DNA from: an uncultured Prevotella sp.
GTDB taxonomy: Bacteria; Bacteroidota; Bacteroidia; Bacteroidales; Bacteroidaceae
Length of the DNA stretch: 33,618 bases
Direction of reading: 5' to 3'
Assembly (NCBI GenBank): GCA_934230115.1
Contig: CAKQEI010000023.1
Span: forward strand, 1-33,618
Shown: in pieces, positions 1 through 33,618 of the stretch
Layout of the letters: each line of letters begins with the position of its first letter
Position numbering within the stretch: position 1 is the first letter of the stretch
The notes under the pieces: model-generated
What the model was told of the DNA's origin: nothing
Seen by the model: the letters and a program-made list of their open reading frames with translations, nothing else
Database searches by the model: none
Translations under genes and position numbers: made by a program

Positions 1-435
1 TCCAAACACAGAAACAAGTCGGAAATCCTCATAGCCAAACTCCCTTAAATGCCAAACATGAGGAATGCGCCTTGCCATAGATACGTAAGCTCCCATGTCT
101 ATCACACTCGAATTTGAATGCACCATGTCAAATCTGACATTTCGGAGTTTGAATATCAGGCAAACATTTCGTATAATAAAAGACAAAAAGATTTTTAATT
201 TCTCTATGAAGGATTTGCCAACAGCCAGCTTAAACTTAACCAACGGAACCACATAGCATTCTATGCCCCTTGCTTTGCATTCCGATGCAATGGACTGACC
301 GTTGCGAGTGGCTTCACGTGGACAAACCACAATAGGAATAACATTGTGGTTGGCACGCAATTCCTCTATAAGTTGAAGCATACTCCTGTTGGCTCCATCC
401 ATAGCGCCCACATGTGTTATATATAAAACACGCAT
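1..435 (-). CDS. Glycosyltransferase family 4, N-terminal part (cut by window edge)
   Basis: The reading frame is open from ATG at 435 to base 1 (145 codons, no stop) and runs off the window. The protein begins MRVLYITHVGAMDGANRSM, typical of the first beta strand and glycine-containing loop of GT-B glycosyltransferases. It continues with a Rossmann-like pattern and the motif FDMVHSNSSVIDMGAY followed by RRIPHVWHLREF, which recalls the N-terminal domain of GT4 enzymes (the segment before the acceptor-site helix). The gene starts 2 bases after the stop of the small DUF3791-like gene, so the two are cotranscribed. It probably adds a sugar to the capsule repeat unit at the cytoplasmic face of the inner membrane. 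Donor and acceptor cannot be told, and the C-terminal nucleotide-sugar domain is outside the window. Confidence 0.85.
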   Translation of the reverse strand, partial: MRVLYITHVGAMDGANRSMLQLIEELRANHNVIPIVVCPREATRNGQSIASECKARGIECYVVPLVKFKLAVGKSFIEKLKIFLSFIIRNVCLIFKLRNVRFDMVHSNSSVIDMGAYVSMARRIPHVWHLREFGYEDFRLVSVFG

Positions 436-437
436 AA

Positions 438-647
438 TCAAACAAACCTTTGTCCTAATTCCGCCTTAATATCTTCCACAATATATGTATCCGACATTAT
501 CTGATACCCATACTTGGGATCGTGAATCTGCTGTCCTACTGTAGAATTGTAGAATATCAGCATAGCACGTTTATTCGATATTTGGAGTTCACTCGCCAAC
601 TGTATTATTATACGAGTTATTTTTCTATACAGTATATAATCTTTCAT
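438..647 (-). CDS. Small DUF3791-like protein (orphan copy)
   Basis: This 69-residue protein starts MKDYILYRKITRIIIQLASE and is about 90% identical to the protein at 2900-3109, including the YGYQIMSDTYIVEDIKAEL end. The pattern (helical N-terminus, conserved MSD.YI..DI..EL end) fits the small DUF3791 family, which often sits next to DUF3990 genes in Bacteroidales; that assignment is from memory of the family. Here the DUF3990 gene is missing: only its first ~10 codons survive just upstream (648-680). The gene may therefore be an orphan partner or immunity-like protein retained after loss of the enzyme. It lies between a 102-base repeat and a glycosyltransferase gene. Its biochemical function is unknown. 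Confidence 0.75.
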   Translation of the reverse strand: MKDYILYRKITRIIIQLASELQISNKRAMLIFYNSTVGQQIHDPKYGYQIMSDTYIVEDIKAELGQRFV

Positions 648-681
648 ATAATGTATTGTTATTCTTGCTCATGTTCATAGT
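648..681 (-). pseudogene. Remnant of DUF3791/DUF3990 junction, deletion scar
   Basis: Bases 652-681 match 3613-3642 almost exactly, the place where the upstream DUF3791 gene ends and the DUF3990 gene begins. Read on the minus strand from ATG at 678 the scar encodes MNMSKNNNTLYERLYTV and then stops, against MNMSKNDNILYHG in the intact gene. About 500 bases of DUF3990 and about 495 bases upstream have been lost relative to the intact cassette. The fragment is not expected to encode a working protein. Confidence 0.75.
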
Positions 682-783
682 AGTACCGTTTTCAGTACCA
701 TCCAACTGGTACTGGAGTTTCATATAGGTGGTACTGGAGTTTCACTTATGTGGTACTGGAGTGTTACTTATGTGGTACTGGCA
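682..783. repeat. 102-base repeat element, left copy (22-base tandem units)
   Basis: Bases 682-783 are identical, base for base, to 4136-4237. On the minus strand the element is a run of 22-base units of the type CCAGTACCACATAAGTGAAA+CT (three units, then a partial). It ends in a perfect 8-base stem CAGTACCA/TGGTACTG with a 6-base loop and a further GGTACT. The left copy lies between the stop of the GT2 gene (812) and the reduced DUF3791 cassette. The element has no long open frame of its own. Perfect identity, while the adjoining cassette copies differ by about 10%, points to recent duplication, gene conversion or selection. Confidence 0.9.
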
Positions 784-811
784 AAGGACTTAAATCCGAA
801 ACTTGAGTTAA

Positions 812-1645
812 TTATATATCCTTTAAGGTTATTTCCAAAGGTTGAATGGTGTATTTTCTTCTGCGATAGGCATTATATATAAACGGAAACAAACTAACGA
901 CAGACATTATCTTTCGCAAGAACGCCATCTTGTTTCTTTTTCTTATTGCCTCTTTAATTTTACTTTCTGATGCACCAAGCATTTTCATTGTCATCAATCT
1001 CTCGTTCCATAATTTCGTAAAGGAATCAAGACGAGTAGAAGCACCCATCTCATTCTCAAACAATGAAATAACTCCATCATATACAACAAAAGGCTCATCA
1101 TTAAGCATCATCTGCATAAACACATAATAATCACCAGCAATTCTAAACTCCGTGGGGAACAAATACTTCTTATGGATTGACAATCGTGCAAAAGTACCTT
1201 GGTGTCTGAATACTGGTCTCTCCCATACATCTTTGTCAGAAGCCTTATACATGCAATCAATATATCCCTCTTTGATATAATTTCTTGTTCCTCCTGCAAT
1301 TAATGTCTCGCCATTGTCGTCATACCATTTGAATACCTCATCGATAATGGTTGGTTTGATAAAGTAATCACCAGAATTAAGGAAAAGAATCCATTCGCCT
1401 GTTGCAATTCCTATAGCCTTGTTCATTGCGTCAAATATTCCCTTGTCGGGCTCCGACACCCAATAAGCAAGCCTATCGGCATAACGCTCTATTATTTCCT
1501 TTGTTCCATCCGTGCTATTGCCGTCAATAACAATATACTCGATGTTCGGATACGTCTGCTTCAAGACATTTTGAATGGTCTTCTCTACTGTGTCCTTACA
1601 GTTGTATGTAACTGTTACTATTGATATTTTGGGAGTTTCTTTCAT
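812..1645 (-). CDS. Glycosyltransferase family 2 (GT-A fold)
   Basis: The 277-residue protein has the GT2 start PKISIVTVTYNCKDTVEKTI, the nucleotide-binding strand YIVIDGNSTDGTKEII (residues ~37-52), the subgroup motif SEPDKGIFDAMNKAI (64-78), and GEWILFLNSGDYF (83-95), where NSGD takes the place of the metal-binding DxD. This combination is typical of the WcaA/AmsE-like transferases of capsule loci. A basic, hydrophobic C-terminus (FLRKIMSVVSLFPFIYNAYRR, residues ~240-262) suggests membrane association. The length is normal for the family. ATG at 1645 lies 4 bases after the stop of the upstream GT4 gene, so translation is probably coupled. It likely transfers one sugar during repeat-unit assembly; sugar specificity cannot be read from sequence. 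Confidence 0.92.
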   Translation of the reverse strand: MKETPKISIVTVTYNCKDTVEKTIQNVLKQTYPNIEYIVIDGNSTDGTKEIIERYADRLAYWVSEPDKGIFDAMNKAIGIATGEWILFLNSGDYFIKPTIIDEVFKWYDDNGETLIAGGTRNYIKEGYIDCMYKASDKDVWERPVFRHQGTFARLSIHKKYLFPTEFRIAGDYYVFMQMMLNDEPFVVYDGVISLFENEMGASTRLDSFTKLWNERLMTMKMLGASESKIKEAIRKRNKMAFLRKIMSVVSLFPFIYNAYRRRKYTIQPLEITLKDI

Positions 1646-1649
1646 TAAT

Positions 1650-2873
1650 TCAGTTTTTAAGTGTTTCGTTATAAAGGGCTATATATTGTTTTGCCACATT
1701 TTCAGGTGCAAACTTTTCTGTAGCCAACTGTCTTATTTCTGTTTGGTTGTATTTATTGCCAAGCACTCGTTTTATTGCCTGGGCTATCTCATACGGAGTG
1801 CCACCACACAAGGCTCCGTTGCCTTCGTCAATTATTTCTGCGGCAATACCAACTGGAGTACTGACAACAGGTGTGCCGCAATACAAGGCTTCAACAACAG
1901 TCTTGCCAAATGACTCTTGAGCTGAAGGCGAGACAAAAGCATCTGAGGCTGAATACACGAGCGACATACGACGGCGGTCGCTAATGGAACCAAGGGTTAT
2001 AACATTGGGATTCGTTATCTCCACATCACATTTGCCTACGCACAAAAGCTTTATGCGTTTGTCGTCTAATATGTCGAGGGCTTCAAGCACCTCCACAAAA
2101 CGCTTGCGCTTCTCGCTCAAAAGACAACATACAAATGATAGCACTATGTCGTCGGGATTTATTCCTAACTCACATCTTGCCTCATTACGCTGAAACATAG
2201 TATAATCATCAGGACTTATGGCATTATAGATGATTGTGTTAGGACGATTAGCAAGAAAATCCACACCATCGCAGAAATGGCGCATTATTTCCGATAAAGA
2301 AACAATAGAGAGATTCGAGCAACTTTCTATGGCATTACGCTTTATATCCAAGAACTCATCCTCCAAGTCGGCAAATTCCTTATAATGAACTTGCTTCGTC
2401 TCGGCATAATGAAAACCTCCAAGTCCGGGATTCTCATCACGCATAGTCCACACTATCGGTTTCTTCACATTCTTAAAGAAAGACGGAATGTCGACAAAGC
2501 CCGATACGAAATGCAGATTGATTACGTCTGCCCATTCCACAAGAGGATGACATGACACGTCGTATTGAGTGATGGGTGAGCTGAACGGTATGGCGATTTT
2601 CTTTTTTATATTGTATATACGTCGGTGAGTCCTGTCGTATTGATTGAGTGTCAGTCCCAGACGGCGAGCTATCTTCTGCAAGAGAACCACGTACTTATTG
2701 CTTCCCCACACATTTTGGTTGGGGTGCATTTCTGTTACTGTAGCATCCTTGCCTTGCTTTATGGCGACAAGCACACGGCTGTCAACGCCTAATTGCAGTA
2801 AAGCTCTATGCTGGTTCATCAATCCCATACCAGCTCCACCACCATCTGTCAGGGCTATATGTAGTATCTTCAT
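1650..2873 (-). CDS. Glycosyltransferase family 4
   Basis: The protein has 407 residues from the ATG at 2873. The start MKILHIALTDGGGAGMGLM is a GT-B N-terminal strand and loop. The C-terminal domain carries SASDAFVSPSAQESFGKTVV and EALYCGTPVVSTPVGIAAEI, the EX7E-type donor-binding region of GT4 enzymes. A longer frame beginning with TTG at 2903 exists but overlaps the upstream stop; the ATG at 2873 is preferred because the remnant at 4196-4354 starts at the matching ATG (MRILHIALTDGG). The gene follows the small DUF3791-like gene by 26 bases and precedes the GT2 gene by 4 bases. It probably transfers a sugar in capsule repeat-unit synthesis; the specific linkage is unknown. Confidence 0.92.
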   Translation of the reverse strand: MKILHIALTDGGGAGMGLMNQHRALLQLGVDSRVLVAIKQGKDATVTEMHPNQNVWGSNKYVVLLQKIARRLGLTLNQYDRTHRRIYNIKKKIAIPFSSPITQYDVSCHPLVEWADVINLHFVSGFVDIPSFFKNVKKPIVWTMRDENPGLGGFHYAETKQVHYKEFADLEDEFLDIKRNAIESCSNLSIVSLSEIMRHFCDGVDFLANRPNTIIYNAISPDDYTMFQRNEARCELGINPDDIVLSFVCCLLSEKRKRFVEVLEALDILDDKRIKLLCVGKCDVEITNPNVITLGSISDRRRMSLVYSASDAFVSPSAQESFGKTVVEALYCGTPVVSTPVGIAAEIIDEGNGALCGGTPYEIAQAIKRVLGNKYNQTEIRQLATEKFAPENVAKQYIALYNETLKN

Positions 2874-2899
2874 AGATTTGCTTATTAATTTTGCTGTAA

Positions 2900-3109
2900 T
2901 CAAACAAATCTTTGTCCTAATTCTGCCTTAATATCTTCTACAATATATGTATCTGACATTATCTGATACCCATACTTTGGATCGTGAATCTGCTGTCCTA
3001 CTGTAGAATTATAGAATATCAACATTGCACGTTTAGTAGATATATGCAATTCGCTCGCCAACTGAATTATTATTCGAGTTATTTTTCTATATAGTATATA
3101 ATCTTTCAT
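2900..3109 (-). CDS. Small DUF3791-like protein, third gene of cassette
   Basis: This 69-residue protein (start MKDYILYRKITRIIIQLASE) is close to the copy at 438-647. An in-frame ATG at 3136 would add nine residues and overlap the DUF3990 gene by 20 bases. The ATG at 3109, 7 bases past that stop, is preferred because the other copy has only this start. No signal peptide or membrane segment is seen, and it is predicted to be cytoplasmic and mostly helical. Its position directly behind the DUF3990 gene matches the usual pairing of the two families. Whether it neutralises, targets or modifies the partner is not known. Confidence 0.75.
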   Translation of the reverse strand: MKDYILYRKITRIIIQLASELHISTKRAMLIFYNSTVGQQIHDPKYGYQIMSDTYIVEDIKAELGQRFV

Positions 3110-3116
3110 AAATAAT

Positions 3117-3638
3117 CTACTTAGTTTCAACTTCAAATGACTTTACAAATCTTATATATCGGTCTATAATTTCTTGATTACTAATACATATTTGATGATG
3201 CAACCGCTCGTTGACAAGTTTGTCCATTGCCATTTCTGCTGTCATAAAACCATCAATATAAGCATCAACAGTAGAAATAACGTGGTCGTTGGCTATTCCT
3301 CCTTCTATCCAATCATATCCAAGCCAAGGCTTCTGCTGTTTACGGCTATGCGCAATAAAATTCAGCCATTCTATATTATATTCAGGAAAAATCTTTACTT
3401 TATACTTATTATCTTCCAAAAATTCTTCCATATCAATACTATAAACATTGACAATAGCCTTAGAATTTCTATGACGTGACGCTTTAGTCACAGACCAATT
3501 TATAGCCTGCTCTTTATCATTGGTGACATAGAAACCTGGACCAAAATCAACAGCAGAACGCCCAACATGAGTTAGAGGTTCAGCAACCTGTATTGTTGCT
3601 CCATGATAGAGTATATTGTCATTCTTGCTCATGTTCAT
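3117..3638 (-). CDS. DUF3990 family protein, ADP-ribosyltransferase-like fold
   Basis: This 173-residue protein has the family hallmarks: NILYHGATIQVAEPL near the N-terminus, VDFGPGFYVTNDKEQAINWS (residues 30-49), EWLNFIAHSR (90-99), YDWIEGGIANDHVISTVDAY (108-127), and HHQICISNQEIIDRYIRFVK (147-166). DUF3990 is grouped with ADP-ribosyltransferases by fold (family knowledge); H12, Y37 and Q155/E156 are candidates for an H-Y-E/Q-like active site, which is inference. The start overlaps the upstream DUF3791 gene by 20 bases (or 14 if the second ATG at 3632 is used), so translation is coupled. Paired small genes on both sides recall toxin-antitoxin or immunity arrangements. Target and activity are unknown, and its presence inside a capsule operon is unusual. 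Confidence 0.8.
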   Translation of the reverse strand: MNMSKNDNILYHGATIQVAEPLTHVGRSAVDFGPGFYVTNDKEQAINWSVTKASRHRNSKAIVNVYSIDMEEFLEDNKYKVKIFPEYNIEWLNFIAHSRKQQKPWLGYDWIEGGIANDHVISTVDAYIDGFMTAEMAMDKLVNERLHHQICISNQEIIDRYIRFVKSFEVETK

Positions 3639-3858
3639 AGTTGTAGAGTGTTTCTATAATATCGTCAGCAACATATTCGGCACTTTGTGTATGAAGCGTA
3701 TCATAGTATTTGATAAGCCTGCCGTCGATAAGTCCTTGTCGCTCCAACCTACGAACAAGTTCCGTCGGAGTGATTTCCATTTTCTTTGCTGCTGTTTCTA
3801 TAGCTATAATGCAGAATTGCATTACATCACTTTCATGTGTGCGTGGACTACCTTCCAT
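3619..3858 (-). CDS. DUF3791 family protein, first gene of cassette
   Basis: This 79-residue protein contains VMQFCIIAIETAAKKMEITP, then TELVRRLERQGLIDGRLIKY, YDTLHTQSAEYVADDIIETL and YNYE, which is the classic DUF3791 pattern (helix, ITPTEL turn, LI..YY..LHTQS..Y..DDI). It is a different subtype from the 69-residue proteins further on. ATG at 3858 is the only reasonable start. The stop lies inside the start of the DUF3990 gene, indicating a coupled unit. A promoter-like sequence lies 22 bases upstream. The function is unknown; by position it is a candidate cognate partner of the ADP-ribosyltransferase-like protein. Confidence 0.85.
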   Translation of the reverse strand: MEGSPRTHESDVMQFCIIAIETAAKKMEITPTELVRRLERQGLIDGRLIKYYDTLHTQSAEYVADDIIETLYNYEHEQE

Positions 3859-3880
3859 ACTTTTATGTTTTTATATATTA

Positions 3881-3912
3881 CAAAAGTACTGATTTTCAAC
3901 CTAACCAACAAT
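3881..3912 (-). promoter_or_regulatory. Promoter-like sequence for the DUF3791/DUF3990 cassette
   Basis: On the minus strand TACTTTTG (3888-3881) is a perfect TAnnTTTG Bacteroidetes -7 box, with ATTG 20 bases upstream (3912-3909) as a weak -33 box. The box ends 22 bases before the ATG at 3858. The -33 part lies inside a 31-base sequence repeated at 4379-4409. The cassette may thus be expressed independently of the capsule operon promoter. Confidence 0.45.
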
Positions 3913-3933
3913 TATTACCTGCGTATTAACACT
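3903..3933. repeat. 31-base direct repeat, copy 1
   Basis: This is identical to 4379-4409. The shared stretch spans the stop codon and last codons of the flippase (ending VLIRR-stop) and about a dozen bases beyond. It brackets the 102-base element and the glycosyltransferase remnant, and probably marks a recombination endpoint. Confidence 0.85.
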
Positions 3934-4073
3934 ATTTTCAATACTGCTCTCTCCTCACTCGTAAGTTCTATGCTACCCTTTGGCGGAACAAACTCAGATT
4001 CTATCTCAATGACAGTTGGTTCACATGTACCGAACTGGTTGATTTCGTTTATCGTCGTCACAAGAAGTTTCAT
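3915..4073 (-). pseudogene. Small frame ending in a flippase C-terminal fragment
   Basis: The minus-strand frame from ATG 4073 to TAA 3915 encodes 52 residues, beginning MKLLVTTINEINQFGTCEPT and ending SIELTSEERAVLKIVLIRR. The last 17 residues match the flippase end (GLTGDERAAIKRVLIRR) at 12 positions, and the DNA around the stop is identical over 31 bases (3903-3933 against 4379-4409). This looks like the 3' tail of a different flippase allele left behind by recombination or replacement. A short real gene cannot be excluded, since its first 34 residues have no recognised relative. Confidence 0.5.
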
Positions 4074-4135
4074 AGGTCATGATACGTTACAACATACTTG
4101 CCTCAATAATTACAATAAGCTTGACGCACGCTCCC

Positions 4136-4237
4136 AGTACCGTTTTCAGTACCATCCAACTGGTACTGGAGTTTCATATAGGTGGTACTGGAGTTTCACT
4201 TATGTGGTACTGGAGTGTTACTTATGTGGTACTGGCA
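4136..4237. repeat. 102-base repeat element, right copy (22-base tandem units)
   Basis: This is identical to 682-783 over all 102 bases, with the same three 22-base units containing GGTACTGGAG and the same CAGTACCA/TGGTACTG hairpin. Here it separates a flippase 3' fragment from the collapsed GT4 remnant. Its outer unit supplies the last 13 codons and the stop of the remnant frame. Confidence 0.9.
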
Positions 4238-4354
4238 GGTAGCCAACTGTCTTATTTCTGTTTGGGTGTATTTATTGCCAAGCACTCGCTTTATTGTCTG
4301 GGCTATTTCATACGGAGTGCCACCATCTGTCAGGGCTATATGTAGTATCCTCAT
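4196..4354 (-). pseudogene. Collapsed GT4 glycosyltransferase remnant
   Basis: From ATG 4354 the frame reads MRILHIALTDGG, then GTPYEIAQTIKRVLGNKY and TQTEIRQLAT, then runs into the 102-base repeat and stops at 4196 (52 residues). The first part matches residues 1-12 of the GT4 at 1650-2873 and the second matches its C-terminal part (source DNA about 1720-1806). Roughly 1 kb between them is missing. The junction lies at CCACCA, which occurs at both deletion ends in the intact gene, and the deletion kept the frame. The N- and C-terminal halves of the sugar-binding cleft are lost, so it cannot be an active transferase. Confidence 0.85.
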
Positions 4355-4378
4355 ATATTTGCTTATTAATGTTACCTA

Positions 4379-4409
4379 AACCAACAATTATTACCTGCGT
4401 ATTAACACT
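4379..4409. repeat. 31-base direct repeat, copy 2 (flippase 3' end)
   Basis: This is identical to 3903-3933. In this copy it contains the genuine stop and last six codons of the flippase gene. Confidence 0.85.
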
Positions 4410-5902
4410 CTTTTTATAGCCGCTCTCTCGTCCCCCGTCAATCCTATGCCATAAATCAGCAATATGGTTAGAACTACGGTTGCTCCGATAGTGGCAATAC
4501 TCTCAAGGGCACTCTCTATATCCAAGAACGAGTGGAGATAGAAACCTGCGGCTGCTATGATGCCTATAACCATAGGGCGTCCGTAAGCCTCGCGTGCATA
4601 TCGCCAAGAGTCGAAGCCGAGCAGACGATGCATCAGATAAAGCTGCACGCCACGCTGAAGCACGTCTGCCACAAGGAATAGCACAAGGATGCTGTAGGCA
4701 GGATAACCATTGTCGAACAATATGTAGCCAACGGGGATGCAAGCGATGAAGAAGGCGCTGGTGTTGACTTTAAACCATTTTATACGGCCCGTGGCGTTGA
4801 TAAGATTGAATATGCCGCCACATGTCAACGACATTCCTCCCACTATAATATTAAGATAGGTGAGCATATATGCCCCATCCGGCACTTTGCCAAGCCAGAG
4901 CCTGAGCACAAAGTCAAGCTCTATGAGCAAAGGGATGCACAAAAGCTCGAACATCAGGATGTTTATGCGCCCTATCTTGTTGCATAGATATGTGCATCGG
5001 TCGTTATCGCCCGCGGCATACGACTGTATTATCTGCGGAGCCGAGGCGCTATCGAAACTGCCCGTAAACGACATTATGCTTTGGTTTACCGTGCGGCTTA
5101 TGGCGAAGGCTCCATTCATAGCCGTGCCAAAGAAACTGTTGAGCAGCAGGTCGCTACCCGACGAACGCACCATATATGCCATAGTGGCAAGCACATTCCA
5201 TCCGCCAAAGCTCAGCACCTCGCGATAGCGTTGCCATCCGCCTACGAACCTATATTTAATAATGTGTGCCCAATTGCGGTAAGCCACCCAATGATACACC
5301 ACAAACGTATTGGCTGTGGTAAGCGAGAATATTATGCTGTAGACACGCAAGGCATAATCGCCATGATAAAGACTGAGCATAAGGATGCAACCCAAGCGCA
5401 CAAGCGAATTGACTATATCCATGACAGCCATAAACTTAAAACGCTCATGGGCTGCAAACAGACTCTGGTAGGGTCCGTTGACGATACCAAGACAAGCCGT
5501 AATGATGCTTATGTGGTATACAAATACAGCATCTGCCAATTTGCCAGGCTCCACGTTGAGCCTGTTGTAGACATACCACAGACCTATTGTCTCGGCAAGA
5601 GCGAAGATGATGATGGCAAGGCAAACGTGCAGCAGCAGGTTGATGTTGAACGAAGCGTTCACGTCGCCATCCTTCTTGCCCATCTCAGTATTGAAGAAGC
5701 GCGACGTGGCACTTGCCAATGAGTTGCTTATAAAGGTAAACATGGCAAGAACTCCACCCACCACGGCAAACAATCCGTAGTCCGACACACCCAGTATCTC
5801 CAACGCAAGACGCGAAACATACAGTCCTATCACCATTGTGGTGAGAAGGCGCACATACATAAACGCCGTGTTCTTGGCTATGCGACGATTAGCACTCCTC
5901 AT
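4391..5902 (-). CDS. Wzx-type polysaccharide flippase (MOP superfamily)
   Basis: This 503-residue, very hydrophobic protein has about a dozen predicted membrane segments. It starts RRIAKNTAFMYVRLLTTMVI, followed by GLYVSRLALEILGVSDYGLF, the N-terminal signature of the polysaccharide transporter branch of the MOP/MATE exporters. The role is to flip undecaprenyl-diphosphate-linked repeat units from the cytoplasmic to the periplasmic leaflet for Wzy-type polymerisation. Length is normal. The ATG overlaps the stop of the Wzc-like gene by 4 bases (ATGA), so it is translationally coupled. It is the last of the conserved core genes; downstream of it the locus becomes a patchwork of fragments. An O-antigen or teichuronic-type exporter of the same family is the only real alternative. 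Confidence 0.92.
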   Translation of the reverse strand: MRSANRRIAKNTAFMYVRLLTTMVIGLYVSRLALEILGVSDYGLFAVVGGVLAMFTFISNSLASATSRFFNTEMGKKDGDVNASFNINLLLHVCLAIIIFALAETIGLWYVYNRLNVEPGKLADAVFVYHISIITACLGIVNGPYQSLFAAHERFKFMAVMDIVNSLVRLGCILMLSLYHGDYALRVYSIIFSLTTANTFVVYHWVAYRNWAHIIKYRFVGGWQRYREVLSFGGWNVLATMAYMVRSSGSDLLLNSFFGTAMNGAFAISRTVNQSIMSFTGSFDSASAPQIIQSYAAGDNDRCTYLCNKIGRINILMFELLCIPLLIELDFVLRLWLGKVPDGAYMLTYLNIIVGGMSLTCGGIFNLINATGRIKWFKVNTSAFFIACIPVGYILFDNGYPAYSILVLFLVADVLQRGVQLYLMHRLLGFDSWRYAREAYGRPMVIGIIAAAGFYLHSFLDIESALESIATIGATVVLTILLIYGIGLTGDERAAIKRVLIRR

Positions 5903-8058
5903 TTTCTTTTTATCGTTTTTGATTTCTCGTCATAATAGCCATAGTGGTAGCCGTTACGGTAGCCATAGTTATAGCCATAGCGATAGCCGTAGCGTCCATT
6001 CGATTTTGTGCCATTGAGAATGATGCCTATATTCTTGTATTTTCCGTTAATAGAGTCTATCTCCAGGTCCTCCACCTTCTTGCGCGCAAACATTCCGGCA
6101 CGTATTACGAAGAGAGTACGGTCGGCATTGCGCTCTATAAGTCCTGTGTCGGCAAGTGTTTCTGTTGGCGGACAGTCGATTACAATAAAATCATAGAGCG
6201 GACGCAACTCCTGCAGCATGAGCAGGAGTCGGCGGTTGGAGAGCAGCTCTGTTGGGTTAGGCGGGATGGTGCCAGCCGTGATGATGTCAAGAGTGGGATA
6301 CGCATCGAGATGGTGGATAATGTTGAGCAGGTCGTCCTCGTTCTCGGCAAGATAGTCCGACAGTCCCTTGTGCGATGTGCCGAACACTCTTGAGGCAGAG
6401 GCATGGCGCAAGTCGCCGTCAACGAAGAGCACACGCTTTCCGCTCAGCGAGAGCGACACGGCAAGGTTGGTAGCCACGAACGTCTTGCCCGAGCCCTCGT
6501 AGCTTGAGGTCACGATATACACATTCTTCTCGCCGGGCTTTCCGGTCATAAATTCGAGGTCGGTACGGAGCATTCTGAATGCCTCGTTCACGATGTCCTG
6601 CTTGCCCTGTCCCACTACGATGTTCTGCGTTCTCTGCTTCTTCTTCTTTCTACTGAACAATTTTGCAAACGGGTTCTTCGACTTCTTCGGTTCAATAAAC
6701 GGCACTTCGCCGATGAATGGCACAGTAGTCTTGCGCTCTATGTCGTATTTGTCGCGCACGGTGGTGCTCATGCTCTCAGTCACGAAGATGTAGATGGTGG
6801 GCAGAAGCAAACCGAAGATCACAGCCGCGAATATCGTCATACGGCGGTTGGGCGACACAGGAGCGTCGCTACCGTGAGGCATGTCGATAATCTCGGTATT
6901 GACCGACGAATAGGTCATGCTTATCTCGTTCTCCTCCTTCTTTTGCAGAAGATAAAGATACAAGCCTTCCTTCACCTTTTGCTCACGCTCCACGCTTGCA
7001 AGATGCTTAGCCTGTGTAGGATTGGAAACAATCTTTGAGTCAGCCTCGCCATAATAGCCTTGCAGGGCCTGGAGCTGAATGTCGAGAGTCTTTATCTGGT
7101 TGTCGACAGTAGCGAGAATATTGCGGCGAACGTCGTCAAGCTCAGCCTGCTGCTTGATAATAAGCGGGTTCTGAGTGGATGTTGCCGTCATATTGTTCTT
7201 CAGCTGAAGGAGCAACGAGTTGTATTGCGTTATCTGCGCCTCAGCCACCTGGTTGTTGATGCCCGAGTTGGTGGGAAGAAGCTGTTGGCGAGCCGACTTG
7301 TTGCGCAGGAGATCGAGTATATACTTAGCCATTGTTCTCTGGCTTGTGATGCGCATGATTTCGGCATCCGACTGGCTCTGCTGCTGCAGATACATGTCGC
7401 TCACGCGCGAGAGGTCGGTAATCTTGTTGCGTGTCTTGAACTTTGATATGCTGTCGTCCACCACATCAAGATCCTCCTCAAGCAGCTTCAATCTGCCGTC
7501 GATAAATCGTGATGTGCTTGCCGTAATCTTCTTCTTGTCGTCAACCATCTTCTCGTTGTACACTCTCACAATCTCCGAGAGCACCCTCTCGGCATGCAGA
7601 GGATTGCTGTCGGTATACTTCAAGTTGATGATGGTCGACTTGTCGCTCTCTATCTCAGCCTTCAAGCGCGACTTAATATTCTCAGCCTTGCGCAGCACCT
7701 CACGATCATTAGCCGGATGCATCACGCGTCGACCCACCTCGGCAAGGATGCCAAGCGAGGTGAACTGCCGCTGAACGTTCTGCACGTTCACGTTCTGGGC
7801 CACAAGCCCGATGTCATTAAAGGAGTTGTCGGTCACGTTCTGCGTCGTACTCTTGCCCTGCGCGTCCTGTTTCACGAGTACTGACATTTCGCGCGAGTAC
7901 ATCTTTGTGGTTTTAATCAAATAGAACGAGGCGCAAGCTACACACACTATCAACGACACCACAAACCAATTCCAACGGGCTACACACAGATGCCACAAAT
8001 CAGGAATGGTGATGAAATCGTCTGACGACTTGCGCGCTACATTATAGTTGTTGTCCAT
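5899..8058 (-). CDS. Wzc-like chain-length determinant / tyrosine autokinase
   Basis: This 719-residue inner-membrane protein has a membrane segment at about residues 30-50 (WFVVSLIVCVACASFYLI), a Wzz-type periplasmic coiled-coil region, a second membrane segment near residues 405-425 (TIFAAVIFGLLLPTIYIFV), then a cytoplasmic BY-kinase domain. The kinase shows Walker A SSYEGSGKT (K525), Walker A' LFVDGDLR (D547, D549) and Walker B FIVIDCPP (D628). The tail (690-709) has ten tyrosines alternating with glycine, the autophosphorylation cluster. The protein controls polymer length and export together with the Wza-like lipoprotein. It follows wza by 40 bases and overlaps the flippase gene by 4. 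Confidence 0.95.
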   Translation of the reverse strand: MDNNYNVARKSSDDFITIPDLWHLCVARWNWFVVSLIVCVACASFYLIKTTKMYSREMSVLVKQDAQGKSTTQNVTDNSFNDIGLVAQNVNVQNVQRQFTSLGILAEVGRRVMHPANDREVLRKAENIKSRLKAEIESDKSTIINLKYTDSNPLHAERVLSEIVRVYNEKMVDDKKKITASTSRFIDGRLKLLEEDLDVVDDSISKFKTRNKITDLSRVSDMYLQQQSQSDAEIMRITSQRTMAKYILDLLRNKSARQQLLPTNSGINNQVAEAQITQYNSLLLQLKNNMTATSTQNPLIIKQQAELDDVRRNILATVDNQIKTLDIQLQALQGYYGEADSKIVSNPTQAKHLASVEREQKVKEGLYLYLLQKKEENEISMTYSSVNTEIIDMPHGSDAPVSPNRRMTIFAAVIFGLLLPTIYIFVTESMSTTVRDKYDIERKTTVPFIGEVPFIEPKKSKNPFAKLFSRKKKKQRTQNIVVGQGKQDIVNEAFRMLRTDLEFMTGKPGEKNVYIVTSSYEGSGKTFVATNLAVSLSLSGKRVLFVDGDLRHASASRVFGTSHKGLSDYLAENEDDLLNIIHHLDAYPTLDIITAGTIPPNPTELLSNRRLLLMLQELRPLYDFIVIDCPPTETLADTGLIERNADRTLFVIRAGMFARKKVEDLEIDSINGKYKNIGIILNGTKSNGRYGYRYGYNYGYRNGYHYGYYDEKSKTIKRK

Positions 8059-8098
8059 ACCTTATGATGATTGATACCTAATGATTGTTTTCGCTACA

Positions 8099-8935
8099 TT
8101 ATTTTAATATAAGTGCTGTTATCGTGGTGAGCAACGACGCTATCGAGATCCATATTGACGGACTGTTGAATGTGTTGCCTGTGGCGTTGGCCTCACGCTT
8201 GCGCTTGTTGTTGGGCGACACATACACAAGGTCGTTCTGCTGAAGATAGTATGCGGGCGAGGTCAATACCGACTGCATGTTGGTCATGTCGAGCGTGTAA
8301 ACCTGATTGGCTCCTTCCACCTGACGCGCCACAAGTATGTTGCGGCGGTTGCCGTTGATGGTCATGTCGCCTGCATACGACAAAGCGTCGACAATAGTGA
8401 AATGGTCCTTGGTGATGTCGATGCGGCCAGGATGGCTCACCTCGCCAAGCACATTCACACCCATATTCACATATTCCACAGTAACGATGGGGTCGCTCAC
8501 AAGCTCACGGTCGATAAGGCGTTGCTTGATATACTGCGCCACATCCTTGCGTGTCTTTCCTCCTACAGATATCTTGCCAAGCACAGGAAACTCGATGGTG
8601 CCCTGCTCGTCGACGGTATAAGCCATCACTTGCGTGTTGCCCGAGCTGGAGCCTGCCGTAGATCGTGCCACTATAGCCGGACCAAGCGTGCGGGATGTGT
8701 TGGCTGTGGTGAGCGTGAACTGCTGCTCAAGCATCGGGTTGGAGCTGTTCACCACTATGTTTATCTTGTCCTCAGGACGCAGGCGCAATTGCTGCTCTGC
8801 CTGCGTGGCCATGCCATTCAACGCCGAGGCATCCTGAAAATAAGCCACATCCTTGGGGGTGGAGCATGAGGCAAACCATGCCACAGCTATCATCAGCACT
8901 AAGCTGACCAAATAATTATGTCGTGATTGTTTCAT
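8099..8935 (-). CDS. Wza-like polysaccharide export lipoprotein
   Basis: This 278-residue protein has a lipoprotein signal ending in AWFASC (lipidated Cys24), followed by TPKDVAYFQD, which is common in Bacteroidales Wza homologues. A polysaccharide-export (poly_export) domain lies around residues 45-150 (LRLRPEDKINIVVNSSNPML; FPVLGKISVGGKTRKDVAQY). An SLBB-like segment follows (VNVLGEVSHPGRIDI; SYAGDMTINGNRRNILVAR). A hydrophobic C-terminal helix (WISIASLLTTITALILK) would serve as the outer-membrane segment. It is shorter than E. coli Wza (about 380) because it has fewer SLBB repeats, as is usual here. The ATG overlaps upxY by 4 bases. It forms the outer-membrane channel for the polymer. Confidence 0.93.
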   Translation of the reverse strand: MKQSRHNYLVSLVLMIAVAWFASCSTPKDVAYFQDASALNGMATQAEQQLRLRPEDKINIVVNSSNPMLEQQFTLTTANTSRTLGPAIVARSTAGSSSGNTQVMAYTVDEQGTIEFPVLGKISVGGKTRKDVAQYIKQRLIDRELVSDPIVTVEYVNMGVNVLGEVSHPGRIDITKDHFTIVDALSYAGDMTINGNRRNILVARQVEGANQVYTLDMTNMQSVLTSPAYYLQQNDLVYVSPNNKRKREANATGNTFNSPSIWISIASLLTTITALILK

Positions 8936-9633
8936 TTTCCTATTTCGTATTTATCTGTTTCCTCTATAAATTCAAGATGCTTGCTTGGCACGAATGCCGT
9001 GGCAATAGTGAGCAGTCCGTCGATGTATATTCCCACACGCTGCTGACCCTTAAACCTCGTAACCCTACCCACAACACCAGCAAACTCGCCTGATGTTATC
9101 CGTACGAGCTGTCCCTTGCGGAACTTGCGTATCTCCTCGCTTGCCATAAACGTGTCTTCCGATTCTGCATGGCAGATTATCATCAAGCTGTCCATCTGTC
9201 GTTGCGGCACAATCATAGGCTCTTTCCTGTGCTTGTCCCTGCCAATAGAAAACCGTCGGTAATAGAAACGAAGGAATGGAAGATTCACGTTGTCATACAC
9301 GTAAGTCTTCAGTTGGTCCTCTGTGCCATAGGCAAAGAATATATTGGGCAGACGCGACTCAACAAAGGTCTTGCGCTTGCCGTCAACGATTTTCACATTA
9401 TTAATAGTGGGAAGGAAGGCTTTTATGCCTTTGTCCACAAGGTATTCATAGGCTTTTCGCTCTCTGCCATAAGTGGTGCGCAGAGCATACCAATGTGCAT
9501 AGTTGGTGGACACCCCAATGTGTGCTCTTTCTTTTTGTGTGTTGTCTCGAGCATTGGAGGGAGCATTGGGCGCAACCCCAACGCATGTAGTTTCTTCACT
9601 ACTCTTTATCAAAATTTGACTGCCATGATTCAT
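8932..9633 (-). CDS. upxY: UpxY-type NusG-like transcription antiterminator
   Basis: This 233-residue protein has a NusG N-terminal (NGN) domain at about 47-155, starting HWYALRTTYGRERKAYEYLV, then FLPTINNVKIVDGKRKTFVE and PNIFFAYG. A KOW motif follows at about 174-200 (KGQLVRITSGEFAGVVGRV). A 45-residue low-complexity leader precedes the NGN domain. First position in a capsule operon is characteristic of Bacteroidales UpxY proteins, which bind RNA polymerase and the operon's 5' leader to prevent premature termination within their own locus (established for Bacteroides fragilis). It overlaps the Wza-like gene by 4 bases. No partner UpxZ gene is seen in the window. The symbol denotes the family; the locus-specific letter is unknown. 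Confidence 0.9.
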   Translation of the reverse strand: MNHGSQILIKSSEETTCVGVAPNAPSNARDNTQKERAHIGVSTNYAHWYALRTTYGRERKAYEYLVDKGIKAFLPTINNVKIVDGKRKTFVESRLPNIFFAYGTEDQLKTYVYDNVNLPFLRFYYRRFSIGRDKHRKEPMIVPQRQMDSLMIICHAESEDTFMASEEIRKFRKGQLVRITSGEFAGVVGRVTRFKGQQRVGIYIDGLLTIATAFVPSKHLEFIEETDKYEIGK

Positions 9634-9766
9634 CGATTCTTAATAATTAACTTTTCTACCCAGAAGCAAGCTAACCATTTGGCAATAGCCTATGAGCCAA
9701 AGCTAAGCATCAGCCCACAGCCATGTGTTAAATTGCATTAAAATGCATCATATATTATTTTCGGTT
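9634..9766 (-). promoter_or_regulatory. 5' leader of capsule operon, likely UpxY target
   Basis: About 130 bases of transcribed, gene-free DNA lie between the -7 box and the upxY start. Two short inverted repeats are visible: TGCATT-AA-AATGCA (9734-9747) and TTTGGC/GCCAAA with a 12-base loop (9678-9701). Leaders of this kind are where UpxY proteins act. The hairpins are short and the assignment is inference from gene order. Confidence 0.45.
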
Positions 9767-9775
9767 GCAAAGTTA
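9767..9775 (-). promoter_or_regulatory. Promoter -7 box for capsule operon
   Basis: On the minus strand TAACTTTGC is a perfect TAnnTTTG box, 133 bases upstream of the upxY ATG. The -33 region is T-rich (ACTTTTATTGGG) without a clean TTTG. No flanking inverted repeats that would make an invertible promoter are evident. Confidence 0.5.
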
Positions 9776-9798
9776 ACATTTTTTCCCAATAAAAGTAG

Positions 9799-9807
9799 TA
9801 ACTTTAC
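9799..9807 (+). promoter_or_regulatory. Possible -7 box for the small gene at 9848
   Basis: TAACTTTAC lies 40 bases before the ATG and differs from TAnnTTTG only in the last position. An upstream T-run (9779-9784) could act as -33. It is back to back with the capsule promoter. Confidence 0.35.
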
Positions 9808-9847
9808 ACACAAAATAAAATGTTTAGAAATAAAAATATTACAAACA

Positions 9848-10084
9848 ATGAAAAGTTTACTTATTAAGGACACTACAGTAGACGAGCGCATGGACATCGT
9901 GAAGGAGGCGCTCAAGGGTTTTGGCGACGGAGAATGTGAGGGAATCGACATGGACGACATGTACGACGACTATATCTTTGGCCGCAAGGAACTGGCAGAA
10001 ATACATCTGGAGTTCAGCCAAAGATATGGCGGCTCTGTTAAGGCTGAGCACGACAACAAGCCGTCGGGATGCGGAATAAGGTAA
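9848..10084 (+). CDS. Small acidic conserved hypothetical protein
   Basis: This 78-residue protein begins MKSLLIKDTTVDERMDIVKE and contains GFGDGECEGIDMDDMYDDYI, then GRKELAEIHLEFSQRY, and ends CGIR. It is acidic in the middle and has no signal peptide or membrane segment. Similar short proteins with the start SLLIKDTT and the segment MYDDYI.G.KEL are common in Bacteroidales; some are labelled with a purine-biosynthesis name in databases, which the sequence does not support. Two cysteines (in GECEG and near the end) could bind metal, which is speculation. An in-frame ATG at 9725 would add 41 unlikely residues over the promoter, so ATG 9848 is preferred. It is divergent from the capsule operon and followed directly by a hairpin terminator. 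Confidence 0.75.
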   Translation: MKSLLIKDTTVDERMDIVKEALKGFGDGECEGIDMDDMYDDYIFGRKELAEIHLEFSQRYGGSVKAEHDNKPSGCGIR

Positions 10085-10092
10085 TTCTGAAA

Positions 10093-10134
10093 AAATATAG
10101 GATGAACCCCACAAAAGAGGCTCATCCTATATTT
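10093..10134 (+). terminator. Hairpin terminator after the small gene
   Basis: Perfect 13-base arms AAATATAGGATGA (10093-10105) and TCATCCTATATTT (10122-10134) enclose a 16-base loop. The hairpin starts 8 bases after the stop at 10084 and ends in a short T-run. Because it also has A/T runs on both sides it could serve the opposite strand too. Confidence 0.75.
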
Positions 10135-10165
10135 GGAGTGATTAATACAGGCGTTTATCAGTAGA

Positions 10166-10215
10166 CAGCGCGCCCGAAGGGGCAACTCTCCACAGTCCAG
10201 GGCACCGCCCTGGGT
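10166..10215. repeat. GC-rich extragenic palindromic element
   Basis: The segment contains two small hairpins: GCCC-GAAG-GGGC (about 10172-10183) and CCAGGG-CACCG-CCCTGG (10197-10213). Its GC content is far above that of the flanking DNA. It lies just past the 3' end of the phosphatase gene on the minus strand. The appearance is that of a dispersed repetitive palindrome family seen in Prevotella genomes (from memory); it may aid transcript ending. Confidence 0.5.
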
Positions 10216-10232
10216 ATAAGGCATTTACGAGA

Positions 10233-11510
10233 CTACATTCCTGCCAGACGCTTCTGATAATAGTCTCTTACCTCATTCCAATGATAATAAGGCCAATTAT
10301 CTGTTTTAACCGGAATATGAACTTCTTTCTCGTTGTGCAAGAACTTCACCAGCACATCGCCCTTCTTATTCTCGAAAAACACGATTTGCACATTGGATGC
10401 CATAGGCGTAGCCTTGAAATCACACCAATGCTTATAAACCTCGGAAGGTCCTGCCACAGCAACATCGAAGTTTTCTATCTGAAGCAAAGCCAGCAAAGGA
10501 ATCACATTGCCATCATGGCCAAAACGCAAAGTGGCAGCTATTGAGCGGTCCTTGATGGCTGCATCTGCCGACTCGATGATATTCTCCACCAACGACTTGG
10601 CATTAGCCATCACAATACCTTTGCTTGCCAAAGGATTGGCGTTGCCTATATAGAAGCGATAGTTGACACATTGCCATAAGTCGAACATCTCGCGGGCTGT
10701 GAAGATATCGTAGAATGATACTGGAGTCTCTATGTCCTGCATGTCCACAGCAATCCAATACAATCCCCACATCAAATTATTAGGATTCACCTCACATCTG
10801 ATGAAGTCGGCATTGGAGAACAAAGTGTTCACAAGACGGTCGGGCTTAACCTGCTGCTCCTCAAACTTGCGATATTCCTCAACCCAAGGTCCCTTCTCGC
10901 CATGAGTGAAGGCATTGGAGCGGTCGGTATGGTAATTGAGATACGACATGTATTTCTCGCTCATCTCATAACTGATGTCGAGCTGAGGGTTCAATCCTTT
11001 AAGTCGGTCGCCAAAAGCAGCCATACTCATAGCGCAACGATAAACCACAGTAGAACGGGCTGAAACAGAACGCTTGCCGCTAAACACCTCGGGGAAGTTC
11101 TTTGTCATTCGCTCCGCAATACCTTGATGCTGGCGAACACCCAATGGAGTCAAGTCGCCTGCACGTCCTTGCACTTCCTGCCACACCAACGTCAATCTCT
11201 TCAACACGTCCTTGCCTAAAGGCGTAAGACCGTTTACGGAATCGGCCTTTTGCATCAGTTGGATAATCCAGAGATAATCTCTGTCGCCCAACAGATAGCG
11301 TGAACCATGTCTGCCATAGTGGCTCACATAGAAAGGCTTATACCCCTTAGGGGCTGGTGTCTGCTTGGCTTCCACCTTTGGATAAGCCAAATAAACGCCA
11401 CCTGCCTTATTCAAATCAGCACTAATTTCCTCAAATGTGGTTTGGGCACTCACGCCCAAACCACAAGTAGCCAATATAAAGGCCAAGGTTTTAATTCTAA
11501 GATTTTTCAT
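10233..11510 (-). CDS. Secreted histidine-type phosphatase (phytase/MINPP-like)
   Basis: The protein has 425 residues from ATG 11510, with a signal peptide (LAFILATCGLGVSAQ). An upstream ATG at 11540 would overlap SusD and spoil the signal peptide. The histidine acid phosphatase motif HYGRHGSRY (RHGSR at 67-71) supplies the phosphohistidine nucleophile, and RFGHDGN (H332-D333) supplies the HD proton donor typical of clade 2 enzymes. These enzymes hydrolyse phosphomonoesters in the periplasm or at the surface; the multiple inositol polyphosphate phosphatases and phytases belong here. It is the last gene behind SusC and SusD, so it likely acts on the imported ligand. Glucose-1-phosphatase-like activity is an alternative. 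Confidence 0.85.
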   Translation of the reverse strand: MKNLRIKTLAFILATCGLGVSAQTTFEEISADLNKAGGVYLAYPKVEAKQTPAPKGYKPFYVSHYGRHGSRYLLGDRDYLWIIQLMQKADSVNGLTPLGKDVLKRLTLVWQEVQGRAGDLTPLGVRQHQGIAERMTKNFPEVFSGKRSVSARSTVVYRCAMSMAAFGDRLKGLNPQLDISYEMSEKYMSYLNYHTDRSNAFTHGEKGPWVEEYRKFEEQQVKPDRLVNTLFSNADFIRCEVNPNNLMWGLYWIAVDMQDIETPVSFYDIFTAREMFDLWQCVNYRFYIGNANPLASKGIVMANAKSLVENIIESADAAIKDRSIAATLRFGHDGNVIPLLALLQIENFDVAVAGPSEVYKHWCDFKATPMASNVQIVFFENKKGDVLVKFLHNEKEVHIPVKTDNWPYYHWNEVRDYYQKRLAGM

Positions 11511-11520
11511 ATATGATTTT

Positions 11521-13212
11521 TTAGTTTGCATAACCAGCATTCTGCTTCAACTGTGGATTGTTTGAGAATTCTGTTTGAGGAATTGGGAACAGCTGGTAAT
11601 GATCATCCACATCTGTACCAAGACGCTCGCCATTCTTCCAATCCCAGTTGTATCCCTTAGTGTACTTGCCGAAACGGATAAGGTCGGTACGGCGCACCAA
11701 CTCCGAGGCTAACTCACGCTGACGCTCTGCCATAAGGAAATCAAGAGTAAGCTCGCTTTCCTCAATATCGCCGGAAACATCAGAACGGACACCTTCCTTA
11801 GCATATTTGCCACTCATGTAAGCACGCTCGCGAATTTCATTAACATATTTCAGAGCCTCAGCCTTGCTACCCTTGGCACCACGCAGAATAGCCTCAGCAG
11901 CAGTCAAGTAAGCCTCACCCGTACGGAAGAGTGGGAAGTCAATAGAGGTATATGCGTCGCCACTTGCCGGAATCTGGTCGTCTTTGGTGACATTACGCCA
12001 TTTGATGTATCCGTATCCACATGTGTAGGTGCTTGTCATGGCATCCTTAGAATCCCATGTCTCCTTCACCTGATTTGGCAGAGCTGTCATAAACTGCGCA
12101 CGCTTGTCCTTTTTGTTGTTGCCCCAAGGATCGTTCACGTCAAACATCACGTCGTCGGCATCAAAGGCGTCAACAAGAGTAGTCTTGGCCCTGACATTAC
12201 CCCAACCGCGCGAACCAATACCTGTATTATAGAGTTCGTTCATCGGACCATTTACAAAAGCCTTCACATAGAAGTTGGTGCCGCCTGAGCTCTGCGCCTT
12301 CAAACCATCCTGCACCAAAGGCCAGATGATTTCCTTGCACTCGTCGTTATCGGCAAGGAAGATGTGGCGATAGTCCGAGGCCAAAGGATAGTGACCGTCC
12401 TCAATAACCTTCTTCGCATAGGTCAAGGCATCGTCATAGCGGTCTTCGCCAATCCATGTCTTGGCATTAAGATACATGCGAGAGAGCAGGAACCAGTCTG
12501 CCACGCAGTCCACACGAGCATATACATTGGCTCCGGGTGCCTTCAGGTCGTTCTGTATCTCCTTCAACTCTTTTTCTGCGAACTCAAATATTTGCTTGCG
12601 CGACCATTGTGTTGGAATGTCCTTCACTCCAGTATTCTCATCTATATAAGGTACAGCTCCAAACATATCGCAAAGGCTTGCATAGCAATAAGCACGTATG
12701 AAACGAGCCTCTGCGCGATAGGACGTACACTCGCTACCCAACTGATCCCAAAGACCACGCGACTTCAACTTCTCCTCAGTACACTCACGCAACAACTCAT
12801 TACAATAAGCCACAGTCATGTACAGACGTTGGTAAGTCCAACGGATAACCGATGCGTTGGATGCGTCCCATTGAAGGTTAAGGCATTTGCGCAGGCCATT
12901 TGACGAGGAAGGCATAAGGAAGTCGTCGGTGTTCAATTCCTGCATATAGAACATCAGACGCATATAGCTGGAATAACCCTCGTTGGCTCCCTCAATGTCG
13001 CCATCGCCACCATCTCCACCTTTCTGTCCTGTCAAGATGAGAGAGCCGTAGCATTTTGCCAACACGCCTGTATAGCCGTCAGCTGTGTTGTAAACCTTCT
13101 CGCCAACCAACTGTGTATCGTCGATAGGCATAGTGTCAAGGTCGCCGAAACATGAAGTTGTCAAGCTACCCATCAATATAAACATCAATACTTTAAATAT
13201 AATCTTTTTCAT
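11521..13212 (-). CDS. SusD/RagB-family nutrient-binding lipoprotein
   Basis: This 563-residue lipoprotein has signal MGSLTTSC (Cys21) and a mature start FGDLDTMPIDDTQLVGEKVY. It shows the SusD-like start and TPR region (RLYMTVAYCNELLRECTEEK; YRAEARFIRAYCYASLCDMF) and the C-terminal signature FPLFRTGEAYLTAAEAILRG, followed by ALKYVNEIRERAY and ELASELVRRTDLIRFGKY. It sits on the outer membrane as the lid over the SusC-type transporter and captures the ligand. It follows SusC by 23 bases and precedes the phosphatase by 10, consistent with one transcript. Ligand specificity cannot be read directly; the company of a phosphatase rather than glycoside hydrolases is unusual. Confidence 0.95.
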   Translation of the reverse strand: MKKIIFKVLMFILMGSLTTSCFGDLDTMPIDDTQLVGEKVYNTADGYTGVLAKCYGSLILTGQKGGDGGDGDIEGANEGYSSYMRLMFYMQELNTDDFLMPSSSNGLRKCLNLQWDASNASVIRWTYQRLYMTVAYCNELLRECTEEKLKSRGLWDQLGSECTSYRAEARFIRAYCYASLCDMFGAVPYIDENTGVKDIPTQWSRKQIFEFAEKELKEIQNDLKAPGANVYARVDCVADWFLLSRMYLNAKTWIGEDRYDDALTYAKKVIEDGHYPLASDYRHIFLADNDECKEIIWPLVQDGLKAQSSGGTNFYVKAFVNGPMNELYNTGIGSRGWGNVRAKTTLVDAFDADDVMFDVNDPWGNNKKDKRAQFMTALPNQVKETWDSKDAMTSTYTCGYGYIKWRNVTKDDQIPASGDAYTSIDFPLFRTGEAYLTAAEAILRGAKGSKAEALKYVNEIRERAYMSGKYAKEGVRSDVSGDIEESELTLDFLMAERQRELASELVRRTDLIRFGKYTKGYNWDWKNGERLGTDVDDHYQLFPIPQTEFSNNPQLKQNAGYAN

Positions 13213-13235
13213 ATTCCTGTCGTTATTGTAATCGT

Positions 13236-16200
13236 TTAGAAATTTAGGTTGAAAGACAAAGAGTAGGTGCGAGGACGCGGATAAACATTCCTGTCGATAC
13301 CCGAGTATATCTCAGGGTCGATGCCCGAATAGCTGGAGAATGTGCAAACATTCTGAACAGCCGCCGACACACGCAGCGAGGAACTGCTGTTCCACAGTTT
13401 TCTGAACGTGTAACCCAACGTGATATTGTCTATGCGGAAGAAGTCGCCACGCTGCAAGAAATAGTCTGTGTAGAGTTGCTGCTGCTGGAATCCCTTATTG
13501 GCTGTAACCTTCAGGATGTTCGAGAAACTGCCCTGGTCGCTATACACCTGCTGCTGATACTGGTCGGCCTCGATGTAATTGTAGATGTAGTTGCCGAAAG
13601 AGCCATGACCCGTAATGCCAAGCTCCCATTGCTTGTAAGATATCTGAGTGTTGAAACCAAGATACGACTTTGGCAACGCACACTTATTGGCATAACGTGT
13701 CTCGGTAGAAGATATGGAGCCATCAGGCTGAATATACTTACCCTCAATAGGCTTGCCATTATCATCATACGCCTGTTTTGCCAAATAGAATGTATAAGGG
13801 CGTTTACCCACCATAAAACATTCCACAAACTTACCTGTGCCCGAAATAGCACCTGTCTCCACATAAGAGCCCTCGCTGTCCGACACGTTCAGCTTCGTTA
13901 TCTCCGAATCATTCCAAGTGTAGTTCATTCCTACCGACCATGTGAAGTCCTTTGTGTCGATTGGTACTGCGTTGATTGAGAATTCCACACCTTTATTGTC
14001 CATCTCGCCAATGTTGGTGGTCAGTACAGCAGAATAGTTAACACCCGAAATCACAGGAATCGTGTTCAGCAAATCCTTGGTATGGCGCTTGTAGACATCG
14101 AGCGAACCGTAGATGCGGTTGTTGAGGAAGCCATAATCGAAGCCGGCATTCCAAGTCTCGGTAGTCTCCCATTTTATGTCTCTGTCATATCCGTTTGGGC
14201 GGTAGGTGTTATACCATTTATCGCCAAAGAGATAACTTGACTCTGGATAGGACACGGAGAACGTTGTCATGTAAGGATAGTCGTTGATGATATCCTGCTG
14301 ACCTGTAAGACCATAGCTCAGGCGCAACTTCAAGTTGGTAAGCACCTTATTGTCCTTAAGAAACTTCTCCTCAGACAGTTTCCATCCCAACGCTACAGAA
14401 GGGAAGTATCCCCATCTGTTGCCCTTGGCAAAACGCGAAGAGGCATCGGCACGCAAAGTGGCTGTAACCATATACTTGCTTGCAAAGCCATAATTCAAGC
14501 GTCCATACATAGACAGAAGATAATACTCCGACTCTGAGTGCTTCGGCGAGAACAATTCCTCACCCTCTGGCGAAAGAGTGGTGTCGTTAAACTTCTTCCA
14601 GAAATGCTGCCATCCATAACCAGCCATTGCGCTCACATCATGCTTTCCGGCAAACGTATGCTGATAGTTGGCATAAAGGTCGAGCAAGGTATTGCGCTTC
14701 TTATGTTTTGAATCGTAGTCCAAGCCTGTTCCATCCTTCTTGTTGCCTGTGTACATCATACCGGCAAAATCCGGGACATCCTTAGCATACTTACTCTCCA
14801 AAATGTCATAACCCAAATTCATATTCAGCTGCAAATCCTCGAAACCATGCACCTTGTAATTCACCGAAGCGTTGCCTATAGAACGGTAGATTCTATTGCG
14901 CATGTCCTGCAAATCAAGCTGAGCCATAGGGTTGTCGCCCTGGATAGCCATAGGTGCGTTGCCGTTCATCCAAATGAAATAGCCAAGGCCAGGATCTGTA
15001 GCCGAGGTGGCACTACCTGTCTTCACGGGACGTGTAGGGTCGTAAGACAGAGCACTTCCTACCACTCCCTCGTCCACTCGCCTATTATCCTCGTAGGATG
15101 CCTTGACGTTGAGATTCACACTTAAATGTTCCTTGAAAAACTTAGGCGATATGCCTGCATCAAAAGTATAACGCTGATAGTTGTTGGTACGAATCACACC
15201 ATCCTGGTTGGTGTAGCCTACAGACACACGAAAGGGTGTCTTCTTCTTGATACTGCCCGACATGGAGATGTTATGGTCCATACCAAAGGCTGTGCGATAA
15301 ATCTCATCCTGCCAGTTGGTGTTGCTCTTGCCCATTTCTACATTATCGGGAACTCCCGTCACGGTAGGCGCAAAAGCCCTGAACTCGTCTGCTGTCAACA
15401 CTTCCAGACGCTTTGCTGTGGTGCTTACGGCATAGTTGGCAGAATAGTTGAACTTAGGCTTGCCATTTGTGCCTTTCTTTGTTGTTATCACAATGACACC
15501 ATTGGATGCACGCGAACCATAAATGGCGGTAGCCGAAGCGTCCTTCAAAACCGTAAAGGTCTCAATGTCATTCGGATTGATACCACCAATAAGGTTAGTT
15601 CCTCCCTCGATGGAAGAGTTGTCCACAGGAACACCATCTATCACAATCAGCGGATCGTTGGATGCAGAAAGCGAGGCACCACTACGAATACGAATGGTTG
15701 AACCTGAGCCTGGAGCGCCTGAGCTTGACACCACATTAACGCCAGCCACCTTGCCAACCAAGGCGTCCTGGGCACTCGACTTGGCTCCACGATTGAACTC
15801 ATCTGGCTTTATGGCTGAAACCGAACCCGTGAGGTCATCCTTTTTTACAGTTCCATAACCAACCACAACAACCTCGTCAAGCAACTCGTTGTCGGGACTC
15901 ATCTTTATCTGCATGGCAGAAGATGAAATCTGCACATCCTTGGCCTCATAGCCTATATATGAAATATGTAGCTCGGAGGCGCCTGCCGGCACATCGTCGA
16001 TAGAAAACTTTCCATCCAAATCGGTCACAGCACCAGTTGTGGTGCCCTTGATCATGACTGTGACACCTATCATCGGTTCGCCCAACTCGTCGATAAGCTG
16101 ACCTGTCACACGCTTCACATTCTGATTGTTGGATTGCTTCTTCGATTGAGGCTTCACAATAAGATAATTGCCTTTTTCCTCATAAGTGCAACCACATTCC

Positions 16201-16442
16201 TTCAACAGCAGGTTGAATATCTCCAACACGTCGCCTTTGGTTTTGCTGATGGTGACCACACGACTGGCGTCGATTGTCGAGGAGTTGTAAGCAATCTTAT
16301 ACTTAGATGCCTTCTCGATTTTCTCAAATGCAGCCTTCAGAGAGACCTTATTTGAGCCAAGTGTCACAGTCTGGGCTGAAACTGCCAAGTTTCCAGCCAG
16401 CAACAGACAAAAGCATGAAGCCGAAATTCTTTTGAAATTCAT
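13236..16442 (-). CDS. SusC/RagA TonB-dependent transporter with STN domain
   Basis: This 1068-residue protein has a signal peptide (to about residue 24), then an STN secretin/TonB domain (about 28-97, SLKAAFEKIEKASKYKIAYN). A carboxypeptidase-regulatory-like domain follows (about 112-185, TGQLIDELGEPMIGVTVMIK), then the SusC signature DEVVVVGYGTVKKDDLTGSV, a plug domain (PLIVIDGVPVDNS; SATAIYGSRASNGVIVITTK) and a beta barrel ending YPRPRTYSLSFNLNF. It imports a ligand across the outer membrane using TonB energy. The STN domain marks transporters that signal to a FecR-like anti-sigma factor, and both FecR and an ECF sigma factor lie just upstream. Length is usual for STN-bearing SusC proteins. 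Confidence 0.96.
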   Translation of the reverse strand: MNFKRISASCFCLLLAGNLAVSAQTVTLGSNKVSLKAAFEKIEKASKYKIAYNSSTIDASRVVTISKTKGDVLEIFNLLLKECGCTYEEKGNYLIVKPQSKKQSNNQNVKRVTGQLIDELGEPMIGVTVMIKGTTTGAVTDLDGKFSIDDVPAGASELHISYIGYEAKDVQISSSAMQIKMSPDNELLDEVVVVGYGTVKKDDLTGSVSAIKPDEFNRGAKSSAQDALVGKVAGVNVVSSSGAPGSGSTIRIRSGASLSASNDPLIVIDGVPVDNSSIEGGTNLIGGINPNDIETFTVLKDASATAIYGSRASNGVIVITTKKGTNGKPKFNYSANYAVSTTAKRLEVLTADEFRAFAPTVTGVPDNVEMGKSNTNWQDEIYRTAFGMDHNISMSGSIKKKTPFRVSVGYTNQDGVIRTNNYQRYTFDAGISPKFFKEHLSVNLNVKASYEDNRRVDEGVVGSALSYDPTRPVKTGSATSATDPGLGYFIWMNGNAPMAIQGDNPMAQLDLQDMRNRIYRSIGNASVNYKVHGFEDLQLNMNLGYDILESKYAKDVPDFAGMMYTGNKKDGTGLDYDSKHKKRNTLLDLYANYQHTFAGKHDVSAMAGYGWQHFWKKFNDTTLSPEGEELFSPKHSESEYYLLSMYGRLNYGFASKYMVTATLRADASSRFAKGNRWGYFPSVALGWKLSEEKFLKDNKVLTNLKLRLSYGLTGQQDIINDYPYMTTFSVSYPESSYLFGDKWYNTYRPNGYDRDIKWETTETWNAGFDYGFLNNRIYGSLDVYKRHTKDLLNTIPVISGVNYSAVLTTNIGEMDNKGVEFSINAVPIDTKDFTWSVGMNYTWNDSEITKLNVSDSEGSYVETGAISGTGKFVECFMVGKRPYTFYLAKQAYDDNGKPIEGKYIQPDGSISSTETRYANKCALPKSYLGFNTQISYKQWELGITGHGSFGNYIYNYIEADQYQQQVYSDQGSFSNILKVTANKGFQQQQLYTDYFLQRGDFFRIDNITLGYTFRKLWNSSSSLRVSAAVQNVCTFSSYSGIDPEIYSGIDRNVYPRPRTYSLSFNLNF

Positions 16443-16547
16443 AAATTTATTTTTTAGTTATTATTCTTAATTGAGTAGCTACACATTGAAGACAACCACT
16501 TCTCAATCTACACCCAATCAAAAAACAAAAAAAATGAATCTTTTATC
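16443..16547 (-). promoter_or_regulatory. Putative ECF-dependent promoter region of susC
   Basis: About 100 bases lie between the fecR terminator and the susC ATG (16442). No TAnnTTTG box is visible on the minus strand, unlike at the other promoters in the window. A promoter read by the neighbouring ECF sigma factor is therefore expected here; its boxes cannot be assigned from one example. Confidence 0.35.
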
Positions 16548-16577
16548 AAAAAAGCGCACCATTTATCATGATGCGCT
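16548..16577 (-). terminator. Intrinsic terminator after fecR
   Basis: On the minus strand the hairpin AGCGCA...TGCGCT (arms 16572-16577 and 16553-16558, extended by ATG/CAT inside one mismatch) is followed at once by a T-run (16553-16548). It begins 18 bases after the fecR stop. It separates sigma-fecR from susC-susD-phosphatase as two transcription units. Confidence 0.75.
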
Positions 16578-16595
16578 CCCCTATCCTTGCTATAA

Positions 16596-17594
16596 CTATT
16601 TTATAATCACCTTGTCTTTCTTCAGCTCATACTCCAATCCTGGAACCAAATTCCCCACGATTGCCAAGGCTTTCTTCAGACTTTCTCCACGATTGAAATG
16701 CACGGTAATCTTTGTGTTGCGATAACGTGATGACCTGAAGACGAACTTTACGCCATAAACATCGCCCATGATGCGGGCAGCCTCAGCCAAAGTGACGTCA
16801 TCAAGCGAGATCTGCTTGTTTCGCCAATTCAACCCATCATCCTCATTCGTAACCTGGCGCAAATCTACCGCCTTGGTCTTCACATTATACACCAGCTGAT
16901 CGTTAGGCTTCATACTATACACCTTGTCCTCGCCTACTATCTTAAGCTCTATCTTACCCGTTTTGAGCGTAGTGGAAACTTCCACGTCGGTTGCATAGGA
17001 AGACACAGAGAAGGATGTTCCCAAGTCGGTTATATCAAAATAAGGTGTACTCACATGAAAAGGATGCCTGCCGTCGTGCTTAATATCAAAGAATGCCTCA
17101 CCAGTCAAGAACACCTTGCGTTCCTTGCCGACAAACTTCTCAGGATAAAGCAGTACCGAACTCTGATTCAGCCTTACCTGCGTACCATCTGCCAGAGCAA
17201 TCGTCTTGCATTCGTCGGAGACAGTATGCTCCTGAAGCATAGCCACCACCTGCGAAGTCTTCAACTCATCGCTCATTTGAACATACAGCTTGCCAAACAC
17301 AACCAACATAACCAAGGGGATAATAACGGCAGCAATCCTTTGCCAAGTAAAGAGCTTAAGGTATTTGCTCTTTTTCTTTTCCCCGTTTGTTATCCGCAGA
17401 CGTTCATAGGCCGCAGATATTTCCCTCTCGTCCATAGACGCAGAGTCAGACTGAGCCCACAACGAACTTAAAGACTCGTTCACATCCTTGTCGTCCATGG
17501 TGTCTGCAATCCGTTCCAATACCCTATCCCTGTTTCTTTCCGAAACGTCGTGCTCTAAATAATATGCTATGATTTCCTTTATATTTACTGCCAT
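16596..17594 (-). CDS. FecR-family anti-sigma factor
   Basis: This 332-residue inner-membrane protein has an N-terminal cytoplasmic region (1-85) that would hold the sigma factor, one membrane helix at about 86-105 (RIAAVIIPLVMLVVFGKLYV), a FecR domain (about 120-230; TIALADGTQVRLNQSSVLLY, FLTGEAFFDIKHDGRHPFHV, FDITDLGTSFSVSSY), and a C-terminal DUF4974-type region (ISLDDVTLAEAARIMGDVYG and onwards). The last region contacts the STN domain of the transporter. It lies 52 bases after the sigma gene and is followed by a terminator. It should release the ECF factor when the neighbouring SusC is loaded with ligand. Confidence 0.95.
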   Translation of the reverse strand: MAVNIKEIIAYYLEHDVSERNRDRVLERIADTMDDKDVNESLSSLWAQSDSASMDEREISAAYERLRITNGEKKKSKYLKLFTWQRIAAVIIPLVMLVVFGKLYVQMSDELKTSQVVAMLQEHTVSDECKTIALADGTQVRLNQSSVLLYPEKFVGKERKVFLTGEAFFDIKHDGRHPFHVSTPYFDITDLGTSFSVSSYATDVEVSTTLKTGKIELKIVGEDKVYSMKPNDQLVYNVKTKAVDLRQVTNEDDGLNWRNKQISLDDVTLAEAARIMGDVYGVKFVFRSSRYRNTKITVHFNRGESLKKALAIVGNLVPGLEYELKKDKVIIK

Positions 17595-17646
17595 AATACA
17601 TTCCGTATAGTGTTAATATATATATTAAAGACATGTTACAAAACGG

Positions 17647-18204
17647 TTACACCCAATACCCTTGCAAAAAAATCATCAAAAACAAGGCTTTTTTTATTTC
17701 TTTAAGAGCCAAATTAAGATGATTCTCTACTGTCTTCTTTTGCAACCCTAACTGTTGGGCGATTTCCTCATTCTTGAGACATTGCTCACGACTCATGCGA
17801 TAGATAGCCTGCCGTTGGGGCGGCATATTCTCAACCACCATGTCGATAAGCAGTTGCGTGTCCTTTGCCACCACCTCTTCGTGTGGCGAAGTTTCGTTGG
17901 CAAACCTATCTGGCAAGGAGTCTATGTCTATCGGAATTACACGCTTTGTCGAGATATAATTGATGACGGTATACTTAGCCAATATAAACAAATAAGAATC
18001 GAAATCCTTTATCTCAGCAAACTTCTGACGCTTATTCCAAATTTTCTCAAAAATAATCTGGCATACATCATCCGTGTCGTCCATGTTTTTCAGCAACATG
18101 AAGACAAAGCGATGCACTTTGGGGTAAAACTTACGGAACATGGTTCGGTAAGCCCCTTCATCGCCTTGAGACATAAGTAATATTATTTCTTTATCTATTT
18201 CCAT
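17647..18204 (-). CDS. ECF-type RNA polymerase sigma factor
   Basis: This 185-residue protein has region 2 at about 20-90 (YRTMFRKFYPKVHRFVFMLL; DTDDVCQIIFEKIWNKRQKF; FDSYLFILAKYTVINYI) and region 4 at about 128-178 (NMPPQRQAIYRMSREQCLKN; EEIAQQLGLQKKTVENHLNL; ALKEIKKAL), which is the Bacteroidetes SusC-linked ECF subgroup. No regions 1 or 3 are present. It most likely directs transcription of the susC-susD-phosphatase operon when released by FecR. The last residues (FLMIFLQGYWV) are hydrophobic, as is often seen in this subgroup. The ATG at 18204 follows a good -7 box. Confidence 0.96.
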   Translation of the reverse strand: MEIDKEIILLMSQGDEGAYRTMFRKFYPKVHRFVFMLLKNMDDTDDVCQIIFEKIWNKRQKFAEIKDFDSYLFILAKYTVINYISTKRVIPIDIDSLPDRFANETSPHEEVVAKDTQLLIDMVVENMPPQRQAIYRMSREQCLKNEEIAQQLGLQKKTVENHLNLALKEIKKALFLMIFLQGYWV

Positions 18205-18227
18205 TTGTTAATAAATTAATATGGTAT

Positions 18228-18236
18228 GCAAAGATA
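18228..18236 (-). promoter_or_regulatory. Promoter -7 box for the sigma-fecR unit
   Basis: On the minus strand TATCTTTGC is a perfect TAnnTTTG box, 24 bases before the ATG at 18204. No clear TTTG -33 box stands at 19-21 bases. Housekeeping-type transcription of the regulator pair is likely. Confidence 0.55.
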
Positions 18237-18268
18237 ATACAAATAAACGATTTCGCCATCTATTTTTA

Positions 18269-18329
18269 TCATGTTCATGTTGAAATCATCATGTTCATGC
18301 TGAAATCACTCATGTTCATGTTGAAACCA
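18269..18329. repeat. Three 20-21 base direct repeats upstream of the sigma gene
   Basis: Units TCATGTTCATGTTGAAATCA (18269-18288), a 21-base variant (18289-18309) and TCATGTTCATGTTGAAACCA (18310-18329) follow each other without gaps. They start about 33 bases upstream of the -7 box, so a regulator binding on one face of the helix is possible. Confidence 0.7.
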
Positions 18330-18758
18330 ATCATCAACAAGATGCTGAATAATTGTGATTGACATACTAAATAATGGCAAACCTACGGGATTCGTTCGGG
18401 ATTCGTTCGGGATTTGCTCCAAAAATGCATGGGGTAAAAGCTATTTTTGTATCATATCAAAGGCATGAAACGGTTGGAAGATATGTTTCGTAATCTTGTA
18501 AGTAGTTGAAATAAAGCCTTTTAGAGAGAAGAAAACAAAACAAGAGCGTTTCAGTTTCAGTTGTTTCAGTTGTTTTTCAAAGGGATGCCGATTTTCCTCT
18601 CTTATATATAACTTACTTATTATTAATTAGTTATATTATATATATAGGGAGATGACACGTCAAATACCCTTTAAAAAAACTGAAACAACTGAAACAACTG
18701 AAACAACTGTAACAACTGTAACTGTAACGCTCTTGTGAAATTACGGTTGATTACCTTT
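18330..18758. other. Gene-free region with repeats
   Basis: No credible gene is seen in this stretch. It holds an 11-base tandem repeat GGGATTCGTTC (18387-18397, 18398-18408, variant 18409-18419) and a large inverted repeat (18540-18736), both listed separately or here. The rest is AT-rich spacer. Confidence 0.6.
18540..18736. repeat. Large imperfect inverted repeat with CAACTGAAA tandem units
   Basis: The ends ACAAGAGCG (18540-18548) and CGCTCTTGT (18728-18736) are exact inverted repeats. Inside them the left arm has AGTTGTTTC-type units and the right arm several ACAACTGAA units, with further pairing AAGGG/CCCTT. The ~80-base centre is very AT-rich and itself partly palindromic. The structure could be a MITE-like element or a large transcript-end hairpin of the secreted-protein gene whose stop is at 18759. 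Confidence 0.7.
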
Positions 18759-20165
18759 TTACTTGACAATCATTTTCTTGCCATCCACAATGTAGAGACC
18801 AGCAGCCGGCTTGCCGCTCACGCGAACGCCGCCAATGGTGTAAACCTTATGGTTCTTCACCTCATCGGCAGATATTGAGCCAATGCCAGTTGCATTCTCG
18901 AATCGAACTGTATAGACAGTCTTGCTGTCGGGATTCACGTCGTAGTCGTCGCCATAAACTGTGTATGTCACAACAAAGGCGCCGTCGTCCTGAGCTTCCC
19001 AGTCCTCGTCCACGTATCCGCCCTTGCCCATCTTCTCATAGTCGAGATACTCGCCAAGCTTGTCGATGCTACCGTTGATGGTATAATCGGTCTTCTCTGG
19101 GCTGAAACCCTCAATAGGCTCTCCCTTGAGAGTGATTGCCTTGAGCGTGTGATAGTAGATGAGCTTGAGGTTGTCGATGTCGAACTGGTCGTCCTTCGAA
19201 GCTCCCGGCACAGGGTTGGTAGTGGCAGAGGCAAGCATAAACATGTTGCCGTCGTAACTCTCGTTGGTGTAGTTGAACTCGCCTGTGAACTTGGTCCACT
19301 CGCTTGTCTCTGGCACGAGAACTGAGGCTACAGCAATCTTGTCGTTCTCCTGGTCGGCTACAAACGGATCGTGGAAGGCTGCGTCGCCATGAAGAACAAG
19401 CTGCACGCGGCCCTGAAGCTCAACATCCTCGGCTGCAGAAGCCGACTTTGTGCCTGGAGCGAAACGTGCGTACACCTCAAACGCGTCTGGACGGCCTGCA
19501 AAGGGAAGGTTGCCGTTGACATCTGTACGGTCGCTATAGTTGAAGTTGCTGGCTGCAGCAGGGTTTACGTCGCCCATGTTGATGTGGCCAGTAGTCAAGT
19601 TGCCGTTGGCATAAGCCACCCAGAGGTCTTTAGAGACAATGCGCACTCCCTTGCCCTTGTAACCATCAATCATTTGTGGCATTGGCGACATAGTGGCAAA
19701 CGAAGACCATGCGCCAGAGGCTGTATCAAACGAATTCCATGTCTCGGCGAGCTTGCCTTCCTCAGTCCAGTTCTCGAAGTCGGAATTGGGAATATTATAG
19801 ACAGCCTCCTTGGCGTTGCCCTCAAACTTGATGGTATAAACGCCGTTGGCATGACCCTCCTGCTTCAAGGTGAGGGTGAGCAGGCCGCTTTCCTCGTCAT
19901 AGTTCTTTTCTACTGTAATCTCGTTTGTGTCGGCCTCGTCGGTCGTCACCACGTAGCTCACCTCATTATCGTAATACTTTCCAGTAGCTGTGAACTCGGT
20001 GCCGGCATTCATGGCATTCACAAACTCATGTCCTGAAACAACCAACAACGAAAGCGACGGAGCTGGAAGTGATTCCTCCGCCTGCTGTAATGTGCCGTTA
20101 ACGTGCTGCGCATTGGCAGCTATGGCCACACCACTCATAAGAAGAAGAGAGTAAAATCTGTTCAT
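18759..20165 (-). CDS. Secreted protein, probable PCMD-domain family
   Basis: This 468-residue protein has a signal peptide (LLLMSGVAIAANA). After an N-terminal beta-rich part (about 25-125) comes YNIPNSDFENWTEEGKLAET, then a long domain (about 130-345) with KGKGVRIVSKDLWVAYANGN, EVYARFAPG and FDIDNLKLIYY. This resembles the putative carbohydrate metabolism domain (PCMD) seen in Bacteroidales surface proteins. The C-terminal tail YTIGGVRVSGKPAAGLYIVD with GKKMIVK is the short beta-strand tail common on Prevotella secreted proteins, similar to type IX secretion sorting tails. No catalytic residues can be named. It stands alone between repeat-rich spacers, and the family call is moderate. Confidence 0.75.
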   Translation of the reverse strand: MNRFYSLLLMSGVAIAANAQHVNGTLQQAEESLPAPSLSLLVVSGHEFVNAMNAGTEFTATGKYYDNEVSYVVTTDEADTNEITVEKNYDEESGLLTLTLKQEGHANGVYTIKFEGNAKEAVYNIPNSDFENWTEEGKLAETWNSFDTASGAWSSFATMSPMPQMIDGYKGKGVRIVSKDLWVAYANGNLTTGHINMGDVNPAAASNFNYSDRTDVNGNLPFAGRPDAFEVYARFAPGTKSASAAEDVELQGRVQLVLHGDAAFHDPFVADQENDKIAVASVLVPETSEWTKFTGEFNYTNESYDGNMFMLASATTNPVPGASKDDQFDIDNLKLIYYHTLKAITLKGEPIEGFSPEKTDYTINGSIDKLGEYLDYEKMGKGGYVDEDWEAQDDGAFVVTYTVYGDDYDVNPDSKTVYTVRFENATGIGSISADEVKNHKVYTIGGVRVSGKPAAGLYIVDGKKMIVK

Positions 20166-20195
20166 AATCTAATAATTTAATATTAATAATCAAAA

Positions 20196-20204
20196 GCAAA
20201 ATTA
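20196..20204 (-). promoter_or_regulatory. Promoter -7 box for the secreted-protein gene
   Basis: On the minus strand TAATTTTGC fits TAnnTTTG and lies about 30 bases before the ATG at 20165. No clean -33 box is visible at the normal distance. Confidence 0.5.
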
Positions 20205-20218
20205 CAAAATATAATCTG

Positions 20219-20244
20219 AAAACTATTATTGTTTTAATAGTTTT
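20219..20244. promoter_or_regulatory. 10-base palindrome upstream of secreted-protein promoter
   Basis: Arms AAAACTATTA and TAATAGTTTT are perfect with a 6-base loop. It covers the expected -33 area of the minus-strand promoter and could be an operator. On the plus strand it is followed by a T-run and could also stop plus-strand transcription. Confidence 0.45.
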
Positions 20245-20310
20245 TTTCGCGGCAAACCTTTCGCAAGGTTAAAAATAAACAGAAAAGAGGAAATAAGGAA
20301 CAGAAATTAA

Positions 20311-20394
20311 GGGAAAAGTGAAAAGGGAAAAGTGAAAAGGGAAGAGTGAAAAGGGAAGAGTGAAAAGGGAAGAGTGAAGAGGGAAGAGTGAAGA
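20311..20394. repeat. 14-base tandem repeat, six units
   Basis: Six consecutive units of GGGAAAAGTGAAAA drift to GGGAAGAGTGAAGA. The array runs into GAAGAATCATAT, which also follows a related motif at 27168-27183, so the array belongs to a dispersed low-complexity family. Confidence 0.85.
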
Positions 20395-20655
20395 ATCATA
20401 TACTTAAGGTTAATGAAGGACACTATAAGAATTTATTCATAAGTAACTGTTCAGAATTATACTTACATATAAATTTAGCATATATAATAAGGTATAGACA
20501 AACAAGTAGTTCAATATATGTGTGTAGAGAGAAACAGAAGACCATTGCACAAATGCAACAAATAATCTACAGTTGCCACACTACCCTAATCCAAGGTCCT
20601 TTATAGGAAAAAATGGCCCCAAACCGTTTACAAACGTTAAAAACAAGGCTATAAG

Positions 20656-20690
20656 TGTAAAATAAACACTTTTGTTGTAAAATAAACACT
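20656..20690 (+). promoter_or_regulatory. Phased direct repeats upstream of arabinose operon, candidate AraR operator
   Basis: TGTAAAATAAACACT occurs at 20656-20670 and 20676-20690, exactly 20 bases (about two helical turns) apart. Each has GTGT/ACAC-like ends, giving a weak dyad. They end 7 bases before the -33 box. The position suits a regulator; linking it to the Nudix-like AraR encoded downstream is inference. Confidence 0.5.
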
Positions 20691-20697
20691 CAAACAT

Positions 20698-20729
20698 TTT
20701 GTGGTTAGAATAATAAGTGGTAATTTTAC
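20698..20729 (+). promoter_or_regulatory. Promoter of the arabinose operon
   Basis: TTTG (20698-20701), a 19-base spacer, then TAATTTTAC (20721-20729) matches the Bacteroidetes TTTG/TAnnTTTG promoter with one mismatch. The ATG is at 20777, leaving a leader of about 45 bases. Confidence 0.6.
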
Positions 20730-20776
20730 ACCCATAAAACAAAAGGACATAAAAATAACTAAAACCAATTGCCATT

Positions 20777-21961
20777 ATGAACCTATTTAAACCGGCATTG
20801 CTTGGTGTTGCAACAGCAGCCATCGCGCTCTCGGCTTGCACATCAAACAAAACAGTAGAAGAGACCGCGTCGGGACTCAATCCGGCACGTTTCGACTCTA
20901 TAGTTAATAACAAGAAGACTGCACTCTTCACTCTTAAGAACAAGAACGGCATGGAGGTGTGCATCACCAACTTCGGCGGCCGAGTGGTTTCGCTCGTTGT
21001 GCCAGATGCCAATGGCAAGCCTACAGACGTGGTATTGGGTTATGACAACCTGAAGCAATATACCGACTCTGTAAACTCTCCAAGCGACTTCGGCTCGTCA
21101 GTAGGACGCTACGCCAACCGTATCGGCGGCGGCAAGCTTACTGTAGCAGGCAAAACCTACCAGTTGCCGCAGAACAACTTCGGCCATTGCCTCCACGGCG
21201 GCCCTTCAGGTTGGATCTACCAGGTGTATGATGCTGAGCAGCCTAACGACTCAACTCTCATCCTCACTATTGTTTCGCCCGACGGCGACAACAACTTCCC
21301 TGGCAAGGTAACAGCTCATACCACATACAAGGTGCTGAGCAACAACACGCTCGACATCACATTCGACGCAACAACCGACAAGGAGACTGTGGTGAACATG
21401 ACCAACCACAGCTACTTCAACCTCAACGGCGACCCGTCGAAAGAAGGCACTAACATGTGGCTCTACATTAATGCCGACAACTTCACACCGGCTGATTCAA
21501 CATACATGACAACCGGAGAGATTCGCTCGGTAGAGGGCACACCGATGGACTTCCGCAAGGCTCACGCTCTGTCGGAGACTATCAACGACACAACGTTCGA
21601 CCAGATTCGCAACGCCACAGGCTACGACCACAACTGGTGCCTGAACACATATAAGGACGGCAAGGGCGACGACACTAAGGTTTGCGCTGTGCTTTGGTCA
21701 CCAACCACAAAGATTGGTCTCTCGATGTACACCAATGAGCCTGGAGTGCAGGTTTACACAGGCAACTTCCAGGGCACGGGCATAAGCTGCAAGCATGGCA
21801 TCAAATACCCGAAGCATGTGTCGGTTTGTCTTGAGAGCCAGAAATATCCTGATTCGCCTAACAAGAAGAATTGGCCGTCGCCATATCTTAAGCCGGGCGA
21901 GAAATACTATAGCCACGTGGCTTACCGCTTCTGGACTGGTGAGTTCGGAATAGACAAATAA
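20777..21961 (+). CDS. galM: Aldose 1-epimerase (mutarotase) lipoprotein
   Basis: This 394-residue protein has a lipoprotein signal (ALSAC, Cys21), so it acts in the periplasm or at the outer membrane. The GalM fold is shown by NFGGRVVSLVVPDANGKPTD and VVLGY, GRYANRIGGGKL, NNFGHCLHGG, MTNHSYFNLNG (catalytic His211), GYDHNWCLN, GVQVYTGNFQG and CLESQKYPDSPN (catalytic Glu353). It interconverts alpha and beta anomers of an aldose. As first gene of this operon it probably acts on L-arabinose released outside, supplying the anomer the symporter prefers. It starts 48 bases after the promoter -7 box. The symbol reflects the family, not proven galactose specificity. Confidence 0.93.
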   Translation: MNLFKPALLGVATAAIALSACTSNKTVEETASGLNPARFDSIVNNKKTALFTLKNKNGMEVCITNFGGRVVSLVVPDANGKPTDVVLGYDNLKQYTDSVNSPSDFGSSVGRYANRIGGGKLTVAGKTYQLPQNNFGHCLHGGPSGWIYQVYDAEQPNDSTLILTIVSPDGDNNFPGKVTAHTTYKVLSNNTLDITFDATTDKETVVNMTNHSYFNLNGDPSKEGTNMWLYINADNFTPADSTYMTTGEIRSVEGTPMDFRKAHALSETINDTTFDQIRNATGYDHNWCLNTYKDGKGDDTKVCAVLWSPTTKIGLSMYTNEPGVQVYTGNFQGTGISCKHGIKYPKHVSVCLESQKYPDSPNKKNWPSPYLKPGEKYYSHVAYRFWTGEFGIDK

Positions 21962-22252
21962 GCAAGAAATAAAAATGTTGTCCGCTGAAAGCTATTGATA
22001 TTTTAGAGTATAGTTGAAAAATCAAGGTTAGTTGAAATATAAGTAGTTGAAAGAAAAGTAGTTGAAAGAAAATCGGAATACATAGATTTTGTTGTAGAAT
22101 ATAAAGTTAATTATCGTAGTTTAAGCAGTAGTAGTTAGTAACAATAAAAGCAGTCAGGTATCAATCAGCTGTAACGGGCAACAATTTAGATATTGCAATT
22201 TGCTGATAAGCATAAACCAAAATAACAATAAATAAAAACCCAAAGAAAAAAA
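21962..22252 (+). other. Spacer between mutarotase and symporter genes
   Basis: This 291-base AT-rich spacer has no gene. It contains four loosely spaced TAGTTGAAA motifs (about 22011-22070). No terminator hairpin or clear -7 box was found, so read-through from the upstream gene is plausible, but a second promoter cannot be ruled out. Confidence 0.5.
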
Positions 22253-24004
22253 ATGAATTGGAATTCACATGAATTTGTATGGCTCGACTGGGCTGTCCTC
22301 GTTATAGGTCTCCTCGGAGTGGTATGGGCAGTATGGCGCGCCATCGTTAAAGACAAAAAGGCTTCTCAAGGCGAAAGCTCATCCGACTATCTCTTCGGCA
22401 AGGGCGAACCTTGGTATGTAATCGGTATGGCTATCTTCGCCGCCAACATCGGCTCAGAGCACCTTGTTGGTCTCGCCGGTACTGGAGCTAAGGATGGTGT
22501 GGGAATGGCCCACTGGGAGATGCAGGGCTGGATGATTCTGTTCCTCGGATGGTTGTTCGTTCCGTTCTATCAGCTCCTTAACAACAAGTTAGGCAAGATT
22601 ATCACAATGCCCGACTTCCTTAAGTTCCGCTACACACATCGCACAGGCTCTTGGCTCTCGATCATAACTCTTGTGGCCTACGTGCTCACAAAGGTAAGCG
22701 TTACGGCTTTCACGGGTGGTATCTTCTTCGAGTTCCTCCTCGGCATTCCATTCTGGTATGGAGCTATCGGACTCATCGCCATCACAGCAGTATTCACAGT
22801 ATTTGGTGGCATGAAGGGTGTTATGACCCTTTCTTCCATCCAGACTCCAATCCTTATTATCGGCTCGTTCCTCGTGCTCTTCCTCGGCCTTAACCTTCTT
22901 GGCGACGGCAGCATAACAGCAGGTTGGTCGGCTATGATGGACAACGCACGTGCAATGCACGAGGGCTACGGCATCAACCACATGTTCCACACCAACGAGG
23001 GCGACCCAATGTATCCTGAGTATCCTGGATACGTAGTGTTCCTCGGAGCCTCAATCATCGGTTTCTGGTATTGGTGTACCGACCAGCACATCGTTCAGCG
23101 TGTACTTGGTCAGCAGCCAGGCGAGGACAACGCTAAGGTTATTGCTCGCGCCCGCCGCGGTACTATAGCAGCTGGTTTCTTCAAGATTCTCCCCTGCTTC
23201 ATGTTCCTCATCCCGGGTATGATTGCCATCGCTTTGCAGAATAAGGCAGGCGCAGGCTTTGACATGGGTGTTAATGCTGCCGGTCAGCTCAACACAGACG
23301 CAGCCTTCGCCGTAATGGTAAAGAACGTGCTTCCTACTGGTATCAAGGGTATCGTTACCATCGGTTTCGTTTGCGCCCTCGTTGCTTCGCTCGCAGCATT
23401 CTTCAACTCTTGCGCCACACTCTTCACCGAGGACTTCTACAAGCCTCTGAAGAAGGGCATGAGCGAGGCCCACTACGTGCTCGTAGGCCGTATCGCAACT
23501 GTGGTTGTTGTATTGCTCGGCTTGGCTTGGATGCCAGTAATGATGTCGATGGACACTCTCTACACCTATCTCCAGGGCATCCAGTCGTTGCTTGCTCCTT
23601 CAATGGTGGCTGTGTTCACATTGGGTATCTTCTCCAAGCGCATCACTCCTAAGGCAGGTGAGTGGGGACTTATCGGCGGTTTCGTTATCGGTATGCTTCG
23701 CCTCATCACCAACGTCATTACCGACTCGGGCAAGGCTGCTATGGACGGCGCCTTCTGGGATTCTACAGCATGGTTCTGGCAGACCAACTGGCTCATCTTC
23801 GAGTGCTGGCTGCTCGTGTTCATCATCGCTATGATGATTGTTGTGTCGTTCTTCACTCCGGCTCCTACCAAAGAGCAGATTGAGGCTATCACATTCACTT
23901 CCGACTACAAGCAGATGATTCGCTCAAGCTGGAATGTATGGGATATAGTTGGCACACTTCTTGTATTTGGTTTGTGTGGAGCATTCTACTGGTACTTCTG
24001 GTAA
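22253..24004 (+). CDS. Sodium/sugar symporter (SSS family), probable arabinose importer
   Basis: This 583-residue inner-membrane protein has about 14 predicted helices. SSS features include DYLFGKGEPWYVIGMAIFAA followed by NIGSEHLVGLAG (helix 1 region with the sodium-site residues), FLKFRYTHRTGSWLS, and YWCTDQHIVQRVLGQ, the SGLT-like signature. The length matches SGLT-type members. Location between the mutarotase and the AraR-like gene points to L-arabinose as substrate, with sodium as coupling ion by family. No ABC or proton symporter for arabinose is present in the operon. The substrate is inferred from context. Confidence 0.93.
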   Translation: MNWNSHEFVWLDWAVLVIGLLGVVWAVWRAIVKDKKASQGESSSDYLFGKGEPWYVIGMAIFAANIGSEHLVGLAGTGAKDGVGMAHWEMQGWMILFLGWLFVPFYQLLNNKLGKIITMPDFLKFRYTHRTGSWLSIITLVAYVLTKVSVTAFTGGIFFEFLLGIPFWYGAIGLIAITAVFTVFGGMKGVMTLSSIQTPILIIGSFLVLFLGLNLLGDGSITAGWSAMMDNARAMHEGYGINHMFHTNEGDPMYPEYPGYVVFLGASIIGFWYWCTDQHIVQRVLGQQPGEDNAKVIARARRGTIAAGFFKILPCFMFLIPGMIAIALQNKAGAGFDMGVNAAGQLNTDAAFAVMVKNVLPTGIKGIVTIGFVCALVASLAAFFNSCATLFTEDFYKPLKKGMSEAHYVLVGRIATVVVVLLGLAWMPVMMSMDTLYTYLQGIQSLLAPSMVAVFTLGIFSKRITPKAGEWGLIGGFVIGMLRLITNVITDSGKAAMDGAFWDSTAWFWQTNWLIFECWLLVFIIAMMIVVSFFTPAPTKEQIEAITFTSDYKQMIRSSWNVWDIVGTLLVFGLCGAFYWYFW

Positions 24005-24018
24005 AAATCCGCCACTTG

Positions 24019-24047
24019 GGCTATGGCTTTCCAACAGAGCCATAGCC
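24019..24047 (+). promoter_or_regulatory. Hairpin between symporter and regulator genes
   Basis: Perfect 10-base arms GGCTATGGCT and AGCCATAGCC enclose a 9-base loop, starting 14 bases after the symporter stop. No T-run follows, so it is not a classic terminator. It may shield the 3' end of an upstream transcript or lower downstream expression. Confidence 0.55.
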
Positions 24048-24093
24048 TAACAAAAAGGAAGGATGCCCCAATAAACTAAAAACACATTTACAC

Positions 24094-24771
24094 ATGGAAA
24101 ATTTCTATAACGAACATGACAGACTTCTTGTAGCAGTCGACTGCATCGTCTTCGGTTTCGACGAAGGTGAGCTGCGAGTATTAATGGGTAAACGCAAGAT
24201 GGACCCAGGCCGCGGTTTATGGTCGCTCTACGGAGGATTCGTTGGAGAGAACGAGAGTGTTGATGATGCTGCAAAGCGAGTACTTTACGGACTCACCGGA
24301 CTTAAAGACCTGTATATGAAGCAGGTGGGAGCATTTGGCGATGTAGGTCGTGACCCTGGCAACCGGGTGGTGTCTATAGCCTATTACTCGATGATAAATG
24401 TGGCCGACTATGATCAGGCGCAGCAGCAGGAGCACGATGTGGCTTGGGTAAACATCGAACAACTGCCAGAAATGTTCTCCGACCACCGCAAGATGGTGGA
24501 CAAGGCAAGACGCATGATGAAGGAGAAGATTTCGCACGAGCCAATAGGCTTCAACCTTCTGCCCGAACTATTCACTCTCACTCAACTGCAAAAGGTTTAC
24601 GAAGCTGTGAACGGTGAGGAAATAGACAAGCGCAACTTCCGCAAGCGCATCAAGGAGATGGACTTCATAGAGAAGACTGAGCATATCGACAAGCTGACAT
24701 CCAAACGCGGAGCTTACATGTACCGCTTCAACGAAAAGGCTTACAAAGAAGAGCCTAACTTTAAATTGTAA
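24094..24771 (+). CDS. araR: AraR-like Nudix-family transcriptional regulator of arabinose use
   Basis: This 225-residue protein has an N-terminal Nudix-fold domain (about 9-145; LLVAVDCIVFGFDEGELRVL, GRGLWSLYGGFVGENESVDD) and a C-terminal winged helix (about 150-220; FTLTQLQKVYEAVNGEEIDK, RNFRKRIKEMDFIEKTEH). The Nudix box is degenerate: where a hydrolase has REUxEExG, this has KRVLYGLTG, so the catalytic glutamates are gone. That is the pattern of NrtR-type regulators. A Bacteroides thetaiotaomicron member controlling arabinose genes, AraR, is known (from memory) and has the same gene neighbourhood. It probably senses arabinose and represses the operon without it. Binding sites are not proven here. 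Confidence 0.88.
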   Translation: MENFYNEHDRLLVAVDCIVFGFDEGELRVLMGKRKMDPGRGLWSLYGGFVGENESVDDAAKRVLYGLTGLKDLYMKQVGAFGDVGRDPGNRVVSIAYYSMINVADYDQAQQQEHDVAWVNIEQLPEMFSDHRKMVDKARRMMKEKISHEPIGFNLLPELFTLTQLQKVYEAVNGEEIDKRNFRKRIKEMDFIEKTEHIDKLTSKRGAYMYRFNEKAYKEEPNFKL

Positions 24772-24851
24772 AAAACAAGAAAGACTTTTAGGATGGTATG
24801 GCATCCTTGACATACCCACTCCACTAAAGTCAACAAAATTATAATAAACGA

Positions 24852-25559
24852 ATGAAAGATTTAAGCGCACTCAAAGAAAAGGTGTTCCAAGCCAATCTCG
24901 ACTTGGTGAAACACAACCTCGTGATTTTCACATGGGGCAACGTGTCGGGCATCGACCGCGAAAGCGGACTTGTGGTTATCAAGCCTTCGGGCGTGAGCTA
25001 CGACAAGATGACTGTGAACGACATGGTTGTAGTAGATCTTGAGACTGGCAAGGTTGTTGAGGGTGACCTCAATCCCTCATCAGACACTCCTACCCACCTC
25101 GCCATCTACCGCGCATTCCCCAACGTGGGCGGTGTGGTTCACACCCACTCCACTTATGCCACTGCCTGGGCTCAGGCTGGCAAGGACATCCCTAACATCG
25201 GAACAACTCATGCCGACTACTTCCACGACTCCATACCCTGCACTCCCGACATGACGGAGGCTGAGGTGAAGGGCAACTACGAATTGGAGACCGGCAACGT
25301 GATTGTGAAGAAGTTCCTCGACGACAACATCAACCCCGACCACACTCCGGGCGTATTGGTTAAGAACCACGGTCCGTTCTCTTGGGGCAAGGATGCCGAC
25401 AACGCCGTTTACAATGCAGTTGTAATGGAGCAGGTTGCCAAAATGGCTTTCGTGTCGTTCAGCGTTAATCCGAACACAACAATGAACCCATTGCTCGTAG
25501 AAAAGCACTTCAGCCGCAAGCACGGTCCGAATGCTTACTATGGACAGAAGAAAAAGTAA
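24852..25559 (+). CDS. araD: L-ribulose-5-phosphate 4-epimerase
   Basis: This 235-residue protein is close to the 231 of E. coli AraD. It is a class II aldolase-family enzyme: [20 protein letters not shown] (phosphate-binding SG region), [15 protein letters not shown] (Asp78), [14 protein letters not shown] (zinc ligands His97 and His99) and [11 protein letters not shown] (His173). It interconverts L-ribulose 5-phosphate and D-xylulose 5-phosphate in the cytoplasm by retro-aldol cleavage. It is followed by araA after 42 bases and preceded by the regulator gene after 80. All key metal ligands are present. A fuculose-phosphate aldolase is less likely given length and neighbours. Confidence 0.96.
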
Positions 25560-25601
25560 AAAAACAAAAACATTAATAATAAATAACTAATAACTAAAGA
25601 T

Positions 25602-27143
25602 ATGATTAAGGCATTTGAAAATTTCGAGATTTGGTTTGTAACTGGTGCACAACTTCTTTACGGAGGCGAAACAGTTAAGATAGTAGACGGTCACTCAAAG
25701 GATATGGTTGAGGGTCTCAACAACAGCGGCATCATCCCTATCAAGGTGGTTTACAAAGGCACAGCCAACTCTTCTGTAGAGGTGGAGACTGTGATGAAGG
25801 CTGCCAACAACGACGAGAAGTGTGTTGGTATCATCACATGGATGCACACATTCTCGCCTGCCAAGATGTGGATTAAGGGTTTGCAGGCTCTTGAGAAGCC
25901 TCTCCTCCACTTCCATACTCAGTATAACGCAGAACTCCCTTGGGATTCTATCGATATGGACTTCATGAACCTCAACCAGTCGGCTCACGGCGACATCGAG
26001 TTCGGACACATCTGCACTCGTATGCGCGTTCCAAGAAAGGTGGTTGTAGGCTACTGGAAGAGCGAGGAAGCTCAGAAGCAGATTGCCACATGGGCACGTG
26101 TAGCAGCTGGTGTTGCCGACGCTCACAACGTTCGTTGCTTGATGTTCGGTATGAACATGAACAACGTTGCCGTTACTGATGGCGACCGCGTAGAGTTTGA
26201 GCAGCGCATGGGCTATCATGTCGACTACTATCCAGTATCTTCACTCATGGAGTACTTCAAGAAGGTGACCGACGCAGAGGCTGACGCTCTCGTTGAGGAA
26301 TACAAGAAGGAATACACCATCAAGATTGATGAGTCGGGCGAGGAAGTTTATTGGGAGAAGGTGAAGAATGCTGCCAAGGCAGAAATCGCTCTCCGCCGAG
26401 TATTGAAGGACGAGGGTGCGCTTGCATTCACAACCAACTTCGACGACCTTGGTGATGCTGACGTTAACGATCCTAACTTCTGCGGCTTCGACCAGATTCC
26501 GGGTCTTGCCTCACAGCGTTTGATGGCTGAGGGTTATGGTTTCGGAGCTGAGGGCGACTGGAAGACAGCTTGCCTCTACCGCACACTTTGGGTGATGAAC
26601 CAGGGCTTGGAGAAGGGTTGCTCATTCCTCGAGGACTACACTCTCAACTTTGCTGAGTACCGCACATCAAGCCTCCAGAGCCACATGCTCGAGGTTTGCC
26701 CGTTGATTGCTACCGACAAGCCAAAGCTCGAGGTTCACTTCCTCGGCATCGGTATCCGCAAGTCGCAGACCGCTCGCCTCGTGTTCACATCTAAGACTGG
26801 CAAGGGTGTTAAGGCAACTGTTGTCGACCTTGGCAACCGCTTCCGTCTCATCGCAAGCGAGGTAGAGTGCATCGAGCCTAAGGCTATGCCTAAGCTCCCT
26901 GTAGCTTCTGCTCTTTGGGTTCCGCAGCCTTCATTCGAGGTAGGTGCTGGCGCATGGATTCTCGCTGGCGGTACACACCACAGCGCATTCTCTTACGACA
27001 TCACAGCCGAGTACTGGGAAGACTTCTGCGAGATTCTGAACATTGAGTTCGTCAACATCGACAAGAACACAACTATCAGCAACTTCAAGCAGCAGCTCCG
27101 CAACAACGAGATTTATTATATGCTTAACAAGGCATTGAGATAA
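25602..27143 (+). CDS. araA: L-arabinose isomerase
   Basis: This 513-residue protein (E. coli 500) starts with EIWFVTGAQLLYGGETVKIV and contains TWMHTFSPAKMWIKGLQALE, LLHFHTQYNAELPWDSIDMD and FMNLNQSAHGDIEFG, all near-invariant in AraA. The active-site segments QRLMAEGYGFGAEGDWKTA (catalytic glutamates) and AGGTHHSAFSYDI (C-terminal His pair) are intact. It converts L-arabinose to L-ribulose in the cytoplasm using a divalent metal, usually manganese. The gene is cotranscribed with araD and the kinase. Start ATG 25602 follows an AT-rich leader as elsewhere in this genome. Confidence 0.97.
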   Translation: MIKAFENFEIWFVTGAQLLYGGETVKIVDGHSKDMVEGLNNSGIIPIKVVYKGTANSSVEVETVMKAANNDEKCVGIITWMHTFSPAKMWIKGLQALEKPLLHFHTQYNAELPWDSIDMDFMNLNQSAHGDIEFGHICTRMRVPRKVVVGYWKSEEAQKQIATWARVAAGVADAHNVRCLMFGMNMNNVAVTDGDRVEFEQRMGYHVDYYPVSSLMEYFKKVTDAEADALVEEYKKEYTIKIDESGEEVYWEKVKNAAKAEIALRRVLKDEGALAFTTNFDDLGDADVNDPNFCGFDQIPGLASQRLMAEGYGFGAEGDWKTACLYRTLWVMNQGLEKGCSFLEDYTLNFAEYRTSSLQSHMLEVCPLIATDKPKLEVHFLGIGIRKSQTARLVFTSKTGKGVKATVVDLGNRFRLIASEVECIEPKAMPKLPVASALWVPQPSFEVGAGAWILAGGTHHSAFSYDITAEYWEDFCEILNIEFVNIDKNTTISNFKQQLRNNEIYYMLNKALR

Positions 27144-27150
27144 AAAAAAC

Positions 27151-27302
27151 GAAGAATGAAGAGTGAAAAGTGAAGAATCATATTGTATAACTTCATTATG
27201 AAGTCTTCATCTTTCACTCTTCTTTTATAAAACCAAGAGTCCCCAAAAAAGTATGTGTAAACAGAACTATTGGATTCTTCTTTCTTCACTCTTAACTCTT
27301 CA
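27151..27302. repeat. Inverted low-complexity repeats between araA and kinase
   Basis: GAAGAATGAAGAGTGAAAAG (from 27151) is mirrored by a CTTTCACTCTTCTTTT stretch at 27210-27225 and again by TTCTTCACTCTTAACTCTTC (27281-27300). The motif family is the same as at 20311-20394. The hairpin could set relative expression inside the operon or be a dispersed repeat insertion. Confidence 0.65.
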
Positions 27303-27311
27303 CTTACAATT

Positions 27312-28907
27312 ATGTCAAATCCAAAACAAACCATACAATCAGGCCGCGCCGTTCTCGGTATTGAGTTCGGCTCTACACGCATCAAGGCTGTGCTTATCGA
27401 CGAGAACAACGCTCCGATAGCACAAGGCGCACACGAGTGGGAAAACCGCTACGAGGATCGCCTCTGGACTTACAGCATCGAAGACATCTGGACTGGTCTT
27501 CAGGACTGCTACGCCGACCTTCGCAAGAATGTCAAGGAGCAGTATGACGAGGAAATTACTTCGCTCGCAGCCATCGGCATTAGTGCTATGATGCACGGCT
27601 ACATGGCTTTCGGCAAGGACGAGAAGATTCTTGTGCCTTTCCGCACATGGCGCAACACCAATACTGGCAAGGCTGCCGCCGAGCTTTCAAAGCTCTTCAA
27701 CTTCAACATTCCTCTCCGTTGGAGCATCTCGCATGTTTACGAGGCTATCATCGACGGCGAATCGCATGTCAAGAACATCGATTTCCTCACCACACTTGCA
27801 GGCTACGTTCATTGGCAGCTCACGGGCGAGCGTGTTCTTGGTATTGGCGACGCTTCAGGTATGCTTCCTATCGACTCTACCACCAACGACTACGATGCTA
27901 CAATGGTGGAGAAGTTCAACAATCTCATCGCCTCAAAGGATTTAGGATGGAAGATTCTCGACATTCTGCCTAAGGTGCTTCTCGCTGGCGAGAGCGCAGG
28001 TGTGCTGACAGAGAAGGGCGCAAAGCTCCTCGACCCGTCGGGCAACCTCAAGGCTGGTGCTCCGCTTTGTCCTCCTGAGGGCGATGCTGGCACAGGCATG
28101 GTGGCTACAAATGCTGTTCGCAAGCGCACGGGTAATGTGTCGGCAGGCACTTCGTCTTTCTCTATGATTGTACTGGAGAAGGCTCTTAGCCGTCCTTACG
28201 AGGCCATCGACATGGTTACAACTCCTTGCGGAAGCCCCGTGGCTATGGTTCATTGCAACAACTGCACATCCGACCTCAACGCTTGGATTTCGCTCTTCAA
28301 GGAGTATGCCAAGTTGCTTGGCGTGGAGGTTAGCACGGGCGACATCTTCTATAAGCTCTACAATCATGCTCTTGAGGGCGACGCCGACTGTGGTGGACTC
28401 ATCGCCTACAACTACTTCTCTGGCGAGCCTATCACAGGTTTGCAGGAGGGCCGTCCGATGTTCGTGCGCACAGCAAGCGACAAGTTCAACCTTGCCAACT
28501 TCATCCGCACAAACCTCTATGCTGCCGTTGCCGTGCTGAAGATTGGCAACGACGTGCTCTTCAAGGATGAGCATGTGGAGGTTGACCGCATTACTGGTCA
28601 TGGCGGCTTGTTCAAGACTCCGGGTGTGGGCCAGCGCATTCTTGCTGCAGCTATCAACTCGCCTATCTCTGTAATGGAGACTGCCGGCGAGGGTGGCGCA
28701 TGGGGTATTGCCCTGCTTGCCGGATATTTGGTGAACAACGACAAGAAGGAGGCTCTCGCCGACTATCTCGACAGCCATGTGTTTGCAGGCAACAAGGGTG
28801 TGGAAATTGCTCCTACTGCCGAGGAGGTTGCAGGATTCGACACTTACATCGAGAGCTACAAGGCTGGCTTGGCTATTGAGCAGGCTGCTGTAGAGAATAA
28901 GAATTAA
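27312..28907 (+). CDS. FGGY-family sugar kinase, probable L-ribulokinase
   Basis: The protein has 531 residues from ATG 27312. An upstream ATG at 27270 lies in the repeat and gives an unlikely extension. The FGGY start [19 protein letters not shown] holds the N-terminal nucleotide-binding strand-loop. [52 protein letters not shown] and [20 protein letters not shown], followed by [11 protein letters not shown], correspond to substrate- and ATP-binding regions. It is not the E. coli AraB type by first appearance; similar Bacteroidales genes are often named xylulokinase. Between araA and the transketolase gene, and with no other kinase in the operon, phosphorylation of L-ribulose is the expected reaction. 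Confidence 0.85.
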
Positions 28908-28923
28908 AAAAACAAAAGAAACA

Positions 28924-30936
28924 ATGAACTCAAAACAATTAATGTATAAAGCAGCCGACAACATCCGTATCTTAGCTGCATCAATGGTTGAAAAGGCTAA
29001 CTCTGGTCATCCCGGTGGCGCAATGGGTGGTGCCGACTTTATCAACGTTCTTTTCTCTGAATTCTTAGTTTACGATCCTGAGAATCCTGAATGGACTGGT
29101 CGCGACCGTTTCTATCTCGACCCAGGCCACATGTCGGCTATGCTCTACTCGGCTCTCGCTTTGCAGGGCAAGTTCACTCTCGACGAACTGAAGGAATTCC
29201 GCCAGTGGGACTCTCCTACTCCCGGACACCCAGAGCGCGACATCGTGCGCGGCATCGAGAACTCTTCTGGTCCGCTTGGCCAGGGTCATGCTTTTGCAGC
29301 AGGTGCTGCCGTAGCCGAGAAATTCCTTGAGGCTCGCTTGGGCAAGACTCCTATGCAGCACAAGATCTACGCTTACATCTCTGATGGTGGCGTTGAGGAG
29401 GAAATCTCTCAGGGCGTAGGCCGCTTGGCTGGCGTTCTTGGCTTGAACAACCTCATCATGTTCTACGACTCCAACGAGATTCAGCTCTCTACCGAATGCA
29501 AGGTGGTGATGAAGGAAGACACAGCTGCCAAGTATGAGGCTTGGGGATGGAACGTGCTTTCAATCAACGGTAATGATCCCGACGAAATCCGTCAGGCTCT
29601 CGTTAGCGCACAGACAGAGAAGGAGCGTCCTACACTTATCATCGGCCGCACCATCATGGGCAAGGGTGCCTTGAAGGAAGACGGTTCAAGCTATGAGCAC
29701 AGCATCAAGACTCATGGTGCTCCACTCGGTGGCAAGTCATACGAGAACACTATCAAGAATCTTGGTGGCGACCCCGAGAATCCTTTCCTCATCTTCCCTG
29801 AAGTTCAGCAGCTTTATGCCAACCGCCGCGAGGAGTTGAAGCAGATTGTTGCCTCACGCCACAAGCAGGAGGCTGAATGGGCAGCTGCAAATCCTGAGAA
29901 GGCAGAACAGTTGAAGGAGTGGTTCTCTGGAAATGCTCCTAAGATCGACTGGACAGCTGTTCAGCAGAAGGCTGGTTCTGCCACACGTGCCGCTTCGGCT
30001 GCTTGCCTTGGCGTATTGGCTGAGCAGGTGCCAAATATGGTTTGCTCTTCAGCCGACCTCTCTAACTCCGACAAGACCGACGGTTTCCTCAAGAAGACCC
30101 ACGACTTGGTGAAGGACGACTTCTCTGGCGCTTTCTTCCAGGCTGGTGTTTCAGAGCTTACTATGGCTTGCATGTGTATCGGTATGAATCTTCACGGTGG
30201 TGTGATTCCGGCTTGCGGCACATTCTTCGTATTCTCTGATTACATGAAACCAGCCGTTCGTATGGCTGCCCTTATGGGAGTGCCCGTTAAGTTCATCTGG
30301 ACTCACGACGCTTTCCGCGTAGGCGAGGATGGTCCTACCCACGAGCCTGTTGAGCAGGAGGCACAGATCCGCCTTATGGAGAAACTCAAGAACCACAAGG
30401 GCGAGGATTCTGTACGTGTGTTCCGTCCGGCTGATGCCGAGGAGACAACCGTTTGCTGGGCAATTGCCATGGAGAATATGTCTACTCCTACAGCAATGGT
30501 TCTCTCTCGCCAGAACATCGAGAGTCTGCCTGAGGGCAACGACTACGAGCAGGCTCGCAAGGGTGCCTACGTAGTTGCTGGCTCCGACGAGGATTACGAT
30601 GTCATTCTTCTTGCTTCTGGCTCCGAGGTTTCTACTCTCGTTGGTGGTGCAGCCCTCTTGCGCAAGGACGGCATTAAGGTGCGCGTCGTGAGCGTTCCTT
30701 CTGAGGGCTTGTTCCGTCGCCAGTCGAAGGAATATCAGGAGAGCGTGCTGCCTAAGAGTGCCAAGAAGTTTGGTCTCACAGCAGGTCTGCCCGTAAACCT
30801 TGAGGGTCTTGTTGGCGACAACGGCAAGATTTGGGGTATGGAGAGCTTCGGCTTCTCAGCTCCTTACAAGGTGCTCGACGAGAAACTCGGATTTACTGCC
30901 GACAATGTTTATAAGCAGGTTAAGGAAATGATGTAA
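28924..30936 (+). CDS. tkt: Transketolase
   Basis: This 670-residue protein has normal length. The thiamine diphosphate domain shows EKANSGHPGGAMGGADFINV, PGHMSAMLYS, GPLGQGHAFAAGAA and ISDGGVEEEISQGVGRLAGV followed by LGLNNLIMFYDSNEIQLS (metal and diphosphate binding). The pyrimidine domain carries GVSELTMACMCIGMNLHGGV, WTHDAFRVGEDGPTHEPVEQ and VFRPADAEETTVCWAI, and a C-terminal transketolase domain is present. It moves two-carbon units between pentose phosphates, so xylulose 5-phosphate from AraD is fed straight into central metabolism. It follows the kinase by 16 bases. Being inside the arabinose operon, it is probably an inducible second transketolase. Confidence 0.96.
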   Translation: MNSKQLMYKAADNIRILAASMVEKANSGHPGGAMGGADFINVLFSEFLVYDPENPEWTGRDRFYLDPGHMSAMLYSALALQGKFTLDELKEFRQWDSPTPGHPERDIVRGIENSSGPLGQGHAFAAGAAVAEKFLEARLGKTPMQHKIYAYISDGGVEEEISQGVGRLAGVLGLNNLIMFYDSNEIQLSTECKVVMKEDTAAKYEAWGWNVLSINGNDPDEIRQALVSAQTEKERPTLIIGRTIMGKGALKEDGSSYEHSIKTHGAPLGGKSYENTIKNLGGDPENPFLIFPEVQQLYANRREELKQIVASRHKQEAEWAAANPEKAEQLKEWFSGNAPKIDWTAVQQKAGSATRAASAACLGVLAEQVPNMVCSSADLSNSDKTDGFLKKTHDLVKDDFSGAFFQAGVSELTMACMCIGMNLHGGVIPACGTFFVFSDYMKPAVRMAALMGVPVKFIWTHDAFRVGEDGPTHEPVEQEAQIRLMEKLKNHKGEDSVRVFRPADAEETTVCWAIAMENMSTPTAMVLSRQNIESLPEGNDYEQARKGAYVVAGSDEDYDVILLASGSEVSTLVGGAALLRKDGIKVRVVSVPSEGLFRRQSKEYQESVLPKSAKKFGLTAGLPVNLEGLVGDNGKIWGMESFGFSAPYKVLDEKLGFTADNVYKQVKEMM

Positions 30937-30944
30937 ATAGCCCC

Positions 30945-30987
30945 ACCCCCGGCCCCTCCCCCACGAGGGGAGTGACTGGGGGTAGTG
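30945..30987 (+). repeat. GC-rich nested hairpin between tkt and GH51
   Basis: Outer arms ACCCCC (30945-30950) and GGGGGT (30978-30983), and inner arms CCCCTC (30953-30958) and GAGGGG (30965-30970), form a nested hairpin. It is followed by CTTCTTTT. It is the only G/C-run element in the operon and resembles a dispersed Bacteroidales palindrome. It may end part of the transcripts before the arabinofuranosidase gene. Confidence 0.65.
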
Positions 30988-31008
30988 CTTCTTTTAATAT
31001 ATATAAAT

Positions 31009-32985
31009 ATGACCAACAAACGTCTCCTGTCGTGCATCGTTGCCGCTGCCTCGATGCTTGGCGCATACGCCCAGCCCCACACATTCGACGTGAACACCAA
31101 GAAGGTGGGAGCCAAGGTGCAGCCTACTATGTACGGCATTTTCTTTGAGGATATCAATTATGCCGCCGATGGCGGACTGTATGGCGAACTGGTGAAGAAC
31201 CGCTCGTTTGAATTTCCCGACGCGCTGATGGGCTGGAAGGCCTTCGGCAAGTTTGAGGTGAAGAACGACGGTCCGTTCGAGCGTTGCCCCCACTATGTGG
31301 TACTCAGCTATTCGGGCCATAACGATGCTGCTACTGGTCTTCAGAACGAGGGCTATTTCGGCATTGGCGTAGAGAAGAACGAGGACTACCGATTCACAGT
31401 ATGGGCTAAGGCCGAGGCTGGCGATGCCAAGGTTGAGGTGTCGCTCGTCGACGAGAGCACTATGGAGGAGCATCAGGAGTTTGCTACCGCCGAGCTTAAC
31501 GTTAGCGGCAACGAATGGAAGAAGTATGAGCTTACGCTCAAGTCGCCCAAGACTGTGCAGAAGGCCAACCTCCGTCTCTTGCTCAAGGGCAAGAATGGCG
31601 TGGCTTTGGAGCACGTGAGCCTCTTCCCAAAGAATACTTTCAAGAACCGCGAAAACGGTATGCGCCGCGACCTCGCACAGGCTCTCTACGATCTTCATCC
31701 TGGTGTGTTCCGCTTCCCGGGCGGCTGCATCGTCGAGGGTTCGTCTTTGGACCAGCGTTACCAATGGAAGAACTCTATCGGCCCGGTTGAAAACCGTCCT
31801 TTGAACGGCAACCGCTGGCTCTCGACATTCAACTATCGCCTCTTCCCTGATTATTATCAGAGCTATGGCCTTGGATTCTACGAGTATTTCCAACTGTCGG
31901 AGGATATTGGTGCCGAGCCTCTGCCTGTGCTCAATGTGGGCATGGCTTGCCAGTTCCAGAACCACAACGACCCTTCGGCTCATGTTGCTGTGGAGGATTT
32001 GCAGCCCTACATCCAGGACTGCCTTGACCTTATTGAGTTTGCCAATGGCGACGTTAACACTACTTGGGGCAAGAAGCGTGCCGAGATGGGACATCCAGCA
32101 CCATTCAACCTTAAGTTCCTCGCCGTGGGCAACGAGCAATGGGACGACCTCTACTACGAGCGTCTGCGCCCATTCGTAAAGGCTATCAAGGCCAAATATC
32201 CCAACATCAAGCTTATCGGCACATCAGGTCCCGACTCTGAGGGCGAGATGTTCGACAAGGGATGGAAGGCTATGAAGGAACTCAAGGCCGACCTCGTGGA
32301 CGAGCATTTCTATCGCGACGAGCATTGGTTCCTCTCTCACGGTCTGCGCTACGAGAGCTACGACCGCAAGGGTCCGAAGGTGTTTGCAGGCGAGTATGCT
32401 TGCCACGGCAAGGGCAAGAAGTGGAACCACTTCGAGACTTCGCTCTACGAGGCTGCCTTCATGACCGACCTTGAGCGCAACGCCGACGTTGTGGACATGG
32501 CTACCTACGCTCCTCTCTTTGCCCACGTGGACGGATGGCAATGGCGACCCGACATGATTTGGTACGACAATACCCGCATGTTCAAGAGCGTGAGCTACTA
32601 TGTGCAGCAGATGTACGCTTGCAACAAGGGCACAAACGTACTGCCTCTTACTATGAATGGCAAGCCTGTGGCTGGCCAGGAGGGTCAGGACGGACTCTTT
32701 GCAAGTGCTGTGGTCGACAAGCAGAAGGGTGAGATTATCGTGAAGGTTGCCAACACTTCTGACAAGGCTCAGGACATCACGCTCAACCTTAACGGACTGA
32801 AAGGCTCTTACTCGGCTACGGCAACAACTCTCCAATGCGACAATATGGATGCCGAGAATACTCTCGACAATCCTAACCTTATCCGTCCGGTAGAGACTTC
32901 AGCATCATGCGAGAGCAAGAAGAATGCTAATGTCATTAGCGACAAGCTTCCTGCAAAGTCGTTCAGAATGTATAAGATTAAGTAA
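31009..32985 (+). CDS. Secreted alpha-L-arabinofuranosidase, GH51
   Basis: The protein has 658 residues from ATG 31009, with signal peptide LLSCIVAAASMLGAYAQ. A GTG start at 30985 is possible but adds eight residues before the signal. After KVGAKVQPTMYGIFFEDINY and AADGGLYGELVKNRSFEF (GH51 start) comes a carbohydrate-binding-like insert (about 75-205). The (beta/alpha)8 barrel follows with FRFPGGCIVEG, AVGNEQWDD (acid/base Glu376) and FAGEYACHGKG (nucleophile Glu462), ending in a C-terminal beta domain. It removes terminal arabinofuranosyl groups from arabinan or arabinoxylan fragments in the periplasm. It is the last gene before a strong terminator and supplies the operon's substrate. Confidence 0.95.
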   Translation: MTNKRLLSCIVAAASMLGAYAQPHTFDVNTKKVGAKVQPTMYGIFFEDINYAADGGLYGELVKNRSFEFPDALMGWKAFGKFEVKNDGPFERCPHYVVLSYSGHNDAATGLQNEGYFGIGVEKNEDYRFTVWAKAEAGDAKVEVSLVDESTMEEHQEFATAELNVSGNEWKKYELTLKSPKTVQKANLRLLLKGKNGVALEHVSLFPKNTFKNRENGMRRDLAQALYDLHPGVFRFPGGCIVEGSSLDQRYQWKNSIGPVENRPLNGNRWLSTFNYRLFPDYYQSYGLGFYEYFQLSEDIGAEPLPVLNVGMACQFQNHNDPSAHVAVEDLQPYIQDCLDLIEFANGDVNTTWGKKRAEMGHPAPFNLKFLAVGNEQWDDLYYERLRPFVKAIKAKYPNIKLIGTSGPDSEGEMFDKGWKAMKELKADLVDEHFYRDEHWFLSHGLRYESYDRKGPKVFAGEYACHGKGKKWNHFETSLYEAAFMTDLERNADVVDMATYAPLFAHVDGWQWRPDMIWYDNTRMFKSVSYYVQQMYACNKGTNVLPLTMNGKPVAGQEGQDGLFASAVVDKQKGEIIVKVANTSDKAQDITLNLNGLKGSYSATATTLQCDNMDAENTLDNPNLIRPVETSASCESKKNANVISDKLPAKSFRMYKIK

Positions 32986-33033
32986 TTGAAGTTTCGCAGG
33001 CGAGAGGAGTTATAAGTTACAGATTAAAGTGTT

Positions 33034-33072
33034 TAGGAGGTTGAGCAGCATTTTGCTCAACCTCCTATTCTT
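33034..33072 (+). terminator. Intrinsic terminator of the arabinose operon
   Basis: Perfect 14-base arms TAGGAGGTTGAGCA (33034-33047) and TGCTCAACCTCCTA (33054-33067) enclose a 6-base loop and are followed by TTCTTTTTG. It lies 48 bases after the GH51 stop. Confidence 0.92.
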
Positions 33073-33178
33073 TTTGAATTATGGGGTTTTATCCGAAATA
33101 TGGAGCAACATAAATAGTGGTTTATCAATTTAATAAACATCATAAACTCTTTTTTCTTTATTTTTTCTTTGCTTTCTC

Positions 33179-33289
33179 ACCATCAAGGCCTACATTGACG
33201 GCACTTACCTGCTGGGCTTCCCCAATCGTGAAGTGAGGCAAGCTCTGTACGAAATGGTGCTGCCCGCGCTTGCCATGCGACAAAAGTGA
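33179..33289 (+). pseudogene. Fragment of an AAA-ATPase / PD-(D/E)XK family gene
   Basis: The frame reads TIKAYIDGTYLLGFPNREVR, then QALYEMVLPALAMRQK and stops at 33287-33289. The pattern LTIK...Y.LGFPN.EV is characteristic of the region linking the AAA-ATPase-like domain and the PD-(D/E)XK nuclease-like domain in a multicopy Bacteroidales family. Upstream and downstream parts are absent, so only 37 codons of a gene of about 500 remain. It is a relic left by deletion or insertion. Confidence 0.7.
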
Positions 33290-33456
33290 AGATTTTCTGA
33301 AGTTAAGAAATACATAAAAATTAAAGGAGTTAGGAAATCAAGCCAATAGTCATTTGTTGAACATTCAGCAACTCCACATTCAACACTACAAACTGTCACG
33401 ACTGTCATTAAGAATTTGAAGTTGCAGCCATCCATTATAGTATCAACAAACAATAA

Positions 33457-33487
33457 GAGGTCGGGCGTTTTTTTACCGCTCGACCTC
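33457..33487. terminator. Hairpin with loop T-run
   Basis: Arms GAGGTCGGGCG and CGCTCGACCTC pair with one G-U, around a T-rich loop, and are followed by CTTTTAAG on the plus strand. No gene ends nearby, so it may belong to the decayed gene or to a convergent gene. Confidence 0.5.
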
Positions 33488-33570
33488 CTTTTAAGCATGT
33501 GCAGGGGGATTTTTAACTATATTTATAATAAAATATCAACCCTGTAACTATTCAGCGAATGCCATAGCAT

Positions 33571-33605
33571 AGCTGTCCGTGCTCCCCCAAAGGGCACGGA
33601 TAGCT
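33571..33605. terminator. Hairpin near the window end
   Basis: Arms AGCTGTCCGTGC (33571-33582) and GCACGGATAGCT (33594-33605) pair over 12 positions with one G-U. It may be a terminator for a gene beyond the right edge or a dispersed palindrome. Confidence 0.5.
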
Positions 33606-33618
33606 TTATATGGTGATA

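Follow-up and report, generated by a model that had tools for sequence, protein, structure and literature searches.

Organisation of the locus

The window (the whole stretch of 33,618 bases that was analysed) contains two copies of a 102-base repeat. Pfam bore out the preliminary description in that the copies enclose a GT2 gene, a GT4 gene and a DUF3791/DUF3990 cassette (Table 1). A short frame at 438-647 had no Pfam match. Four duplicate pairs around the element were 88-95% identical (5-12% drift, as against 102 of 102 bases for the element), which agrees with the drifted flanking duplicates described earlier; among them were 435-648 and 2897-3110 (92%), 1720-1806 and 4239-4325 (95%), and 2839-2903 and 4320-4384 (88%). 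Both copies of the element touch breakpoints of truncated cassette copies.

Table 1. Features of the two array copies and of the DNA around them
Feature	Position	Strand	Basis or remark
Array copy 1	682-783	+	102 bases same as copy 2; downstream of GT2 gene
Array copy 2	4136-4237	+	102 bases same as copy 1
Inverted block pair CAGTACCA/TGGTACTG, copy 1	693-714	.	sequence
Inverted block pair CAGTACCA/TGGTACTG, copy 2	4147-4168	.	sequence
Four direct TGGTACTGG blocks, 22-base steps (707, 729, 751, 773)	707-781	+	TRF
Four direct TGGTACTGG blocks, 22-base steps (4161, 4183, 4205, 4227)	4161-4235	+	TRF
GT2 glycosyltransferase gene	812-1645	-	PF00535; context only
GT4-type glycosyltransferase gene	1650-2903	-	PF13692, PF00534; context only
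DUF3791-like/DUF3990/DUF3791 cassette	2900-3858	-	PF12668 (2900-3136, below cut-off), PF13151, PF12668; context only
DUF3990/DUF3791 start-region remnant	646-681	.	89% to 3606-3641; ends where copy 1 begins
GT4 remnant, internally deleted	4239-4384	.	matches 1720-1806 + 2839-2903; one base from copy 2

Structure of the element

The copies were identical at 102 of 102 bases on the same strand, and the identity stopped at the element's own ends: the adjacent base on either side differs and the outer flanks are unrelated. TRF returned the 22-base unit that had been proposed (period 22, 3.4 copies) in both. With at most two mismatches, GGTACTGGAGTNTNA matched seven times in the window, six of these inside the two copies (0.52 expected from shuffles). 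The inverted pair was read from the sequence in each copy, in accordance with the original description. A notable fold was not borne out: as single-stranded DNA the element barely beat shuffles (z of -1.5 on the + strand and -1.1 on the - strand); unlike it, array L005 from another genome folds strongly (z of -16). Rfam gave no match at the gathering threshold over the whole window, a plasmid search with positions 600-4400 gave no match, and the two-unit pattern of the window was absent, as an exact match, from viral contigs.

Dispersal of the core

The core motif of the window family was present in 43 stretches in 11 draft genomes, all of a single genus. Allowing up to three mismatches, 26 of the 139 genomes of that genus matched and the reversed-pattern control gave 0 in every row. 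Two-unit core matches reached 55 in one genome, and the same unit repeats on many contigs within a genome. Array pairs sharing at least 60 identical bases numbered 3 of 78 in G002, 1 of 45 in G001 and 0 of 15 in G004.

The TGGTACTGG family is rare in the sampled genus nearest to the window (5 of 299 genomes; the control matched once, in a different genome), and therefore homogenisation in that genus rests on the window's two copies. Exact TGGTACTGGAGT occurred 11 times in 12 genomes of the nearest genus, with 6 occurrences for the reversed control.

A class of arrays with a 22-base period

Tandem lags were scanned, a region being counted at 28 of 44 matches. The commonest lag in the Bacteroidaceae sample was 22, with 42 regions in 800 kb (25 from the genus and 17 from the family's other genera, 400 kb each). 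Outside the family, the order gave 0 and the phylum 2 such regions in 400 kb each, and E. coli 0 in 200 kb. Lags not divisible by 3 averaged 1.0 in the genus and in the other genera, 0.3 in the order and in the phylum, and 0 in E. coli. Next came lags 44 (17), 24 (8), 18 (7) and 21 (7) in the genus, and 21 (8), 14 (7) and 44 (7) in the family's remaining genera. TRF assigned period 22 to 18 of 57 arrays and to 14 of 36 arrays.

Sampled arrays span 3 to 11 unit lengths, and their unit sequences vary widely while period and intergenic position stay constant. By shared 11-mers 67 arrays fell into 35 clusters, a crude grouping that may split related arrays; searching the clusters for a shared end motif by k-mers yielded weak enrichments alone (e.g. 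GGAAAA, TTGCCAA). Unit dyads were found in 20 of 43 arrays, compared with 5.3% of shuffles, and the window's own unit has none. The 102-base repeat belongs to this class, whose members are dispersed, lie between genes and keep a constant period of 22 bases.

None of 42 sampled arrays lay in an ORF; 20 were in codirectional, 14 in convergent and 5 in divergent gaps, and 3 at edges. Background gaps were 43/22/35% codirectional/convergent/divergent by length and 55/19/25% by number. Divergent gaps were avoided in the sampled set and in the motif-picked set, from which 28 of 79 arrays had been dropped (17 overlapping crude ORF calls and 11 at locus edges). A bias towards gene 3' ends was strong in motif-picked arrays (median 58 vs 199 bases) and weak in sampled ones (155 vs 206).

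Orthologous loci and dialects

Comparison of orthologous loci revealed inverted units in groups F and I and a 22-base indel in group C. In two sister genomes whose flanks are 97% identical, one array differed in its blocks, AGTAC having given way to AGTCC. The pattern GTGGKACTGNAGTNNTCC read GGGACTG at 7 of 7 units in each of G011 and G351, and GGTACTG at 70 of 70 units in seven other genomes; all 84 units caught by this exact pattern agree with the dialect of their own genome. AGTCC blocks made up 25 of 28 in G011 (the 25 lying in six arrays), 26 of 27 in G351, 3 of 34 in G004, 0 of 30 in G003 and 0 of 7 in G005, counted over a set of 30 loci after clusters of fewer than two blocks were dropped and locus L028 of G011 was omitted. 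That locus, on a 4.3-kb contig (G011:C105) with 91% identity across 264 bases to a locus of G007, has five AGTAC and no AGTCC blocks and no match to the GTGGKACTGNAGTNNTCC pattern. With L028 added the G011 figure becomes 25 of 33, which is not uniform unless the contig is foreign.

A transketolase tree placed G004 and G011 as sisters and G351 apart; the homoplasy of the dialect depends on a single gene tree from draft genomes. A further, partial transketolase occurs in G011, so contamination of this genome is possible, though the E-locus and L271 arrays of G011 are on contigs 97% and 90-95% identical to G004. Because G011 keeps GTAC in neighbouring DNA, avoidance of GTAC was set aside as an explanation for its AGTCC dialect.

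Interpretation

We consider it probable that the 102-base repeat is a two-copy case of the dispersed 22-base arrays, its copies being alike through array-confined copying, and that it is not a capsule-swap site. The two perfect copies in the window are likely the product of homogenisation confined to the element, by transposition or gene conversion. An agent would place copies of an array, or of a run of its units, in arrays already present or at intergenic sites that had none; the arrays of one genome would thereby drift together and their flanks would not. More speculatively, inverted blocks might give hairpins near transcript ends, where they could be tolerated or serve as end signals. A structured RNA signal, also proposed at the outset, is possible; arrays avoid divergent gaps, Rfam gave no match at threshold and the window copy folds weakly. 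The MITE-like element proposed at the outset stands in part. In two other genomes, near-whole arrays on separate contigs agreed base for base, over 78 bp (L020/L005) and 73 bp (L001/L022), but neither a target-site duplication, an empty site nor a transposase was established: by eye no duplication was consistent and no clean empty site was seen, and no copying agent of the arrays was found.

Some observations sit less easily with homogenisation. The AGTAC-only array L028 in G011 counts against it, and so do the scarcity of the TGGTACTGG family in the genus nearest to the window, the weakness of the 3'-end bias in the sampled arrays, and the partial likeness of L001 and L022 just beyond one end of the array. 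That the window copies lie at cassette breakpoints is not something that copying by itself would predict.

The preliminary description had offered, as one of three readings, a recombination site or homology arm used to swap glycosyltransferase modules. Two identical direct repeats do bracket such a module, any 102-bp direct repeat can recombine, and the contact of both repeats with truncated cassette copies is the sole point in favour of a breakpoint location. However, the core is scattered over genomes, the very finding that had been named beforehand as refuting this reading. Of 20 proteins flanking core arrays elsewhere (selected by the analyst from 63), 16 had a Pfam family and 4 had none, with no glycosyltransferase among them; arrays at other loci, moreover, stay in place between species. 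We therefore regard the swap site as extremely improbable. Only a little better placed is the idea of plain minisatellites that arise by hairpin slippage without dispersal, the period being set by replication geometry. It would account for the 22-base difference in unit number at one locus (group C) and for the many unit sequences (the 35 clusters), but not for one unit recurring on many contigs of a genome, near-identical arrays found apart, or dialects that run through most of a genome, and it is very unlikely.

Two further explanations are somewhat stronger, and still fall short of homogenisation within arrays. The arrays may be binding sites of a trans-acting protein (a nucleoid, transcription-end or RNA-binding factor), with dialects that would follow changes in its specificity; with 22 bases, successive sites would look out from the same side of the duplex. 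The exact period despite varied sequence, the placement between genes and a dialect that holds in forward and inverted blocks alike are consistent with this. Yet substitutions would have had to arise in parallel by the dozen within the ~3-4% divergence of G004 and G011, which copying achieves more easily; the spacers between blocks changed as well, and near-identical arrays on different contigs need copying anyway. We judge binding sites rather unlikely. That the arrays are REP/BIME-type repeats mobilised by a TnpA-REP/RAYT transposase of the Y1 (HUH) kind, perhaps one of Bacteroidetes subclass 2.6, appears distinctly unlikely as well. The placement of the arrays resembles that given for REPs in published accounts, where subclass 2.6 is described as mostly from Bacteroidetes and as flanked by atypical structures that lack the GT[AG]G tag and have copies elsewhere in the genome. 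Arrays of 22-base units lay within 1 kb of the gene at 3 of 10 Y1 loci (L082, L086, L088). Against this, none of the 10 loci carries the core of the window family, and no cognate RAYT gene flanked by that family's repeat was found among them; at the two loci read across the gene, different palindromes (GGGC...GCCC type) lie on either side of it. Four of the 11 core-carrying genomes (G003, G004, G010 and G011, all drafts) yielded no Y1_Tnp. A PF01797 profile search of 25 genomes gave matches in 15, 14 of them above the cut-off; the matches were not tied to array blocks, and a RAYT partner was rejected.

A wider proposition is that genomes of the Bacteroidaceae type contain a system, indifferent to sequence, that measures 22 bp and builds, inverts and overwrites intergenic arrays to the current dialect, which could be switched genome-wide within ~3-4% divergence. 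We hold this to be somewhat improbable. That one period, 22 bases, is shared by very dissimilar units, and is frequent in the sampled family and nearly absent in the wider samples, would mean that length is measured and not sequence read. Differences in dialect between sister species at the same loci open bacterial concerted evolution to direct tests, and would suggest that bacteria common in the gut and rumen have a copying enzyme or binding factor not yet described. The arrays may also mislead, capsule loci being read as module-swap sites.

Comparison with known repeat systems

A class of 22-base arrays in Prevotella/Bacteroides was not found in the open literature, by which we do not claim its absence from print. 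Small dispersed repeats (SDR) of cyanobacteria are, like the arrays, very short and dispersed in intergenic DNA; unlike the arrays, they are not known to have a constant tandem period shared by a whole family. The DNA uptake sequence of Neisseriaceae shares with them genome-wide dialects and inverted pairs at gene ends. It differs in its many more copies, its lack of 22-base arrays and its uptake receptor.

The BrickBuilt MITE of Porphyromonas gingivalis is described as having 23-nt tandem units (1 to 22.8 copies), a long leader and a tail, and IS5-like terminal repeats GAGACC..., and as occurring in P. gingivalis and P. gulae (PMC4596501). Both are intergenic minisatellites with periods close to each other, and their hosts are related, but the arrays have units of 22 bases, 3 to 11 unit lengths and many unit sequences. 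Ends of the form TGCCAG...CTGGCA are common among the arrays and differ from those of BrickBuilt. The same paper mentions tandem direct repeats of 41, 23 and 22 nt in strain W83, so repeats of 22 nt have been noted before (PMC4596501).

The arrays depart from REP/BIME repeats in their fixed 22-base tandem period, in whole-array dialect change in place, and in lacking GT[AG]G tag enrichment and a consistent Y1 partner. On either strand the tag occurred in 10 of 43 unit consensuses vs 23.8% of shuffles, and is thus not enriched; the window blocks contain GTGG by letters. REP/BIME, and REPINs with TnpA-REP/RAYT, resemble the arrays in being short, dispersed and extragenic, in lying between codirectional or convergent genes, in having both block orientations and in forming several families per genome (PMC3733652, PMC3116915, PMC6006769); SDR are named in one of these papers (PMC3116915). 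The closest known kind for the 22-base arrays is the REP/BIME repeats, the arrays likewise being short palindromic, extragenic, many-copy and biased away from promoters.

Repeat copies in the window

The identity and common orientation of the two 102-base stretches, as claimed in the preliminary description, were confirmed by sequence comparison in the window. The bases directly before and after them differ between copy 1 and copy 2, showing that the identity is limited to the 102-base element, and the cassette duplicates around the copies are 88-95% identical. Copy 1 starts where a DUF3990/DUF3791 remnant breaks off, and a single base separates copy 2 from the GT4 remnant. For this contact of both copies with cassette breakpoints, deletion beside an array is one possible cause.

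Features of the window and of stretches from sampled genomes (L numbers)
Feature	Location	Description	Basis
Copy 1	window 682-783 (+)	102-base array copy	
Copy 2	window 4136-4237 (+)	102-base array copy	
22-base-step blocks	both copies	four TGGTACTGG per copy	repeat finding and sequence
Inverted blocks	one end of each 102-base copy		sequence
Truncated DUF3791/DUF3990 cassette copy	window 435-681	most of DUF3990 absent relative to 2897-3641	
GT4 gene remnant	window 4239-4384	internal deletion; 88-95% identity to 1720-1806 and 2839-2903	
Repeat	window 3903-3973 and 4379-4449	83%; copies 3' end of polysaccharide flippase gene (4391-5902)	
Tandem array	window 20309-20392	14-base unit AAGGGAAGAGTGAA, 6 copies, 97% matches	
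44-base arrays	L186 4609-4731 and 5601-5764; L157 2992-3153	type AGACCCCACCCCTAACC...; double 22-base period	
41-base array	L160 2155-2390	5.8 copies; convergent locus with 22-base arrays in relatives	

Spread and placement of the array family

Proteins named Prevotella sp. share 85% identity with the window transketolase, whose top match, a protein lacking a name, reaches 96%; at the DNA level, the best match in 301 genomes sampled from the family is 76% identical. When the genome collection was scanned once for GTGGTACTGG-N12-GTGGTACTGG, 43 stretches were detected in 11 drafts (titled Bacteroidales, Prevotellaceae or Bacteroidaceae, several of rumen or deer origin), all from one genus of 139 genomes; genus and family are groupings of the collection used, the family name being deduced from such titles. 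Allowing up to 3 mismatches, 26 of the 139 genomes were positive, one of them 55 times, with 0 control matches. The genus closest to the window, that of draft genome G119, had 5 matching genomes out of 299, and one further genome gave a control match; one of the five, G441, showed 18 matches to a block variant (dialect) of its own, TGATACTGGAGTATCATCAGGG. Exact TGGTACTGGAGT occurred 11 times (5 in G630, 2 in G460) versus 6 control matches in 12 chosen genomes of the G119 genus and neighbouring genera.

A clean intergenic call was obtained for 51 of 79 distinct window-family arrays, the window's two included. These were codirectional (29), convergent (20) or divergent (2), compared to 55, 29 and 17% of random intergenic positions, respectively. 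Window-family arrays lie at a median of 58 bases from a gene end versus 199 from a gene start. This placement fits a putative role as transcript-end hairpins. Among 20 neighbour proteins picked by us out of 63, 16 had a Pfam family (e.g. RsmF-like, MTHFR, QueG-like, PHP domain and, three times, DUF6078) and 4 had none; 0 of the 16 was a glycosyltransferase. In three genomes (L092, L097, L121) an array lies just downstream of a DUF6078 gene.

Dialects and turnover

At the E-locus, the blocks read AGTAC in G004 and AGTCC in G011, in both orientations, within flanks that are 97% identical. One exact pattern in nine genomes read GGGACTG in all 14 units from G011 and G351; in the remaining seven genomes, 70/70 units read GGTACTG. 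The units are not independent, as several can lie in one array. Over 30 loci, AGTCC accounted for 51 of 55 blocks in G011 and G351 versus 3 of 71 in G004, G003 and G005. The exception is L028, a 4.3-kb G011 contig (C105) with 5 AGTAC and 0 AGTCC blocks, whose inclusion makes the AGTCC count of G011 25/33. Over 264 bases, L028 matches a G007 locus at 91% identity. The contig could be foreign, or the G011 draft could be a mixed genome. G011 also contains two transketolase versions (C36 and C110; L305-L308), possibly through contamination or strain mixture. The dialect difference recurs at further orthologous loci (L271/L282, L275/L031, L276/L279, L277/L014) and is less clear at L270/L285 (flanks 78-83% identical), with one AGTAC left in G011 and one AGTCC in G004. 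The transketolase tree pairs G004 with G011 as sisters and places G351 apart, a topology that implies more than one change of dialect.

Orthologous loci keep the array in place with altered units: units are inverted in L025/L035 and L019/L039, L006/L012 differ by a 22-base indel and L066 has apparent extra degenerate units. Runs of at least 60 identical bases across contigs were present in 3/78 array pairs of G002 (longest 78), 1/45 of G001 (73) and 0/15 of G004 (longest 37). Copying restricted to arrays is the probable explanation for the perfect pair in the window, for the near-identical arrays at other places and for the dialects.

A wider class of 22-base arrays

As one convergent locus carried 22-base arrays of differing sequence in other species, sampling was widened to 20 stretches of 20 kb from each of four groups (the genus, other family genera, order and phylum), plus 200 kb of E. 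coli. The stretches, on contigs known from prior matches but away from these, were not strictly random, and at least one stretch of the order sample, L328, comes from a genome (G013) that the family sample includes as well. Lag-22 regions numbered 25 (14 stretches), 17 (12), 0, 2 (2) and 0, respectively. TRF assigned period 22 to 18/57 arrays in the genus set and 14/36 in the other-genera set. None of the 42 arrays in these two sets was centred inside an ORF (minimum length 110 codons); divergent gaps held 5/39. Grouping the 42 arrays and 25 further ones on common 11-mers, a crude criterion, gave 35 clusters.

Comparison with REP repeats

Unit dyads of at least 6 net pairs were found in 20/43 arrays versus 5.3% of shuffles; the window's unit, among the 43 scored, has none. 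The GT[AG]G tag typical of REP repeats was not enriched (10/43 versus 23.8% of shuffles). Y1 transposases (HUH-type, TnpA-REP/RAYT group) were inconsistently present across the sampled drafts that carry the core. No window-family blocks were seen at the Y1 loci; other 22-base arrays were present at 3/10. In L082 and L088, short Y1-transposase-like genes lie between palindromes of the GGGC...GCCC type, and other 22-base arrays occur no more than 1 kb away. A Bacteroidetes subclass of Y1 transposases with atypical structures is described in PMC6006769.
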